Shown here piece by piece: positions 1 through 64,000 of a stretch of DNA of 64,000 nt (position 1 is the stretch's first letter; every line of letters starts with the position of its first letter). The position numbers and the translations under genes are program-made. This stretch comes from Marinomonas aquiplantarum (GTDB taxonomy: Bacteria > Pseudomonadota > Gammaproteobacteria > Pseudomonadales > Marinomonadaceae), in the NCBI RefSeq assembly GCF_003314975.1, contig NZ_QNRF01000002.1, positions 434,001 to 498,000 of the forward strand. Reading direction: 5' to 3'. Below the pieces are notes generated by a model, which worked only from the letters and a program-made list of their open reading frames with translations, ran no database searches and was not told where the DNA came from.

Positions 1-815
1 TCTCCTTGTGCAAATACTATCGATTGGTGACCAAGACGAATCGTCGATAGCTGCCAGTCAGCATTTTGCTCGATGACCTTTCCAGAGATCAACACACTGG
101 CATCTTGGTGATTGGCAAAGGAGGAGTCTAATTGACTAAGTAGGTCGGATGCTTTACCTGATTCCACCAATTTCCCTTGCTCTATTACTAAAATATGATT
201 CGCTAATCGACTAACCTCATCTAGAGAATGGCTAACGTATAAAATTGGGATATCTGTCGCTAGGCAGACTTTTTCAAGGTAAGGCAAGATGCCTTGCTTT
301 AGACAATTGTCTAACGCCGATAAAGGCTCATCCATCAACAGCATACTAGGTTGTGACAACATGGCCCGAGCAATGGCGACACGTTGTGCTTCGCCACCGG
401 ATATTTGATTTGGATAACGCGCTAGTAAAGGGGCTAAGTTCATTAGAGACAACACATCTTGATAGTCAAAGCGTTGTCTTTTTTGTTTCGCTCGTCTAAT
501 AGCAAAGTTGAGATTTTGCTGCACCGTTAGATGGGGGAATAGGCTTGTATCTTGAAATACGAAACCAATTGGTCTTTGGTGAGTTGGTAAAAAAGTCTGA
601 TCATCTTGCCAAGTTTCCCCCGCAAACTCTAAATGACCTTGGATATTAGGTTGGAGGCCTGCAATACAGCGTAATAATGTTGTTTTCCCTGAGCCAGAAG
701 GCCCGAACAACGCAGTCACACCTGAAGGTTCGAGCTGAACATTCAACTCTAAGGCAAAGTCTGAGGAGGAGTGTTTTGCTTGATTAAACTGAACCTTCAA
801 GCCCGACTGAGTCAT
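1..815 (-). CDS. modC: Molybdate ABC transporter ATP-binding protein ModC (partial, C-terminus off window)
   Basis: ATPase subunit that powers molybdate import with ModB and ModA. Translating the minus strand from the ATG at 813-815 gives an open frame of 271 codons that leaves the window before a stop. It contains a Walker A motif (GPSGSGKT), a Q-loop region (IGFVFQDTSLFP), the ABC signature SGGEAQR and Walker B MLLMDEP followed by a switch His (YVSHS). The last visible part looks like the start of the C-terminal molybdate-binding TOBE domain. Its ATG overlaps the modB stop (ATGA), indicating translational coupling. The ATPase call is certain; the molybdate specificity comes mainly from modA and modB next to it. 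Confidence 0.93.
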   Translation of the reverse strand, partial: MTQSGLKVQFNQAKHSSSDFALELNVQLEPSGVTALFGPSGSGKTTLLRCIAGLQPNIQGHLEFAGETWQDDQTFLPTHQRPIGFVFQDTSLFPHLTVQQNLNFAIRRAKQKRQRFDYQDVLSLMNLAPLLARYPNQISGGEAQRVAIARAMLSQPSMLLMDEPLSALDNCLKQGILPYLEKVCLATDIPILYVSHSLDEVSRLANHILVIEQGKLVESGKASDLLSQLDSSFANHQDASVLISGKVIEQNADWQLSTIRLGHQSIVFAQG

Positions 816-1513
816 CACCAGATTCCTTTTTTATGTTGCTCATGTGTGTTTCTCTGAGCAAAGTAGAGCAGGCATAAAACGACAAACGCAAAAGCCATCA
901 TTATTAGAGATAAGGTGTGTGCCTGTGGGTATTCTAATGCTTCGACATGATCGTAAATTTGCACGGAAATGACCTTGGTTTCACCTGGGATATTACCGCC
1001 AATCATCAAGACAACACCGAACTCACCAACGGTGTGGGCAAACCCCAATACCGCCGCACTAATAAACCCCGATTTCGACAATGGCATGACAACGGAGAAG
1101 AATCGGTCCATTGGCGAAGCGCCGAGGGTCGCCGCGGCATCCAAATGCTTTTCTGAGAGACTGGTAAAGGTATTTTGCAGTGGCTGCATGACAAAAGGTA
1201 GAGAGTACAACATAGACGCGACCACAAGGCCTGCAAAGCTAAAGGGTAAGGACGCAATGCCTAAATCAGACAACATTTTGCCTAGGGTGCTGTTTGGACT
1301 TAGCAAGATGAGTAAATAAAAGCCCAATACGGTTGGTGGCAGTACTAGGGGCATGGTGATCAAAGCGTTGATAGGGGCTTTGAGAATAGAGCGTGTTCGT
1401 GCCAGCCACCAAGCGATAGGAGTACAGAGTATCAGCAAGAGTAAGGTGACGACACTGGCCAATTTTAAGGTGAGCCAGATGGCCGTTAGGTCGGCTGGGC
1501 TAAGGTTCATCAT
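815..1513 (-). CDS. modB: Molybdate ABC transporter permease ModB
   Basis: Inner-membrane channel subunit of the molybdate importer, 232 aa, the usual ModB length. About five hydrophobic segments are visible, starting with one at residues 12-35. The ABC-permease EAA loop lies near residues 124-145 (LDAAATLGASPMDRFFSVVMP). The C-terminus keeps the typical GGNIPGETKVISVQIYD stretch. The gene follows modA by 6 bp and overlaps modC by the ATGA junction, so the three are one operon. Confidence 0.95.
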   Translation of the reverse strand: MMNLSPADLTAIWLTLKLASVVTLLLLILCTPIAWWLARTRSILKAPINALITMPLVLPPTVLGFYLLILLSPNSTLGKMLSDLGIASLPFSFAGLVVASMLYSLPFVMQPLQNTFTSLSEKHLDAAATLGASPMDRFFSVVMPLSKSGFISAAVLGFAHTVGEFGVVLMIGGNIPGETKVISVQIYDHVEALEYPQAHTLSLIMMAFAFVVLCLLYFAQRNTHEQHKKGIW

Positions 1514-1519
1514 AAGCGG

Positions 1520-2308
1520 TTAGTCAGCACTGTCATAGCCAAATGACCGTAGCTTTGCTTGTGTATCTGGCCTCAGTAAAAATGCCATAAAATCGCGTGC
1601 TAAGGAAAGCTTGTCTGAGTGAGATAGGATAACACCCGCTTGAAGAATCGGTTCATGAAAGTTGTCTGGAATGGTCACTGTGTGACCTTCTGAGTTGTCT
1701 TTCAAGGTTTGAGATAAAGCGACAAAACCGTATGCCACATTTCCCGAACGGACAAATTGATAAGTCTGACCAATGTTCTCACCTGTGATGAGTTTGTGTT
1801 CGACCAATGACCAGATGCCTATGTGCTGCAGAGCTTGTTGCGCAGCCTTACCGTATGGTGCCAATTTAGGGTTCGCAATGGCAATCTTGTTTGCCACTTT
1901 CAATGTCTTAGTCATGTCGTCTGAGATGGAGGAAGAAGGAGCCCATAAAGCCAGTTTGCCTTTGGCATAAACCGCAAAGCTGTCCGCTTGTGCTAATCCT
2001 TTATTGATTAATGTGCGTGGCTTTTGCACATCGGCAGACAGAAACACATCATAGGGAGCAAGATGCTGTATTTGCGCGAATAACTTTCCAGAGGAACCAA
2101 AGGATAGGCTTAAATTGTGCCCTGTTTCCTGTTGGAAATCTTCCGCAATGACTTTGATGGGATTGATGAAATTTGATGCTACAGCGAGTTTAAGGGTTTG
2201 TGCTTTGGCCGTAGACGGAAGATAAGCGAGCATTAAAAAGGCAAAGATAAGGCAGACTTTGAGTACACAGGGGCTAAGCTTGATGGTCATAGTAGAGTTG
2301 CTTTTCAT
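1520..2308 (-). CDS. modA: Molybdate-binding periplasmic protein ModA
   Basis: Periplasmic receptor that binds molybdate (or tungstate) and delivers it to ModBC. The protein has 262 aa with an N-terminal signal peptide (hydrophobic core about residues 15-32, likely cleavage after STAKA). The mature part begins with the family pattern LKLAVASNF and has GSSGKLFAQI and FLSADVQKP, which are typical of the oxyanion pocket region in ModA. A second ATG at codon 7 is an alternative start and would still leave a signal peptide. The gene lies 43 bp downstream of the Rieske gene and 6 bp upstream of modB. Confidence 0.93.
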   Translation of the reverse strand: MKSNSTMTIKLSPCVLKVCLIFAFLMLAYLPSTAKAQTLKLAVASNFINPIKVIAEDFQQETGHNLSLSFGSSGKLFAQIQHLAPYDVFLSADVQKPRTLINKGLAQADSFAVYAKGKLALWAPSSSISDDMTKTLKVANKIAIANPKLAPYGKAAQQALQHIGIWSLVEHKLITGENIGQTYQFVRSGNVAYGFVALSQTLKDNSEGHTVTIPDNFHEPILQAGVILSHSDKLSLARDFMAFLLRPDTQAKLRSFGYDSAD

Positions 2309-2351
2309 CTTGCTTAGTTATCCCTGTGGCGAGATTGGCTCAAGGACCCCC

Positions 2352-2678
2352 TTAAGCCAAAAGTAAATAGCAATTTCCTTGCTCAATGCCTACCGTGGCT
2401 TTCTTCAAATGACTACCTTGACAAGGGCCTGTTATACAAGTGCCATCCAATGGGGAAAAAAGAGCACCATGATGATGACATTTTAAATAATCTTCATCGG
2501 CGACAACCTCTTGATCAGACCAATGTAATGGCTTGTTTTGGTGTGGACAGCGATTCTCGTAGGCCACAATTTCGCCTTTTTGGCGAGTGACTAAGAAATC
2601 GTAATCTTCAATTTTTAGTGTTAGCGCCTTTCCTTCGGGTAGGTCTTGCGCATTAGGTATTAGATGCTTCTGAAACAC
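2352..2678 (-). CDS. Small Rieske [2Fe-2S] ferredoxin-like protein
   Basis: A stand-alone Rieske domain of 108 aa without signal peptide or membrane segment, so cytoplasmic. The cluster ligands are visible as C44-P-H46 and C67-H-H-H70, the CxH...CxxH pattern, followed by the GALFSPLDGTC loop. Such proteins act as electron carriers or as small subunits like NirD; no partner is encoded here, so the role is unknown. The start is a GTG at 2676-2678. It precedes modA by 43 bp on the same strand and may be co-transcribed with the molybdate transporter. Confidence 0.85.
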   Translation of the reverse strand: MFQKHLIPNAQDLPEGKALTLKIEDYDFLVTRQKGEIVAYENRCPHQNKPLHWSDQEVVADEDYLKCHHHGALFSPLDGTCITGPCQGSHLKKATVGIEQGNCYLLLA

Positions 2679-2906
2679 GTGATGACCGTACTATTTTTAT
2701 AATGATTAGAATGACTAAAATAAACGGAAGCCAAGCTTCTATTTACCACCAACTGAAACAAAAATACGCAGCGAAATGCCAGCTCGATCTATTTTCTGCG
2801 TAGGAAGACTCTAATTCGGTAAGTTAATTGAGTCAATATGCAAGAATTGAGTTAGTTTATTTTTCAGCGTTGCTTGCCTAAGCTTTGCTCCCTATACTTG
2901 CGACCC

Positions 2907-5207
2907 ATGGCCAAGAAAACTTCCAAAAAACCAACGCGTAAGTCCTCGACGAAACGTAAAAAAAACGCTCAGCCCTCTGTCCTGAAGCGTGTCCTTCGCA
3001 CGATGTTCAAATGGGGATGTCTTTTCGCACTCATCGCCAGTGTGCCTTTTTCTATTTGGGTCTGGTGGCTTAACGGACAAGTCGTTAGTCGTTTTGAAGG
3101 GCAGAAATGGCAAGTCCCATCAGAAGTTTACAGCGCGCCTATCATCCTCAAAAGCGGTGCGCCTTGGAAAAAAGCTGACCTAGAAAACCTGTTGGAAGAA
3201 ACCGGCTATCGATTTGGGCGTAACAGTCAAAAGGTTGGGTGGGCAGCTCGAAGTCGCACTAAAGTCAGCGCGCATTTACGTTCTTATGTTGATCATCAGG
3301 GCTTTCATGACAGCCAGCGTCGTATTTTTTCCTTTGAACGTGGTGAATTGCAAATTAATGCGCTGAATGGTGATGCCATAGAGGAAGCCCGTATTGAACC
3401 GCAGCGTATTGGCTTTTTGTATGGGGGGAATACGGAGAGCCGCCAGATTTTAACCTATGATCAAATCCCACAAACTTTATTAGATATTTTGGTGGCAGTC
3501 GAAGACCAAGATTTCTACCAGCATTGGGGGATTTCGTTAACCGGTATTGCTCGTGCTTTGGTGGTCAATTTAACCCATGGTTCACGACGACAAGGTGGGT
3601 CTACGCTGACTCAGCAGCTTGTCAAAAATATGTACTTAAGTTCAGAACGAACCTATACCCGTAAACTCACAGAAGTCATAATGAGCTTATTGTTAGAGTT
3701 CCATTATTCTAAACAAGACATCATTACTGCTTACATGAATGAAGTGTATCTAGCGCAAATTGGCAATCGCGCTTTGCATGGTTTTGCCGCGGCAAGTCAG
3801 CACTTTTTTGGTCGACCACTAAACGAATTAAACATTGATGAATTTGCCTTGCTGGTAGGCATGGTGAAAGGGCCTTCTTTGTACAATCCTCAACGCTCAC
3901 CGGAACGCGCCAAAACTCGACGTAATGTGGTGCTGGCCGTATTGAACCGCCAAGGAAGATTGTCGCAAGCGGATTATCAGAGTCTCATAAAGCAGCCAAT
4001 TCGTTTGGCTGACAAAAAGCGTGAACGTTCAGTGTACGGTGATTATTTAGACCTAGTGGCCATGCAGTTATCTCGAGATTTTGATGAAAATACCTTGGCG
4101 ACAGAGAATTTAAAAATTTACACCGGTGTCGACATTCGTGCACAGCGTGCGGCTAGCCAAGCGATGCAGCGCCAAGTTGCGAATCTTGAACGAGGTGACC
4201 GTCGATTGTTAGGGTTGCAAGGGGCAATGGTGGTTACTGATCGTGTTTCAGGGCAGGTGCGAGCGATTGTTGGTTCAAGTGATCAATATTACACCGGCTT
4301 TAATCGTGCGCTTGGTGCTGTTCGCCCCATTGGTTCTCTAGTGAAACCGCCTTTGTATTTATCTGCATTGGCTACTGGGCGTTATACCTGGTGGACAAAA
4401 ATTAAAGACGAGCGTTTACGCTTCAAAGTTGGTGCGGATATTTGGGCTCCAGAGAACTATGACCGACGAGTTCATGGTGAAGTGCACTTATATGAAGCCA
4501 TGGCCAAGTCTTATAATCTGGCAACGATTTCTTTGGCGAATCAAATAGGCTTTGACCGAGTCGGTGACACCTTGCGACAGCTAGGAGTGAAACGTCCTTT
4601 TACCATGCATCCTGCGATGGCATTGGGCGCTCTTGAGTTGTCACCGTTTGAAGTGTCTCGATTATACCAACCGATCGCATCGCGAGGGCAAAGTAGTGAG
4701 TTAGGGGTTGTGTTAGCGGTAATGGACCAAAATAATCGCTTGATTAAGCGCTTTAATCGACAAACTGATGTGCCTTTTACTGACGCTATACTGGCTGTCA
4801 CCTTAGATGGTATGACCAAAACGCCTGAAATCGGTACTGCCCGAGCGGCGAAAGCGGCCTTGCCAAATTTGACCTTTGCCGCGAAAACCGGAACCACAAA
4901 CCAGCAAAAGGACAGTTGGTACATTGGCATTACAGGGGATTACTCAACCACAGTTTGGCTTGGTGATGATGATAATGTCCCTCTTAGTATTACTGGCAGT
5001 AGCGGTGCACAAAAAGTCTGGATTGATTTTACGCGTCATGTAAATTCAACCTCACTGCCCAAGGATTTGCCGTCTGGAGCTGGACGTTTTCAGGTGTTGA
5101 ATGACGCGTTTGAAAAGGCCGCAGATCGCTGTGATAACAAAGTGTCATTGGCATTTGTACTTGGTACAGAACCGAAGAAATCGAGTTCCTGCTTTTGGCC
5201 TTTTTGA
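2907..5207 (+). CDS. mrcB: Penicillin-binding protein 1B (bifunctional transglycosylase/transpeptidase)
   Basis: Class A PBP that polymerises and cross-links peptidoglycan in the periplasm, anchored by one N-terminal membrane segment (about residues 36-55) after a Lys-rich cytoplasmic tail. The glycosyltransferase motifs VEDQDFYQHWG (catalytic Glu) and GGSTLTQQLVKN are present. The transpeptidase has SLVK (SxxK, nucleophile Ser), SYN and KTGT. The UB2H-like region between membrane and GT domain marks PBP1B rather than PBP1A. I prefer the ATG at 2907 (766 aa) to an in-frame TTG at 2874, because the Lys-rich MAKKTSKK start is typical; neither has a strong Shine-Dalgarno. No terminator was seen after it. 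Confidence 0.94.
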   Translation: MAKKTSKKPTRKSSTKRKKNAQPSVLKRVLRTMFKWGCLFALIASVPFSIWVWWLNGQVVSRFEGQKWQVPSEVYSAPIILKSGAPWKKADLENLLEETGYRFGRNSQKVGWAARSRTKVSAHLRSYVDHQGFHDSQRRIFSFERGELQINALNGDAIEEARIEPQRIGFLYGGNTESRQILTYDQIPQTLLDILVAVEDQDFYQHWGISLTGIARALVVNLTHGSRRQGGSTLTQQLVKNMYLSSERTYTRKLTEVIMSLLLEFHYSKQDIITAYMNEVYLAQIGNRALHGFAAASQHFFGRPLNELNIDEFALLVGMVKGPSLYNPQRSPERAKTRRNVVLAVLNRQGRLSQADYQSLIKQPIRLADKKRERSVYGDYLDLVAMQLSRDFDENTLATENLKIYTGVDIRAQRAASQAMQRQVANLERGDRRLLGLQGAMVVTDRVSGQVRAIVGSSDQYYTGFNRALGAVRPIGSLVKPPLYLSALATGRYTWWTKIKDERLRFKVGADIWAPENYDRRVHGEVHLYEAMAKSYNLATISLANQIGFDRVGDTLRQLGVKRPFTMHPAMALGALELSPFEVSRLYQPIASRGQSSELGVVLAVMDQNNRLIKRFNRQTDVPFTDAILAVTLDGMTKTPEIGTARAAKAALPNLTFAAKTGTTNQQKDSWYIGITGDYSTTVWLGDDDNVPLSITGSSGAQKVWIDFTRHVNSTSLPKDLPSGAGRFQVLNDAFEKAADRCDNKVSLAFVLGTEPKKSSSCFWPF

Positions 5208-5344
5208 TGAATGTCATTTAAAGCCATCTCGCGACGCTTGTTTTTTATTCGTCATAATCATAGAGTAAGCTATTGTTGTGTATGTGTTTTTGTCATTTTT
5301 TAGGGGGCAAGCTTGCTAAATAATCCTGATAAGGCTGGTCTTGA

Positions 5345-6172
5345 ATGACGCCGCGAGTCGTTTCATCCTATTTATTTAGCCTGGTGCTGATGCTGTTGTC
5401 GCAAAGTAGTTTGGCGGCAGGGAGCAGTTTTGCTGCTTGTGATGAACTCACCGCAACAGGCAATTCAGAATATCCTCCTTTTTTATGGCGCGATAAGCAA
5501 AATGCAATGCAATTACAGGGCGTCAATCGGATCATTATGGATGAATTAAGCCGTCGTATTCAGGTGCCAATTCGATTGCAGCATGTGGGGCCTTGGTCAA
5601 GAGCTCAAAGTGAAGTGAAAGCTGGTCGCGTAGACCTGATGGCGGGTGCATTTTATACCAGTAATCGAGCCGACTACATGGATTACTTTACACCGGTTCT
5701 CTTGTATACCCAGAGCGTGGTTTGGCAGCGCAAAGCGACACCGTTTCCTTTTCAAAGGAAAGAAGATTTACAAGGTCGTTGGGGCGTTACCGTGATAAAT
5801 AATAGCTTTGGTGAGCAATTTGATCGTTACGCAAAGGACAATCTTAACATCTTGACCGTCGCCAGTTTAGCGCAAGCGTTAAAGATGCTGGCCGCGAATC
5901 GGGTGGATTACGTACTTTATGAAAAAAGCCCTGCTCAAGCTTACGCAGGACTACTCGGTTTATCGCAAGAGCTTGAGGCTGTTTCGCCTCAAATCAGCAG
6001 CGAGGGGCTTTATCTGACATTATCAAAAGCCTCTGCTTGTAACACCCCAGGCCTTCGTCATCGCATTGCTGTTGCCTTGAGAGATATGAGTCAAGAAGGC
6101 TTTATGGAGCAAGCCTTGCTTGATGGTGCGGCGCTTTGGTCACTTAAAAATCGTCAGGCATTATTGAATTAA
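5345..6172 (+). CDS. Periplasmic solute-binding protein, family 3 (orphan)
   Basis: A 275 aa protein with a signal peptide (MTPRVVSSYLFSLVLMLLSQSSLAA, cleavage around residue 25). The mature part has the two-lobe SBP_bac_3 architecture: substrate entry pattern (GNSEYPPFLWRD), GVNRIIMDELSRR, and the strand/helix AGRVDLMAGAFYTSNRADYM that normally contacts amino-acid ligands. No permease or ATPase is nearby, so it may serve a transporter encoded elsewhere or a sensor. Ligand unknown. Its 3' end overlaps glgA (opposite strand) by 12 bp. Confidence 0.82.
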   Translation: MTPRVVSSYLFSLVLMLLSQSSLAAGSSFAACDELTATGNSEYPPFLWRDKQNAMQLQGVNRIIMDELSRRIQVPIRLQHVGPWSRAQSEVKAGRVDLMAGAFYTSNRADYMDYFTPVLLYTQSVVWQRKATPFPFQRKEDLQGRWGVTVINNSFGEQFDRYAKDNLNILTVASLAQALKMLAANRVDYVLYEKSPAQAYAGLLGLSQELEAVSPQISSEGLYLTLSKASACNTPGLRHRIAVALRDMSQEGFMEQALLDGAALWSLKNRQALLN

Positions 6173-7591
6173 AGACGAATACAATTCAATCCATTGGTCA
6201 GTTACCTTGTCCCAGCTGTAGTCATATTGCATGGCGTTAATTTGTTTTTGATGCCAAATTTCAGGTTGATGATACGCTTCTAAACAGCGCTGTAAGCAGG
6301 CTTTTAAGGCCTCGCTTGTGGCGTCCTGAAAGTGGAAGCCGTTCGCCTTTCCTCCCTCTTCAAAAACGGTATCAGCCAACCCACCTGTTCGTCGTACTAG
6401 AGGTAGTGTGCCGTATTTAAGGGCATAAAGCTGAGTAAGACCACAAGGTTCAAATCGAGATGGAATCAAGAGTACGTCCAATCCAGCTTGTAGGCGATGA
6501 GAATAGGCTTCGTCATAACCAATACGAATAGCCACTTGCTCTGGGAATTGCTGTTGTAGCGCCATAAATCCTTGTTCTAGGGTTTTATCCCCTGATCCTA
6601 ATAAGACAAAACGAGCGCCTTGAGCGAGTATCTCAGGCAGTGTTTCGAGGATTAGATCAAGGCCTTTCTGTTCTGTAAGTCGGCTCACGACACCAAATAA
6701 TGGTTTCGTTAGATCGGTTGATAAATTGTTTTCAGCTAAAAGTGCCTGTTTATTAGTGGTTTTCTGTTGTAGTGACGCAGTACTGTAAGTCTGGCGAATC
6801 AAGGGATCAATTTCTGGGTTCCAAGCATTGTAATCGACGCCATTGAGTATGCCTGTGAGTTTATCGGATAGGACGTTGAGAATGCCGTCTAGACCGTCAC
6901 CATATTCTGGTGTGAGGATTTCTTGAGCGTAAGAAGGGCTGACAGTCGTAATGGCATCCGCGTAGACTAAGCCTGCTTTAAGGCCTGAAAATCGGCCATA
7001 GAACTCCATGCCTTGCATCGTAAGCAATTCTGTCGACAGCTGAGTGCTGGCAAATTTATGCATCTCAAAACTGCCGTTGTAGCGCAAGTTATGGACGGTT
7101 GTTACGACGGCAACAGATTTGTTTTTCCAGCTTTCTAAATAAGCTGCTGCGAACCCTGTCTGCCAGTCATTTAAGTGAAGAATGTCTGCTTGCCAACCAG
7201 TTAGTTCACTGTTGCTGACTAAGTAGGCAGCTGCCCAAGAAAAGGCACAAAAGCGTAGATGATTATCCTCGAAGTCTTGGCCATTTTTATCCACATAGGG
7301 GCCGTCCTCTCTCTCATAAAGTGCCTGACATTGAACTAACCAAATGGGCGTATCATTTTCCGGTATGTGAGTTTCAAGAATGCGTAAATCCCCGACACCA
7401 AATGGGTTGCCTAAGTTGATAGTCTTCTGAATAGGCGCTACCTTTTCTAATATGCCTTGATAAGCTGGCATGATGAGCTTGACGTCATGACCCTTTGTTC
7501 GCAGAGCAAGCGGTAAAGATCCTGCGACATCAGCCAATCCTCCAGTTTTGATCAATGGGTAAATTTCCGAGGCTGCGAAAAGTATTTTCAT
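6161..7591 (-). CDS. glgA: Glycogen synthase GlgA
   Basis: Transfers glucose from ADP-glucose to growing alpha-1,4-glucan chains. It is 476 aa, the normal length of bacterial GT5 synthases. The N-terminal ADP-glucose-binding signature KTGGLADVAGSLP is at residues 17-29, and the C-terminal GT1-like domain has SRFEPCGLTQLYALKYGTLP with the catalytic Glu, then RRTGGLADTV. It is divergent from glgC, 91 bp apart, and the pair would form the ADP-glucose pathway. Branching enzyme and phosphorylase are not in the window. The 3' end overlaps the solute-binding protein gene. Confidence 0.96.
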   Translation of the reverse strand: MKILFAASEIYPLIKTGGLADVAGSLPLALRTKGHDVKLIMPAYQGILEKVAPIQKTINLGNPFGVGDLRILETHIPENDTPIWLVQCQALYEREDGPYVDKNGQDFEDNHLRFCAFSWAAAYLVSNSELTGWQADILHLNDWQTGFAAAYLESWKNKSVAVVTTVHNLRYNGSFEMHKFASTQLSTELLTMQGMEFYGRFSGLKAGLVYADAITTVSPSYAQEILTPEYGDGLDGILNVLSDKLTGILNGVDYNAWNPEIDPLIRQTYSTASLQQKTTNKQALLAENNLSTDLTKPLFGVVSRLTEQKGLDLILETLPEILAQGARFVLLGSGDKTLEQGFMALQQQFPEQVAIRIGYDEAYSHRLQAGLDVLLIPSRFEPCGLTQLYALKYGTLPLVRRTGGLADTVFEEGGKANGFHFQDATSEALKACLQRCLEAYHQPEIWHQKQINAMQYDYSWDKVTDQWIELYSSLIQ

Positions 7592-7682
7592 GGTTAGGTG
7601 TCTTTATTTTGTGTAGTAGGTTGTTGAAGTATACCTAACTGACGTTTGGATGAGAGTAATTTATCACTTTAAAGGGCTTCAC
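7592..7682. promoter_or_regulatory. Divergent glgA/glgC control region with inverted repeat
   Basis: The 91 bp between the two start codons must hold both promoters. It contains a perfect 7 bp inverted repeat, GTTAGGT at 7593-7599 and ACCTAAC at 7633-7639, centres 40 bp apart; with two mismatches the match extends to 10 bp. This could be a shared operator, but no regulator is known for it here. Confidence 0.35.
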
Positions 7683-8933
7683 ATGGACTTAAATACAGCG
7701 CGCATGAAAACCATCTCCATCATCTTAGCAGGTGGGCGTGGTTCTAGATTAAAACAGTTAACGGATCAACGCTCTAAGCCAGCTGTGCCAATTGCTGGCA
7801 AGTATAAAATCATCGATTTCCCTCTGTCCAATTGCATTAATTCTGGTATGCGACGGATTGCGGTATTAACTCAATATCGATCTCATACATTGAATCAGCA
7901 TGTGCAACGAGGTTGGAATTTTCTACGCTCGGACTTTAATGAGTTCATTGAATTATGGCCAGCTCAACAACAAACTGGAGGTGATTGGTATCGCGGTACA
8001 GCGGATGCCGTCTATCAGAATTTGGCCATGATTAGAGACTTACAAAGCGAATACATATTGGTGTTGGCTGGCGATCATGTCTACAAGCAAGATTACAGCT
8101 TGATGTTAAAAGAACACCTTGAAAGTGGTGCGGATGTGACTGTTTCTTGCATTGAAGTGCCAGTGGAAGAAGCCCATCAGTTTGGCATCATGCACGTAGA
8201 TGAAGATGACAATATCATCGCTTTTGAAGAGAAACCTACCCATCCTCCAACCATGCCCGGTAAGCCTGAAGTGTCCTTGGCGAGTATGGGGATTTATATC
8301 TTTAATACCAAATTTTTATCTGAGAACTTGTGTTCAGATGCGCAAGATAATGAATCTAGCCACGACTTTGGCAAAGATTTAATTCCCTATTTTGTGGGGC
8401 GAAGCCATATTAAAGCTCATCATTTCTCCCACAGCGTGGTCGTGAACGAAAATTATCCACAAGATGCTTATTGGCGTGACGTGGGAACATTAACAGCCTA
8501 TTGGGAAGCCAATATGGACCTCACTAAACTCGTGCCTGAATTGGATTTGTACGATGAGGATTGGCCCATTCGGACGGCTCACTATCAACGGCCGGCGGCG
8601 AAGTTTAATTACAACTACGAAGAGCGCATTGGAACAGCTTTAAACTCGGTGGTATCAGCGGGTTGCATTGTTTCGGGGTCGACCGTGGAGCAATCTATTT
8701 TATTCAATAATGTGCGCGTGAACTCATATTCTCATGTAAATGAGTGCGTTATTTTGCCGCGGTGTGACGTAGGTCGTCATTGTCGTTTAAACAAGGTCGT
8801 GGTGGATTCTGATTGCCGGATTCCTGAAGGTACCGTGATTGGCGAAGACCCACAACAAGATAGCGCGCGTTTTTACCGAAACGAAGATGGCATTACCTTG
8901 GTCACTCAAGCCATGATTGAAGCATTGAGCTGA
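7683..8933 (+). CDS. glgC: Glucose-1-phosphate adenylyltransferase GlgC
   Basis: Makes ADP-glucose from glucose-1-phosphate and ATP, the committed step of glycogen synthesis. The nucleotidyltransferase motif LAGGRGSRL, SKPAVPIAGKYKIIDFPLSN, the catalytic/substrate segment WYRGTADAVYQN and AGDHVYKQDY are all present, with a C-terminal left-handed beta-helix part. I chose the ATG at 7683 (416 aa; MDLNTARMKT) because a purine-rich AAAGGG lies just upstream. An in-frame ATG at 7650 would add 11 residues. It reads away from glgA. Confidence 0.95.
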   Translation: MDLNTARMKTISIILAGGRGSRLKQLTDQRSKPAVPIAGKYKIIDFPLSNCINSGMRRIAVLTQYRSHTLNQHVQRGWNFLRSDFNEFIELWPAQQQTGGDWYRGTADAVYQNLAMIRDLQSEYILVLAGDHVYKQDYSLMLKEHLESGADVTVSCIEVPVEEAHQFGIMHVDEDDNIIAFEEKPTHPPTMPGKPEVSLASMGIYIFNTKFLSENLCSDAQDNESSHDFGKDLIPYFVGRSHIKAHHFSHSVVVNENYPQDAYWRDVGTLTAYWEANMDLTKLVPELDLYDEDWPIRTAHYQRPAAKFNYNYEERIGTALNSVVSAGCIVSGSTVEQSILFNNVRVNSYSHVNECVILPRCDVGRHCRLNKVVVDSDCRIPEGTVIGEDPQQDSARFYRNEDGITLVTQAMIEALS

Positions 8934-9186
8934 ATAATGCGTAATTAGTTACCTCGGCTTGCTTGAAAAGTGGAAATTAGGGCGCATTAGTAGGGTTTAG
9001 CTTGCGTGTTTCGGTTATCCCCGTAACCTGTGGATAACCCTATTGGTGACTTAATGATAACTCATTGGAGGCCAGTATAAATCGTGCTTTGCGAGGGGGT
9101 GTTTAATTCTTCTTCAGTGCCGAAATTAAGTATGAATCTTGCGCAATGTTGTTTCTTTTTTATGCTGACCAGAAGTAGGGGAGCTT
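8934..9186. other. Intergenic region upstream of riboflavin synthase
   Basis: This 253 bp stretch holds no gene. It contains an inverted repeat, GGTTATCC at 9013-9020 and GGATAACC at 9032-9039, and inside the right arm a perfect DnaA-box sequence read on the minus strand (TGTGGATAA, 9029-9037). No terminator for glgC and no clear promoter for the synthase gene could be assigned. Confidence 0.4.
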
Positions 9187-9819
9187 ATGTTTACAGGTAT
9201 TATTCAAGGCAAAGCAAGTGTTCAATCGGTTACTCAAGATGGTCGAAATAAACGTTTAGAAATCTTGTTCCCTGAAGGAGTAATGTTAAGCCAGCAGTTG
9301 GGGGCCAGTGTTGCCATCAATGGTGTGTGTTTAACAGTGGCGGAAATAGCCCATGATGTACTGACATTCGATGTCATTGATACGACACTTGCCTTGACCA
9401 ATATCGGCTTATTGAAAGCTGGTGATACAGTGAATTTTGAGCGTGCAGCTCGCATGGGCGACGAAATTGGTGGCCACGTAATGTCGGGTCATATCATGAC
9501 GTCAGTGACGGTTTCCCGTATTGAAAAAATTGATGAAAGTGTGCACATTCGTTTCGTTACGGATCGTCAGCACGAAGTGGATGCGCGACGCTATTTGTTT
9601 GATAAAGGCTATGTGGGCTTGAATGGGGCGAGTTTGACCATCAGTGACATAGGTGATGATTGGTTGGAAGTGTCTCTAATTCCAGAAACGTTGCGATTAA
9701 CAACGTTTTCGACTTTGTCCGTTGGTGACAAGGTGAATTTGGAGATTGATGCTCATACTCAAGCAACGGTGGATACGGTAGAGCGGGTATTAAAAGAGAA
9801 AGGCATTGTCTTGCCTTGA
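9187..9819 (+). CDS. ribE: Riboflavin synthase, alpha subunit
   Basis: Dismutates two 6,7-dimethyl-8-ribityllumazine molecules to riboflavin and a pyrimidine product. The protein is 210 aa with the duplicated lumazine-binding fold: repeat one starts MFTGIIQGKASV with NGVCLTV and DVIDTTL; repeat two has GGHVMSGHI and NGASLTI. The gene stands alone, not with ribD, ribBA or ribH. A GGGGAG Shine-Dalgarno precedes the ATG. No FMN riboswitch was recognised in the 253 bp upstream. Confidence 0.96.
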   Translation: MFTGIIQGKASVQSVTQDGRNKRLEILFPEGVMLSQQLGASVAINGVCLTVAEIAHDVLTFDVIDTTLALTNIGLLKAGDTVNFERAARMGDEIGGHVMSGHIMTSVTVSRIEKIDESVHIRFVTDRQHEVDARRYLFDKGYVGLNGASLTISDIGDDWLEVSLIPETLRLTTFSTLSVGDKVNLEIDAHTQATVDTVERVLKEKGIVLP

Positions 9820-9891
9820 AGGAAGACGTGAAATCAATGGAGTCCTAAGCGGAATTTCGGTAGAATGCTCGGCAAATTCTAACCAGATAAT

Positions 9892-9971
9892 AGGTTGATA
9901 ACTAGGCTTGATACGCTTAGCAAGTGAGTATCTTGTGGGAAACTGGCTATCTTGTGGCTCCTTATCAACCT
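9892..9971. repeat. Long-range inverted repeat in lepA leader
   Basis: AGGTTGATAA (9892-9901) and TTATCAACCT (9962-9971) are perfect 10 bp complements separated by 60 bp. Nested inside is a 5 bp pair GATAC/GTATC and a direct repeat TATCTTGTGG (9929-9938, 9948-9957). If transcribed it would close a long stem ending about 40 nt before the lepA start. Confidence 0.5.
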
Positions 9972-10010
9972 GTGATCATTTTAATATCGCTTTTATAGTG
10001 TGAGAAAATA

Positions 10011-11816
10011 GTGTCTTCAAACAATCTTAAGCACATACGCAATTTTAGTATTATCGCCCACATTGACCACGGAAAATCCACTTTGGCGGACCGTTTTATT
10101 CAAGCTTGTGAAGGTTTGAGTGAGCGCGAGATGTCGGCTCAAGTACTGGATTCAATGGACATTGAACGTGAGCGTGGCATTACCATCAAGGCGCAAAGTG
10201 TGACCTTGGATTACCAGGCAAAAGACGGCCAAACCTACCAGTTAAACTTCATTGATACCCCAGGGCACGTGGACTTCTCGTACGAAGTGTCTCGCTCACT
10301 GGCTGCTTGTGAAGGGGCTTTGCTGGTGGTGGATGCGGCGCAAGGTGTAGAAGCACAGTCTGTTGCCAACTGTTATACCGCGATTGAACAGGGTCTTGAA
10401 GTCATGCCGGTCTTGAACAAGATTGACTTGCCGCAAGCCGAACCTGAGCGAGTCAGTGCTGAGATTGAAGAAATCATCGGCATTGATGCGATGGATGCCG
10501 TGACCTGTTCTGCGAAAACCGGAATGGGCGTTGAAGACGTGTTAGAGCGCTTGGTGGCTACGGTCCCTGCACCTGAAGGTGATACTGAAGCGCCATTGCA
10601 AGCCCTCATCATTGACTCATGGTTTGATAACTACTTGGGCGTTGTGTCTTTGGTTCGAATCAAACAGGGTACTTTGCGTAAGAAAGACAAGATTTTCATT
10701 AAATCCACCAAGCAAGCACATCCAGTAGATATGGCTGGTATTTTTACGCCAAAACGTAAAGAAACCGGTGTCTTGAAAGCGGGTGAAGTAGGCTATGTTG
10801 TGGCGGGTATTAAAGACATTCATGGCGCGCCAGTGGGTGACACCATCACTCATGCTTCGACTCCCGATGTGGAGCAATTGTCTGGTTTCCAAAAAGTAAA
10901 ACCACAGGTCTACGCAGGCTTGTTCCCTGTCAGCTCAGATGATTACGAAGACTTCCGTGTTGCCTTAGGCAAATTGACGCTAAACGATGCATCTTTGTTC
11001 TATGAGCCAGAAAGCTCAGATGCACTAGGGTTTGGTTTCCGTTGTGGTTTCCTTGGCATGCTACATATGGAAATCATCCAAGAGCGTTTGGAACGTGAAT
11101 ACGATCTGGATTTGATCACAACCGCACCAACGGTAGTGTATGAAATTGAGCTAAACAATGGCGAGGTGGTGTATGTTGATAGCCCCTCTAAAATGCCTGA
11201 CCCGGGAACGGTCAAAGAAATGCGTGAACCGATTGTTGAGGCCAACATTCTGGTGCCGCAAGAGTTTTTAGGTAACGTTATTACACTTTGTGTGGAAAAG
11301 CGTGGTGTTCAAAAAGACATGCAATATGTTGGTCGTCAGGTGCAATTACGTTATGAGTTGCCGATGAACGAAGTGGTGATGGATTTCTTTGATAAATTGA
11401 AATCTTGTAGCCGTGGTTTTGCCTCCTTAGATTACAGCTTCTCGCATTTCAGCGCAGCGGCTTTGTGTCGCTTAGACATCTTGATCAATGGTGAGCGTGT
11501 CGATGCTTTGGCTTTGATTATGCACAAGGATAATGTTCAATTTAAAGGGCGTGCTTTGTGTGAAAAAATGAAAGATTTGATTCCTCGTCAAATGTTTGAC
11601 GTGGCGATTCAAGGTGCGGTTGGAGCAAAAGTGATTTCGCGTACGACCGTTAAAGCCATGCGCAAAAACGTAACAGCGAAATGTTACGGTGGTGACGTGA
11701 GTCGTAAGAAGAAATTGTTACAGAAGCAGAAAGAAGGTAAGAAACGCATGAAGCAGGTTGGTAATGTAGAAGTGCCACAATCTGCTTTCCTTGCGGTTTT
11801 GCAGCTGGACAGCTAA
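10011..11816 (+). CDS. lepA: Elongation factor 4 (LepA), ribosome back-translocase GTPase
   Basis: Translational GTPase acting on ribosomes, 601 aa, the standard length. G motifs are visible: G1 AHIDHGKST, switch region RGITIKA, G3 DTPGHVDF, G4 NKID and G5 SAKTG. The C-terminal EF4-specific domain ends with the basic [19 protein letters not shown] segment. The start is GTG. It leads the lepA-lepB-rnc-era-recO-acpS block, a conserved gammaproteobacterial order, with 46 bp to lepB. Confidence 0.97.
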
Positions 11817-11862
11817 TAAAAAACCAAATCGATGCGTGAGCATCTCGGTGGAGTAATGTTGT

Positions 11863-12687
11863 ATGGGTTTTGATTTTGAGTTGATACTGGCCGTTGCCTT
11901 TTTGGTTACTGGTGCTTTCTGGGTATATGACCGTATTGTGTTTGCGCCAAAGCGCAAACAGATTTTGTCTGGTATGGATCAAGCGGCGCAAAAGGCCATA
12001 AGTAAAGAGGCCAAAGAGCGTTTGGCTGATACGCCTAAGCTGGTATCCGAAGTCAAATCCTACTTTGTTATTATCGCGGTAATATTTGGTTTGCGTTCGT
12101 TTGTGGTTGAGCCATTTCAAATTCCATCTGGGTCTATGTTACCGACGTTGCAGATAGGCGACTTCATTTTGGTGAACAAGTTCGACTATGGTTTGCGCTT
12201 GCCTGTGACCAATACGACGTTAATCCCAACTTCTGAGCCAAAACGCGGTGATGTAGTGGTGTTTAAATATCCTTTGGATCCTAGTCTAAACTACATTAAG
12301 CGTTTGGTGGGGTTACCTGGTGACAAGATCCGTTATCGCGATAAGGTGTTAACGGTGAATGGTCAGCAGGTCAGTAAAGCGTTTTTGGCCGCTTTGCCTA
12401 TTTCGCTAAATCCGAATAGAGAGCCTGTCGCTTTATTTAAGGAAAACTTAGGTGGTGTAGAACACGATATCTATAATAGTAATCGTAACACGCCACATGA
12501 AGGTGATTGGGTTGTGCCGGAAGGTCATTATTTTGTCATGGGTGATAACCGCGATAACAGCGCAGATAGTCGCTTCTGGGGCTTTGTGCCAGAAGAAAAC
12601 ATGAAGGGCCGAGCATTTTATGTGTGGCTTCATTGGGATGATTTTTTCAGTATCCCAAGTTTTAAAAATAACGGTTTGATTGAATAA
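11863..12687 (+). CDS. lepB: Signal peptidase I
   Basis: Inner-membrane protease that removes signal peptides from exported proteins. It has 274 aa. Two membrane segments (residues 5-22 and about 66-80) precede the periplasmic catalytic domain. The nucleophile is S91 in the box PSGSMLPT and the general base is K146 in YIKRLVGLPGD; GDNRDNSADSRFWG is the third conserved box. It lies between lepA and rnc as usual. Confidence 0.97.
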   Translation: MGFDFELILAVAFLVTGAFWVYDRIVFAPKRKQILSGMDQAAQKAISKEAKERLADTPKLVSEVKSYFVIIAVIFGLRSFVVEPFQIPSGSMLPTLQIGDFILVNKFDYGLRLPVTNTTLIPTSEPKRGDVVVFKYPLDPSLNYIKRLVGLPGDKIRYRDKVLTVNGQQVSKAFLAALPISLNPNREPVALFKENLGGVEHDIYNSNRNTPHEGDWVVPEGHYFVMGDNRDNSADSRFWGFVPEENMKGRAFYVWLHWDDFFSIPSFKNNGLIE

Positions 12688-12702
12688 ATAATTGGAGACA
12701 TT

Positions 12703-13386
12703 TTGAGTTCACTGTATCAGAAGTTGTGTCGGCGCATAGGCTACTTTTTTGCCGACCTTGGATTGCTTGAACTGGCGCTGACACACCGCAGTTATGGCGG
12801 GAAAAATAATGAGCGCCTTGAGTTCTTGGGTGATTCGATTCTCAATTATGTGATAGCGGAAGACTTGTTTCATCGTTTTCCAAAAGCCAAGGAAGGAGAA
12901 TTAAGTCGCTTACGTGCGTCATTGGTTAAAGGGGATACCTTGGCTGAATTAGCACGAGAATTTCAGCTTGGCGATTTTTTAAAGCTGGGCGCTGGAGAAT
13001 TGAAAAGCGGCGGCTTTCGTCGTGATTCGATTTTAGCGGACAGTGTCGAAGGCATTATTGGTGCTATGTACTTAGATGCTGGCATGGACGTTTGTCGTCA
13101 ACATATTTTAGCGTGGTACAAAGATCGTTTAGAAGCGACCTCCCTGAAAGTGGTGACGAAAGACGCCAAAACGCGTTTGCAAGAATATCTGCAAGCCAGG
13201 AAACATGCTCTGCCTCAGTACGAAGTTGTCGACATCGTTGGTGAACCTCATGATCAAACCTTTCATGTGCATTGCCACATAGAAGTGTGTAATGACGCCA
13301 TAGAAGGTCGCGGTAATAGTCGTCGTATTGCTGAACAAAATGCTGCGGCAAAAGCCCTAGAAAAATTGGAAGAAGTGAATGTCTGA
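12703..13386 (+). CDS. rnc: Ribonuclease III
   Basis: Double-strand-specific endonuclease for rRNA and mRNA processing. It has 227 aa, with the catalytic signature [11 protein letters not shown] near residues 38-48, the second acidic site [13 protein letters not shown], and a C-terminal dsRNA-binding domain ([20 protein letters not shown] ... [17 protein letters not shown]). The start codon is TTG at 12703, preceded by a TTGGAGA Shine-Dalgarno. The 3' end overlaps era by 8 bp, so translation is coupled. Confidence 0.96.
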
Positions 13387-14281
13387 TGTTGAAGTAACCC
13401 ATTGCGGTTATATTGCCATAGTTGGCCGCCCGAATGTGGGCAAATCGACCCTGCTCAACCATATTCTAGGGCAAAAGCTTTCGATTACCTCTCGTAAGCC
13501 TCAGACCACGCGGGATCAGATTCTTGGTGTGAAAACCGAGGGTCATATTCAGGCTATTTATGTGGACACTCCTGGGTTGCATTTGGGTGAAACCAAAGCC
13601 ATTAACCGCATTATGAATCGCACCGCAACAGCCGCATTGAAAGATGTGGATTTGGTGCTGTTTGTGGTTGATGCGGATCGTTGGACAGAAGAAGATGAGT
13701 CTGTTTTACAAAAGGTTAAGTTTGCTTCTTGCCCTGTGGTCCTCGTTGTAAATAAGGTCGATCAACTGGATCAGAAGGACGAGCTGTTACCGCGTTTGGC
13801 GAATTTATCTGAACGCATGGACTTTGCTCAAATTGTGCCGATCTCGGCACTGCGAAATAAAAACCTAGATCGACTTGAGCGTTTAGTGGAAAGCTATATT
13901 CCAGAGGGAATGCAGTATTACCCAGAAGATCAAATCACCAATCGCAGTTCGCGTTTCTTAGCAGCTGAAATCGTCCGTGAAAAAATTACCCGTCAATTGG
14001 GCCAGGAAGTGCCCTATGAAGTGGCGGTGCAAATTGAAGAGTTTGTTTACGAAGAATCTGCGATTCATATTAGTGCCTTGATTTTGGTTGAACGCAATGG
14101 TCAAAAGCGCATCATCATTGGTGATCGTGGTGAAAAAATTAAGCTTATTGGTAAAGAAGCTCGCATTGATATGGAAGAGTTGTTTCAACATAAAGTGATG
14201 TTGAATTTATGGATTAAAGTGCGTTCTGGTTGGTCTGATGATGAGCGTGCTTTAGCCAGTCTGGGTTATCAGGAAGAATAA
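13379..14281 (+). CDS. era: GTPase Era (16S rRNA maturation)
   Basis: Binds the 3' end of 16S rRNA and couples 30S assembly to growth. The 300 aa protein has an N-terminal GTPase domain (G1 [11 protein letters not shown]3 DTPGLH, G4 NKVDQ, G5 SALRN) and a C-terminal KH domain with the [17 protein letters not shown] core. It overlaps rnc by 8 bp and sits 5 bp before recO. Confidence 0.97.
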
Positions 14282-14286
14282 GTCGG

Positions 14287-15024
14287 ATGCGCGCTAATGG
14301 GTATGTCATTCATACTCGTCCGTTTCAGGACAATAAGGTGTTGGTTGACCTATTGACCGAAGAACAGGGGTTGATGCGCGGTGTTTGGCGATTACCAAAA
14401 AAAGAGGCTCGGGTCTTACCTGGGCCTTTTTTGCGTTATGAACTGGAGTATGTGGGACGCAGTGACTTAAAGACGATCAAAAGCTTGGAGTCTCTGTCTG
14501 CCCCAAGTTCACTGGAAGGGCTCAATTTGTACGCGGCCTTGTATGTTCATGAATTACTAGAGAAGCTGTTGCCGAGCAATTTGCCTCTGCCAGATGTTTA
14601 CGCACTATATCAATGGTTAATTGAAAATCTACATGCTGGTGCGCCCATTGCGCCTTTATTAAGGCGTTTTGAAGTGGGTCTGTTTGCTGACTTGGGATCA
14701 AGCATTAGCATGGGCGTAACGGGGCGTGGTGAACCGTTGGACGCGAAGCAGATGTATCAGTTTCATGGCCAATTTGGGTTACGTCCTTATCATGGAGAGA
14801 TATTGAAACAAGTCCCCATTCTCTTCGTCGAAGGGCAAGTAGCGTTACAATATCATGCTGGAGCATGGCGCGATAAACAGGTTTTAAGCTTAGCAAAAGT
14901 ATTGCATCGACATTGGTTAGATGGCTTGTTAAATGGTAAGCCTGTGGTATCTCGTGAGTTGCTGCCTGCCACTTCATTTAATGGTGAGCTGCATTTGGGT
15001 GTACCAGTATTTCGAGCTTTATAA
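14287..15024 (+). CDS. recO: DNA repair protein RecO
   Basis: Helps load RecA on SSB-coated gaps together with RecR. It has 245 aa. The N-terminal OB-fold (YVIHTRPFQDNKVLVDLLTE ... GVWRLPKK) and the helical domain (LYAALYVHELLEKLLP) are recognisable. The gene follows era by 5 bp. The usual next gene, pdxJ, is absent and acpS follows after 27 bp. Confidence 0.93.
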   Translation: MRANGYVIHTRPFQDNKVLVDLLTEEQGLMRGVWRLPKKEARVLPGPFLRYELEYVGRSDLKTIKSLESLSAPSSLEGLNLYAALYVHELLEKLLPSNLPLPDVYALYQWLIENLHAGAPIAPLLRRFEVGLFADLGSSISMGVTGRGEPLDAKQMYQFHGQFGLRPYHGEILKQVPILFVEGQVALQYHAGAWRDKQVLSLAKVLHRHWLDGLLNGKPVVSRELLPATSFNGELHLGVPVFRAL

Positions 15025-15051
15025 GGGCGTTTTAACGATAAGGGTAGCGTT

Positions 15052-15435
15052 GTGATTTTAGGTGTTGGAACAGATTTAGTTGAGATTGAACGTGTGTCTA
15101 ATTCGGTTGCGCGTTTGGGTGATCGTTTTATAGATCGTATTCTCACGGCACAAGAAAAGCAGCGATGGCAGGCGATTTCGCATCCAGATCAAGCTAATGC
15201 TTATGTGGCAAAACGTTTTGCTGCGAAAGAAGCGGCGGTCAAAGCTTTGGGAACAGGCATTGGTTCTGGCGTCAGTTTTCAGCACTTTAATGTGATTAAC
15301 TTACCTTCTGGTCAGCCTTATTTAGAGGTGGACCAAAGTATCTCTGAGCGTTTTGAACACCCTGTTGTGTGGCATTTAAGTTTAACGGATGAGCGTGCCT
15401 ATGCGCAGGCTTTTGTTATTCTTGAGGCCAAGTAA
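15052..15435 (+). CDS. acpS: Holo-[acyl-carrier-protein] synthase
   Basis: Transfers 4'-phosphopantetheine from CoA to apo-ACP. It has 127 aa, with the magnesium-binding GVGTDLVEIERV at residues 4-15 and the catalytic AKRFAAKEAAVKALGTGIG at about 52-70. The start is GTG at 15052. It is the last gene of the lepA block and its last 20 bp overlap the 3' end of the histidine kinase gene on the other strand. Confidence 0.96.
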   Translation: MILGVGTDLVEIERVSNSVARLGDRFIDRILTAQEKQRWQAISHPDQANAYVAKRFAAKEAAVKALGTGIGSGVSFQHFNVINLPSGQPYLEVDQSISERFEHPVVWHLSLTDERAYAQAFVILEAK

Positions 15436-18190
15436 TCAGGTCTCGATGATTTAACAGGTCATCAATGGCGTGAATAAAATCTTCCGCTACGCCTTCTACG
15501 TCTTCCATCCCCAGTTCTTTTAAGTGTGTTTCTAAAAAACCAGCATGACGTGCAATATTAAAGGTGCCTGTGTATTTGGACGCACCATGAATACGGTGAA
15601 CCACTTCAATGAGTTTGTCTGTGTCTTGGTGTTCTAAGTGATGTTGAATCAGCTTTTTCTCATTGTCGAGAGAGTCGGCTAACATGGTAAACATTTCCTG
15701 AGCGATGTCTGCTTTACCATTGACGATGTCTAACGCTTTTTGCATATCGAAAATATTTACTAATGTGGCATCAACTTGTTGCTGGAAGGTTTTGGTATTA
15801 GAGCACCACTCGTCAATGGTGCGAAACAATACTTCTTCATCAATAGGTTTGGTTAAATAAGCATTCATGCCACTGGCGAGAATTTGTTGTTGCTCTGAGC
15901 CAAGGGCGTGTGCCGTCAGGGCAATGATGGGTGTGTTTTGATAGGCATTTAGTTGTCGTAACTGTTGGGTGGTCTCCATGCCGTCCATTTCTGGCATCTG
16001 GATGTCCATGAAAATGAGATCAAATGCTTGCTCAGATGCCAATGCCAAGGCTTGCTGACCACTGTAGGCTAACGTCACGTCGATCCCGTGCGGTTGCAGC
16101 CAATGACTTAGCAGTTGTAAATTGATTGGTGCATCATCAACCGCTAGGATTTTAAGGCCTTTGCGAGTCTGGTTTGATTCAACCGGCAGGCTAATATCAT
16201 CGTTTTGAATCTCTCTTTGATCGATTTGTTGCAGTGCTTTATAGAGGCGATCATGACTGACGGGCTTGAGCAAAATTTCGCTAGCAAGCGCTTTAAGCTC
16301 CGGGTTTTGAGTAATGCTTCTGGGTGGCTGGATCATGACAATACAAGGAATGGCAAAATGTTGATTGGCGTAACTAATCAATTCCTTGGTCTCTTCTACA
16401 CTGCTTTCTTCAGGACCTAAGCTCAGTACAATGCCGTCAATGGTGTCAGCTTTTTCCTGTAAAGCGGATACCAATTGTTCTATGTCGCTACAACGGGTGG
16501 TTGTAACACCGATGCTATGTAAATAGCTGGTCAGATGGGCACGGTAGGTGCTGCTTGGTTCCAGTAAAATGATGTGTCTGTCTAATGAGTCTTTTTGGTT
16601 TATTAGGTTGCCAGAGGCCTGCAGGCAAAGAGAGAAGCGAAACGTTGAGCCGATACTTGGGTCGCTGCTGACTTCGATTTTACCTTGCATTTGTTCGACC
16701 AGTTTTTTACTGATAACCAGACCTAGACCCGTACCGCCAAATTGTCGTGTTGTGCTGGTGTCTACTTGTGAAAATGGTTTGAAGAGGCGATCAATTTTAT
16801 GTTCTGGAATACCAATGCCTGTGTCGACAATTTGGAACAGCAGAGTCAATTTGTTGTCTGACTGGGTCTGACAAGATACTTTGGTTTTGACTGAGCCTTG
16901 ATGAGTAAATTTAATGGCGTTGCCGATTAGGTTGGTGAGGATTTGACGGATACGAGTGCTGTCACCAATGATCCATTCTGGCAGTTGTGTATCGTATTCT
17001 GTTACTAGGTCGATCTGCTTTTCTTTGGTTAGCAGGTTGATGCTCAGGGTTTGATAAACATCATCAATTAGGGCGCGAAGATTAAAGTGATTGCTCTCTA
17101 AGCTTAATTTTCCAGCTTCAATTTTGGAAAAGTCTAAGATGTCGCCAATGATGGCGAGCAAACTGTTTGTCGATTGTTCAATGGTATCGATGTACAGCTT
17201 ATGCTGTGGATCTTTGATGCCTTTTTGCAGGGTTTTGGTATAGCCCAATATGGCATTCAGTGGGGTTCTGACTTCATGACTGATATTCGCGAGAAATTGT
17301 GATTTTAAGCGATTCGACTCCATGGCTTCCCGGTTAGCTATGTGTAACTGGGCGCTTTTTTCTTCCATACTGTCCATGCTGCGGCGAAGGTCTTCCGTTG
17401 CTTGCTCTATCCCCGCGGTCATTTCATGTTTGTTGTGTTCAAGTCGCTCTGTTAGGTACAGCAAATCTTTTTGCAGAGATTGATATTCTGCTGGGAGGCG
17501 CAACAACTTTGCAGCAGAAAACTGCTCTTTGGAGAGTTTATTTAAGGTGTTTTCGACATTTTTTACTGGCAGCATTAATTGTTTGGTGATGCGTAAGAAG
17601 ATCAATCCACTGCCTAAATTAAACGCAAAGAAAACCAATAGGACTAAGCTGGCGTATTGGTATTTTTGGATTTGAACTATAGCGGTATCGGCTTGAATTT
17701 TGACCCAACCAATTAGGTTTTGTTGGCTTATGGGGCCAAATAAGTCAGCTTGTGGGTTAAAGGCACCGTCTAATGCACTGTTGTTGTAATGAACCGCGCT
17801 AATGGAAACTAAATGATTGGGGAATGTTTGTATTTCGCTGGTGGGGAAGCCTGTCGTTTTGACGACGAATTCTGTACCCAGTTCGGCGATGATTTTTTGC
17901 TCGCTGTTGAATAATTGGACGCTGCTGATGTATTGATTACTGAGAGCATTTTGTAAAATGCGATACATCATGTTTTGGTCAGAAAAGACAATGGCGTATT
18001 CGCTGGTGGTGGCGACTTGTTCTGTGATGTGTTGTGTACGTTGATACAGGTTGTCGTCGAGATCACTAAAGCGACTGAACATTAAAAAAACACAGGTGAT
18101 GACGGAGATACCAAAAACCGGTGCGAATAGAGACCAAAACAATTTATTGTCATGGTTTAGCTGAAGTTTTGGTAAACGAATATTAATCAT
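15416..18190 (-). CDS. barA: GacS/BarA-type hybrid sensor histidine kinase
   Basis: Tripartite membrane kinase, 924 aa, expected to signal to a GacA/UvrY regulator encoded elsewhere. Order: TM1 (about 17-38), periplasmic sensor, TM2 (about 180-200), HAMP region, HisKA with phospho-accepting H305 (SHEVRTPLN), HATPase (NAIKF, DTGIGIP, GGTGLGL), a degenerate receiver (about 538-655), a true receiver with D729 (FMDIQMPEMDG) and a C-terminal Hpt domain with H865 (HRIHGASKYTG). The location next to cysM-rlmD-relA matches gacS in pseudomonads. A Cys-rich lipoprotein gene lies 20 bp upstream in the same direction. Confidence 0.93.
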   Translation of the reverse strand: MINIRLPKLQLNHDNKLFWSLFAPVFGISVITCVFLMFSRFSDLDDNLYQRTQHITEQVATTSEYAIVFSDQNMMYRILQNALSNQYISSVQLFNSEQKIIAELGTEFVVKTTGFPTSEIQTFPNHLVSISAVHYNNSALDGAFNPQADLFGPISQQNLIGWVKIQADTAIVQIQKYQYASLVLLVFFAFNLGSGLIFLRITKQLMLPVKNVENTLNKLSKEQFSAAKLLRLPAEYQSLQKDLLYLTERLEHNKHEMTAGIEQATEDLRRSMDSMEEKSAQLHIANREAMESNRLKSQFLANISHEVRTPLNAILGYTKTLQKGIKDPQHKLYIDTIEQSTNSLLAIIGDILDFSKIEAGKLSLESNHFNLRALIDDVYQTLSINLLTKEKQIDLVTEYDTQLPEWIIGDSTRIRQILTNLIGNAIKFTHQGSVKTKVSCQTQSDNKLTLLFQIVDTGIGIPEHKIDRLFKPFSQVDTSTTRQFGGTGLGLVISKKLVEQMQGKIEVSSDPSIGSTFRFSLCLQASGNLINQKDSLDRHIILLEPSSTYRAHLTSYLHSIGVTTTRCSDIEQLVSALQEKADTIDGIVLSLGPEESSVEETKELISYANQHFAIPCIVMIQPPRSITQNPELKALASEILLKPVSHDRLYKALQQIDQREIQNDDISLPVESNQTRKGLKILAVDDAPINLQLLSHWLQPHGIDVTLAYSGQQALALASEQAFDLIFMDIQMPEMDGMETTQQLRQLNAYQNTPIIALTAHALGSEQQQILASGMNAYLTKPIDEEVLFRTIDEWCSNTKTFQQQVDATLVNIFDMQKALDIVNGKADIAQEMFTMLADSLDNEKKLIQHHLEHQDTDKLIEVVHRIHGASKYTGTFNIARHAGFLETHLKELGMEDVEGVAEDFIHAIDDLLNHRDLITWPQE

Positions 18191-18210
18191 GAGGTCCTAA
18201 TGGTTATCGA

Positions 18211-18432
18211 CTAATAACAGGCGAAATTGTCCTTGTCTTGGCGTTTTTCACATTCTTCTTGATACTGCTGGCAGTTTTTTTCATCGCCTTGTGTCGACGC
18301 ATCATAAAGGCACTGACGCCATTGAGTTCTCAGCTCCAAATTGCTTAAATCGCTGGCTATATTTTCATTTTTCTCGCAGCCACTGAGGAAGATCACAAGA
18401 GTAAAAACCGCAAAAATCTGTTGGTAGCCCAT
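18211..18432 (-). CDS. Small Cys-rich lipoprotein upstream of the hybrid kinase
   Basis: A 73 aa protein with a lipoprotein signal peptide and lipobox LSGC (C19 is the lipidation site). The mature part has four more cysteines at 41, 54, 61 and 72, spaced so that two disulfides are possible, in a short charged helical sequence. I do not recognise the family. It ends 20 bp before the kinase start, so the two are probably one transcript. It could be a structural lipoprotein or an accessory factor of the kinase; there is no direct evidence for either. Confidence 0.72.
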   Translation of the reverse strand: MGYQQIFAVFTLVIFLSGCEKNENIASDLSNLELRTQWRQCLYDASTQGDEKNCQQYQEECEKRQDKDNFACY

Positions 18433-18572
18433 GTGCTTGCCTTATCATTGAGTGGTTGAAACTAAGTTTATAACGCTTTCTTATTGTACTCTTGCTAGCA
18501 AGTGGTCTTAAATAGGCTCAATAATGAGTTAAGTGTCATTCTGTCCGTAATTAATGTCAATGAAGTTTTTAT

Positions 18573-19463
18573 ATGATCGAGTATCCAACTATCGAGTCTT
18601 TGATTGGGCAAACCCCTTTGGTGCGCCTGCAAAGAATCAACCCAAACCCTAACAATACCATACTGTTAAAACTGGAAGGGCAAAACCCTGCTGGTTCAGT
18701 AAAAGATCGTCCTGCCTTAAATATGATTTTGCAGGCTGAGCGACGCGGTGAAATTAAACCAGGTGACAGTTTAATCGAAGCGACCAGTGGTAATACCGGC
18801 ATTGCATTGGCAATGGCCGCGGCCATTAAGGGTTATAAAATGCACTTGATCATGCCTGATAACATGAGCCAAGAGCGTAAGTCTGCGATGGCAGCGTATG
18901 GGGCAGTGTTGCACTTGGTTAGCAAACAAGAGGGCATGGAAAGAGCCAGAGATTTGGCTCAAGAGATGCAGGATCAAGGCATTGGTAAAGTGCTTAATCA
19001 GTTTGCAAATCAAGACAATCCCAATGCGCATTACCTGTCAACTGGGCCTGAAATCTGGCAGCAAACACAAGGTACGGTCACGCATTTTGTCAGTTCCATG
19101 GGAACCACTGGGACCATTATGGGAGTCTCTCAGTATTTGAAAGAGCAGAATGAGCAGATCCAGATTATAGGGTTGCAGCCACAAGATGGTGCCAGCATTC
19201 CAGGTATTCGACGTTGGCCTAAAGAGTATTTGCCGTCTATTTTCGATGATACTCGAGTCGATACTGTGATGGATGTGTCCCAGCAGGATGCGGAGCAAAC
19301 CATGCGCCGTCTTGCTAAAGAGGAAGGGATTTTCTGTGGTGTGTCATCTGGCGGTTCCGTGGCAATGGCAATGGCGTTATCTGAGCAGTTAAATGACGCC
19401 GTGATCGTGGCCATTGTATGTGATCGTGGTGACCGATATTTGTCGACAGGCGTGTTTGATTAA
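18573..19463 (+). CDS. cysM: Cysteine synthase B (O-acetylserine sulfhydrylase B)
   Basis: PLP enzyme making cysteine (or S-sulfocysteine with thiosulfate). It has 296 aa; the PLP lysine is in NPAGSVKDRPAL, the phosphate/substrate loops in EATSGNTGIALA, and the glycine loop in SSMGTTGTIMG. The short length and RRWPKEYLPSIFD support CysM rather than CysK. It starts the cysM-rlmD-relA-mazG run, which is syntenic with pseudomonads. Confidence 0.94.
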   Translation: MIEYPTIESLIGQTPLVRLQRINPNPNNTILLKLEGQNPAGSVKDRPALNMILQAERRGEIKPGDSLIEATSGNTGIALAMAAAIKGYKMHLIMPDNMSQERKSAMAAYGAVLHLVSKQEGMERARDLAQEMQDQGIGKVLNQFANQDNPNAHYLSTGPEIWQQTQGTVTHFVSSMGTTGTIMGVSQYLKEQNEQIQIIGLQPQDGASIPGIRRWPKEYLPSIFDDTRVDTVMDVSQQDAEQTMRRLAKEEGIFCGVSSGGSVAMAMALSEQLNDAVIVAIVCDRGDRYLSTGVFD

Positions 19464-19476
19464 AAAAGTTGTCGTG

Positions 19477-19503
19477 TTGATCTCTGCTCAGATGCGTTAG
19501 AAT
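19477..19503 (+). promoter_or_regulatory. Candidate promoter for rlmD
   Basis: TTGATC at 19477-19482 and TAGAAT at 19498-19503 are spaced by 15 bp in the 81 bp gap between cysM and rlmD. The -10 is good; the spacing is short. Predicted from sequence only. Confidence 0.4.
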
Positions 19504-19544
19504 GCGGGCCAAATATCCATTTTACTGCCAATCGAGAACGCATC

Positions 19545-20861
19545 TTGAGAAGAAGAAATTCAGCCCGTCGCCCGATAAAAAAAGCCTCGTTAGGGCCAAT
19601 ACAAACTTATCAAATTGATGGTTTGACCCATGAAGCGAAAGGGGTCGCTCGCCTTAATGGTAAAGTCACCTTTATTGAAGGCGCTTTACCTGGAGAGACA
19701 GTCACCGCTCAGGTGACTAAACCTGGTCGTCGTTTCGACGAAGCCATTTTGAATACCCTTGTTGAAACCAGTGATGATCGAGTGTCGCCAGCTTGCCAGC
19801 ACTTTGGGGATTGTGGTGGCTGCAGTTTCCAGCATTTAGAGGAGTCCAAACAGCGCCTTGCTAAAGCGGACTGGCTGGCTGGTCAATTAAGAAACTTACT
19901 ACCGAAAGAACAAATTGAGTGTTTATTTGATGTGAGCTCAGGCTATCGCCGTCGAGCTCGTCTGGCGATTGATCATAAAAAAAATACACTGGTCCTTGGT
20001 TTTCGCAGTAAGGCCTCTAATCGAGTTGTTGATATTGAACAATGTCATGTCTTAACACCGTCATTACAAGCCTTATTTGTTTCCCTTAAAGCGTGTTTAA
20101 AGCAGAATCCTATTCTACCGTCACTGGGCCATATTGAGTTGTTAGAAGACAGCAAAGGTCAGTCTGTACTACTGCGCCTAGTGTCTGACATTACCACTCT
20201 TCAACAACAGGCTTACCTTGATTGGGCGCAACAGCAGGGTGTGAATTTATATTGGCAGGCACCAAAAGCGAGCAGAGCGGATCTGACAGAAGAGCAAATG
20301 CGCTATTATGATATGGGAAATTTGCGCTTGAAATATCATCCTCAAGACTTTATTCAAGTAAATGAGGTGATGAATCAAAAAATGGTAGCGCAAGCCATGA
20401 CTTGGTTGGCGCCACAGAAAGACGATGCCGTGTTAGATTTGTTCTGTGGTGTTGGGAATTTTTCTTTGCCATTAGCCCAACTTGCTGGCAGTGTAATTGG
20501 CGTCGAGTTACAGGAATCAATGGTTCAAGCTGGTCGACATAATGCCAGTTTGAATGGTTTGGATAATCTGACCTTTGTGGCGGCGGATTTAACGCAGCCT
20601 GTAGAAGGGCAGTTTTTAACCAAAAAAATTAATAAGATATTGCTTGATCCACCGCGAGCCGGAGCGTTTGAGTTTTTAGATACCATTATTCATATCGCGC
20701 CCCAGCAAATCTTGTATGTTTCTTGCAATGCCTCTACTTTGGCGAGAGATGCTGAGTATTTAGTGTCAAATGGCTACAAGGTTGTGCGAGCGGGATTAAT
20801 GGATATGTTTCCGCAAACCTCACATGTGGAAACCATGATGCTATTGCAAAAGCAAAAGTGA
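19545..20861 (+). CDS. rlmD: 23S rRNA (uracil-1939-C5) methyltransferase RlmD
   Basis: SAM-dependent, iron-sulfur-containing methyltransferase. The 438 aa protein starts with a TRAM domain (DGLTHEAKGVARLNGK). The [4Fe-4S] cysteines are C84, C90, C93 (CQHFGDCGGC) and C167. The SAM site is VLDLFCGVGNFSLPLA, and LDPPRAGA plus the catalytic Cys in LYVSCNASTLARD complete the motif set. TTG start. relA follows after 16 bp. Confidence 0.95.
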   Translation: MRRRNSARRPIKKASLGPIQTYQIDGLTHEAKGVARLNGKVTFIEGALPGETVTAQVTKPGRRFDEAILNTLVETSDDRVSPACQHFGDCGGCSFQHLEESKQRLAKADWLAGQLRNLLPKEQIECLFDVSSGYRRRARLAIDHKKNTLVLGFRSKASNRVVDIEQCHVLTPSLQALFVSLKACLKQNPILPSLGHIELLEDSKGQSVLLRLVSDITTLQQQAYLDWAQQQGVNLYWQAPKASRADLTEEQMRYYDMGNLRLKYHPQDFIQVNEVMNQKMVAQAMTWLAPQKDDAVLDLFCGVGNFSLPLAQLAGSVIGVELQESMVQAGRHNASLNGLDNLTFVAADLTQPVEGQFLTKKINKILLDPPRAGAFEFLDTIIHIAPQQILYVSCNASTLARDAEYLVSNGYKVVRAGLMDMFPQTSHVETMMLLQKQK

Positions 20862-20877
20862 ATTGAAGGACGGATAA

Positions 20878-23130
20878 ATGGTAACAGTAAGAAAAGATCA
20901 TCCAGTATTAGAAGATGGCAGTGTTGATATTGATGCTTGGATGTCGAATTTCTCCGATCTAATCGATGACAGTGCACGAGTGCCTCTAAGGATGGCCTGT
21001 GAGTTGGCGCGACAAGCTGAGTTGCAATGTGCTCGACCTTCCTATTGGGGACCGCAAGCCAGTACCTTTCGTGCTGGTTTGGAAATGGTTGAGATTTTAT
21101 CCGGTTTCCGAGCTGATCAAGATTCCCTTGTTGCTGCCGCTTTGTATCGAGCCGTTCGAGAAGATCAGCTGCCGATTAGCCGTGTGGTTGATATGTTTGG
21201 TCGTAAAGTGGCTTCTCTTGTTGAAGGTGTGATCCGCATGGGAGAGGTGTCAAAGAATTTGACTGCAGACACCGCAGCTGAGGTATTAGGCAGTAACGAA
21301 AATCAGCTGGAATCACTGCGTAAAATGCTGGTTTCAATCATCGATGATGTGCGCGTCGTCTTGATTAAACTGGCCGAGAGAGCTTGTGCGATCAAAGAAG
21401 CCAAATATCAAGACGAAGATCGTCGCGTCGCGGTCGCTTTGGAAGTACAAAGTGTCTACGCTCCTTTAGCGCATCGTTTAGGGATTGGTCACATCAAATG
21501 GGAGCTCGAAGACCTTTCGTTCCGATACCTTTACCCAACCGAATACAAACGCATTGCCAAATGGCTGGATGAAAAACGTCTTGATCGTCAGCAGTACATA
21601 GAAGATGTGATTGGTTTGCTCGATCAACGTCTTAAAGGCATTAATATTCATGCGGATTTAATGGGACGAGCAAAACACATTTACAGTATTTGGCGCAAAA
21701 TGAAGCGTAAAAATATTGGCTTCGATGAAGTTTATGATGTGCGTGCTGTGCGCATCTTAGTGGACGAACCAATGGAATGTTATGGTGTTCTTGGTGTGGT
21801 TCACAATTTATGGCGCCCCATTCCACAAGAGTTTGACGATTACATCAGTAACCCTAAATCAAACGGTTACCAATCGCTTCATACGGCCGTTGTTGGGCCT
21901 CAAGGTCGTGCTTTAGAAATACAAATTCGTACTCATAAAATGCATGAAGATGCGGAACTTGGGGTGTGTGCTCATTGGAAATACAAAGGCACAGACCTAA
22001 GTTCGAATAGCAGCAGTTACGAAGAAAAACTGCAATGGCTGAGAACCATTTTGGACTTCCATGAGGTTCAAGGGGATTTAGAATCTTTATCCGAACAAGT
22101 ACGCAGTGATATTGAGCAAGACCGTATCTATGTGTTTACGCCAGATGGTCACGTAGTGGATTTGCCCGTCAACGCGACGCCGGTTGATTTTGCTTACCGT
22201 GTGCATACAGAAATTGGTCACCGGTGTCGTGGTGCTAAGGTAAACGGCAAGATCATTTCTTTGGTGACGCATCTTAAAACGGGTGACAAGGTTGAAATCC
22301 TGACCACAAAAGAAGGCGGCCCAAGCCGGGATTGGTTACATCCAACCTTAGGTTATGTGCAAACCAACCGTGCCCGCGCGAAAATTCAGAACTGGTTTCG
22401 CAAGGAAGATCGAGACAAAAACCTTGAAGCGGGTAAGGCTTTATTGGACAAGCAGCTCAAGCGTTTGGGCGTGGACGACAGTCGAGTTGACTTACAAACC
22501 GTCGCGGCACGATTTAACTTCTCCAATGCAGATGAAGTCTATGTGGCATTAGGGGCAGGGGACATTCAACTGGCTCGAGTGCTAAGAGTGGTTGATGAGT
22601 TCTTCAGTCTGGACGGTGAAGCGCCGAGCACAACTCGCCCGATTCGTTTGAAGAAGAGTCGTCATAAATCTTCTGATAACGACATTCATATTCTCGGTGT
22701 TGGAAAGCTCTTAACTCAGATGGCTAAATGTTGTACGCCGATTCCTGGTGATGACATTGCCGGTTACATTACTCACGGTCGTGGGGTTTCGGTACACCGT
22801 CAGGATTGCATTAATATCGTGCAGTTAGGCATGGATGAGCCCGAGCGTATTATTGATGTGAGCTGGGGCGAGCGTTTAGATAATCAATACCCTGTGAATA
22901 TTCAAGTGGAAGCATACGACAGAACAGGTTTGCTTAATGACATTACTGGCTTACTTGCCAATGAGAAAGTGAACCTATTATCGATGAATACCTTATCCGC
23001 AAAAGAGAATCACACAGCCAGTATTCGATTTACCATCGAGGTAGGAGAATTGAGTGTGTTGAGTAAGTTATTACATCGAATTAATCAACTGCCAAATGTA
23101 TTAAACGTGTTTAGAGAGAAAGACTTTTGA
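20878..23130 (+). CDS. relA: GTP pyrophosphokinase RelA (ribosome-dependent (p)ppGpp synthetase)
   Basis: Makes pppGpp from GTP and ATP when uncharged tRNA enters the ribosome. It has 750 aa. The N-terminal hydrolase domain lacks the HDxxED metal site (LVAAALYRAVRED occupies that place), which identifies RelA rather than SpoT. The synthetase domain carries YDVRAVRILVD and KSNGYQSLHTAVVGP. Then come TGS (IYVFTPDGHVVDLP), a zinc-finger region (AKCCTPIPGD) and a C-terminal ACT domain (YDRTGLLNDITGLLA). Its stop overlaps the mazG start. Confidence 0.97.
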   Translation: MVTVRKDHPVLEDGSVDIDAWMSNFSDLIDDSARVPLRMACELARQAELQCARPSYWGPQASTFRAGLEMVEILSGFRADQDSLVAAALYRAVREDQLPISRVVDMFGRKVASLVEGVIRMGEVSKNLTADTAAEVLGSNENQLESLRKMLVSIIDDVRVVLIKLAERACAIKEAKYQDEDRRVAVALEVQSVYAPLAHRLGIGHIKWELEDLSFRYLYPTEYKRIAKWLDEKRLDRQQYIEDVIGLLDQRLKGINIHADLMGRAKHIYSIWRKMKRKNIGFDEVYDVRAVRILVDEPMECYGVLGVVHNLWRPIPQEFDDYISNPKSNGYQSLHTAVVGPQGRALEIQIRTHKMHEDAELGVCAHWKYKGTDLSSNSSSYEEKLQWLRTILDFHEVQGDLESLSEQVRSDIEQDRIYVFTPDGHVVDLPVNATPVDFAYRVHTEIGHRCRGAKVNGKIISLVTHLKTGDKVEILTTKEGGPSRDWLHPTLGYVQTNRARAKIQNWFRKEDRDKNLEAGKALLDKQLKRLGVDDSRVDLQTVAARFNFSNADEVYVALGAGDIQLARVLRVVDEFFSLDGEAPSTTRPIRLKKSRHKSSDNDIHILGVGKLLTQMAKCCTPIPGDDIAGYITHGRGVSVHRQDCINIVQLGMDEPERIIDVSWGERLDNQYPVNIQVEAYDRTGLLNDITGLLANEKVNLLSMNTLSAKENHTASIRFTIEVGELSVLSKLLHRINQLPNVLNVFREKDF

Positions 23131-23933
23131 GTGAAGCCATCCAACGCTTACAATATTTAATGACTTGTTTGCGTGATAAAGACTTTGGTTGCGCTTGGGA
23201 TAAGAAGCAAACTTATCAGACCATTGCGCCTTATACCTTGGAAGAAGCTTATGAAGTCATTGATGCCATAGAAAGAGCGGATTTTGATGACCTAAAAGAT
23301 GAACTTGGGGATTTACTGTTCCAGGTTATCTTTTACTCTCAAATAGCGCGTGAAGATGACAAGTTTGATTTTGATGATGTGGTGAATGGCATTGTGGCTA
23401 AAATGCTGCGTCGTCATCCACATATTTTTCCACAAGGTGAGCTTGACCGTTTTGGTGAACCAAGCAACTTGTCTGAATCAGACATTTCCGCTCAGTGGCA
23501 AGCAATTAAGGAACAGGAGAAAGCGTCAAAACCTAAGCAGGGTGTATTGGATGATGTACCAAGCGCTATGCCGAGTATGATGCAAGCGGTTAAATTGCAA
23601 CAAAAAGCCGCTAAGTTTGGGTTTGATTGGCAGGATATTTCGCCAGTGTTCGCCAAAATTCGCGAAGAATTGGATGAGTTGGAAGAAGCCATACAACTTG
23701 GCGAGCAGGGACATATTGCTGAAGAAATGGGCGATGTGTTATTTGCTATGACCAATTTGGCACGCCATTTAAAGGTGTCACCAGATATAGCATTAAACAA
23801 AACCAATACTAAGTTTCGACGTCGCTTTGCTAGAATCGAGACGTTGTTAGTAGCACAGAATAGAAAATTAACGGACTGTTCTTTGGCAGAATTGGACCGT
23901 TACTGGGAGCAAGCTAAAAGCGAAGGTTTATAG
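23127..23933 (+). CDS. mazG: Nucleoside triphosphate pyrophosphohydrolase MazG
   Basis: Hydrolyses NTPs and dNTPs to monophosphates. The 268 aa protein has two MazG folds; the first shows the EExxE...ExxD metal motif as LEEAYEVIDAIER ... LKDELGDLLFQVIFYSQIA and the second as LDELEEAIQ ... HIAEEMGDVLFAMTNLARH. The start is TTG, overlapping the relA stop as TTGA, so the two are translationally coupled. Pairing with relA is conserved, fitting a role in lowering nucleotide or ppGpp pools. Confidence 0.94.
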   Translation: MSEAIQRLQYLMTCLRDKDFGCAWDKKQTYQTIAPYTLEEAYEVIDAIERADFDDLKDELGDLLFQVIFYSQIAREDDKFDFDDVVNGIVAKMLRRHPHIFPQGELDRFGEPSNLSESDISAQWQAIKEQEKASKPKQGVLDDVPSAMPSMMQAVKLQQKAAKFGFDWQDISPVFAKIREELDELEEAIQLGEQGHIAEEMGDVLFAMTNLARHLKVSPDIALNKTNTKFRRRFARIETLLVAQNRKLTDCSLAELDRYWEQAKSEGL

Positions 23934-23999
23934 CCTTGTAATAGAAAGAATAATAACGCGACTCAATAAGTGTTTGTGGTACTTTTTTAGGAGGTTGAG

Positions 24000-26630
24000 G
24001 TGAGTGATCGTCAAGCGTCGTTACGTGAAAATGTTAGGTTGCTGGGAGATTGTCTCGGCGAAAGCATGAGTAATCACTTGGGAGAGGGCTTTCTTGAAAA
24101 AGTGGAAAACATCCGCCTGCTCTCAAAAGATGGTCGACAATCAGGGGATTCTGCTGCACTCATTGATGCTTTAGAAGCGTTAGATGACAAAGAAATTGTA
24201 CCTGTTGCCCGAGCATTCAATCAGTTCCTTAACCTATCCAACATTGCGGAACAATATCATCGCGTTCACCGTCGTCGCACCAATGAAAGTTTGGGGGTGT
24301 ATCACAATCCTGTGGGGGATTTGCTGGAACGCCTAGCGAAACAAAATTACACCTCAGAGCAAATGATCGAAGCGTTACAGGGACAGTCTATCGAGCTGGT
24401 TTTAACGGCTCACCCTACCGAGGTGGTACGCCGTTCATTAATTCGTAAATACGATAATATTTCCAGTGAATTGGAAGCCCTCGATAAAGATAACATCCTG
24501 CCTCTGGAAGAAACGAAACACATTCGTCGCCTTAAAGAAATTATCACTCAAGCTTGGCACACAGATGAGATCCGTGAAGAGCGTCCGACGCCAGTGGATG
24601 AAGCTAAATGGGGATTTGCGGTCATTGAGCAGTCTTTGTGGCAAGCCGTTCCTCGCTTTTTTCGTCAACTAGATGAGCAGTTTAGCGAGCATTCCCAACA
24701 GGAGCATTTGCCTTTGGACTTGGCGCCCATTCGTTTCGCTACCTGGATGGGAGGGGACCGTGATGGTAACCCGAATGTGACTCACAAAGTGACTAAAGAA
24801 GTGGCCTTATTGGCTCGCTGGATGGCGGCTGATCTTTATATCAAAGACTTAAACGTTCTGCGTTCTGAATTTTCCATGACACAATGCAATGACGCTTTAC
24901 GAGCGCGAGTGGGTGACAGTGCTCAGCCTTATCGTGAAGTGTTGCGCCAGCTTGAAACGAAAATGCATAAAACGAAAAACTGGGCCAAAGCGTGTTTGGA
25001 TGGTGAGTCGGTATCAGACGAAGGAGTGTTTCTCAACAGTGAAGAGTTAATCAGTGACTTGGTGCTGTGTTATCAGTCTCTTCTGGACAGTGGAATGAAG
25101 GTGATCGCCAATGGCTCGTTGCTTGACTTGATTCGTTGTGCCGCCACGTTTGGTATGACATTGGTGCGTTTGGATGTTCGTCAAGATTCGGCGCGACACA
25201 TTGACACTTTATCAGCCATTACTCGATTTTATGGGCTTGGGGATTATGCTGAATGGGATGAGGCGTCTCGTCAGGCGTTCTTATTGGCGGAATTGAATTC
25301 TAAGCGCCCTTTGTTACCGCTGGATTGGTCACCCACAGACGAAGTGAAAGAGGTGTTAGATACCTTTGCTATGATAGCGCAAGGAGATCAAAGTTCGTTT
25401 GGTTCTTATGTGATTTCGATGGCCAGTGCTCCTTCTGATGTGTTGGCGGTTGCTTTGATGTTGAAAGAGTCTGGGGTAAGTTTCCCCATGCGAATTGTGC
25501 CTTTGTTTGAAACCTTGGCAGATTTGGATAATGCAGAACCCATTATCGAGCAATTGTTTTCCATGCCTTGGTATAAATCCTATATAAATGGCCGTCAGGA
25601 AGTCATGATTGGCTACTCTGATTCGGCAAAAGATGCGGGTCAAATTGCGGCGACTTGGGGGCAATATCGTGCACAGGAAGCCTTAACTCGACTGTGTCGG
25701 AAGCATGGTATTCATCTGACTTTGTTCCACGGGCGCGGTGGTACTGTTGGTCGTGGCGGCGGTCCGGCTCATGTGGCGATCTTATCCCAGCCTCCAGGTT
25801 CGGTGAATGGCGCGATTCGAGTCACAGAGCAAGGCGAAATGATTCGTTTCAAATTTGGTATTCCTGACATCGCCGTGCGCTCGTTAGAACTGTATTGTTC
25901 TGCGGTTATGGAAGCTACCTTGATACCTGCTGAGCCGCCAAAAGAAGAGTGGCGTGCCATCATGGATGAAATGGCCGAAGTCGGCATGAATCAGTACCGT
26001 TCTATTGTCCGTGGTCATGACGATTTTGTGCCTTATTTCCGAGCGACCACGCCTGAGCAAGAGTTGGCGAAATTGCCGCTCGGTTCAAGGCCGGCTCGAC
26101 GTCGTTTGGATGGTGGTGTTGAAAGCTTGCGTGCCATTCCGTGGATATTTGCTTGGATGCAAATTCGCTTAATGTTACCTGCTTGGTTGGGCGCTGAGAG
26201 CGCAATAGAGCAAGCCATAGAGTCTGGGAATTTGGAAAAGCTTCGCGAGATGCATGATAAATGGCCTTTCTTTGGTGCTTATTTAGATATGTTAGACATG
26301 GTCTTGGCCAAAGCCGAGCCAGAGATTGCCGAATACTATGAAAAACGTTTGGTGCCTGAAGAGCTTCAAGGCTTGGGAAGACTGTTGCGAGCTAAGCTAA
26401 GTCAAGTAAGTGATTTGGTGAAGACGTTGAAGCAGCAGGAGCGTCTAATCGAAGACAACAAAACCATACGTCAGTCGATTGATGTGCGTAACCCTTATAT
26501 TGATCCATTGCATTATTTACAGGCTGAGCTTTTGTTCCGAAGTCGTCGTGATGAGGAAAATGCAGAAGTGAATAAAGCCTTGATGATTACCATGGCTGGT
26601 ATTGCCAGTGGTATGCAAAATACAGGCTAA
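24000..26630 (+). CDS. ppc: Phosphoenolpyruvate carboxylase
   Basis: Anaplerotic enzyme converting PEP and bicarbonate to oxaloacetate. It has 876 aa, close to the E. coli enzyme. Catalytic motifs: VLTAHPTEVVRRSL (catalytic His), FATWMGGDRDGNPNVTH, GYSDSAKDAG, FHGRGGTVGRGGGP (Gly loop), and a conserved C-terminal end MITMAGIASGMQNTG. The GTG start at 24000 is supported by a strong TAGGAGG Shine-Dalgarno. Single-gene unit; no terminator recognised in the 229 bp after it. Confidence 0.98.
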   Translation: MSDRQASLRENVRLLGDCLGESMSNHLGEGFLEKVENIRLLSKDGRQSGDSAALIDALEALDDKEIVPVARAFNQFLNLSNIAEQYHRVHRRRTNESLGVYHNPVGDLLERLAKQNYTSEQMIEALQGQSIELVLTAHPTEVVRRSLIRKYDNISSELEALDKDNILPLEETKHIRRLKEIITQAWHTDEIREERPTPVDEAKWGFAVIEQSLWQAVPRFFRQLDEQFSEHSQQEHLPLDLAPIRFATWMGGDRDGNPNVTHKVTKEVALLARWMAADLYIKDLNVLRSEFSMTQCNDALRARVGDSAQPYREVLRQLETKMHKTKNWAKACLDGESVSDEGVFLNSEELISDLVLCYQSLLDSGMKVIANGSLLDLIRCAATFGMTLVRLDVRQDSARHIDTLSAITRFYGLGDYAEWDEASRQAFLLAELNSKRPLLPLDWSPTDEVKEVLDTFAMIAQGDQSSFGSYVISMASAPSDVLAVALMLKESGVSFPMRIVPLFETLADLDNAEPIIEQLFSMPWYKSYINGRQEVMIGYSDSAKDAGQIAATWGQYRAQEALTRLCRKHGIHLTLFHGRGGTVGRGGGPAHVAILSQPPGSVNGAIRVTEQGEMIRFKFGIPDIAVRSLELYCSAVMEATLIPAEPPKEEWRAIMDEMAEVGMNQYRSIVRGHDDFVPYFRATTPEQELAKLPLGSRPARRRLDGGVESLRAIPWIFAWMQIRLMLPAWLGAESAIEQAIESGNLEKLREMHDKWPFFGAYLDMLDMVLAKAEPEIAEYYEKRLVPEELQGLGRLLRAKLSQVSDLVKTLKQQERLIEDNKTIRQSIDVRNPYIDPLHYLQAELLFRSRRDEENAEVNKALMITMAGIASGMQNTG

Positions 26631-26757
26631 TTTATAAAAAAGATTAAAAAATACTCACTATTGGTAAGAAAATGACAAAAAAAGGCAGGTAAATTTGCAA
26701 AATGAAGGGCGGCTTGGGTATGCTTGGCGGCCATTCAATTTTTTAATATGCAAATAG

Positions 26758-27516
<759 letters not shown>

Positions 27517-27523
27517 TGTTTCA

Positions 27524-28231
27524 ATGACCGCCATTTTAGCATTGGATACGTCAACGCCAGCATGTTCTGTGGCGTTGAATATTGATGGTGTTGTGTTAGA
27601 AGACTTTCGCATGGCACCGCGTCTGCATAACGATTTGATCTTACCTATGGTGGATCAACTTCTTCAACAAGCTGAACTTACCTTGTCTGATTTAGACGCT
27701 ATTGCGTTTGGGCGTGGTCCTGGATCCTTTACTGGGCTCCGTATTAGTGCGGGTGTGGTTCAAGGGCTTGCTTTTGGTGCGGACTTACCGGTTGTTCCTG
27801 TGTCGACATTGGAGGCTTTGGCGTTAGAAGGCTTTCAAAAAACTAGCCAAGCACATTGGTTAGCGGCACTGGATGCTCGCATGGGAGAAGTGTACATAGC
27901 GGGTTATCGAGTCGATAAAAATGCTCAAGGTTATCAAGTTGAATGTTTGTTTCCAGAAAGCGTATCAAAACCGGATCAACTGCCGGAATTTGAGCATGCT
28001 TTTAACGGGGTTGGTTCAGGTTGGTGCTATCAAGAGACATTAGCGTCTTTATTGCCTGACATGCCATCGCATGTGCTTGATGATCTTGCACCAAGAGCGG
28101 CTTGTATTGCTGAATTGGCTGCCATCAAGTTAGCAAAAGGGGAAGTGGTTTCTGCGTACGATGCGATTCCAACTTATTTAAGGGATGAAATCACCTGGGA
28201 AAAACAGGCGCCTCGTATAGGAAAGCGTTAA
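27524..28231 (+). CDS. tsaB: tRNA threonylcarbamoyladenosine biosynthesis protein TsaB
   Basis: Scaffold partner of TsaD in the t6A37 tRNA modification complex. It has 235 aa with the ASKHA-fold start ILALDTSTPACSVAL and the family signature FGRGPGSFTGLRISAGVVQGLA. No catalytic His pair as in TsaD, as expected for TsaB. It lies between adk (7 bp) and uppP (1 bp), suggesting one transcript. Confidence 0.95.
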   Translation: MTAILALDTSTPACSVALNIDGVVLEDFRMAPRLHNDLILPMVDQLLQQAELTLSDLDAIAFGRGPGSFTGLRISAGVVQGLAFGADLPVVPVSTLEALALEGFQKTSQAHWLAALDARMGEVYIAGYRVDKNAQGYQVECLFPESVSKPDQLPEFEHAFNGVGSGWCYQETLASLLPDMPSHVLDDLAPRAACIAELAAIKLAKGEVVSAYDAIPTYLRDEITWEKQAPRIGKR

Positions 28232-28232
28232 C

Positions 28233-29033
28233 ATGTTGTGGTACCACATTGTATTTCTGGCCTTAATTCAAGGTCTGACGGAATTTTTGCCCATTTCCAG
28301 CTCGGCTCACCTCATTCTTCCTGCTCAACTGCTGAATTGGCCTGATCAAGGCTTAGCCTTTGATGTAGCGGTGCATGTTGGCACTCTAGCGGCCATAGTT
28401 TGGTATTTCCGAGCCGATTTATGGAAGATTATTTGTGCTTGGGTGGGCTCAGTTTCTGGCAAAGGTGGTAGTAACGATAGCAAGTTGGCTTGGTGGATTG
28501 TCTTGGCGACGATTCCTGCTTGTGTTGCGGGCATGGTGTTTGATGATTTTATCAGCACTCACTTGCGATCTATCGAGGTGATAGCCTATACCACCATTGG
28601 TTTTGGTGTATTGCTTTGGCTTGCTGACCGGTTTGGACGTTCCTATAAAACACAGCAAGATCTTGCCTTCAAAAATGTGCTGGCGATAGGGCTGGCTCAG
28701 GCTTTGGCTTTGATTCCAGGAACGTCTCGATCAGGTATTACCATGACCGCCGCTCGTAGTCTGGGCTTTACTCGTGAAACCTCCGCACGTTTTTCATTTC
28801 TACTTTCCATCCCTCTTATTACTGCTGCTGGCAGTTTAAAGTTGATTGAGCTGATGTCTTCGGCAATTGTGGTGGATTGGTCTAGTCTTATCATGGGTGT
28901 GATTTTATCCGCCATCAGTGCCTATTTATGTATTTACCTGTTTTTAAAATGGTTAAATACCATAGGTTTTTTCCCATTCTTTATTTATCGCCTCGTTTTG
29001 GGTGTGATTCTCTTATTTATGGTTTACGCCTAA
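28233..29033 (+). CDS. uppP: Undecaprenyl-diphosphatase UppP
   Basis: Polytopic membrane phosphatase that recycles undecaprenyl diphosphate for peptidoglycan and other glycan synthesis; gives bacitracin resistance when overproduced. It has 266 aa with about eight membrane segments. The two active-site motifs are QGLTEFLPISSSAHL and IPGTSRSGITMTAA. It starts 1 bp after the tsaB stop. Confidence 0.96.
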   Translation: MLWYHIVFLALIQGLTEFLPISSSAHLILPAQLLNWPDQGLAFDVAVHVGTLAAIVWYFRADLWKIICAWVGSVSGKGGSNDSKLAWWIVLATIPACVAGMVFDDFISTHLRSIEVIAYTTIGFGVLLWLADRFGRSYKTQQDLAFKNVLAIGLAQALALIPGTSRSGITMTAARSLGFTRETSARFSFLLSIPLITAAGSLKLIELMSSAIVVDWSSLIMGVILSAISAYLCIYLFLKWLNTIGFFPFFIYRLVLGVILLFMVYA

Positions 29034-29069
29034 TTGTATTAGGTTTTTTTGTTTCATTAGGGTGGGGTT

Positions 29070-29858
29070 ATGCCAAGTTCTATTGCCGTTTCGACAAATG
29101 AATCCTCATTCGCTAATGAGGTAAAAGCCTTATCACAACAGCTGCAATTACCGTATTTTTTTCTGAAGAAAGAGCTTAAATTCGCGACTGAGTATGATTA
29201 TCTGTTATTGAAAAATACTCAGGGCGTGGCGATTGCTAAAACAGGCAAAGGCGCGCCTAAGCCGGTTTTTGTTGATTTTACTTCTGGTGCGGCCGATCAC
29301 AGGCGGCGTTTTGGTGGCGGGAAAGGTCAAGATATCGCTAAGGCGGTAGGGCTAAATAAACGTAATCAGTTATCCGTTTTAGACGCAACGGCTGGCTTGG
29401 GGCGCGACGCCTTTGTATTGGCTTGTTTAGGTTGTGACGTTAGCTTGTGCGAACGTGTCGGCTTTGTGCGTCAGATGCTGGAAGATGGGTTGTATCGCGC
29501 ATCGATGCACGCAGAGGTGGCTGAGATTGCCGCCAAGATGACGTTACAAATGGGAGATCTCGCTGAGATGGATGAAGAGGCCACATTCGATGTGGTTTAC
29601 CTTGATCCCATGTATCCACATACTGAAAAATCATCAGCGGCGGCTAAGAAAGAGATGGCTTTTTTTCGTGATTTAATTGGTAAAGACGAAGATGCCGATC
29701 GCTTATTAGCCGAGGCGAAACAGCGAGCTGAATATCGAGTAGTTGTAAAACGACCAAAAGGCGCACCTTACCTTAATGGTGAGGAACCAACTTATCAATT
29801 AGATGGTAAATCTGGCCGCTTCGATGTATATGTTCTGAAATCACTCGATCTTTCCTAA
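29070..29858 (+). CDS. rsmJ: 16S rRNA (guanine-1516-N2) methyltransferase RsmJ
   Basis: SAM-dependent methyltransferase of the small-subunit rRNA. It has 262 aa with the family markers [23 protein letters not shown] and the SAM motif [16 protein letters not shown], then the catalytic [10 protein letters not shown]. Downstream of uppP by 36 bp. It is convergent with slyX, with 16 bp between the stops and no clear terminator. Confidence 0.95.
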
Positions 29859-29874
29859 CACGAAAAAACGGTCA

Positions 29875-30087
29875 TTAATAATGTGGCGGTGTTTCATTGT
29901 CATTAATGGATTGCTGCTGTCGATAGCTTTCCAATTGTTTTGCAAACAAGCCTAACTGTTCTTGCAGTATTAGCATGTCTTTTTGTTGTCGAATCAGTGC
30001 CTGATTTAAACTGTCAATGGTGTCTTCTTGAAACTGTACTTTCATCTCTAATTCATCGATACGTAGATTGAGTTGTGAGGTATTCAT
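29875..30087 (-). CDS. slyX: SlyX family coiled-coil protein
   Basis: Small protein of unknown biochemical role, 70 aa. It is mostly a heptad-repeat coiled coil (LNLRIDELEMKVQFQEDTID, then LNQALIRQQKDMLILQEQL) and ends in the typical PPHY tail, all hallmarks of SlyX. It has its own promoter region or a very short one upstream of 30087. Confidence 0.9.
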   Translation of the reverse strand: MNTSQLNLRIDELEMKVQFQEDTIDSLNQALIRQQKDMLILQEQLGLFAKQLESYRQQQSINDNETPPHY

Positions 30088-30374
30088 AGAGGCCTTCTGT
30101 GTGTTAATCTTATTAAGCTAAGCTCATATTTTTACAGTCATTCTCTAAAAAATTACATGACTTATGTTGCGGTCATTTATAAAGTAAGAATGGCGTGAAA
30201 ATTGCCTATTGATAGGATGCAGGTATTTTACTCTCATCTTTATTGGCTTCACATGGCATTTAAGAAAGAGTTTGGTAAAAATATCTATATATTCACTTTT
30301 ACTAACACGAAGCTGGCTTTATTTGGCCAATTTCGCATCACAATACTATTTAATAAGATAAGAGATATATTGTT
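30088..30374. other. AT-rich leader region upstream of the cold-shock-domain gene
   Basis: This 287 bp gap separates slyX (minus) from the cold-shock-domain gene (plus). A possible promoter is TTGCCT (30202-30207) with TATTTT (30224-30229), 16 bp apart, which would give a leader of roughly 140 nt. A 41-codon open frame (30253-30378, starting MAFKKEFG) ends by overlapping the next start as ATGA. It has no Shine-Dalgarno and may be chance. Confidence 0.35.
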
Positions 30375-30833
30375 ATGAATGATCATCAAGATAATTTTTC
30401 GAGTCAAGGTACGCCGAGTGCCGGTTTTTTTTCATTGCGCGCTTTTATTGTTAGCTTAGTTATCGCACTTATTGTGCCATTGCTAATTGCAGGGGTTTTA
30501 AAAGAAGAGATTGCCACAAACTACCTAGTGTACTTTGGTTTTGTTCTAGTATCGGTTTACCTTGGTACTATGGTAAGTCAAATTCGTGTGTCTGGATCAG
30601 CTGGTCATGAAGATGACGATGATGACCGCGAGCAAGGCACTGTGAAGTGGTTTAACTCTTCAAAGGGCTTTGGTTTTCTAACCATGGAAAACGGTGACGA
30701 TGTGTTTGTTCATTACCGTGCGATTCGTGGCCGTGGTCGTCGATTCCTAGTTGAGGGTCAACTTGTTCGCTTTTATGTCACTGAAGGTGAAAAAGGTAAG
30801 CAAGCTGAAAACGTATCCATTGTTCGCGGCTAA
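30375..30833 (+). CDS. Membrane-anchored cold-shock-domain protein
   Basis: A 152 aa two-part protein. Residues 22-42 and 50-68 form two membrane helices, followed by a very acidic linker (79-86, HEDDDDDRE-like), and residues 87-152 form a complete cold-shock domain with RNP1 (KGFGFL, 97-102) and RNP2 (VFVHY, 110-114). This would tether a single-stranded nucleic-acid-binding domain to the cytoplasmic face of the inner membrane. Free CspA proteins have about 70 aa and no membrane part. The order (membrane part first) differs from CSD-DUF1294 proteins. Substrate unknown. tpx follows after 29 bp. Confidence 0.88.
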
Positions 30834-30862
30834 TTATCGCGATTGAATTTAAAGAGGCAAAT

Positions 30863-31357
30863 ATGGCTCAGGTAACATTGAAAGGAAATCCTTTTGAGAC
30901 AGTCGGTACTTTACCTGCTGTTGGGACTCAAGCTCCTGATTTTGAATTGGTTAAAACAGACTTGTCTGTAACAACGCTAGCCGATTACCAGGGTGCTAAA
31001 TTAGTATTGAATATTTTTCCATCTATCGACACGCCAACTTGTGCTACATCCGTTCGCAAGTTCAACGAATCAGCAGCGGCCTTAAAAGGGGTTAATGTGA
31101 TTTGTGTGTCTGCGGATCTGCCTTTCGCGGCAGCTCGTTTCTGCGGTGCTGAAGGCATTGATAATGTGGATACAGGCTCTAGCTTCCGTTCTACTTTTGG
31201 AGCGGACTATGGCTTGTCTTTTGCTAATGGTCCGTTGGCTGGTTTGTTGTCTCGTTCTGTTATTGTACTGGATGAGTCTGGCAAGGTGCTTTATTCTGAG
31301 CAAGTGGCAGAGACAGCAGATGAGCCTAACTATGAAGCCGCATTAGCGTCTTTGTAA
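30863..31357 (+). CDS. tpx: Thiol peroxidase Tpx
   Basis: Atypical 2-Cys peroxiredoxin that reduces alkyl hydroperoxides with thioredoxin. It is 164 aa, with peroxidatic C60 in DTPTCATSVRKF and resolving C94 in FCGAEG, and the family GNPFETVG / PDFELV N-terminus. It lies 29 bp after the cold-shock-domain gene and ends before a strong intrinsic terminator. Confidence 0.96.
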   Translation: MAQVTLKGNPFETVGTLPAVGTQAPDFELVKTDLSVTTLADYQGAKLVLNIFPSIDTPTCATSVRKFNESAAALKGVNVICVSADLPFAAARFCGAEGIDNVDTGSSFRSTFGADYGLSFANGPLAGLLSRSVIVLDESGKVLYSEQVAETADEPNYEAALASL

Positions 31358-31370
31358 TTTTGATGTTCAT

Positions 31371-31405
31371 AAAAAAAATCCCAGCCTTTGGCTGGGATTT
31401 TTTTA
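31371..31405. terminator. Bidirectional intrinsic terminator between tpx and panD
   Basis: A perfect 9 bp stem ATCCCAGCC/GGCTGGGAT (31378-31386, 31390-31398) with a 3 nt loop is flanked by eight A on the left and seven T on the right. It can therefore stop tpx transcription (plus) and panD transcription (minus). Confidence 0.92.
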
Positions 31406-31436
31406 TCTACAGATTCACTGCATTAACAATGCAGAT

Positions 31437-31817
31437 TTAATCTTTTTGCATTGGAATGGTGTTAGTTGATCGCTCAACACTGTTATCTTTATTGAGATAA
31501 ACCAGCTTAGGTTTAAATTGATCAGCTTCTGCTTCATCAAGCTGGCCATAAGCGGCGATGATGACACGATCTCCTACTTGTACACGACGAGCAGCTGCGC
31601 CATTCATAGAAATAGTGCCTGAACCAGCTTCAGCTAAAATGACGTAAGTATGAAAGCGTTCGCCATTATCGACATTGTAAATATCAATTTTTTCAAATTC
31701 ACGAAAACCCGCTAATTCGACTAGGTCTTTGTCGATTGCGCATGAACCGTCGTACCAAAGCTCAGCTTGGGTAACGCTGGCCATATGAAGTTTGCCTTTC
31801 AAAAGTGTTACTTGCAT
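31437..31817 (-). CDS. panD: Aspartate 1-decarboxylase (proenzyme)
   Basis: Makes beta-alanine from aspartate for pantothenate and CoA. The 126 aa proenzyme self-cleaves between G24 and S25 (WYDGSCAID), leaving a pyruvoyl group; K9 in the LLKGKLH start and the NGAAAR segment near residue 72 are also conserved. panB and panC are not adjacent. It sits 58 bp downstream of two unknown genes following dapE on the same strand. Confidence 0.96.
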
Positions 31818-31875
31818 TACAGTCTCTCTACTCTTATTTTCTTGGTGCGCTTATACCTTGTGGGTGTCAGCGATA

Positions 31876-32250
31876 TTACGTCCAAATGAATGGTCCTTCG
31901 CCCTGTTGGTTGATTCGCCACCATTGGTCAGGGTCTTGTTCGCCAGCTTCTTCCCATCCTTGATAATTGCAGCGGACTTCACAATTTAGGGTGGAGAAGG
32001 CTTGTCTAGCGCAAGCCATATCGTCTTCCCAAGGGGTTTTGTCAGAGTCAAACCATACCGACGTAAAGCGCTTTCCTGCGGCTTGTTCTAAGATGGTGAC
32101 CTTGATGTCTGCCTGTTGATATTCGAAGGTGAGTTTAGTGCAGACCGCTGTAGGCTGCGTTTTCTCAATGACGTTGAACTCGCCTTCTAGCCAATTGATG
32201 ATTTTATCAGTTGGACAGGATAGTAGGTAAATTTCGATGTCAGTTTGCAT
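31876..32250 (-). CDS. Unknown conserved-looking protein (124 aa)
   Basis: Family not recognised. It is soluble, with mixed alpha/beta character: MQTDIEIYLLSCPTDKIINW at the start, then a run of strands, and an acidic Trp-rich end (EAGEQDPDQWWRINQQGEG). I choose the ATG at 32250, because AAGGG lies 9 bp before it; an ATG at 32259 would have the same AAGGG immediately adjacent, which is too close. It overlaps the preceding membrane-protein gene by 11 bp, so the two are translationally linked. No function assigned. Confidence 0.72.
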   Translation of the reverse strand: MQTDIEIYLLSCPTDKIINWLEGEFNVIEKTQPTAVCTKLTFEYQQADIKVTILEQAAGKRFTSVWFDSDKTPWEDDMACARQAFSTLNCEVRCNYQGWEEAGEQDPDQWWRINQQGEGPFIWT

Positions 32251-32521
32251 CGTCTTCATCCCTTTTTTGTAGCATATGATAAATCCTTAAGACGCTCATT
32301 GATAGATAACCAGCCATTGTCCAGATCACACCGCAGCTTGCTAAGATCAAACCAAATAGGGCAATGATTTCTTGTGAGAGTGATTCATTTAATACTCGGT
32401 CAGATACCATCAGCACTAAAACACCAAAAACAAAAAGCAAGCCGCCTTGAATCATTTTGATCAAGGCGAGTTTTGGACTGTTGCCTAGCTTCATGGCTAA
32501 TCGGTGGATTTTTTCTCTCAT
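32240..32521 (-). CDS. Unknown two-helix membrane protein (93 aa)
   Basis: Family not recognised. There is a basic N-terminus, two hydrophobic helices (about residues 22-40 and 49-73) and an acidic tail ending RDEDDAN. It begins 10 bp after dapE and overlaps the next unknown gene by 11 bp, so it is likely expressed with dapE. It might be a small membrane anchor for the downstream soluble partner; this is inference only. Confidence 0.7.
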   Translation of the reverse strand: MREKIHRLAMKLGNSPKLALIKMIQGGLLFVFGVLVLMVSDRVLNESLSQEIIALFGLILASCGVIWTMAGYLSMSVLRIYHMLQKRDEDDAN

Positions 32522-32531
32522 TGTTGAATCG

Positions 32532-33677
32532 TTATTTTGTCTTCACAAACAGGTTTTCTAAAATACCAGAATACACATTGGATAGCTGTTCTAGACTGTT
32601 GGCGTCTACACATTCGTTGATCTGGTGAATGGTGGCGTTTATTGGTCCAAGTTCGACAACTTGAGTGCCCATTTTAGCGATAAAGCGGCCATCGGAAGTG
32701 CCTCCAGAGGTGGATAGCTCTGGTGTGATGCCAACGTTCGCTTCTATTGCCTCAACCATAGCATCAACCAGTTCGCCCGGCTTAGTTAAGAAAGGAAGGC
32801 CGTTGTAAGTCCAGTCAATGTGGTATTCCAATTGATGTTGTTCAAGAATGCTTAACACGCGTTCTTTCAAGGCGTCAAAGTCCAGCTCAGACGAGAAACG
32901 GAAATTGAATTGAGCCTTTAGTGTGCCTGGAACAACATTGGTAGCACCTGTTCCTGCTTGGATATTAGAGACTTGAAAGCTGGTCGGCGGGAAGAAGTCA
33001 TTGCCATTATCCCAATGTGTATCAGCCATTTCCGCGAGAGCGGGTGCGGCTAGGTGAATTGGGTTGACGGCCAGATGAGGGTAAGCAACATGACCTTGTT
33101 TACCATAGACAGTAAGATCACCGCTAAACGAACCGCGACGACCATTTTTGATAATGTCACCAAGTTGCTTCGTACTGGATGGTTCACCAACAATACACCA
33201 ATCGACTTTTTCATTACGTTCCATCAAGGCGTCGACGACTCGTGTAGTGCCATCAACAAAAGGGCCTTCTTCGTCACTGGTAATGAGGAAGGAGATTTGT
33301 CCTGGATGATTTGGGTGGGCTTGTACAAAGTTTTCCACCGCTGTGACCATGGCGGCTAAGCTGCCTTTCATATCAGCGGCACCACGTCCGTAAAGCATGC
33401 CATCAATGATTTCTGGCTGGAAAGGTGGAACTTTCCATTCGCTTTCAGGACCAGTTGGTACGACGTCTGTATGACCAGCGAAACAAAGGTTTGGTCCCGA
33501 GTCTCCGCGTTTTGCATAGAAATTTTTCACTTCGCCAAAAGGCATTTTTTCGACCTTAAAACCAAGCTTTTCGAGGCGTTGGATCATCACTTCTTGGCAG
33601 CCAGCGTCTTCTGGTGTAACGGAAGGACGTGAAATAAGATCTATGGCAAGTTTTAGGGTAGGAGACAAGTCAGACAT
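32532..33677 (-). CDS. dapE: Succinyl-diaminopimelate desuccinylase
   Basis: Zinc metallohydrolase releasing LL-diaminopimelate in lysine and peptidoglycan precursor synthesis. It has 381 aa. M20-family metal motifs: [11 protein letters not shown] (His, Asp), [14 protein letters not shown] (bridging Asp), TSDEEGPF (Glu pair) and [12 protein letters not shown] near the C-terminus. It belongs to the same pathway as dapD and dapC nearby. It heads a likely unit with the two unknown genes and perhaps panD. Confidence 0.97.
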
Positions 33678-33756
33678 TCTTTACCTTTGTGTTGGTTTTA
33701 GCTACTTTATAAAAGATTCTGTTACTATAACAGGAGATTTGTATAAAGGTGGGATT

Positions 33757-33954
33757 ATGAAGCTAGGTGTTGTCATTTTATTGAGTTCTGTTGTTGCTGG
33801 TTGCAGTTTTTTTGGACAACAACCCGTCATTCAGGAATCTTTTTTCGTTCCCGTCATTCGTTCGGATGTATCGACTTCAGGATACACGCCAACCGTTACG
33901 CCTATGACTCAAAGAAAGGAAACACCTCGTATTTATACCCCAGTTTTACGTTAA
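33757..33954 (+). CDS. Small predicted lipoprotein (65 aa)
   Basis: A signal peptide MKLGVVILLSSVVAGC with the lipobox VAGC gives a 50-residue mature lipoprotein rich in Thr, Pro and Val. No recognised domain. I start it at the ATG at 33757; an in-frame extension back to 33643 would run over the dapE start and lacks a signal sequence at its N-terminus. It is divergent from dapE and its stop overlaps the yffB stop by 4 bp. Confidence 0.65.
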   Translation: MKLGVVILLSSVVAGCSFFGQQPVIQESFFVPVIRSDVSTSGYTPTVTPMTQRKETPRIYTPVLR

Positions 33955-34295
33955 AGTAAGGCTTGGGTATATTGTTCGGCATTAAATCCTAAATACACAT
34001 CATTGTTTTTCACAATAAGTGGGCGTTTAATCACTGAAGGCTGTTCAAGCATAAGTGCAACCGCATTGCTTTCATTCATATTCTCTTTCACGTCATCAGT
34101 CAGCTTACGCCAAGTTGTGCCACGTTTATTAATGACGGCTTCCCAACCCAGTTTCGCGACCCACGTGGCAGCTAGTTCTGCATTCACGCCTTCTTTTTTA
34201 TAATCATGGAATTGATATTCCACTTGGTGCTCATCAAGCCAGCGAAAAGCTTTTTTCATCGTGTCGCAATTTTTAATGCCGTAAATATTCAGCAT
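33951..34295 (-). CDS. yffB: ArsC/Spx-family thioredoxin-fold protein YffB
   Basis: A 114 aa protein of the arsenate-reductase-like family. The N-terminus IYGIKNCDTMKKAFRWLDEH carries the single Cys of the YffB type, and the later segment VIKRPLIVKNNDVYLGFN has the conserved RP(L/I) loop. The family is glutathione-linked, but its physiological role is not settled. It is regularly found beside dap genes, as here between dapD and dapE. Confidence 0.88.
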   Translation of the reverse strand: MLNIYGIKNCDTMKKAFRWLDEHQVEYQFHDYKKEGVNAELAATWVAKLGWEAVINKRGTTWRKLTDDVKENMNESNAVALMLEQPSVIKRPLIVKNNDVYLGFNAEQYTQALL

Positions 34296-34320
34296 GACGG
34301 ACTCCCATAAGGTTAATGAT

Positions 34321-34356
34321 AAAAAGATGGCGCTTTAACGTTACATTAAAGCGCCA
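34321..34356 (-). terminator. Intrinsic terminator after dapD
   Basis: A perfect 11 bp stem TGGCGCTTTAA/TTAAAGCGCCA (34328-34338, 34346-34356) with a 7 nt loop is followed on the minus strand by CTTTTT. It separates dapD from yffB. Confidence 0.85.
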
Positions 34357-34375
34357 CGATTTGGCTTATTAAAGA

Positions 34376-35413
34376 CTAGTTATGTGCGTGCAATGCTTCG
34401 TTCAAAGCAATGGCAGTCTTATTGGTTTTGCATTCAATTGCGCCGGTTTCAGAATTACGACGGAACAATAGATCTGATTGACCAGACAAGTCGCGGGCTT
34501 TAACGGTAGAGACAACTTGGTTGTCTTCATCCAGTACGGTTACTTTAGAGCCTGCAGTGATGTACAAGCCAGATTCAACTGTACAGCGATCGCCTAGACC
34601 AATGCCAATACCTGCGTTCGCACCAATCAAACATTGCTCACCAACACCAATGACAATGTTGCCGCCACCAGATAGAGTTCCCATAGTTGAACAGCCGCCG
34701 CCCAAGTCAGAGCCATTACCAACAACAACGCCTGCTGAAATACGACCTTCAACCATGCTAGTGCCAAGTGTACCGGCATTGAAGTTAACAAAACCTTCGT
34801 GCATTACTGTGGTGCCTTCACCTAAATGAGCGCCAAGACGGATGCGTGCTGCATCGCCAACACGAATACCAGCTGGTACAACAAAGTTAAGCATTTTAGG
34901 GAATTTATCTACGCTAAAGACTTCAATGGTACGACCTTCCATACGAGCGCTTAGTTGGCGGTCAGCAAGTTCGCGAACATCAATAGGGCCTTCGCTGGTC
35001 CAAGCAGTGTTAATCAATAGACCGAACATACCATCCAGTACAGTGCTGTGTGGTTTAACTAGGCGATGCGAGATAAGTTGCAGTTTCAAGTAAACCTCAG
35101 CTGGATTGCTTGGGGCTTCATCTGTTGCCAAGACACATAGAATAACAGGCTGAGTAGAGGCTTTCAGGCGAGAAGCCAATTCAGCTTGTTCAATGTTACC
35201 GGCTTTTAGTAGGTTCATGTGAAGGCGGTTTAGATCGCTTTCATCTAGAACGAGTGTGCTGTTACCGCCTTCATAATTTGTGCTTTCTACTAACGCGTCA
35301 AGCGTGGTCTTTTCAGCGCCTAAGCAAGGTGCGGAATAAAAGACTTCAAGCCAGTCGCCTTCTTTGTTTTGAGTGCCGATACCAAGACCGAATGCAAAAA
35401 TTGAGTTACTCAT
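34376..35413 (-). CDS. dapD: 2,3,4,5-Tetrahydropyridine-2,6-dicarboxylate N-succinyltransferase (long form)
   Basis: Acylates tetrahydrodipicolinate with succinyl-CoA in the diaminopimelate pathway. At 345 aa it is the long pseudomonad-type DapD, not the 274 aa enterobacterial form. A left-handed beta-helix is visible as hexapeptide-like turns (RIRLGAHLGEGTTVMHEGFV, then GNGSDLGGGCSTMGTLSGG). It is followed by a strong terminator and preceded by dapC (35 bp). Confidence 0.94.
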   Translation of the reverse strand: MSNSIFAFGLGIGTQNKEGDWLEVFYSAPCLGAEKTTLDALVESTNYEGGNSTLVLDESDLNRLHMNLLKAGNIEQAELASRLKASTQPVILCVLATDEAPSNPAEVYLKLQLISHRLVKPHSTVLDGMFGLLINTAWTSEGPIDVRELADRQLSARMEGRTIEVFSVDKFPKMLNFVVPAGIRVGDAARIRLGAHLGEGTTVMHEGFVNFNAGTLGTSMVEGRISAGVVVGNGSDLGGGCSTMGTLSGGGNIVIGVGEQCLIGANAGIGIGLGDRCTVESGLYITAGSKVTVLDEDNQVVSTVKARDLSGQSDLLFRRNSETGAIECKTNKTAIALNEALHAHN

Positions 35414-35448
35414 GTATTTATCTCCAACTGAGTTGTATAGCTAAGGGG

Positions 35449-36636
35449 TTATCTGCGACTGAGGAAGGCGTTTATTCTGTGTGCCGCCTCAGTGCATTCT
35501 GATTCTTCGGCAACCAATGCCATGCGAACATGTTGGCTGCCAGGATTGTGTCCGTCTACTTCACGACCAAGGTAACTGCCAGGCAATACCAAAACGGCTT
35601 CTTCTTGGTATAACGCAGTGCAGAATTCCTCGTCAGACATGGTCAGTTGTGGCCATAAATAGAAGCCCGCTTCGGGCTTGCTGACCTGCATGACGGGTTC
35701 GAGTATGTCTAACACAGCGTCAAATTTACGAGTATAAATTTGACGGTTTTCGATCACGTGCTGTTCATCATTCCAAGCGGCAATAGAGGCCATTTGATGA
35801 TGGATTGGCATGGCGCAGCCTTGATAGGTGCGATACAGCAGGAAAGGCTTGAGTATGTCGGCATCTCCAGCGACAAATCCCGATCTTAGACCTGGTAGAT
35901 TAGAGCGTTTGGAAAGTGATTGGAAAATCAGACAATGCTTATAGTCTAAGTGGCCTAGTTGCTGACAAGCTTCTAATAAGCCTAAAGGCGCTGCTTCGCC
36001 GAAGTAAATTTCTGAGTAGCATTCGTCTGCGACGATTGTGAAATTAAACTGTTTGGCCTTTTCAATAAGAAAGGCGTATTCCTCTAGGGTTGTAATGGTG
36101 CCGCTTGGGTTGTTTGGTGAGCAGACAAATAAAATCTCACAACGTTTCCAAACCTCATCGGTTACCGCTTGGTAATCGATTTTATATTGGTTGCTGGCAT
36201 CGCATGGCAAGAAATGGCGATCAGCACCCGCCAGAATCGCGGCACCTTCATAAATTTGGTAAAAAGGGTTAGGACTAATCACGAGTGGAGAGGTTTTTTC
36301 TCCGACCAATGTTTGGGTAATGGCGAACAGGGCTTCACGTGTGCCAGTGACAGGCAACACTTGAGTATCGGGGTTTAGATCGTCCAATTGGAAGCGAGCT
36401 TTGGTCCAGTCGCTGATGGCTTGGCGTAATGCGGCCTCACCTTTGGTGCTCGGGTATTTGCTCACACCATTAAGGTTATTGGCCAGAGCTTCCATCGCCA
36501 CTTGAGGCGCCTGATGTTGTGGCTCACCAATGGTTAGCTTGATCAGCGTCTTATCTGGGTTAGGCTGTATGTCTTCTAAGAGCTCAGCTAACTTCTGAAA
36601 TGGGTAAGGATGTAAGGAATCAATAAATGGGTTCAT
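35449..36636 (-). CDS. dapC: N-succinyldiaminopimelate aminotransferase (fold type I PLP)
   Basis: Aminotransferase of the diaminopimelate pathway. I place the start at 36636 (395 aa, MNPFIDSLHPYPFQKL), since the longer frame to 36672 would overlap the end of glnD. PLP-binding features: LPVTGTREALFAI, FVCSPNNPSGT, VADECYSEIYFG and the PLP lysine in FQSLSKRSNLPGLRSGF. The role follows from its place between glnD and dapD, as in pseudomonads; by sequence alone it is a class I aminotransferase. Confidence 0.9.
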   Translation of the reverse strand: MNPFIDSLHPYPFQKLAELLEDIQPNPDKTLIKLTIGEPQHQAPQVAMEALANNLNGVSKYPSTKGEAALRQAISDWTKARFQLDDLNPDTQVLPVTGTREALFAITQTLVGEKTSPLVISPNPFYQIYEGAAILAGADRHFLPCDASNQYKIDYQAVTDEVWKRCEILFVCSPNNPSGTITTLEEYAFLIEKAKQFNFTIVADECYSEIYFGEAAPLGLLEACQQLGHLDYKHCLIFQSLSKRSNLPGLRSGFVAGDADILKPFLLYRTYQGCAMPIHHQMASIAAWNDEQHVIENRQIYTRKFDAVLDILEPVMQVSKPEAGFYLWPQLTMSDEEFCTALYQEEAVLVLPGSYLGREVDGHNPGSQHVRMALVAEESECTEAAHRINAFLSRR

Positions 36637-36643
36637 GTTTTCT

Positions 36644-39337
36644 TTAATCCGTCGCTTGCGAAAAGCGGTCAATTTTTTCTTTTAATAGGTTACAAATGGA
36701 GTCCATACGCTGCGGATCACTGATCAGTTCACCTTGGTCATCGGTGATGTAAAATGTGTCTTCTACGCGTTCGCCCAGCGTCGCAATCTTAGCTTTGTGC
36801 AGCATGATGTTATGGTTCATAAAGAATTGGCCGATTAGGGCTAATAACCCAGGACGATCAGGGGCTGTCACCTCTAGAGCGGACCATACTTCTTCTGGTT
36901 GGCTGACAAAATGCGCGGTCGATGGGGAATTGAAAATCTTCAAGATCCTTGGTGTATGGCGTTGTACGACACTGCCATAGGAAGAAGGGTTTTCCAGTTG
37001 CTCCATCAAGGTGTCTTTTATCAAATCAATGCGTTGTTTATCAAGGTATAGGTTCTTGTCCGCTTCGTTGCTGTCCATAACCACAAAGCTGTCTAAGGTG
37101 TAATTGTCGCTGGTGTGGCTAATTTTTGCGTCCAGAATGGTGAGGCCCAATTGTTCAAAAATGGCTGCTGTGACCGCAAATAGATGTTCACTGATGGGGG
37201 TGTAAATAAAAATTTTGCTGGCCCCTGAGAAGTTTCTTCCTCCCAATGGCGTAATAGCAATCAGAGGTTTATCGCTCGGTCTGTGGCGTATAATGGCTTC
37301 GGTATTCCAAGCAATTTCATCCCCATTTGAGCGAATGAAGTATTCCTCTTCGATGGTGTCCCAAATGGCTTCCGCTTCCGCAATGTCGACATTACGTTCA
37401 ATGATGAATTCAAGGGCTCTTTGTTTGTGTTCATCACTGATGGTTTCGGCATCAATTGGTGAGTCAAGACCGCGACGTAGGGCGCGCTTGGTCTCCAAAT
37501 AGAGTTGGCGCATCAATGATGCACGCCAGCTGTTCCACATGGTTGGATTGGTGGCGTTAATATCGGCTACCGTCAAGATGAAGAGGTAGTCTAGGTGCTC
37601 TTGATCTTTGACATAGCTGGCAAATTCCCAAATAACTTCGGGATCAGATATGTCTTTACGTTGTGCGGTTACCGACATAAACAAGTGATTGCGAACCAAC
37701 CAGATGACCAGTTCCGTATCGCGTTTCGATAAACCATGTCGTTCACAGAAAAGTTGCGCATCAACGCAGCCCAACTCAGAGTGATCGCCACCACGGCCTT
37801 TGGCAATGTCGTGGTACAAACCGGCAATGTAGAGCAGCTCTACTTTGGGAACGTGACGGATCGCCTGTGCAGAGATAGGGAACTTTTGTTTAAATTCAGC
37901 TAACCATAAACGGCGCAAGTTTTCGATCAGTTGTAGAGTGTGCGCATCGACCGTATATATGTGGAACAAGTCATGTTGCATCTGCCCAATGATGGCACCG
38001 AATTCTGGCAAGTAGCGGCCCAAAAGTCCTAGATGCTTCATTGAGCGTAGTATGCTGGTAAGTCGATAGCGGCTGGCAATAATGTCTAAAAACAGGTCGG
38101 TGTTGACTTTGTTGTTGCGAAAGTCGTCGTCTATTAAATCCAAACTGTCGCGTAATTGGCGCATGGTGTTGGCGCGAATGCCGCGGATATTTTCATGCTC
38201 GCCAAACAGTACATAGAGTTCCAGCATGCAGGATGGGTTGTCTTGGAATAAGCTGCTAGAACGAGCTTCTAACTGACCATTGGCAATTTGAAAGCGATCA
38301 TTAATGACTTCAATGTTGTCTTTCTCATCACTGCTTAAAAAAGACTCTTCAAAATGCTGTAGTAAGAGGTCATTTAGCTGTTGAATTGCAGCGACACTTT
38401 GATAATAGCCCTGCATAAAACGTTCAACATTTCGCTTTAGATCGTCATCATCAAAACCGAAGAGTTTTGCTAGGGTGCGTTGATGATCGAATAATAGGCG
38501 GTCTTCTTTGCGCCCAGCGATCATGTGTAGTGCCCAACGAATACGCCATAAGTGACTGACTGCGCCTTTGATTTGAATGTATTCGTCTTCTGAAAGGAAT
38601 TCTTTGTCAATTAATGCGCTGAGTCTGTGGGTATGAAGGTGACGTTTAGCAACCCAGTCAATGACTTGCATGTCACGTAAACCACCTGGGCATTCTTTCA
38701 AATTAGGTTCTAGGTTGTAGGCTGTATTTTGATATTTGCCGTGGCGCTGTTTCTGTTCTTGTAGCTTGGCTTCATAAAACGAGCGTCCATCCCACATTTT
38801 GTCGGTATCAATGTTTACCTGCAGTTTGCCTAATAAGCTTTCGGGCCCACTCAGGGTTCGCGATTCGATCAAGTTAGTAATGATGGTGATGTCTTGCTTG
38901 GCGATATCAGTACACTCGTCCAGACTGCGTACACTGTGACCTATGTCTAAATTGATGTCCCACAAAAAAGTGATGAAAGCCTCAAGCTTGTCTTTCGGTG
39001 CCGAGGTTTCGTTCTCAATCAGAATCAACAGATCAATGTCCGATTTCGGGTGCAGTTCACTGCGTCCATATCCACCAACGGCGACTAAGCTAACGTGCTT
39101 TTCAACATCTAGTCCTTTGGCTTTCCAAGCGGCTTGTAATACCTCATCAAAAAAAGCAGAAAGGCCTTTGACCAGTTTCTCTATTGGGTAAAGAGAATGA
39201 AACAGGTCGTTATAGGCGTTGGTTTTTTCTTCAATAATGGCTTTGTAGCGAGGAATCGAACAATCCGCTTGGGAAAGCTCGTGTTTTTCTTCATTTGAAA
39301 GAAGTGGCGGAGCGTCTGGAAAAGCAGGGAAGTCCAT
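36644..39337 (-). CDS. glnD: Bifunctional PII uridylyltransferase / uridylyl-removing enzyme
   Basis: Nitrogen sensor that modifies PII according to glutamine. The 897 aa protein has an N-terminal nucleotidyltransferase domain (VAVGGYGRSELHPKSDIDLL), a GlnD helical domain (NLKECPGGLRDMQVIDW), a central HD hydrolase domain (LYHDIAKGRGGDHSELG), and two C-terminal ACT domains; the last contains VTAPDRPGLLALIGQFF. It lies between map and dapC, a conserved gammaproteobacterial order. Confidence 0.97.
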   Translation of the reverse strand: MDFPAFPDAPPLLSNEEKHELSQADCSIPRYKAIIEEKTNAYNDLFHSLYPIEKLVKGLSAFFDEVLQAAWKAKGLDVEKHVSLVAVGGYGRSELHPKSDIDLLILIENETSAPKDKLEAFITFLWDINLDIGHSVRSLDECTDIAKQDITIITNLIESRTLSGPESLLGKLQVNIDTDKMWDGRSFYEAKLQEQKQRHGKYQNTAYNLEPNLKECPGGLRDMQVIDWVAKRHLHTHRLSALIDKEFLSEDEYIQIKGAVSHLWRIRWALHMIAGRKEDRLLFDHQRTLAKLFGFDDDDLKRNVERFMQGYYQSVAAIQQLNDLLLQHFEESFLSSDEKDNIEVINDRFQIANGQLEARSSSLFQDNPSCMLELYVLFGEHENIRGIRANTMRQLRDSLDLIDDDFRNNKVNTDLFLDIIASRYRLTSILRSMKHLGLLGRYLPEFGAIIGQMQHDLFHIYTVDAHTLQLIENLRRLWLAEFKQKFPISAQAIRHVPKVELLYIAGLYHDIAKGRGGDHSELGCVDAQLFCERHGLSKRDTELVIWLVRNHLFMSVTAQRKDISDPEVIWEFASYVKDQEHLDYLFILTVADINATNPTMWNSWRASLMRQLYLETKRALRRGLDSPIDAETISDEHKQRALEFIIERNVDIAEAEAIWDTIEEEYFIRSNGDEIAWNTEAIIRHRPSDKPLIAITPLGGRNFSGASKIFIYTPISEHLFAVTAAIFEQLGLTILDAKISHTSDNYTLDSFVVMDSNEADKNLYLDKQRIDLIKDTLMEQLENPSSYGSVVQRHTPRILKIFNSPSTAHFVSQPEEVWSALEVTAPDRPGLLALIGQFFMNHNIMLHKAKIATLGERVEDTFYITDDQGELISDPQRMDSICNLLKEKIDRFSQATD

Positions 39338-39398
39338 ACAAAAGCCTCGAAGAATGGATAGGGTTGATCTGAGTGTTTAGTTAACTGAAACTGCGCTT

Positions 39399-40256
39399 CT
39401 ATGCGAAGCGCGTTTCCTCTGGGCGGCGAGTTAGAACTTCTACTCCATCCGCTGTGACAAGCAGTGTGTGCTCATATTGAGCTGACAAACGGCCGTCTTT
39501 TGTTTTCGCAATCCAGTTGTCAGGACCGGAATGCTTAACCTGTTTCTTGCCAGCATTTATCATTGGCTCTATGGTCAAAGTCATGCCTTCTTCTAGCGCA
39601 ACACCCGTGCCCGCTTTACCGTAGTGAGCCACTTGGGGTTCACCGTGGAAGGTGGTGCCGACGCCATGACCGCAATACTCTTCAACCACTGAGTAATGAT
39701 TTTTGTGAGCATGGGCGGCAATGGCAGCGCCAATATCCCCCAGTTGTACGCCCGGTTTAACCATGTCGATGGCTAAATACAGACATTCTTGAGTTACCTT
39801 GGCAAGGCGTTCAGCGTGCGGTGCAACAGGGCCAACAAAGAACATTTTGCTGGTGTCACCGTAATAACCATCTTTGATGATGGTGATGTCGATGTTGACC
39901 ACATCGCCTTTTTTCAAGGCTTTGTCGTTTGGAATGCCATGACAAATCACATCGTTTACCGATGTACAGCAAGATTTTGGGAAGCCGTGATAATTCAGCG
40001 GTGCTGGAATCGCGCCTTGTTGTTCAACAATGTAGTTGTGGGCGATGATATCAAGCTGTTCGGTGCTCACGCCTGGCACAACGAATTCTTCTAGCATAAC
40101 TAGAACGTCTGCAGCCAGTTTACCAGCGGTTCGCATGCCTTCGATGTCACTGATGTCGGTGAAGCGAGTCGCAGCAGGGCGAGGTGTCGCTTTAGGGACG
40201 TCAAGGCGGCCATTTTGAGTGAGTTGTTCAACTTTTTGTAGAATTTCGTTGCTCAT
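39399..40256 (-). CDS. map: Methionine aminopeptidase, type I
   Basis: Removes the initiator methionine from nascent proteins. It has 285 aa, about 20 more than E. coli, with a Pro/Ala-rich N-terminal extension before the core (FTDISDIEGMRTAGKLAADV). Metal ligands sit in GDVVNIDITIIKDGYYGDTSK (two Asp), GHGVGTTFHGEP (His), LTIEPMI (Glu) and SAQYEHT (Glu). It is divergent from rpsB, the usual arrangement. Confidence 0.95.
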   Translation of the reverse strand: MSNEILQKVEQLTQNGRLDVPKATPRPAATRFTDISDIEGMRTAGKLAADVLVMLEEFVVPGVSTEQLDIIAHNYIVEQQGAIPAPLNYHGFPKSCCTSVNDVICHGIPNDKALKKGDVVNIDITIIKDGYYGDTSKMFFVGPVAPHAERLAKVTQECLYLAIDMVKPGVQLGDIGAAIAAHAHKNHYSVVEEYCGHGVGTTFHGEPQVAHYGKAGTGVALEEGMTLTIEPMINAGKKQVKHSGPDNWIAKTKDGRLSAQYEHTLLVTADGVEVLTRRPEETRFA

Positions 40257-40381
40257 AGTCTATCGATCTTAAAAGAGTTTTCATTTAGTTGTGGGGTATT
40301 CTACATGAGTTGAGCGGTAGAATCGCCTCTCTAAATGAAAAAACATTGCTTGGTTTAATGGCTAAAATGCGCTTTTTGTCT

Positions 40382-40574
40382 TTTGATTTGCTCTTGTTTA
40401 TGGTATAAAACGCCGGCTTAACGGGCTTATGTCCACAAGTTAAGTTATTACTTAAAACTAACGATCTTGCCGCAATAAATGAAAGTGTCTGGGGTGTCTT
40501 AGGTTGCCTTAAACCTTGTTTGACTGATGCTTTTAGCTGGTAAGCACAATTTAACCCAAATAAAGGATAGTAAA
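40382..40574 (+). promoter_or_regulatory. rpsB promoter and leader
   Basis: The 318 bp between map and rpsB holds no gene. An extended -10 (TGGTATAAA, 40401-40409) with TTTGAT upstream at 16 bp spacing is followed by a G+C-rich discriminator CGCCGGC, a type common at stringently controlled ribosomal promoters. Transcription from there would give a leader of roughly 155-160 nt. In E. coli the rpsB leader is the site of S2 autoregulation; whether the same fold exists here was not tested. Confidence 0.55.
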
Positions 40575-41309
40575 ATGCCTACAGTTTCTATGCGCGACCT
40601 TCTACAGGTTGGTTCACACTTTGGTCACCAAACTCGTTACTGGAACCCAAAAATGAAGCCTTTCATTTTCGGTGCTCGTAACAAGATTCATATCATCAAC
40701 CTTGAGCACACTGTTCCTGCTATTAACGAAGCTCTAGAGCTAGTTAAAAAAATGGCTGAGAACAAAAACAAGGTTTTGTTTGTTGGTACAAAGCGTGCAG
40801 CATCTAAAACAATCAAAGAGCAAGCAGCTCGTGCAAGCATGCCATACGTTAACCACCGTTGGTTAGGTGGTATGTTGACGAACTACAAAACCATCCGTGC
40901 TTCTATCAAGCGCCTTCGTGAGCTTGAGTCTCAGATGACTGATGGTACGTTCGAAAAATTGACTAAGAAAGAAGCTTTGATGCGTACTCGTGAGCTTGAG
41001 AAACTTGAGCTTTCAATGGGTGGTATTAAAGACATGGGTGGTCTACCAGACGTATTGTTTGTTATCGACGTTGATCACGAGCGTATCGCGATCAAAGAAG
41101 CAAACAAGCTAGGTATCCCTGTTATCGGTATCGTTGATACTAACAGCAACCCAGATGGCGTTGACTACATCATTCCAGCTAACGACGATGCGATTCGTGC
41201 GGTTCAGCTTTATGTTTCAGCGTTTGCTGATGCGGTACTTGAAGGCCGTTCTGCAACTGCTGGCAGTGCTGACGAATTCGTTGAAGTAAACGAAGCTACT
41301 GAAGCGTAA
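40575..41309 (+). CDS. rpsB: 30S ribosomal protein S2
   Basis: Small-subunit protein needed for S1 binding. The start is the ATG at 40575 (244 aa), preceded by AAAGGAT; a longer frame from 40527 is not needed since [25 protein letters not shown] matches the family N-terminus (shown in part). SGQ-type internal markers include [21 protein letters not shown] and [14 protein letters not shown]. It is the first gene of the long plus-strand block. Confidence 0.97.
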
Positions 41310-41341
41310 GCAAACTTTCGAGTTTGTTCTGGTTTCTAAAG

Positions 41342-41369
41342 GGAGGTCGAGTGACTCGCCTCCTTTTTT
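41342..41369 (+). terminator. Attenuator-like terminator between rpsB and tsf
   Basis: Stem GGAGG-CGAG/CTCG-CCTCC (with one bulged T at 41347) and a TGA loop is followed by six T (41364-41369). tsf starts only 29 bp further on, so this probably gives partial termination. A second small hairpin, CAAACT-TTCG-AGTTTG (41311-41326), directly follows the rpsB stop. Confidence 0.75.
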
Positions 41370-41398
41370 AAATTTGAATTGGTAAAAGAGGATTTAAC

Positions 41399-42259
41399 AT
41401 GGCCGCAGTATCTGCAGCATTGGTAAAAGAGCTACGTGAACGTACTGGCCTTGGCATGATGGAGTGTAAAAAAGCACTTGTCGCTGCTAACGGTGATATC
41501 GAAGTAGCTATCGAAGAGCTTCGCAAATCTAGTGGTATGAAAGCTGCTAAGAAAGCGGGCCGTACTGCAGCGGAAGGAACTATCGTTATGCGTGTTGCTG
41601 ACGATGCTTCTTACGGTGTGTTGGTTGAAGTAAACTCTGAAACTGACTTCGCTTCACGTGATGAAGGTTTTGTTGCGTTTGCTAACAAAGTTGCTGACAT
41701 CGTTTTCACCACGAAAGAAACCAACATGGAAACCTTGTTGGCTGGTGAACTTGGCCAGGCTCGTGAAGCTTTGGTTCAAAAAATCGGTGAAAACATCACA
41801 CCTCGTCGTGCACTTATCGTTGAAGGTGGTCTAATCGGTGGTTACCTACACGGTAATGGTCAAATCGCTGTATTGACTCAACTAGAAAACGGTTCTGACG
41901 AGCTAGCAAAAGACGTTTCTATGCACGTTGCGGCGGTAGCGCCTCGCGTTGTTAAAGGCGAAGACATGCCTGCTGACGTTCTAGCTAAAGAAGAAGAAAT
42001 CATTCGTGCGCAGCCAGACATGGCTGGTAAGCCTGCTGAAATCGTTGATAAGATGATTGTTGGTCGTATGAAGAAATTCTTGGCTGAAAACAGCCTTGTT
42101 GAACAGCCTTTCGTTAAGAACCCAGAAATTAAAGTGGGTCAACTTGTGAAAGACGCTGGCGCTTCTGTTACTTCTTTTGTTCGCCTTGAAGTAGGTGAAG
42201 GTATTGAAGTAGAAGAAGTTGACTTCGCTGCAGAGGTTGCTGCACAGCTTAAAGGTTAA
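41399..42259 (+). CDS. tsf: Elongation factor Ts
   Basis: Guanine nucleotide exchange factor for EF-Tu. It has 286 aa. The N-terminal module [19 protein letters not shown] and the TDF(A/V) interaction segment ([13 protein letters not shown]) are visible, as are two core subdomains and the C-terminal module. Shine-Dalgarno AGAGGA. It follows rpsB with an attenuator between them. Confidence 0.97.
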
Positions 42260-42283
42260 TTCCAAGTTGTGTAATGTGTTTTT

Positions 42284-42310
42284 AAAAGGGGCAGCTTGAC
42301 TGCCCCTTTT
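42284..42310 (+). terminator. Intrinsic terminator after tsf
   Basis: A perfect 11 bp stem AAAAGGGGCAG/CTGCCCCTTTT with a 5 nt loop, running into TTTT then A. It lies 24 bp after the tsf stop and 77 bp before pyrH. Confidence 0.85.
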
Positions 42311-42387
42311 TATGAAAGCTGGATGCAAAAGAGTCGTTTTATTTGATTCAATTGCTCTAAAGATGAAATCCCTTGCCGGAGGTGGGT

Positions 42388-43110
42388 ATGCCAAAAGAAA
42401 AGAATCCAAATTACAAACGTATTTTGCTTAAGTTGAGTGGCGAAGCCTTGATGGGTGATGAGTCTTTCGGTATTGATCCTAAAGTATTGAACCGTATTGC
42501 GCTGGAAATTGGTCAATTACGCGGTATTGGGGTTGAAGTCGGAATTGTTATTGGTGGTGGCAACCTATTTCGTGGTCAAGCCTTGAGCCAGGCTGGCATG
42601 GACCGTGTGACAGGTGATCACATGGGGATGTTGGCAACGGTAATGAACGCCTTGGCAATGCGTGATGCGCTAGAAAGAGCGAACATTGCGACTCGTGTTA
42701 TGTCGGCCATTACCATGACAGGTATTGTTGAGCCTTACGACAGACGTCGTGCGATGCGTTTAATGAAAGAAGGTGATGTATTGATCTTCTCTGCAGGCAC
42801 GGGTAATCCTTTCTTTACAACAGACTCTGCTGCTTGTTTGCGCGGTATTGAGATTGACGCCGATGTTGTATTGAAAGCGACAAAAGTAGATGGCGTTTAC
42901 TCGGCGGATCCGATGAAAGATCCTGATGCCGTTAAATATGATAAATTGGGTTACGATGAGGTACTAGAGAAGCAATTAGGCGTGATGGATTTAACCGCTA
43001 TTTGTTTGACTCGTGACCATTCTATGCCATTAAGAGTATTTAATATGAACAAGCCAGGCGCCCTGATCAACATCATGGTTGGTGGCAATGAAGGCACACT
43101 GATTGAGTGA
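42388..43110 (+). CDS. pyrH: Uridylate kinase (UMP kinase)
   Basis: Phosphorylates UMP to UDP; hexameric bacterial enzyme of the amino-acid-kinase fold. The start is the ATG at 42388 (240 aa), preceded by GGAGG; an upstream TTG at 42373 precedes that Shine-Dalgarno and is rejected. Motifs: [37 protein letters not shown] and [13 protein letters not shown]. frr follows after 7 bp. Confidence 0.97.
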
Positions 43111-43117
43111 GGAAGTT

Positions 43118-43675
43118 ATGATTAACGAAATTTTAAAAGACGCAGAAGAGCGTATGAGTAAAGCGGTATCTTCTGTTGAATCCGCGTTTAAAAAAATCCG
43201 TACAGGGCGTGCTCACCCAAGCTTGTTAGATTCGATCAAAGTGAACTACTACGGTTCTGATACGCCACTAAGTCAGGTGGCTAATATCACGGTCGAAGAC
43301 GCTCGTACTTTAGGTGTTTCCCCATGGGAAAGTAACCTTGTTCCAGAGATTGAAAAAGCCATCATGAAATCAGACCTTGGCTTGAATCCGGCAACAAACG
43401 GAAGTTTGATTCGTATTCCAATGCCTGCTCTGACGGAAGAAACTCGTAAAAACTATTTCAAGCAAGCCAAATCAGAAGCAGAAAATGGCCGTATTGCCAT
43501 CCGTAACATCCGTCGTGATGCAAACGCGAATCTGAAAGACTTGGTGAAAGAGAAAGAAATCTCTGAAGACGAAGACCGTCGCGGCCAAGATCAAGTGCAA
43601 AAACTAACGGATAAGTTTGTTGCTCAGGTAGAAGAGCGCCTTGCAGCGAAAGAAAAAGACTTGATGGAAATTTAA
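43118..43675 (+). CDS. frr: Ribosome recycling factor
   Basis: Splits the post-termination ribosome with EF-G. 185 aa from the ATG at 43118, which is preceded by GAGTGAGGAA. It shows the family sequence [19 protein letters not shown] and [20 protein letters not shown], matching the long three-helix body. A strong terminator follows immediately. Confidence 0.97.
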
Positions 43676-43681
43676 TGAGAG

Positions 43682-43705
43682 AAGCGAGCTTAGCTCGCTT
43701 TTTTT
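43682..43705 (+). terminator. Intrinsic terminator between frr and uppS
   Basis: A perfect 8 bp stem AAGCGAGC/GCTCGCTT (43682-43689, 43693-43700) with a 3 nt loop and a T run to 43705. Only 18 bp remain before the uppS ATG. Confidence 0.88.
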
Positions 43706-43723
43706 ATTGGCTAGGATATATGT

Positions 43724-44455
43724 ATGTCTGAATTGGTTGACGGCAGCACTGAGTCTGCAGTCGGCCCAGCTCATATTGCCATTATCATGGATGGTAATAA
43801 TCGCTGGGCGAAGAAAAAACATCTCCCGAGTATTGCTGGTCATACAGCGGGTGCGGCGGCGGTACGTCGTACTGTTGAGGCGGCCGCTCGATCCGGGGTA
43901 AAGGTGTTGACCTTGTTCGCATTTTCCAGTGAAAACTGGAAGCGCCCACAGGTGGAAGTGGATGGTTTGATGGGACTCTTTATGCGTTCCCTGAAAAAAG
44001 AACTAAAACGACTCCAAGCCCATAAAATTCGATTGCGTGTGATGGGCGATATATCAGGCTTTAGTGAAGGTTTGCAGGCGCAAATACGCGCTACTGAAGA
44101 TGCCACAAAAGATCATGATCAAATGACGTTGGTGATTGCCGCGAACTATGGTGGTCGTTGGGACATCGCGCAAGCGGCTAAATCATTAGCCGAACAGGTG
44201 GCGTCAGGTCAGTTATCCCCTGAAGACATTACAGAGGAAAAGTTGGCTTCACGAATTCAGTTGGCAGATTTGCCTGAACCGGATTTGTTAATCCGAACTT
44301 CTGGCGAAGAGCGTATTAGTAACTTTATGTTGTGGCAATCAGCGTACTCAGAGTTTGTCTTTTTACCGGTTTTATGGCCGGACTTTGATCAATCTGATTT
44401 TGATGAAGCCATTGGTATTTATCAAAATCGTCAGCGTCGCTATGGTGGGCGATAA
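43724..44455 (+). CDS. uppS: Undecaprenyl diphosphate synthase (cis-prenyltransferase)
   Basis: Builds the C55 lipid carrier for peptidoglycan and other glycans. It has 243 aa. Active site start HIAIIMDGNNRWAKKK (catalytic Asp), the AFSSENWKRP segment, and the C-terminal LLIRTSGEERISNFMLWQ that binds the pyrophosphate of isopentenyl diphosphate. The next gene cdsA starts 2 bp after the stop. Confidence 0.97.
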   Translation: MSELVDGSTESAVGPAHIAIIMDGNNRWAKKKHLPSIAGHTAGAAAVRRTVEAAARSGVKVLTLFAFSSENWKRPQVEVDGLMGLFMRSLKKELKRLQAHKIRLRVMGDISGFSEGLQAQIRATEDATKDHDQMTLVIAANYGGRWDIAQAAKSLAEQVASGQLSPEDITEEKLASRIQLADLPEPDLLIRTSGEERISNFMLWQSAYSEFVFLPVLWPDFDQSDFDEAIGIYQNRQRRYGGR

Positions 44456-44457
44456 TC

Positions 44458-45261
44458 ATGCTACTTCCTCGTGTTCTCAGTGCCATCGTAATGGCCTTTT
44501 TGTTTATCTATGCGGTCTTTTTTTTAGATGCGTTCGCTTTCTCCGTTTCTATGGCGGGTGTTGTTGTGCTGGCGGCTTGGGAGTGGGCACGTTTATCTGG
44601 CGTTAAAGGGCAAGTGGGTCGTGTTGGTTTTGCAGCTCTGGTCGCTTTGCTTTGTTATGCGTCATCTGTCTATCAGTTACTTACCCTTAGTTTGTACATT
44701 AGCCCTATTTTATGGTGTCTTGCTTTGTATTGGGTGATTCGCTACCCAACGCCTTTAGTTTGGCAGCATACCTATGCTCGGCTGGTATTTGGGGTATTGG
44801 TGATGGTGTCGACTTGGGCGGCCTTGGTGGTTTTAAAACAATCCACTGATTTTGTGGTCTGGGTACTGTTGTTGATGGGGCTGATTTGGGGCGCTGACTC
44901 AGGTGCTTATTTTGCCGGTCGTGCATTTGGTAAGCGTAAATTGGCCAGATTCGTTAGCCCTGGTAAATCATGGGAAGGGGTAATTGGTGGCATTATCCTA
45001 ACGCAACTGGGTGTTGCTCTGTTCTGCCAATGGCAAGGTTTTAGCGCACTTGAATGGCTTCTATTGGCCTTAGTTGCTTTGTTGACCACCGCAGTCTCGG
45101 TGCTGGGGGACTTGACGGAGAGTTTGTTCAAACGCCATGAGTCGTTAAAAGATTCCAGTCATTTGATTCCTGGTCACGGTGGTGTGATGGATCGTGTCGA
45201 TAGTTTGACAGCCGCAGCACCAGTATATGTTTTGTTTTTATTGTTAAGTGGATGGCTTTAG
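44458..45261 (+). CDS. cdsA: Phosphatidate cytidylyltransferase
   Basis: Membrane enzyme making CDP-diacylglycerol. It has 267 aa, with roughly seven to eight membrane helices and the family signature near the C-terminus: SLKDSSHLIPGHGGVMDRVD. It is tightly packed between uppS (2 bp) and dxr (0 bp). Confidence 0.96.
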   Translation: MLLPRVLSAIVMAFLFIYAVFFLDAFAFSVSMAGVVVLAAWEWARLSGVKGQVGRVGFAALVALLCYASSVYQLLTLSLYISPILWCLALYWVIRYPTPLVWQHTYARLVFGVLVMVSTWAALVVLKQSTDFVVWVLLLMGLIWGADSGAYFAGRAFGKRKLARFVSPGKSWEGVIGGIILTQLGVALFCQWQGFSALEWLLLALVALLTTAVSVLGDLTESLFKRHESLKDSSHLIPGHGGVMDRVDSLTAAAPVYVLFLLLSGWL

Positions 45262-46434
45262 ATGCAAGGTATTTGTCTGTTAGGCGCAACGGGCTCGATT
45301 GGGCAAAGTACGCTGGACATTATCGCTCAGCATCCAGATAAGTTTTCTCTTGTTAGTGCTTCTGCCAATACTAGCGTGGCCAAAATGGCGGATATTTGTC
45401 GCCAGTTCCGGCCTCAGCGGGTTGTAATGGGTACTCAGGCTGCTCGAGATGAGTTAGCCGTGTTGTGTGCGGGTCTTGATATTTCCTTTGAATGGGGAGC
45501 GTCGTCTTTAGAAAGCATTGCTGCGGACAGCGCGGTTGATCAAGTAATGGCGGCGATTATGGGGTTTGCTGGCTTAAAGCCAACCTTATCTGGGATTCGC
45601 GCGGGCAAACGTATTCTATTGGCAAACAAAGAGTCCTTAGTGACAGCTGGCAAGTTGTTTATGGATGAGGTGGCTCATCATAATGTGTGTTTGTTGCCGA
45701 TTGACAGTGAACACAATGCTATTTATCAAAGCTTGCCTCAGCATTCCTCTGGGGCGCATAAGCAAGATGTGGATAAAATTATTTTGACCGCATCTGGTGG
45801 TCCATTTCGCACTTGGTCATTAGATGAAATGGCTAACGTCACCCCTGCGCAAGCTTGTAAACATCCTAATTGGTCGATGGGACAAAAGATTTCCATTGAT
45901 TCTGCGTCGCTAATGAACAAAGGGTTGGAACTCATCGAAGCCTGTTGGTTATTTGATGTCACACCTGACGATGTAGAAGTTGTGGTTCACCCTGAAAGTA
46001 TTATTCATTCTATGGTGTCTTATCGAGATGGGTCGGTCATTTCGCAAATGGGGAATCCGGACATGAAAATCCCCATTGCTTATGGCATGACTTGGCCAAA
46101 TCGAATTGAAACCAATGTACCGTCATTAAATCTGACTGAGATTGCTCGGTTGAATTTTGAATCACCAGACCGGCAGCGCTTTCCTAATCTACAGCTGGCA
46201 GCCGATGCTTGGTATTTGGGCGGAACGGCAATGGCAACACTGAACGCGGCGAATGAAATCGCGGTAGCGGCCTTTCTGCAGGGACGAATTGGTTTCCTAG
46301 ACATAGCGGGTGTGAATCATAAAGTGTTGCATCAAGCTGAGGTGGTTCCTGTGAATGATCTGGAAGTGGTGTTTGCCGCAGACGCTCATGCTCGTCAGCT
46401 GGCCGAAGCCTGTATTGCTCAGGAGGCATTTTAA
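45262..46434 (+). CDS. dxr: 1-Deoxy-D-xylulose 5-phosphate reductoisomerase
   Basis: Second step of the MEP isoprenoid pathway, supplying precursors for UppS. It has 390 aa with the NADPH-binding GATGSIGQSTLDII, AGKRILLANKESLV, PIDSEHNAI (metal-binding Asp and Glu), TASGGPF and MNKGLELIEA. It begins directly after cdsA and its stop overlaps the rseP start as TAATG. Confidence 0.97.
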   Translation: MQGICLLGATGSIGQSTLDIIAQHPDKFSLVSASANTSVAKMADICRQFRPQRVVMGTQAARDELAVLCAGLDISFEWGASSLESIAADSAVDQVMAAIMGFAGLKPTLSGIRAGKRILLANKESLVTAGKLFMDEVAHHNVCLLPIDSEHNAIYQSLPQHSSGAHKQDVDKIILTASGGPFRTWSLDEMANVTPAQACKHPNWSMGQKISIDSASLMNKGLELIEACWLFDVTPDDVEVVVHPESIIHSMVSYRDGSVISQMGNPDMKIPIAYGMTWPNRIETNVPSLNLTEIARLNFESPDRQRFPNLQLAADAWYLGGTAMATLNAANEIAVAAFLQGRIGFLDIAGVNHKVLHQAEVVPVNDLEVVFAADAHARQLAEACIAQEAF

Positions 46435-47783
46435 TGCTGCAAAACATTTTTTCGATTGTTGTTGCTTTAGGTGTACTGATTACCTTTCATGAATTTGGCC
46501 ATTATTATGTGGCTCGTCGCTGTGGTGTGAAAGTGCTGCGTTTTTCGGTGGGTTTTGGCAAACCTATTTACCGTTATGTAAGTAAGAAAACCGGCACTGA
46601 ATTTACTTTAGCGATGATTCCTCTTGGTGGTTATGTGCGCATGCTGGATGAGCGTGAAGGCAATGTGCCAGAGGCGATCAAGCATCAAGCCTTTACCCAG
46701 AAAAATGTCTGGCAACGTATCGCGATAGTGGCAGCAGGGCCGTTGGCGAATTTCATTTTGGCCGTGGCTATTTATGGTCTAGTCGCTTTACTGGGCATTC
46801 AGAGTTTGGCACCAAAAGTTGGTCATATTGCTGAGGACAGTTTGGCTTCTCAAACCCAGATGCAAGAGGGCGATGAGCTGGTTGAGGTTGCTGGTGAGGC
46901 GGTTTCTTCTTGGGAAGAAGTGAATTTAGCGCTGGCGGGCTTGATTGGTCAAACAAGAACTATTATCGTTCGATATCGTGTTGAAGGGTTGAGCAGTATT
47001 CAGCAGGACACTGTTAGCTTGAATCGATGGCTGGTGGGTGAGGAGCCGAACAACCTTATTCAATCTTTTGGCTTGTTACCATGGCAGCCGACAGTGGCGC
47101 CTGTTATTGCTCAAGTTGTTGATGGCGGTGCGGCACAGGTTGGTGGCTTTGTAGCGGGCGATACCATTGAGTCGATCGATGGTGAAGCTATGTCTAGCTG
47201 GCAGCAGGTTGTAAAGAAAGTGCAAACCAGCCCAAGTAAACGTCTGACAGTAGTAGTATTAAGGCAAGGACAAAGTAAAACCCTATCCTTAACACCAGCG
47301 GCTGCGGAGCGTAATGGTAAGGTGATGGGTTATGCTGGTTTGGCTGTTGTGCCACCCAAATGGGATGAGAGTTTAATTCGAGAACGTCATTACGGTGTGT
47401 TTGAAGCCATAGGGTATGGCTTTCAACAAACAGCAAAGATGGTTTCTCTGACGGTCTCCTCTATTGGGAAAATGCTGCAAGGGTTAATTTCACTGGATAA
47501 TTTGTCTGGGCCGATCACCATTGCAAAGGTGGCCAGCGCTTCTGCTGATTCCGGTTTGCAGTCGTTTTTGAAATTTATGGCTTACTTAAGTGTGAGTCTT
47601 GGTGTGTTGAATTTGTTACCCATCCCTATGTTGGATGGTGGGCATTTGTTGTTTTTTAGTATTGAGGCCATTCGCCGTAAACCCGTTTCTGAGAAGGTTC
47701 AGGGGGTAGCGTATCGAGTTGGGGCTTCTTTGTTGTTTGCTCTAATGGCCGTTGCCATTTTTAATGATATTGCCCGCTTGTAG
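46434..47783 (+). CDS. rseP: RIP zinc protease RseP (site-2 protease)
   Basis: Intramembrane metalloprotease that cleaves anti-sigma-E RseA and remnant signal peptides. It has 449 aa. Zinc motif H19-E-F-G-H23 in the first membrane helix, two PDZ domains (about residues 125-300), and LPIPMLDGGH with the third zinc ligand near residue 402. Its position before bamA matches the sigma-E/envelope block in other gammaproteobacteria. Confidence 0.97.
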   Translation: MLQNIFSIVVALGVLITFHEFGHYYVARRCGVKVLRFSVGFGKPIYRYVSKKTGTEFTLAMIPLGGYVRMLDEREGNVPEAIKHQAFTQKNVWQRIAIVAAGPLANFILAVAIYGLVALLGIQSLAPKVGHIAEDSLASQTQMQEGDELVEVAGEAVSSWEEVNLALAGLIGQTRTIIVRYRVEGLSSIQQDTVSLNRWLVGEEPNNLIQSFGLLPWQPTVAPVIAQVVDGGAAQVGGFVAGDTIESIDGEAMSSWQQVVKKVQTSPSKRLTVVVLRQGQSKTLSLTPAAAERNGKVMGYAGLAVVPPKWDESLIRERHYGVFEAIGYGFQQTAKMVSLTVSSIGKMLQGLISLDNLSGPITIAKVASASADSGLQSFLKFMAYLSVSLGVLNLLPIPMLDGGHLLFFSIEAIRRKPVSEKVQGVAYRVGASLLFALMAVAIFNDIARL

Positions 47784-47793
47784 AGAGGTATAT

Positions 47794-50106
47794 GTGAGAG
47801 TCGTTCTAGCTGTATTGTTGACTTTAATCAGTGTGCAAAGTATTGCAAAAGCGGTTGAGGATGTCCGAATTGATGGTTTAGTTCAAATGCCATCAGCCAG
47901 AGCATTTGATTTAATCGGTTTTAATGAAAATCAGTCTTATGACTCAGGGAAGGTTTATCAGGCCATTAGTGCGTTATTTGATACCGGATTCTTTAGTGAC
48001 ATTGATGTCTACGAAGAAAACGACGTGCTGGTATTTAAGCTCGTTGAGCGTCCTTCCATTGGCAATCTTACAATCGAAGGCAATGAACTGGTTAAAACAG
48101 AAGACTTAGAACGAGGTCTTAAATTATCAGGATTAGAGATTGGTGAGATATACAAGCCAGAAACTCTGAATCAAATTGCACAGGAATTACAACGTCAATA
48201 TTATGCTCTGGGTCGCTACAGTGCCAAGGTTGATATTTCTGTTGAGGATATGCCCCGTAATCGTACTGCTATTAAGATAAATATCGATGAAGGTGATACA
48301 GCGAAAATTGTTCACATCAATATTGTTGGTAATAACAATTTTGACGAAGAGACGTTAACGAAAGACTTTGAGTCTCGTGAAACAGGTTATTGGAACCCCT
48401 TCAGCTCCGCCGATGAATACGCTAAAGCTAAAATTCAAGGCGACATTAATACTTTAAAAAGCTTCTATCTCGATAATGGTTACCTAGACTTCCAAGTCGT
48501 ATCCAGTCAAGTCAGTTTGTCGTCTGATAAGCGTGATGTTTACATCGTGATCAATGTCGATGAAGGTCAGCCATATTACCTGAATGACGTGACATTGAGT
48601 GGTAGCCTGCCAATTTCAGAAGATCGAGTGTGGAAACAGGTAACGCAGAAAAAAGGCGATCTTTTTTCTCGTAGCCAAGTGACGAAAATTATCGAAGGCA
48701 TTTCGACTGAGTTAGGTGATGACGGCTACTTATTTACCAATGTGAATGTGATTCCTGAAAAATTGGATGATCACACGGTTAATCTGAGCTATCAAATTAC
48801 CCCAGGGCCGCAAGTCTATGTTCGCCGTATTACCTTTAGTGGTAACAGCGAAACCCAAGACGAAGTATTGCGCCGCGAGATGACGCAATTCGAAGGTGCG
48901 CTGGCGACACACTCTAAAATTCAGTCATCCAAACGTCGTATTGAGCGTCTAGGTTTCTTTGGCAGCGTAGACTTGCGTACTCGTCCTGTGGCGGGCACCA
49001 CGGACCAAGTTGATATCGATGTGGTTGTGGAAGAACAAGCTTCAGGCAGTATTCAGGCTAGTATTGGGTATTCGCAAGAAGACGGTACGGTATTGGGTTT
49101 TGGTATTTCCAAACGTAACTTCTTAGGCACAGGTAACAAGTTATCCTTCAGTGCATCTCGTACTGATTCCACTCAGGATTACTCGATCAATTATGATAAT
49201 CCTTACTTCACTGTGGATGGGGTCAGTCGTGGTTTCCAGATTTTCTATCAAACTAGCGATCACGCTGACGATGATGTAGAAGATTACGATCTAGACGAGA
49301 TCGGTGTTGGGGTCAGCTACGGCTACCCAATTTCCGATACGCAACGTTTAACCTTTGGTATGACGGTAAAAGAAAGTACGGTTCAGTTAGGTTATGACCC
49401 ATCTAATGAAACCGAAAACTATGTTGATACCCATGGTGATAATTATGACGATGTGATTGCCAGTTTGACTTGGTCTGATAGTGATTTGGTTGGTGGGGTA
49501 TTGCCAACCAATGGTTATTCGACCAAAGCTACCCTTGAGGTCGCTTTACCTGTGGGTGATCAGCAATATGCGAAAGTGGGGCTGACATCACAGAAATATT
49601 GGAATTTAAGCGGTTCGGATTTGTGGTTGTTCCGTCTGAAAGGTCGTCTTGGTTACGGAGCAGGTTATGGAGACAGTGATTCCTTGCCTTTCTTTGAAAA
49701 CTATTATGCAGGTGGCGCTTATTCTGTGCGTGGCTACGGTGCGTCTTCATTGGGGCCACAAAACTCATATGATGATGAAGACACCAGTACGTCAGCATTA
49801 GGTGGTAATATTCTAATGACCGGAACCGCGGAACTGATTTTCCCACTTCCTATGGTGGAAGATCATAAATCTGTTCGTACGTCGATTTTCTTAGATGCTG
49901 GTAACGTCTTTACGGATAATTGTTTGTCCACCAATACCGATTGTAATGAAGGGGTGGATTTGGACGAAATTCGTTTCAGTCTAGGTTTCAGTTGGACATG
50001 GATTACACCGATTGCGCCATTGTCGTTTAACTTTGCAAGACCATTAAATGCGCAAGACGGTGACAGTACCGACGTTTTCCAATTCCAGTTGGGAACCACT
50101 TTTTAA
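47794..50106 (+). CDS. bamA: Outer membrane protein assembly factor BamA
   Basis: Omp85-family core of the BAM complex that inserts beta-barrels in the outer membrane. The start is the GTG at 47794 (770 aa), after AGAGAGG and just beyond the rseP stop; a longer in-frame ATG lies inside rseP and is rejected. The signal peptide ends around SIAKA. Five POTRA domains (DVRIDGLVQM, SIGNLTIEGN, VHINIVGNN, LNDVTLSGS, VRRITFSGN) are followed by the barrel with the loop 6 element YSVRGYGASSLGP. It ends in Phe, as is usual for barrels. Confidence 0.97.
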   Translation: MRVVLAVLLTLISVQSIAKAVEDVRIDGLVQMPSARAFDLIGFNENQSYDSGKVYQAISALFDTGFFSDIDVYEENDVLVFKLVERPSIGNLTIEGNELVKTEDLERGLKLSGLEIGEIYKPETLNQIAQELQRQYYALGRYSAKVDISVEDMPRNRTAIKINIDEGDTAKIVHINIVGNNNFDEETLTKDFESRETGYWNPFSSADEYAKAKIQGDINTLKSFYLDNGYLDFQVVSSQVSLSSDKRDVYIVINVDEGQPYYLNDVTLSGSLPISEDRVWKQVTQKKGDLFSRSQVTKIIEGISTELGDDGYLFTNVNVIPEKLDDHTVNLSYQITPGPQVYVRRITFSGNSETQDEVLRREMTQFEGALATHSKIQSSKRRIERLGFFGSVDLRTRPVAGTTDQVDIDVVVEEQASGSIQASIGYSQEDGTVLGFGISKRNFLGTGNKLSFSASRTDSTQDYSINYDNPYFTVDGVSRGFQIFYQTSDHADDDVEDYDLDEIGVGVSYGYPISDTQRLTFGMTVKESTVQLGYDPSNETENYVDTHGDNYDDVIASLTWSDSDLVGGVLPTNGYSTKATLEVALPVGDQQYAKVGLTSQKYWNLSGSDLWLFRLKGRLGYGAGYGDSDSLPFFENYYAGGAYSVRGYGASSLGPQNSYDDEDTSTSALGGNILMTGTAELIFPLPMVEDHKSVRTSIFLDAGNVFTDNCLSTNTDCNEGVDLDEIRFSLGFSWTWITPIAPLSFNFARPLNAQDGDSTDVFQFQLGTTF

Positions 50107-50139
50107 GTTAATCTGAGTAAAAGCATAAGAGGATTTGTA

Positions 50140-50634
50140 ATGAAAAGAATGATATTGGCACTTTGCACATTGATGTTGATGAGCAATGTACAAGCTACAG
50201 AAATGGCTGTGGTCGACTTTAGAGCAGCGCTTTTGCAAAGTAATATTGGTCAAGAAGCGGCCAAAGAGCCAAAGCAAAAAGTAGCGCAAATGGAAGCCCG
50301 TTTACAACAAGAGCAGACCGCGTTAAAAGAAGCGGACGAACAGCTTAAAAGAGAAGAGCTAACTTTGGCGCCGGAAGAGTTCAATAAGCGCCGCAGTGAT
50401 TTAGTGAAAAGACAGAATGGCATCCGTCAAATGGCAGCGCAAATGCAGCAACAAGCTAAACTGTTAGAACAAAAATTGATTGAAGACCTTACTCCAAAAG
50501 GCGAAGCTGCTCTAAAATCCATTATTGATGAACGTAAACTAGACTTAGTATTAAATAGACAGCTAAGCTTATATGCTAATAGTGAATCTGATATCACCAA
50601 TGAATTGGTGGAACGCATTAATAAGGACAATTAA
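50140..50634 (+). CDS. skp: Periplasmic chaperone Skp (OmpH)
   Basis: Trimeric holdase for unfolded outer-membrane proteins. The 164 aa precursor has a signal peptide ending NVQA. The mature part is a short strand (MAVVDFRAALLQSNIGQEA) and long charged coiled-coil arms (residues 45-110) typical of Skp. It follows bamA by 33 bp and precedes lpxD by 3 bp. Confidence 0.94.
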   Translation: MKRMILALCTLMLMSNVQATEMAVVDFRAALLQSNIGQEAAKEPKQKVAQMEARLQQEQTALKEADEQLKREELTLAPEEFNKRRSDLVKRQNGIRQMAAQMQQQAKLLEQKLIEDLTPKGEAALKSIIDERKLDLVLNRQLSLYANSESDITNELVERINKDN

Positions 50635-50637
50635 TTT

Positions 50638-51675
50638 ATGAGTTACACGCTAGGGCAATTGGCTGAAAAAGTCGGGGGCGTCGTCAAAGGCGACAGCAAC
50701 CTCGTTATTGATAGGTTAGGGACGTTGGAAAAAGGCACGAAAAACGAATTAAGTTTTTTGGCGAACCCTAAATATCAAAGCCAGCTTGCAGAGACGAATG
50801 CGGGCGCTGTCCTAGTAAAAAACGAAGAACTCGCGATTGACCTTGATCATGCCATTATCGTAGCTAATCCTTATCTTGCCTTTGCACAATTGTCGCACTT
50901 ATTTGTTCCACTGAAAGAATCTTGGCTTAGTGTACATCCTTCTGCGGTTGTGGCGGACGATGTTCAACTGGGGAACAATGTCGTGATTGGTCCTAATGCG
51001 GTGATCGACAGTGGGGTGATCATTGGTGATGATTGTGTGATTGGGGCCAATACTGTGGTGAGTCGTGGTTGCTCATTAGGGCGTGCGACACGTTTATACC
51101 CCAATGTGACTTTTTATCACGATGTGTCTGTCGGGGCGGATTGTATCTTCCACAGTGGTTGTATAGTGGGGGCTGATGGTTTTGGCTTTGCGCCGAATAA
51201 TGGTGAATGGGAAAAAATTGATCAGCTTGGTAGTGTGGTGATTGGTGACCGAGTAGAGATAGGTTCTAGTACGACGATTGATCGTGGTGCGATAGAAAAT
51301 ACGCAAATTGGGCATGGTGTTAAAATAGATAATCAAGTTCAAATTGCTCATAACGTCGTAATTGGCGATAATACCGCCATTGCTGCAGGAGCGGCGATAG
51401 CAGGGAGTGCAAGGATAGGTGCTTCCTGTACAATTTCTGGTTGCGTAGGGATTGCGGGTCATATCACAATCACAGATCATGTTCATATCACAGCAATGAG
51501 TATGGTCAGTAAATCAATTCCAGAAGCGGGCTCTTATTCCTCCGGAATGGGAATGGAACCAACGCCTAAGTGGCGTCGTTCTGTCGCGCGCTTTAGACGA
51601 ATTGATAATATGGCGAAGCAAATTACAACACTGGAACAGAAGATTAATAAGCTTTCAGAAAAGGTTGATGTTTAA
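50638..51675 (+). CDS. lpxD: UDP-3-O-(3-hydroxyacyl)glucosamine N-acyltransferase
   Basis: Third step of lipid A synthesis. The 345 aa protein has an N-terminal uridine-binding domain ([19 protein letters not shown]), a left-handed beta-helix of hexapeptide repeats (about residues 100-280) with the catalytic His region [12 protein letters not shown], and a C-terminal coiled helix. It overlaps fabZ by 1 bp (TAATG). Confidence 0.97.
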
Positions 51676-52112
51676 TGATGGACGTAAATGAAATTCGTCA
51701 GTATTTACCTCATAGGTACCCGTTTTTACTAGTTGATCGTGTTGTTGAGTTAAATCTGAACGATTCCATCGTAGCGTATAAAAATGTAACAGTGAATGAA
51801 CCATTTTTTAATGGTCATTTTCCAGATCACCCAGTAATGCCTGGTGTTTTGATTATTGAAGCGATGGCGCAAGCGGCCGGTGTTCTTGGTTTCAAAACAA
51901 TGGATAAGACACCAGAAGACGGTTCGATTTATTATTTTGTCGGGTCTGATAATGCTCGATTTAAACGTCCTGTTGTACCTGGTGATCGTCTACAGTTAGA
52001 AGCAAAGATCATTGCGGAAAAACGCGGTATCTGGAAATTTGAGTGTAAAGCAACGGTTGATGGCCAGCTTGCTTGTTCTGCAACCATCATGTGTGCTGAT
52101 AGGAAGTTATAG
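51675..52112 (+). CDS. fabZ: 3-Hydroxyacyl-ACP dehydratase FabZ
   Basis: Hot-dog-fold dehydratase of fatty acid elongation; competes with the Lpx enzymes for 3-hydroxyacyl-ACP. It has 145 aa with catalytic H48 ([14 protein letters not shown]) and E62 ([11 protein letters not shown]). It sits between lpxD and lpxA with 1 bp overlaps on both sides, so it is strictly co-translated. Confidence 0.97.
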
Positions 52113-52888
52113 TGGCGATACATCCAACTGCTTTAGTCGATCCGAGTGCTGAACTTGACCCAAGTGTTGAAGTTGGGCCGTTTTCTGTGATCGGACCGAA
52201 TGTTAAAATTGGAGCTGGTAGTGTTATTAAATCTCATGTGGTGATTAATGGTTATACTGAGATTGGTGAGAATAATGAAATCTATCAGTTTGCTTCCGTT
52301 GGAGAAGCAAACCAAGACAAAAAGTACAAGGGTGAGCCAACGCGTTTGGTGATTGGTGACAGTAATGTTATCCGTGAAAATGCCACTATTCACCGCGGTA
52401 CCGTACAAGATCAAAGTATTACTATTATCGGCAGTGGCAACTTGTTTATGGCCAGTACCCATATCGGTCACGATTGTGTTGTTGGTGACAATAATATTAT
52501 GGCAAATTATGCGGCTTTAGCTGGGCATGTGAAGTTAGGCGATAATGTCATTTTGGGTGGCTATACTGGGATTCATCAGTTTTGTCAGGTGAATTCTTAT
52601 AGTATGTGCGGCATGGGATCCATGGTCTCAAAAGACGTACCAAGATTTATCATGGTATCTGGAAATCCAGCCAAAGCACATGGTATGAACTTTGAAGGAA
52701 TGCGCCGTCGAGGCACTCCGAAAGAAGTCATACGGGCACTGAAAAATGCGTATAAGCGTGTTTACTTGAAAGGGTCAACACTGGAGTCTGTACTGAGTGA
52801 GTTGGAGCAAAGCCCAGATTACGCCATTCCTGAGGTGGCAAAGTTTGTCATGTCGATTCGAGCGTCTGAGCGCGGGATAATTCGATAA
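52112..52888 (+). CDS. lpxA: UDP-N-acetylglucosamine O-acyltransferase LpxA
   Basis: First step of lipid A synthesis. It has 258 aa with a GTG start overlapping fabZ. Left-handed beta-helix (hexapeptide repeats from IHPTALVDPSAEL on), catalytic H120 in STHIGHDCVVGDN, and a C-terminal helical part. A terminator follows 19 bp after the stop. Confidence 0.97.
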   Translation: MAIHPTALVDPSAELDPSVEVGPFSVIGPNVKIGAGSVIKSHVVINGYTEIGENNEIYQFASVGEANQDKKYKGEPTRLVIGDSNVIRENATIHRGTVQDQSITIIGSGNLFMASTHIGHDCVVGDNNIMANYAALAGHVKLGDNVILGGYTGIHQFCQVNSYSMCGMGSMVSKDVPRFIMVSGNPAKAHGMNFEGMRRRGTPKEVIRALKNAYKRVYLKGSTLESVLSELEQSPDYAIPEVAKFVMSIRASERGIIR

Positions 52889-52907
52889 CTCCCCCATAGA
52901 AAACGAA

Positions 52908-52934
52908 AACCCCGGAACGCTTCGGGGTTTTTTT
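52908..52934 (+). terminator. Intrinsic terminator between lpxA and lpxB
   Basis: Stem AACCCCG/CGGGGTT (52908-52914, 52923-52929) with an 8 nt loop, followed by T up to 52934. lpxB starts 19 bp later. The position inside the lpx cluster is unusual. Confidence 0.87.
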
Positions 52935-52953
52935 GTTATTAGAGGTTGTGTTA

Positions 52954-54111
52954 ATGAAAGTGACGTCGACAGCACGTTACGTGTTGGTTGCCGGAGAAGC
53001 ATCTGGTGATATTTTAGGGGCGAATTTAATCAAGCATTTAAAAGCGTTACAGCCCGACGCCGTGTTTGAAGGCATTGGTGGGCCGCTGATGGAAGCAGAA
53101 GGTTTAACCAGTATCGTACCCATGGATAGACTGTCAGTGATGGGGCTGGTGGAAGTCTTAGGTCGTTTAAAAGAATTATTGGGCATTCGTAAACGTCTTT
53201 ACCAATCCTGTTTGGCCAATCCTCCTACCGCCTTTATTGGTATAGATTCCCCAGATTTTAATTTGCCATTGGCAAGAAAGCTAAAACAAGCTGGCATCCC
53301 AACGGTGCATTATGTGAGTCCATCAGTCTGGGCTTGGCGTCAAAAGCGCATTTTTAAAATTAAAAAGTCTGTTGATTTGATGTTGGCCTTATTTCCTTTT
53401 GAGTTGCCTATTTATCATCAACACAATATACCTGTGGTTTGTGTCGGTCATACGTTAGCGGATGATATTCCCTTGGAAAGTGACCCGCAGCAAGCCCGTG
53501 AAGCGTTAAAGTTGGGGCCAGTCTCAGGGCCAGTATTCGCGGTTTTACCTGGCTCACGAGAAGGGGAGGTGGCTCGACTTGCTCCCTTATTCGCTGAGAC
53601 CATTAAGTTGATTAAACAACAGGAACCTCAGGCGACCTTTCTGATGCCCGCGGCGAATCAGGCTAGACGCGAACAAATTGAAACGATTCTACAAGAAGTG
53701 AATGCGCAAGCCGTGATTACAGATGGCCAATCACGAACTGTGATGGCGGCCGCTGATGCTATCTTATTGGCGTCTGGTACTGCGGCGTTGGAAGCGATGT
53801 TGGTCAAACGACCTATGGTCGTAGCGTATAAAGTGAATCGTTTAACCTTTGCGATCATGAAACGTATGATTAAAGTGCCTTATGTGTCTTTGCCAAACTT
53901 GCTGGCGAATGAAACTTTGGTGCCTGAGTTATTACAAGACGAGGCAGTGCCGGAGAGTTTGGCCACACGTTTGGTGCAAACTTGGCAGTCTTTTAGACAA
54001 GATAAGAAAATACAGCAAAAGTATTTGGATTTGCATCAGATGCTTCGAAAAAATGCCGGAGAGCAAGGCGCAAAAGCGATTATCAATATGTTGGCAGATA
54101 AGGAAGTCTAA
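52954..54111 (+). CDS. lpxB: Lipid A disaccharide synthase
   Basis: GT19 glycosyltransferase joining UDP-diacyl-GlcN and lipid X. I use the ATG at 52954 (385 aa) with AGAGG upstream; an ATG at 52933 lies inside the terminator T-run. Motifs: [47 protein letters not shown] and [12 protein letters not shown]. It overlaps rnhB by TAATG. Confidence 0.97.
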
Positions 54112-54710
54112 TGGAACCCTTCGTAAGCGAGTTGTATACAGGCGCTTTGTTGGCAGGTGTGGATGAAGCAGGCCGAGGGCCGTTGGCAGGTGAAGTCGTC
54201 GCGGCCGCAGTGATTCTAGATCCACAGCAACCCATCGCAGGTCTTGCTGACTCCAAAAAGTTGTCTGAAAAAAAACGTGAAGCATTGTTTGATGAAATTC
54301 AAGCAAAAGCCCTGTGCTATGCCATTGCCAGTGCTAGTATTGAAGAAATTGACCAATTAAATATATTGCACGCTAGCATGTTGGCCATGTCCAGAGCTGT
54401 GGCAATGTTATCGCCAATGGCGGAACATTGTTTAATTGATGGTAATCGTCTGCCGCCTAATTTGCCTTGTCCTGCTGAAGCCGTCGTGAAAGGGGATGCT
54501 CGACATGCGGCCATTTCCGCGGCGTCTATTTTGGCGAAAGTGACTCGTGACAGAGACATAGTGAAAGCGGCTGATTTGTATCCAGACTATGGTTTAGAAA
54601 AGCACAAAGGTTACCCGACAGCGCAGCATTTAGAAGCCATTCGACAATTCGGTGTGACCCCTTTGCACAGACGCAGTTTCGCACCCGTTAAAAAGATTCT
54701 AGAGGGATAA
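54111..54710 (+). CDS. rnhB: Ribonuclease HII
   Basis: Removes ribonucleotides from DNA and RNA/DNA hybrids. It has 199 aa with the active-site [14 protein letters not shown] (Asp, Glu), the [13 protein letters not shown] segment, LIDGNRLP (Asp) and [13 protein letters not shown]. It lies between lpxB (1 bp overlap) and dnaE (3 bp gap). Confidence 0.97.
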
Positions 54711-54713
54711 ATT

Positions 54714-57700
54714 TTGTCCGCATCGTTCATACATTTAAAAGTGCATACTGAGTTTTCTTTGGTGGATGGCTTGGTCAAAGTCAAAGGCCTGTTAGGGACA
54801 ACGGAATTGATGTCCATGCCGGCAGTGGCCATCACTGATGAAAATAACTTATGTGGTTTTGTGCGTTTTTATAAAGGTGCTATGGATAAGGGCATTAAGC
54901 CCATATGTGGTGCTGACGTCGTTATCGAGGATGATACAGGTGAGCTGGAATCTCGTTATCGTATGACTTTGTTGGCGATGTCCAATAAAGGTTACAAAAA
55001 CATCATAGAAATTATTTCTAAAGGTTATCAATTAGGGCAAGTAGAAGGTCGACCTGTTATCCAGAGAGAGTGGATTGAGGCGTCTAGCGAAGACGTGATC
55101 GCTTTATCGGGTGCTGGTTATGGTGACGTTGGTTTGTTGTTGCAAAAAGGCCGTGCAGAGTTGGCGAAGCAGCACTTGTCTTATTGGATGTCTGTGTTCC
55201 CTAATCGTTTTTATGTGGAGTTGCAGCGGACCAGTCGAGCGGGAGAAGAAGACTACATTCATGCTGTTGTCCCTCTGGCTGCTGAGCTTGGTTGTCCAGT
55301 GGTGGCGACTAATGACGTGCGCTTTCTAAAACGAGAAAACTTTGAAGCCCATGAGGCACGAGTGTGTATTCATGATGGTGTCACCCTTGATGATCCGCGA
55401 AGAGTACGTCGTTATTCGGAAGAACAGTACTTTAAAACCCCTGAAGAAATGGCAGAACTGTTCCAAGACATTCCAGAAGCCTTGGAAAATACCGTTGAAA
55501 TAGCTAAACGCTGCAGTGTGGATGTCTTGCTGGGTAAATATTTTTTACCGGATTATCCTGTGCCAGATGGCATGACCATGGAAGAGTTTTTTAATAAGTT
55601 GTCTTTCGATGGTCTAAAAGAGCGTTTTGATATTTTGACGTTGAAATACGGTGAACGTGTTGAAAAGCGCCGCCAGGAATATTGGGGTCGTCTGGATTTC
55701 GAATTAAACATTATTAACCAGATGGGATTTCCTGGTTACTTCTTGATCGTAATGGACTTTATACAATGGGCCAAGGATAACGATATTCCGGTAGGCCCTG
55801 GTCGTGGTTCGGGTGCCGGTTCATTGGTGGCTTATGCGTTAAAAATCACCGACCTTGATCCGCTTGAATACGATTTGCTATTCGAACGATTCTTGAATCC
55901 AGAGCGGGTATCCATGCCTGACTTTGATATCGACTTTTGCATGGATAACCGAGATAAGGTAATCGATTACGTGTCGCGTACCTATGGTCGTGATGCGGTT
56001 TCTCAGATTATTACCTTTGGTGCCATGGCAGCCAAAGCCGTTGTTCGCGATGTCGCGCGGGTACAAGGTAAGCCTTATAGCTTAGGGGATAAGCTGTCCA
56101 AGTTGATCCCCTTTGAAATTGGAATGACACTCAGTAAAGCCCTTGAAGAAGAGCCCGCTCTACCAGAATTCTTGGCGGCCGATGAAGAAGCGGCGGATGT
56201 CATGGAAATGGCCATGTCCCTTGAAGGGGTGGTCAGAAACTTTGGTAAGCACGCTGGTGGTGTGGTCATCGCACCCACTAAGCTGGTTGATTTCGCACCA
56301 CTGTATTGTGAAGAAGACGGCTCAGGCTTGGTAACTCAATATGACAAAAACGACGTAGAAGAAGCCGGTCTGGTGAAGTTTGACTTCTTGGGCTTGAAAA
56401 CCTTGACCGTCGTCGATTGGGCCGTGAAAAACATTAATGATATTCATGCCTTAGAAGGCAAGCCGCCATTGGATATCGCGCTGATTGATCTGGAAGATAA
56501 ATCCACATACGACTTACTGCAAAGAGCCGAAACCACGGCGGTATTCCAGCTGGAATCCCGTGGTATGAAAGAATTGATTAAAAAGCTATTACCATCTCGT
56601 TTCGAAGATATTATCGCCTTGGTGGCCTTGTATCGTCCTGGCCCACTTGGGTCGGGCATGGTAGACGACTTTATAAACCGTAAGCACGGTCGTTCTGAAT
56701 TGGCTTTCCCGCACCCAGATTACCAGCATGAAGATTTGATCCCAGTATTGGAACCCACCTACGGCATCATTTTGTATCAAGAACAGGTAATGCAAATCGC
56801 TCAGGTATTGGCGAAATTTAGTCTGGGTGGTGCCGATCTACTGCGTCGAGCAATGGGTAAAAAGAAAGCTGAGGTGATGGCGGAACAGCGTTTGATCTTT
56901 ATGGAAGGGGCGTTGAAAAACAATGTCGATAAGGATTTGTCCGGCAACATCTTTGATTTAATGGAGAAGTTTGCGGGCTATGGTTTCAACAAGTCTCACT
57001 CGGCTGCGTACGCCTTAGTATCCTATCAAACCGCTTGGTTGAAAAATCATTATCCGGCGCCTTTCATGGCCGCGGTATTGTCTGCCGATATGCAGAATAC
57101 CGACAAGATCGTTATCTTCATTGAAGAGTGTCGTTCGATGAATTTAGCGTTGGAATTGCCCAACGTTAATGAGTCAGTCTACAAATTTACGGTCAACCCA
57201 GCTGGCGCCATAGTGTATGGTTTAGGTGCCATTAAAGGGGTGGGTGAAGGCCCAATTGAAGCCATTGTTGAAGCTCGCAAAGAGGGGCCATTTGAGCACA
57301 TTTTTGATTTCTGTCAGCGTGTGGGTAAGAAGGTTAACAAGCGCGTGATGGAGGCATTGGTTCGTTCTGGGGCATTTGACACCATAGGGCCAAACCGTGC
57401 GACCTTGTATGCTTGCATTGATGAAGCGTTGAAGCGAGCAGTGCAGGATGCCAAAAACCAAGATGCAGGTATGATGGACCTGTTTGGGGTGGCGGTAGAA
57501 GAGAGCACGGAAGATGCCTATAAGGAAATAGGTATCCAGCATGAGTGGCCTGGTAGGCAGCGTCTAGACGGTGAAAAAGACACCCTAGGCTTGTATGTAA
57601 CAGGTCACCCAATTGATGAGTATGAAAAGGAGGTCAGACGATTTGCACGCTCGAAAATAGTCGATCTGCAACCTAAGCGTGGCGATACCCAAGTCATGGC

Positions 57701-58193
57701 TGGATTGATTGTGGATTTGCGTGTAACAAAAAGTAAAAAAGGTGGTAACATTGCCTTCGTCACACTGGATGATCGCTCAGCTCGTATTGAGGTGACGGTG
57801 TTCCCTGACAACTATGAAAACTTCAAAGACGTCATCGTCAAAGACGAAGTGGTTGTGGTAGAAGGGGAGATTTCAGTAGACGAGTTTCGTGGTGGACAGA
57901 AAGTCATTGCCCGGAATGTACTTGATATTGCTCAAGCTCGTATTCGTTATGTCGAAGCATTGCGAATTACTTGGAGTTCAGAGTCAGTAACACCAGCTGA
58001 TATTCAGTCATTAGCTGATCAAATGTCAGAATTCCGCGGAGACGGTTGTGATGTGGTCATTGGGTTTGATACCCCTGAAGCTTTTGGCGATATCCGTTTA
58101 GGTTCGAGTTGGCGAGTTCGTCCAGATGACGATTTAATTCACCAACTACAGAAACAATACGGTAAACAAAATGTTCAGTTAGTGTATACTTAG
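54714..58193 (+). CDS. dnaE: DNA polymerase III alpha subunit
   Basis: Replicative polymerase, 1159 aa, equal to the E. coli type. It begins with a PHP domain (FIHLKVHTEFSLVDG). The palm carries the catalytic aspartates in VSMPDFDIDFCMDNRD, and GPGRGSGAGSLVAY is in the active-site region. Then come fingers with YQEQVMQIAQ, a tandem helix-hairpin-helix part, an OB domain (VMAGLIVDLRVTKSKKG) and a C-terminal tau-binding domain. TTG start at 54714, 3 bp after rnhB, with AGAGGGAT before it. Confidence 0.97.
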   Translation: MSASFIHLKVHTEFSLVDGLVKVKGLLGTTELMSMPAVAITDENNLCGFVRFYKGAMDKGIKPICGADVVIEDDTGELESRYRMTLLAMSNKGYKNIIEIISKGYQLGQVEGRPVIQREWIEASSEDVIALSGAGYGDVGLLLQKGRAELAKQHLSYWMSVFPNRFYVELQRTSRAGEEDYIHAVVPLAAELGCPVVATNDVRFLKRENFEAHEARVCIHDGVTLDDPRRVRRYSEEQYFKTPEEMAELFQDIPEALENTVEIAKRCSVDVLLGKYFLPDYPVPDGMTMEEFFNKLSFDGLKERFDILTLKYGERVEKRRQEYWGRLDFELNIINQMGFPGYFLIVMDFIQWAKDNDIPVGPGRGSGAGSLVAYALKITDLDPLEYDLLFERFLNPERVSMPDFDIDFCMDNRDKVIDYVSRTYGRDAVSQIITFGAMAAKAVVRDVARVQGKPYSLGDKLSKLIPFEIGMTLSKALEEEPALPEFLAADEEAADVMEMAMSLEGVVRNFGKHAGGVVIAPTKLVDFAPLYCEEDGSGLVTQYDKNDVEEAGLVKFDFLGLKTLTVVDWAVKNINDIHALEGKPPLDIALIDLEDKSTYDLLQRAETTAVFQLESRGMKELIKKLLPSRFEDIIALVALYRPGPLGSGMVDDFINRKHGRSELAFPHPDYQHEDLIPVLEPTYGIILYQEQVMQIAQVLAKFSLGGADLLRRAMGKKKAEVMAEQRLIFMEGALKNNVDKDLSGNIFDLMEKFAGYGFNKSHSAAYALVSYQTAWLKNHYPAPFMAAVLSADMQNTDKIVIFIEECRSMNLALELPNVNESVYKFTVNPAGAIVYGLGAIKGVGEGPIEAIVEARKEGPFEHIFDFCQRVGKKVNKRVMEALVRSGAFDTIGPNRATLYACIDEALKRAVQDAKNQDAGMMDLFGVAVEESTEDAYKEIGIQHEWPGRQRLDGEKDTLGLYVTGHPIDEYEKEVRRFARSKIVDLQPKRGDTQVMAGLIVDLRVTKSKKGGNIAFVTLDDRSARIEVTVFPDNYENFKDVIVKDEVVVVEGEISVDEFRGGQKVIARNVLDIAQARIRYVEALRITWSSESVTPADIQSLADQMSEFRGDGCDVVIGFDTPEAFGDIRLGSSWRVRPDDDLIHQLQKQYGKQNVQLVYT

Positions 58194-58201
58194 GCTCATT
58201 T

Positions 58202-58314
58202 TATAATTTGTGCAAAGGAATGTGGCGTAGTAATACGTTTTATCGCTTTAGAGCAATTGGCATGATGCCATTTGCCTTATATTTGATGGCAACCAGACAG
58301 CAGTGTAGTTAACG
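58202..58314 (+). promoter_or_regulatory. accA upstream region with perfect -10 and TGGCA-type repeats
   Basis: TATAAT at 58202-58207 lies just after the dnaE stop; a weak TTAGTG is 16 bp upstream inside dnaE. Further down, TGGCAT-G-ATGCCA (58258-58270) is a perfect inverted repeat and TTGCC (58272-58276) pairs with GGCAA (58288-58292). These may be leader hairpins or an operator. Confidence 0.4.
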
Positions 58315-59262
58315 ATGAATTTAAATTATTTACCATTCGAGCAGCCGATTGCTGAGCTTGAACAAAAAATTGAAGAATTACGTCTAGTAGGCAATGATAA
58401 CGAACTGAACATCAGTGATGAAATCAGCCGACTAGAAGACAAAAAAGTCGCCTTAACAAAAAGTTTATTCAGTAATTTAGGCGCTTGGGAAGTATCACAA
58501 CTTTCCCGTCATCCAAAGCGTCCTTATACGCTGGATTATATTGAACACGTCTTTACTGATTTCGAAGAAATGCATGGTGATCGTCACTATGCAGATGACC
58601 GTGCCATTGTCGGTGGTATTGCGCGTCTAGATGGCCGTCCTGTGATGATCATTGGTCATCAGAAAGGCCGTGAAGTAAAAGAAAAAGTATTGCGTAATTT
58701 TGGCATGCCACGTCCAGAAGGTTACCGTAAAGCCTTGCGCTTGATGGAAACCGCTGAGCGTTTCAATATGCCAATCGTTACCTTAATTGATACACCTGGG
58801 GCTTACCCAGGTATCGGTGCAGAAGAGCGTGGTCAGAGTGAAGCCATTGCATACAACCTTGCTGTTATGTCGCGCCTAAAAACACCAATCATCTCAACCG
58901 TTATCGGTGAAGGTGGTTCTGGTGGTGCGTTGGCAATCGGTGTGTGTGATGAATTGATGATGTTGCAATACGGCACTTACTCAGTTATTTCACCAGAAGG
59001 TTGTGCTTCTATCCTATGGAAGAGTGCAGAACGTGCATCTGATGCGGCGAAAGCCATGGGCATCACTGCGCCTCGTCTGAAAGAGCTTGGTTTGGTTGAT
59101 ACCATTATTCCAGAGCCAATGGGTGGAGCGCACAATGCTCATGAGCAAATGGCTCACAGCCTGAAAGAAAACATCTTAGCGGCACTGGATCGTATGGAAG
59201 CGCTAACAACAGAAGAGTTGTTGGCACGTCGTTACAACCGCTTAATGTCATACGGCTTATAA
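58315..59262 (+). CDS. accA: Acetyl-CoA carboxylase carboxyltransferase alpha subunit
   Basis: With AccD transfers carboxyl from biotin to acetyl-CoA for fatty acid synthesis. It has 315 aa. Crotonase-type fold with [33 protein letters not shown] and [14 protein letters not shown]. The order dnaE-accA-tilS is conserved. An intrinsic terminator follows. Confidence 0.98.
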
Positions 59263-59276
59263 TCGATTGATTTGCT

Positions 59277-59304
59277 AAAAAGCCTCCTGATTGGAGGCTT
59301 TTTT
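59277..59304 (+). terminator. Intrinsic terminator after accA
   Basis: Stem AAAAAGCCTCC/GGAGGCTTTTT (59277-59287, 59293-59303) with a 5 nt loop and T run. Confidence 0.92.
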
Positions 59305-59342
59305 GTTTCTGCTTCTGACGCTTAAAAAATGGTTCACTTTAT

Positions 59343-60653
59343 ATGAGTTATCAGCCGCATCCGCCTTTCACCCTTACGACTGAATTAGAGTTTAATCCAA
59401 TTTGGTTGGCGTCTTTGTTTACGCAAGCAAACAGGGTTTGGGTGGCTTACAGTGGTGGCGTTGATTCCCATGTACTATTGCACGCTTTGGTGAGTCAAAT
59501 TACCCCTGAGCAAAGAGCAAAGGTTGCCGTGATCCATGTACATCATGGTTTAAGCCCAAATGCAGATGCATGGTTAGACCATTGTGAACAAGTATGCCAA
59601 GCGCTTAATGTAACTTTTTATGCCCACAAAGTGGATTTGAAAGTACAAGCGTCAGTGGAAGATGCGGCTCGCCAAGCAAGATATCAAGTTTTTGAAGATC
59701 GCTTGGTGGCTGACGATGTTTTGCTTTTAGCTCATCATCAAGGGGATCAAGCGGAAACTGTGATGTTTCGACTGGCAAGAGGAACTGGAACGAAAGGGTT
59801 AGCAGGAATGCCAGCAGTTCGACCTTTGGGGGATCAGGGGGCTTGCTTGGTACGGCCACTCTTGTCGATCACTAAGACTCAAATCGAAGATTATGCTCAG
59901 CAATATGGTTTGCATTGGGTTGAGGACGAATCCAATCAAGACGAACGCTTTTCGCGTAACTTTTTACGTCAAAACGTCATTCCCTTAATGAAGACACACT
60001 TTCCAAATATGGAGCAGAGTGTTTCCAACATGGCGCAACGAGTTGCTGACGACTACGAAATGTTGGCTAGCTTGTCGGCGCAACATTTATCGACGGTATC
60101 AAATACGCATGGTGGTTTGGATTTGAATTGGCTGTATCAACAACCAATGCCACAAAGGCGTTTTTGGTTACGACAATTCGTAGAGCAAAAAGGCCGCAGC
60201 TTAACGCAAGCGCAATGTGACAGCGTCCTTAATATGTTTGCTGGTGTTGAAGATAAACAACCTGAGTTTGTGTTTGCTGATGGTCGCTTGATGCGTCATC
60301 AGAATACCTTGTATGTGTTGCCAAATGAGCTTCCAGTTGAGTACGGGGCGTTAGTCATTGGGCAAGTAAAAACGCGAGGTTTTGACCAGTTGCAGCTGAT
60401 CCAAGGAGATGGGGTTGAGCTAAGAGCGCGGCCTTTGGGAGCCAAGCTATTGATGCAAAATGGGCAGACTCGGTCGTTGAAAAAATGGCTAAATGATCAG
60501 CAAATTCCAGTTTGGTGGCGCGAACATTTACCCTATTTGTTTATCCAAGATGAGTTAGTTGCCATTGCCAATTTATGGCGTCACCCTGATTATGGTCAGC
60601 TTCAGTTCGAGTGGCGACCAAGCAAAGTTTTACCCTTTCCCAATCATCACTAA
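59343..60653 (+). CDS. tilS: tRNA(Ile)-lysidine synthetase
   Basis: Makes lysidine at position 34 of the tRNA(Ile) that reads AUA. It has 436 aa. PP-loop S37-G-G-V-D-S42, HHQGDQAETVMFRLARGTG, and WVEDESNQDERFSRNFLR are diagnostic; the C-terminal domain is the long enterobacterial type. Its stop overlaps the stop of the convergent kinase gene by 4 bp. Confidence 0.96.
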   Translation: MSYQPHPPFTLTTELEFNPIWLASLFTQANRVWVAYSGGVDSHVLLHALVSQITPEQRAKVAVIHVHHGLSPNADAWLDHCEQVCQALNVTFYAHKVDLKVQASVEDAARQARYQVFEDRLVADDVLLLAHHQGDQAETVMFRLARGTGTKGLAGMPAVRPLGDQGACLVRPLLSITKTQIEDYAQQYGLHWVEDESNQDERFSRNFLRQNVIPLMKTHFPNMEQSVSNMAQRVADDYEMLASLSAQHLSTVSNTHGGLDLNWLYQQPMPQRRFWLRQFVEQKGRSLTQAQCDSVLNMFAGVEDKQPEFVFADGRLMRHQNTLYVLPNELPVEYGALVIGQVKTRGFDQLQLIQGDGVELRARPLGAKLLMQNGQTRSLKKWLNDQQIPVWWREHLPYLFIQDELVAIANLWRHPDYGQLQFEWRPSKVLPFPNHH

Positions 60654-61327
60654 ACCTGAATGAGCCAATCTGCATATTTTTTTGTTTGAGCAACTTGCTC
60701 AGCATTAAGTGCATCGTTTTGCTGAATTCTATTCATGGCTTGTTGATAAGATAGATTCCATGCAGCTTGATGCCTTAATGCTAATCGTTCGATAACAGTG
60801 GGGAGTGGTACATCTAGGAACCAGCGTTCATCATAATAATCCGCGGCTTTCTGCCAATCTGTTTCAGGTAAGAGTAAGTAAAGTCCTTCAATCAAGATGA
60901 CTTTGGTATGTTGTGAAATGGATATATGGTCGTCAATTGGGTCGCCTAACGCATGGTCAAAACTGGGCCATTGGCAGTCTACGGTTTGGTAGGCGTTGGC
61001 AATGTCAGTGACATACTGAGCGAATTTATGGTGATCAAATGTCCAAGCGGCTCCACGGCGGGCAAAGGCTTCATTGGCGTTTGGTAGGTCGCTCAAGGCC
61101 TGTTTGGTGAGGTGGAATCCGTCCATAGACAGGCAAGCAACCTGCGAAGAGTGTTGTGTATTAACGTGTTCGGCTAAGTAATTAGCCAGCGTGCTTTTTC
61201 CAGAACCTGGGCCACCCGCAAGCGCGATCAAACAGCGTCTATCCTGTTGTAAATGCTGTTGGATTTTATCAATTGCTTGTTTCACATCGGCTGTATTTCG
61301 GTACAAATCGTCAGGTGTAGTGTTCAT
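60650..61327 (-). CDS. P-loop kinase of the uridine kinase / phosphoribulokinase-like family
   Basis: A 225 aa protein with Walker A GGPGSGKSTLANYLAEH, a Walker B-type segment KVILIEGLYLLLPE, and substrate-region residues SMDGFHLTKQAL and RRGAAWTFDHHKF. The architecture is that of YggC/FrcK-like kinases related to uridine and pantothenate kinases; the substrate (a sugar, nucleoside or vitamin) cannot be read from sequence. It is convergent with tilS and divergent from the next small gene. Confidence 0.82.
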   Translation of the reverse strand: MNTTPDDLYRNTADVKQAIDKIQQHLQQDRRCLIALAGGPGSGKSTLANYLAEHVNTQHSSQVACLSMDGFHLTKQALSDLPNANEAFARRGAAWTFDHHKFAQYVTDIANAYQTVDCQWPSFDHALGDPIDDHISISQHTKVILIEGLYLLLPETDWQKAADYYDERWFLDVPLPTVIERLALRHQAAWNLSYQQAMNRIQQNDALNAEQVAQTKKYADWLIQV

Positions 61328-61475
61328 TGGGTCAGCTGCTTATGAGTGATAATTATTGTTGTTTTGTGAGCCTCTGGTTCTGAAAAATTTAGGGGGTCTA
61401 AGATATTCTCTGAACCTATACGGCTTTCTTTGCGTACTAATAATACCTTCTAAAGAACCTTTGAGGCCATTCAAC

Positions 61476-61775
61476 ATGGAATTAAAAGAATTAAAACGTA
61501 CTCAACATTTTGAAAAAGTGAAGTTGCATTCCTTGGAGTCAAATCTCTATCAGTTGTCGGTGGTGATAGATGGTAAAGAGGATTATGTTATGGATGGTAA
61601 GGGGCGCTTTATGACCAGCCACAACAAACTCGAGCTGCAATCTTTGTTCAAAGAGAAGCAGGTGGATGCCATGGTGTTATGCCATCAAAGCGCCTACGAT
61701 GAGATGGTGGGTCAACCACCAAGCATGGCGGGAAATACCCTAGAAGTGCCATTGGGTAATACGGATTTAGCTTAG
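61476..61775 (+). CDS. Small protein resembling DUF6482
   Basis: A 99 aa soluble protein with no signal peptide. Start at the ATG at 61476, supported by TTTGAGG about 12 bp upstream; an upstream in-frame ATG at 61356 lacks this. The pattern SLESNLYQLSVVIDGKEDYV ... VDAMVLCHQSAYDEMVG resembles short proteins grouped as DUF6482 in marine and pseudomonad genomes; this is from memory and not checked. Function unknown. Confidence 0.68.
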   Translation: MELKELKRTQHFEKVKLHSLESNLYQLSVVIDGKEDYVMDGKGRFMTSHNKLELQSLFKEKQVDAMVLCHQSAYDEMVGQPPSMAGNTLEVPLGNTDLA

Positions 61776-61786
61776 TTGTTAATCCG

Positions 61787-62494
61787 TTACTGGAGCACTT
61801 GCATCTTGTCATTAGTGTCTTCCTTTTGCGAGAAGACTTTAGCATATCCCAGCGTGGCGTTAGCGTGCTCCCGCATGATGGATTCTGCGCGGCTACTTTG
61901 GCCTTGGCTAATGGCGTCAAACACCGCGTGATGTTGCATGTGAGCGAAATTAAAACGGCGAAATTCTAGTCGCAAATTATTAGCATCAAAAGCCAATGCG
62001 CTTACCGAGGCAAAAGGTAAGTGTTCGTTGCGACTAAGCGCTTCAGCGATAGCTGGGTTATTGCTGGCATCAATAATAATTTGATGAAAGCGCTGGTTGA
62101 TGTCGTGATACTGTGCCAAGTCCTGTTCATCAAGCCGACCATTTTCAAACAGCTGATCGCCCGACTGAAGCAATTGCTTTAACTCTATTCTTTGGCTTTC
62201 TGATAGCCCGCTTTCTGCGGCTTGTCTGGCGGCTAAGCCTTCAAGTACGCCTCTAACTTCAATGGCGCCAGTGATGTCAGATAAAGTGACCTGTCTTACT
62301 TCATAGCCACGAGCAGGTCGTTTGGTCAGTAAACCTTCCTGTTCCAAGGTTCGAAATGCGATGCGTATTGGGGTGCGCGAGACGCCGAGTCGTTCTGCTG
62401 TCGGAATTTCGGCGATTCGTTCTCCTGCGGCCAGTTCCCCTGACAGCACCATTTGTCTTAATCGACTGATTACTTCCTGACCCGATTTACTCAT
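61787..62494 (-). CDS. vanR: GntR-family (FadR/FCD subfamily) regulator, VanR-like
   Basis: Repressor of the divergent vanillate genes by context. The 235 aa protein has an N-terminal winged helix (GERIAEIPTAERLGVSRTPI, GLLTKRPARGYEV) and a C-terminal all-helical FCD domain with metal-type residues in YHDINQRFHQII, HMQHHAVFDAI and MREHANAT. FCD domains sense small carboxylates; vanillate is the expected ligand. The operators between it and vanA match the palindrome described for Caulobacter VanR. Confidence 0.88.
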   Translation of the reverse strand: MSKSGQEVISRLRQMVLSGELAAGERIAEIPTAERLGVSRTPIRIAFRTLEQEGLLTKRPARGYEVRQVTLSDITGAIEVRGVLEGLAARQAAESGLSESQRIELKQLLQSGDQLFENGRLDEQDLAQYHDINQRFHQIIIDASNNPAIAEALSRNEHLPFASVSALAFDANNLRLEFRRFNFAHMQHHAVFDAISQGQSSRAESIMREHANATLGYAKVFSQKEDTNDKMQVLQ

Positions 62495-62528
62495 GCCTTA
62501 TCTCAGTTCTAGATTAAAGAAAGAGAGA

Positions 62529-62557
62529 ATAATAGCGCATCTAGTGCAAATGTGAAA
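62529..62557 (-). promoter_or_regulatory. Predicted vanR promoter
   Basis: On the minus strand TTTCAC (62552-62557) and TATTAT (62529-62534) are 17 bp apart, 35 bp before the vanR ATG. The -35 overlaps the edge of operator 1, consistent with autorepression. Confidence 0.5.
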
Positions 62558-62571
62558 ATTGGATCCAATTT
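62556..62571. promoter_or_regulatory. VanR-type operator 1
   Basis: Perfect 16 bp palindrome AAATTGGATCCAATTT containing the 12-mer ATTGGATCCAAT known as the VanR operator in Caulobacter. Confidence 0.8.
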
Positions 62572-62592
62572 GATGTTTTTTAACAGTTTAGA

Positions 62593-62599
62593 ATTGGAT
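62593..62599. promoter_or_regulatory. VanR half-site
   Basis: ATTGGAT followed by AAGGC: left half of the operator only. May be chance or a weak auxiliary site. Confidence 0.3.
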
Positions 62600-62619
62600 A
62601 AGGCATTCAAAAAAAGTTT

Positions 62620-62631
62620 AATGGATCCAAT
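62620..62631. promoter_or_regulatory. VanR-type operator 2
   Basis: AATGGATCCAAT, one mismatch from the 12-mer palindrome. It lies about 20 bp upstream of the extended -10 of the vanA promoter, covering the -35 area. Confidence 0.7.
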
Positions 62632-62647
62632 TTTGTGGTTTTGGGCT

Positions 62648-62656
62648 TGTTATTAT
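62648..62656 (+). promoter_or_regulatory. Predicted extended -10 of the vanA promoter
   Basis: TGTTATTAT (TG-N-TATTAT) with no good -35. A transcript would start near 62663, between operators 2 and 3, as expected for a repressible promoter. Confidence 0.5.
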
Positions 62657-62670
62657 ATGTTTTTGTTTTA

Positions 62671-62684
62671 TATTGGATCCAATA
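62671..62684. promoter_or_regulatory. VanR-type operator 3
   Basis: Perfect 14 bp palindrome TATTGGATCCAATA, placed just downstream of the predicted transcription start of vanA, about 28 bp before its ATG. Confidence 0.8.
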
Positions 62685-62711
62685 AATACAATAAAAAGCA
62701 GGAGTATCCTA

Positions 62712-63806
62712 ATGAAACAACAAACCTATCCCAAAAATGCTTGGTATGTGGCCGCCATGTCTGAAGAGGTGGCGGGCAGCAAACCTCTTGGTCGTAAAAT
62801 TTGTGGTGAAAGCATCGCTTTCTATCGCTCTCATGATAACCAGATCGCCGCCGTTCTCGATTTTTGTCCACACCGTGGTGCGGCTTTATCATTGGGGTAC
62901 GTGGAAGATGGGCTTTTGGTATGTGGGTACCATGGCTTAAAAATGGGCGCGGATGGTAAAACTAAGTCGATGCCGCTGCAGCGAGTTCAAGGTTTTCCAT
63001 GCATGAAATCCTATGCTGTCGAAGAGCGTTATGGGTTTATCTGGGTTTGGCCTGGTGAACAAAGCAAAGCGGATGTCTCTTTGATACCTCAATTAGAGTG
63101 GGCCGATAACCCAGAATGGGCCTACGGTGGTGGCCTTTACCACATTAATTGTGACTATCGTTTGATGATTGATAACCTGATGGATCTGACTCATGAAACT
63201 TATGTTCATGCGAGCAGTATTGGTCAGAAAGAAATTGACGAATCGCCTGTGGATACGAAAGTCGATGGCGATAAAGTCATTACCAGTCGTTTCATGGAAA
63301 ACATCATGCCGCCGCCATTCTGGCAAGCAGCGTTACGTGGCAATAATTTAGCTGACGATGTTCCTGTTGATCGTTGGCAGATTTGCCGTTTCAGTCCACC
63401 TTCTCATGTGATGATTGATGTGGGTGTGGCGCATGCTGGACAGGGTGGTTTTGAGGCCAGTAACGATCATAAAGCCAGTAGTACCGTAGTGGATTTTATT
63501 ACGCCTGAAAGTGACACTTCTATCTGGTATTTTTGGGGGATGGCGCGAAACTTTAATCCTCAAGACGAAGCGCTAACGGATCGCATTCGAGAAGGGCAAG
63601 GGGCGATTTTCGCGGAAGATTTAGAGGTCTTGGAGCGGCAGCAGGAAAACTTATTAGCATTTCCCGACTATGATTTATTGAAACTGGACATTGATGCTGG
63701 TGGCGTGCAGTCTCGAAAAATCATTGAGCGTATTATTGCACAAGAGCAGCAAGAAAATGTCAAAGCAGCGCCATCTGATGGTCCGCTGCAAGTGATTTCT
63801 TTTTAG
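62712..63806 (+). CDS. vanA: Vanillate O-demethylase, oxygenase subunit
   Basis: Rieske non-heme iron oxygenase converting vanillate to protocatechuate and formaldehyde with VanB. It has 364 aa from the ATG at 62712 (AGGAG 7 bp upstream); a TTG at 62673 inside operator 3 is rejected. Rieske ligands C52-P-H54 and C71-G-Y-H74; catalytic iron region DNLMDLTHETYVH. The opening YPKNAWYVAAM and VQGFPCMKSYAVEERYGFIW are close to known VanA. vanB begins 25 bp later. Confidence 0.94.
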   Translation: MKQQTYPKNAWYVAAMSEEVAGSKPLGRKICGESIAFYRSHDNQIAAVLDFCPHRGAALSLGYVEDGLLVCGYHGLKMGADGKTKSMPLQRVQGFPCMKSYAVEERYGFIWVWPGEQSKADVSLIPQLEWADNPEWAYGGGLYHINCDYRLMIDNLMDLTHETYVHASSIGQKEIDESPVDTKVDGDKVITSRFMENIMPPPFWQAALRGNNLADDVPVDRWQICRFSPPSHVMIDVGVAHAGQGGFEASNDHKASSTVVDFITPESDTSIWYFWGMARNFNPQDEALTDRIREGQGAIFAEDLEVLERQQENLLAFPDYDLLKLDIDAGGVQSRKIIERIIAQEQQENVKAAPSDGPLQVISF

Positions 63807-63831
63807 TTGGTTTGGGAATGAGGTTGTTGAA

Positions 63832-64000
63832 ATGATTCCAGTGGTTGTGAAAAACGTCATTGAGGAAGCGCAAAATATTGTGCGACTCGTCTTGGGGAGC
63901 CGTGATGGGACGGATTTGCCTACTTTTGAAGCTGGCGCGCATATTGATGTGCATTTGCCCAGTGGTCTGATTCGCCAATATTCTTTATGTCGGTTGCAGG
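63832..64000 (+). CDS. vanB: Vanillate O-demethylase, reductase subunit (partial, N-terminus only)
   Basis: Class IA oxygenase reductase that passes electrons from NAD(P)H to VanA. Only 56 codons are visible from the ATG at 63832. They give the flavin-binding domain start: VVVKNVIEEAQNIVRLVL, FEAGAHIDVHLPSG and the FMN-binding R-Q-Y-S-L-C. Position after vanA supports the name; the ferredoxin end is outside the window. Confidence 0.88.
   Translation, partial: MIPVVVKNVIEEAQNIVRLVLGSRDGTDLPTFEAGAHIDVHLPSGLIRQYSLCRLQ

Follow-up and report, generated by a model that had tools for sequence, protein, structure and literature searches.

Three palindromes lying between the divergent vanR and vanA genes of Marinomonas aquiplantarum are best explained, from what they spell and where they stand, as docking sites for VanR, the vanillate-responsive repressor encoded beside them. 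These operators are ordinary, ancient parts of the vanillate switch, and both the operator and the repressor were already known. Two of the sites, O2 and O3, are separated by 52 bp (five helical turns), and as this spacing is near-invariant across many bacteria, it hints that the two repressors bound there may act together.

The window analyzed here, the whole stretch of 64,000 nucleotides, contains O1 on the vanR side at 62558-62569 and O3, the predicted main VanR operator of vanA, overlapping the -10, at 62672-62683; both are exact copies of ATTGGATCCAAT. The third site, O2, located at 62620-62631, reads AATGGATCCAAT, with one mismatch; it precedes the vanA -35 and is a candidate auxiliary operator for VanR. 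Measured from start to start, the spacings are 62 bp for O1-O2 and 52 bp for O2-O3, and the three-palindrome array described between the van genes by an earlier, sequence-only reading was thus reproduced in positions, mismatch count and spacings. O1 and O3 are the sole exact copies of ATTGGATCCAAT in the genome (3.77 Mb searched). In a control of 20,000 dinucleotide-preserving shuffles of the 217-bp vanR-vanA intergenic region, with sites counted at ≤1 mismatch, the mean was 0.00275 sites vs. the three observed, and two such sites were not obtained in any of the shuffles. The same reading had listed a half-site at 62593-62599, which does exist (AATTGGAT) but has disappeared from each of the three nearest relatives, all of which keep the full sites O1, O2 and O3. 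It is therefore probably a chance occurrence and was rejected as an operator part.

The vanR gene (61787..62494, minus strand) encodes a 235-aa GntR-family repressor with an FCD domain, placed in the VanR group by Pfam and structure matches. On the plus strand, vanA (62712..63806) encodes the 364-aa oxygenase subunit of vanillate O-demethylase (Pfam VanA_C 3e-49, Rieske 1e-19), and the start of vanB, for the reductase subunit with a Fer2 domain, follows at 63832..64000 and runs past the window end. The complete vanB ORF (L035 7833-8789; 318 aa) has the Fer2 domain and is followed by pyrG. vanR thus adjoins vanAB, with the VanA_C and Rieske domains in the divergent gene and the reductase domain in the next one. 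An in-frame TTG at 62673, within O3, extends the mechanically called vanA ORF to 377 aa; translation more probably starts from the ATG at 62712, which follows an AGGAG.

VanR combines an N-terminal GntR winged helix-turn-helix (Pfam GntR 3e-13, 49.6 bits, cutoff 27) with a C-terminal FCD domain (Pfam FCD 1e-16, 61.9 bits, cutoff 24.3), and belongs to the VanR group of the FCD subfamily, GntR superfamily. Atu1419 is its closest solved relative by sequence (6z74, E 4e-38), and the same structure is the best fold match of the predicted VanR model. In this model six C-terminal helices were found, as in the VanR group, not seven (71-95, 99-116, 123-144, 147-155, 174-196 and 200-215). An alignment of 22 VanRs shows no variation at the residues matching the Zn ligands of Atu1419 (N133, H137, H188, and H210) or at those matching its DNA-contact arginines (R40, R44).

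The predicted vanR promoter (62529..62556, minus strand; -35 TTCACA, -10 TATTAT) is a weak match to the consensus only, near chance, and it is partly kept in two of three close relatives; it carried no weight in the analysis. O1 had been said to adjoin its -35 and does lie 1 bp upstream of it; the promoter itself is not conserved in the fourth aligned genome. The vanA core promoter was predicted at 62647..62674 (plus strand) by consensus, with a -35 TTGTTA at 62647-62652 and a -10 TATATT at 62669-62674, the last three bases of which are covered by O3. O2 and O3 therefore bracket the whole predicted core promoter and not, as first described, the -10 only. Promoter prediction from a single sequence is near chance level here (3 found vs. 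1.9 expected). The geometry at vanA recurs in relatives, O3 being preceded at about 22-27 bp by a TTGAC-like -35 and having a TAT or TATT at its edge, so that in these loci too O3 looks to overlap the -10, with O2 apparently some 13-15 bp upstream of the -35.

VanR is encoded in 32 of 48 Marinomonas genomes. O1, O2, and O3 are all present (≤2 mismatches) in 30 of these 32 vanR loci, while the remaining two have no recognizable O1. Sought in the van promoters of close relatives, as the sequence-only reading had suggested, the palindromes are there, and the claim stands. The 16 genomes lacking VanR contain three exact operator copies in total, similar to the reversed control word; exact copies in the genus track vanR. 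For a wider sample, vanR-vanA loci were collected by order, phylum, and named-genome searches. As some genomes were fetched twice, the locus counts are not independent; clustering of the VanR sequences at 80% identity was used to obtain independent counts. The same operator occurs at vanA in Pseudomonas, Marinobacterium, Psychrobacter, Marinobacter, and others, and the array reads as the standard VanR operator of gammaproteobacteria. The proposal that these are VanR operators serving both directions is supported, and their 12-mer is that of Caulobacter VanO. In the whole genome 22 sites with ≤1 mismatch were counted, moderately above the nine of the reversed control word. A wider VanR regulon was rejected, with six of the seven examined single-mismatch sites lying inside ORFs. 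The remaining one, an operator-like ATTGGATCCAAA at L039 3112-3123, stands in the intergenic region between divergent sodium:alanine symporter and HTH genes.

A Caulobacter-like site in this organism had been read as a sign that regulator and operator had moved together, with their having been kept together as the alternative. The 12-mer is indeed identical to that in Caulobacter tools, and two genomes from outside the class (L188, L189) suggest that the regulator-operator pair may move elsewhere. Their VanR is 59% identical to the one studied here, has one exact operator and adjoins a different oxygenase, only 47% identical to VanA; the two loci may be a genuine example of a regulator-operator pair transferred to another enzyme. 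For the Marinomonas locus itself, horizontal transfer of both from a Caulobacter-like source is nevertheless highly improbable. The operator is general in gammaproteobacterial VanR loci, including at vanA. In quick trees in which many inner branches are weak, the Marinomonas sequences group as a single clade for VanR and again for VanA, with Caulobacter-type sequences elsewhere, and the pairwise identities of the two proteins are correlated (0.71). The van locus precedes pyrG in every named Marinomonas locus checked. Because of this general occurrence, the single clades and the fixed place before pyrG, regulator and operator appear to have been kept together by vertical descent, with no import from Caulobacter, and on the trees together with the synteny a recent transfer from that source was rejected. 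The van genes (window 54714-63806 and L035 6674-14689) lie in a core-gene neighbourhood, between a tilS-side block (accA, tilS, a kinase gene, and DUF6482) and pyrG-eno-ispD-ispF-truD, a position shared by the named Marinomonas loci.

Comparison of loci divides the sites into two likely units, O1 with vanR and the O2-O3 pair with vanA. Among divergent loci the O1-O2 spacing is free and shows no phase, the next site upstream being scattered mostly from 53 to about 220 bp. Many Pseudomonas loci have vanR elsewhere, mostly convergent and downstream of vanAB. Two sites are found at the vanA promoter in 35 of 42 loci with vanR displaced in this way, vs. three sites in 67 of 98 divergent loci, and a displaced vanR mostly has no operator near its start. 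Since loci in which vanR is not divergent from vanA usually lack the third site, we assigned O1 to vanR; this lack and the variable position of O1 would fit autoregulation. The non-divergent loci L105, L125, and L156 retain the 52-bp pair, which therefore belongs to vanA and not to vanR. Looping through O1 was rejected, as the O1-O2 spacing is free (53 to >200 bp) and unphased, which disfavors any phase-dependent loop needing O1. Looping or cooperative binding, originally suggested for the array as a whole, is hence plausible for the O2-O3 pair only, where the spacing is fixed and helically quantized.

Of the 90 divergent loci carrying two or more sites, 85 have O2 and O3 51-54 bp apart, 63 of them at exactly 52 bp, duplicated genomes included. 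A pair at 51-54 bp was found in 18 of the VanR clusters (80% identity), across which the standard deviation of the O2-O3 spacing is 0.67 bp vs. 18 bp for the distance from O3 to the vanA ATG. Between clusters, identity over the 39 bases preceding O3 is 33%, compared with 27% for shuffled spacers, so the spacer appears to be conserved in length and hardly in letters. Five representatives (L055, L056, L063, L133, and L143) have 62-63 bp instead, i.e., one helical turn more, resulting from three independent changes on the VanR tree, and no gammaproteobacterial locus was seen at 55-61 bp. Convergent Pseudomonas loci show spacings of 84-217 bp without clear helical phase. Thus, the phase is strong below 70 bp (51-54 and 62-63 bp) and is seen neither for O1-O2 nor at 84-217 bp; because of these unphased loci, and since the shift test for 62-63 bp was post hoc, the helical argument is limited to short spacings. 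O2 was lost in several loci or is held at 84-217 bp, so it is dispensable over evolution. L055 carries five GGATCC-cored sites from 193 to 46 bp upstream of vanA, which form two interleaved series (-193, -131, -69 and -108, -46) at exact 62-bp spacing. In the convergent Pseudomonas loci (L223-L225 and others), distances from O3 to an upstream operator recur at 84-87, 97-98, 159-162, and 192-193 bp. The sites, their conservation and the spacing rule are thus read directly from the DNA.

Taken as a whole, the arrangement is probably best explained by blockade at O3, autoregulation at O1 and an auxiliary role of O2 acting jointly with O3. When neither vanillate nor a related effector is present, a VanR dimer occupying O3 would stop transcription of vanAB by covering the start site and the last part of the vanA -10, while a dimer on O1, beside the vanR promoter, would limit vanR. 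O2, on the same DNA face as O3 and upstream of it by five helical turns, would serve as an auxiliary site. The dimer bound there would act in concert with the O3 dimer, by a VanR dimer-of-dimers bridge or by contact with the polymerase held between, and effector binding would free VanR from all three sites. Binding, repression, the roles of the single sites and O2-O3 cooperation are what we infer in this scheme.

The fixed spacing could also be set by the polymerase and not by contact between repressors. VanR on O2, predicted at about -55 from the vanA start, would then act on the alpha C-terminal domain or hide a distal UP element. The position of O2 matches that of distal UP elements, the A/T-rich tract behind it stands where a proximal one would be, and one-turn shifts would be tolerated under this reading too; for loci with O2 at 84-217 bp a different mode would have to be invoked, and we regard polymerase contact as the sole source of the spacing as unlikely.

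The closest experimental parallel for the roles of single sites is VanR2 of Pseudomonas sp. NGC7, which binds three GGGATCCC repeats independently of one another, represses its operon via the repeat directly following the -10 and also represses its own gene; the structural promoter was unaffected when the upstream repeat was mutated (PMC12314914). The two systems share three GGATCC-cored repeats, a divergent regulator-demethylase region, autoregulation, and main repression at the -10 repeat. Together with the positions of the sites, this experiment is the reason for proposing repression at O3 and autoregulation at O1. VanR2 differs in being a paralogue, only 30-33% identical to VanR, in the outer bases of its operator (GGGATCCC), and in having its third repeat downstream and a site spacing unlike that of the Marinomonas array. 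As the upstream-repeat mutation left the structural promoter unchanged, the result speaks against O2 being necessary, with the reservation that the NGC7 spacing is different. The independent binding by VanR2, together with this mutation result, is the main evidence against cooperativity at the Marinomonas array. One could accordingly suppose that O3 alone represses vanA and O1 alone vanR, with O2 as a spare or tuning site and the spacing kept by promoter architecture. Such independence was measured for the related three-repeat VanR2, and O2 is missing in some loci (e.g., L064, L065, and L098). Yet it leaves unexplained the constancy of 51-54 bp while the spacer letters drift, and also why gammaproteobacterial departures below 70 bp land on 62-63 bp; we consider it possible but rather doubtful.

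Joint action of O2 and O3 is suggested by the constant spacing, its quantization, the reasoning applied to GntR divergons and the tetramer of Atu1419. In GntR-family divergons, a constant inter-site distance was taken as pointing to joint action (PMC4494728), and the same argument would apply to O2-O3; the word VanR is absent from the main text of that paper, in which no argument from helical quantization was found. Atu1419 of Agrobacterium fabrum is a tetramer, for which the authors propose that one tetramer bridges two palindromes, about 10 nm apart when bound, with looping of the DNA (PMC7797058). Like VanR, Atu1419 (6z74) belongs to the VanR group, has a palindrome at the -10 and a G at the third base from the centre. 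Its palindrome is ATGTATACAT and its sites are 190 bp apart, and the tetramer was shown for Atu1419, while the present VanR is known from sequence and model. In gammaproteobacteria, VanR might similarly repress vanA through a very short, phase-locked bridge, its dimer-of-dimers holding O2 and O3 at a distance of five turns, or six in certain lineages, with the core promoter wrapped between them, a geometry retained as the promoter DNA diverged. By our estimate the 52 bp measure about 17.7 nm, with a bending cost near 14 kT, and bent into a rough half-circle their ends would be about 11 nm apart, so that the bridge is geometrically possible. The 40 bp of DNA between O2 and O3 would be short for protein bridging, and this specific form of cooperation seems unlikely. 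In the cited literature we found no description of a 52-bp (or one turn more) VanR spacing rule. The rule offers a natural series for testing cooperative binding or DNA bridging by VanR-group repressors and a practical hint toward tighter vanillate-inducible promoters.

The operator itself is familiar from the VanR/VanO system of Caulobacter origin (PMC4920640), in which VanO is ATTGGATCCAATagcgctATTGGATCCAAT, used in yeast as two copies of the same 12-mer (PMC7970624). Caulobacter crescentus VanR is likewise a GntR-family vanillate repressor with the identical 12-bp operator ATTGGATCCAAT. At L191, which we take to be a Caulobacter-type locus, only two sites occur, both exact and at a distance of 40 bp, which counts against the scheme proposed here; the Marinomonas locus has three, including the 52-bp pair. 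Set against these systems, the array presents the ordinary operators of a known repressor; the idea of transfer fails, and that of cooperation survives, in a sharper form, for one pair of sites.
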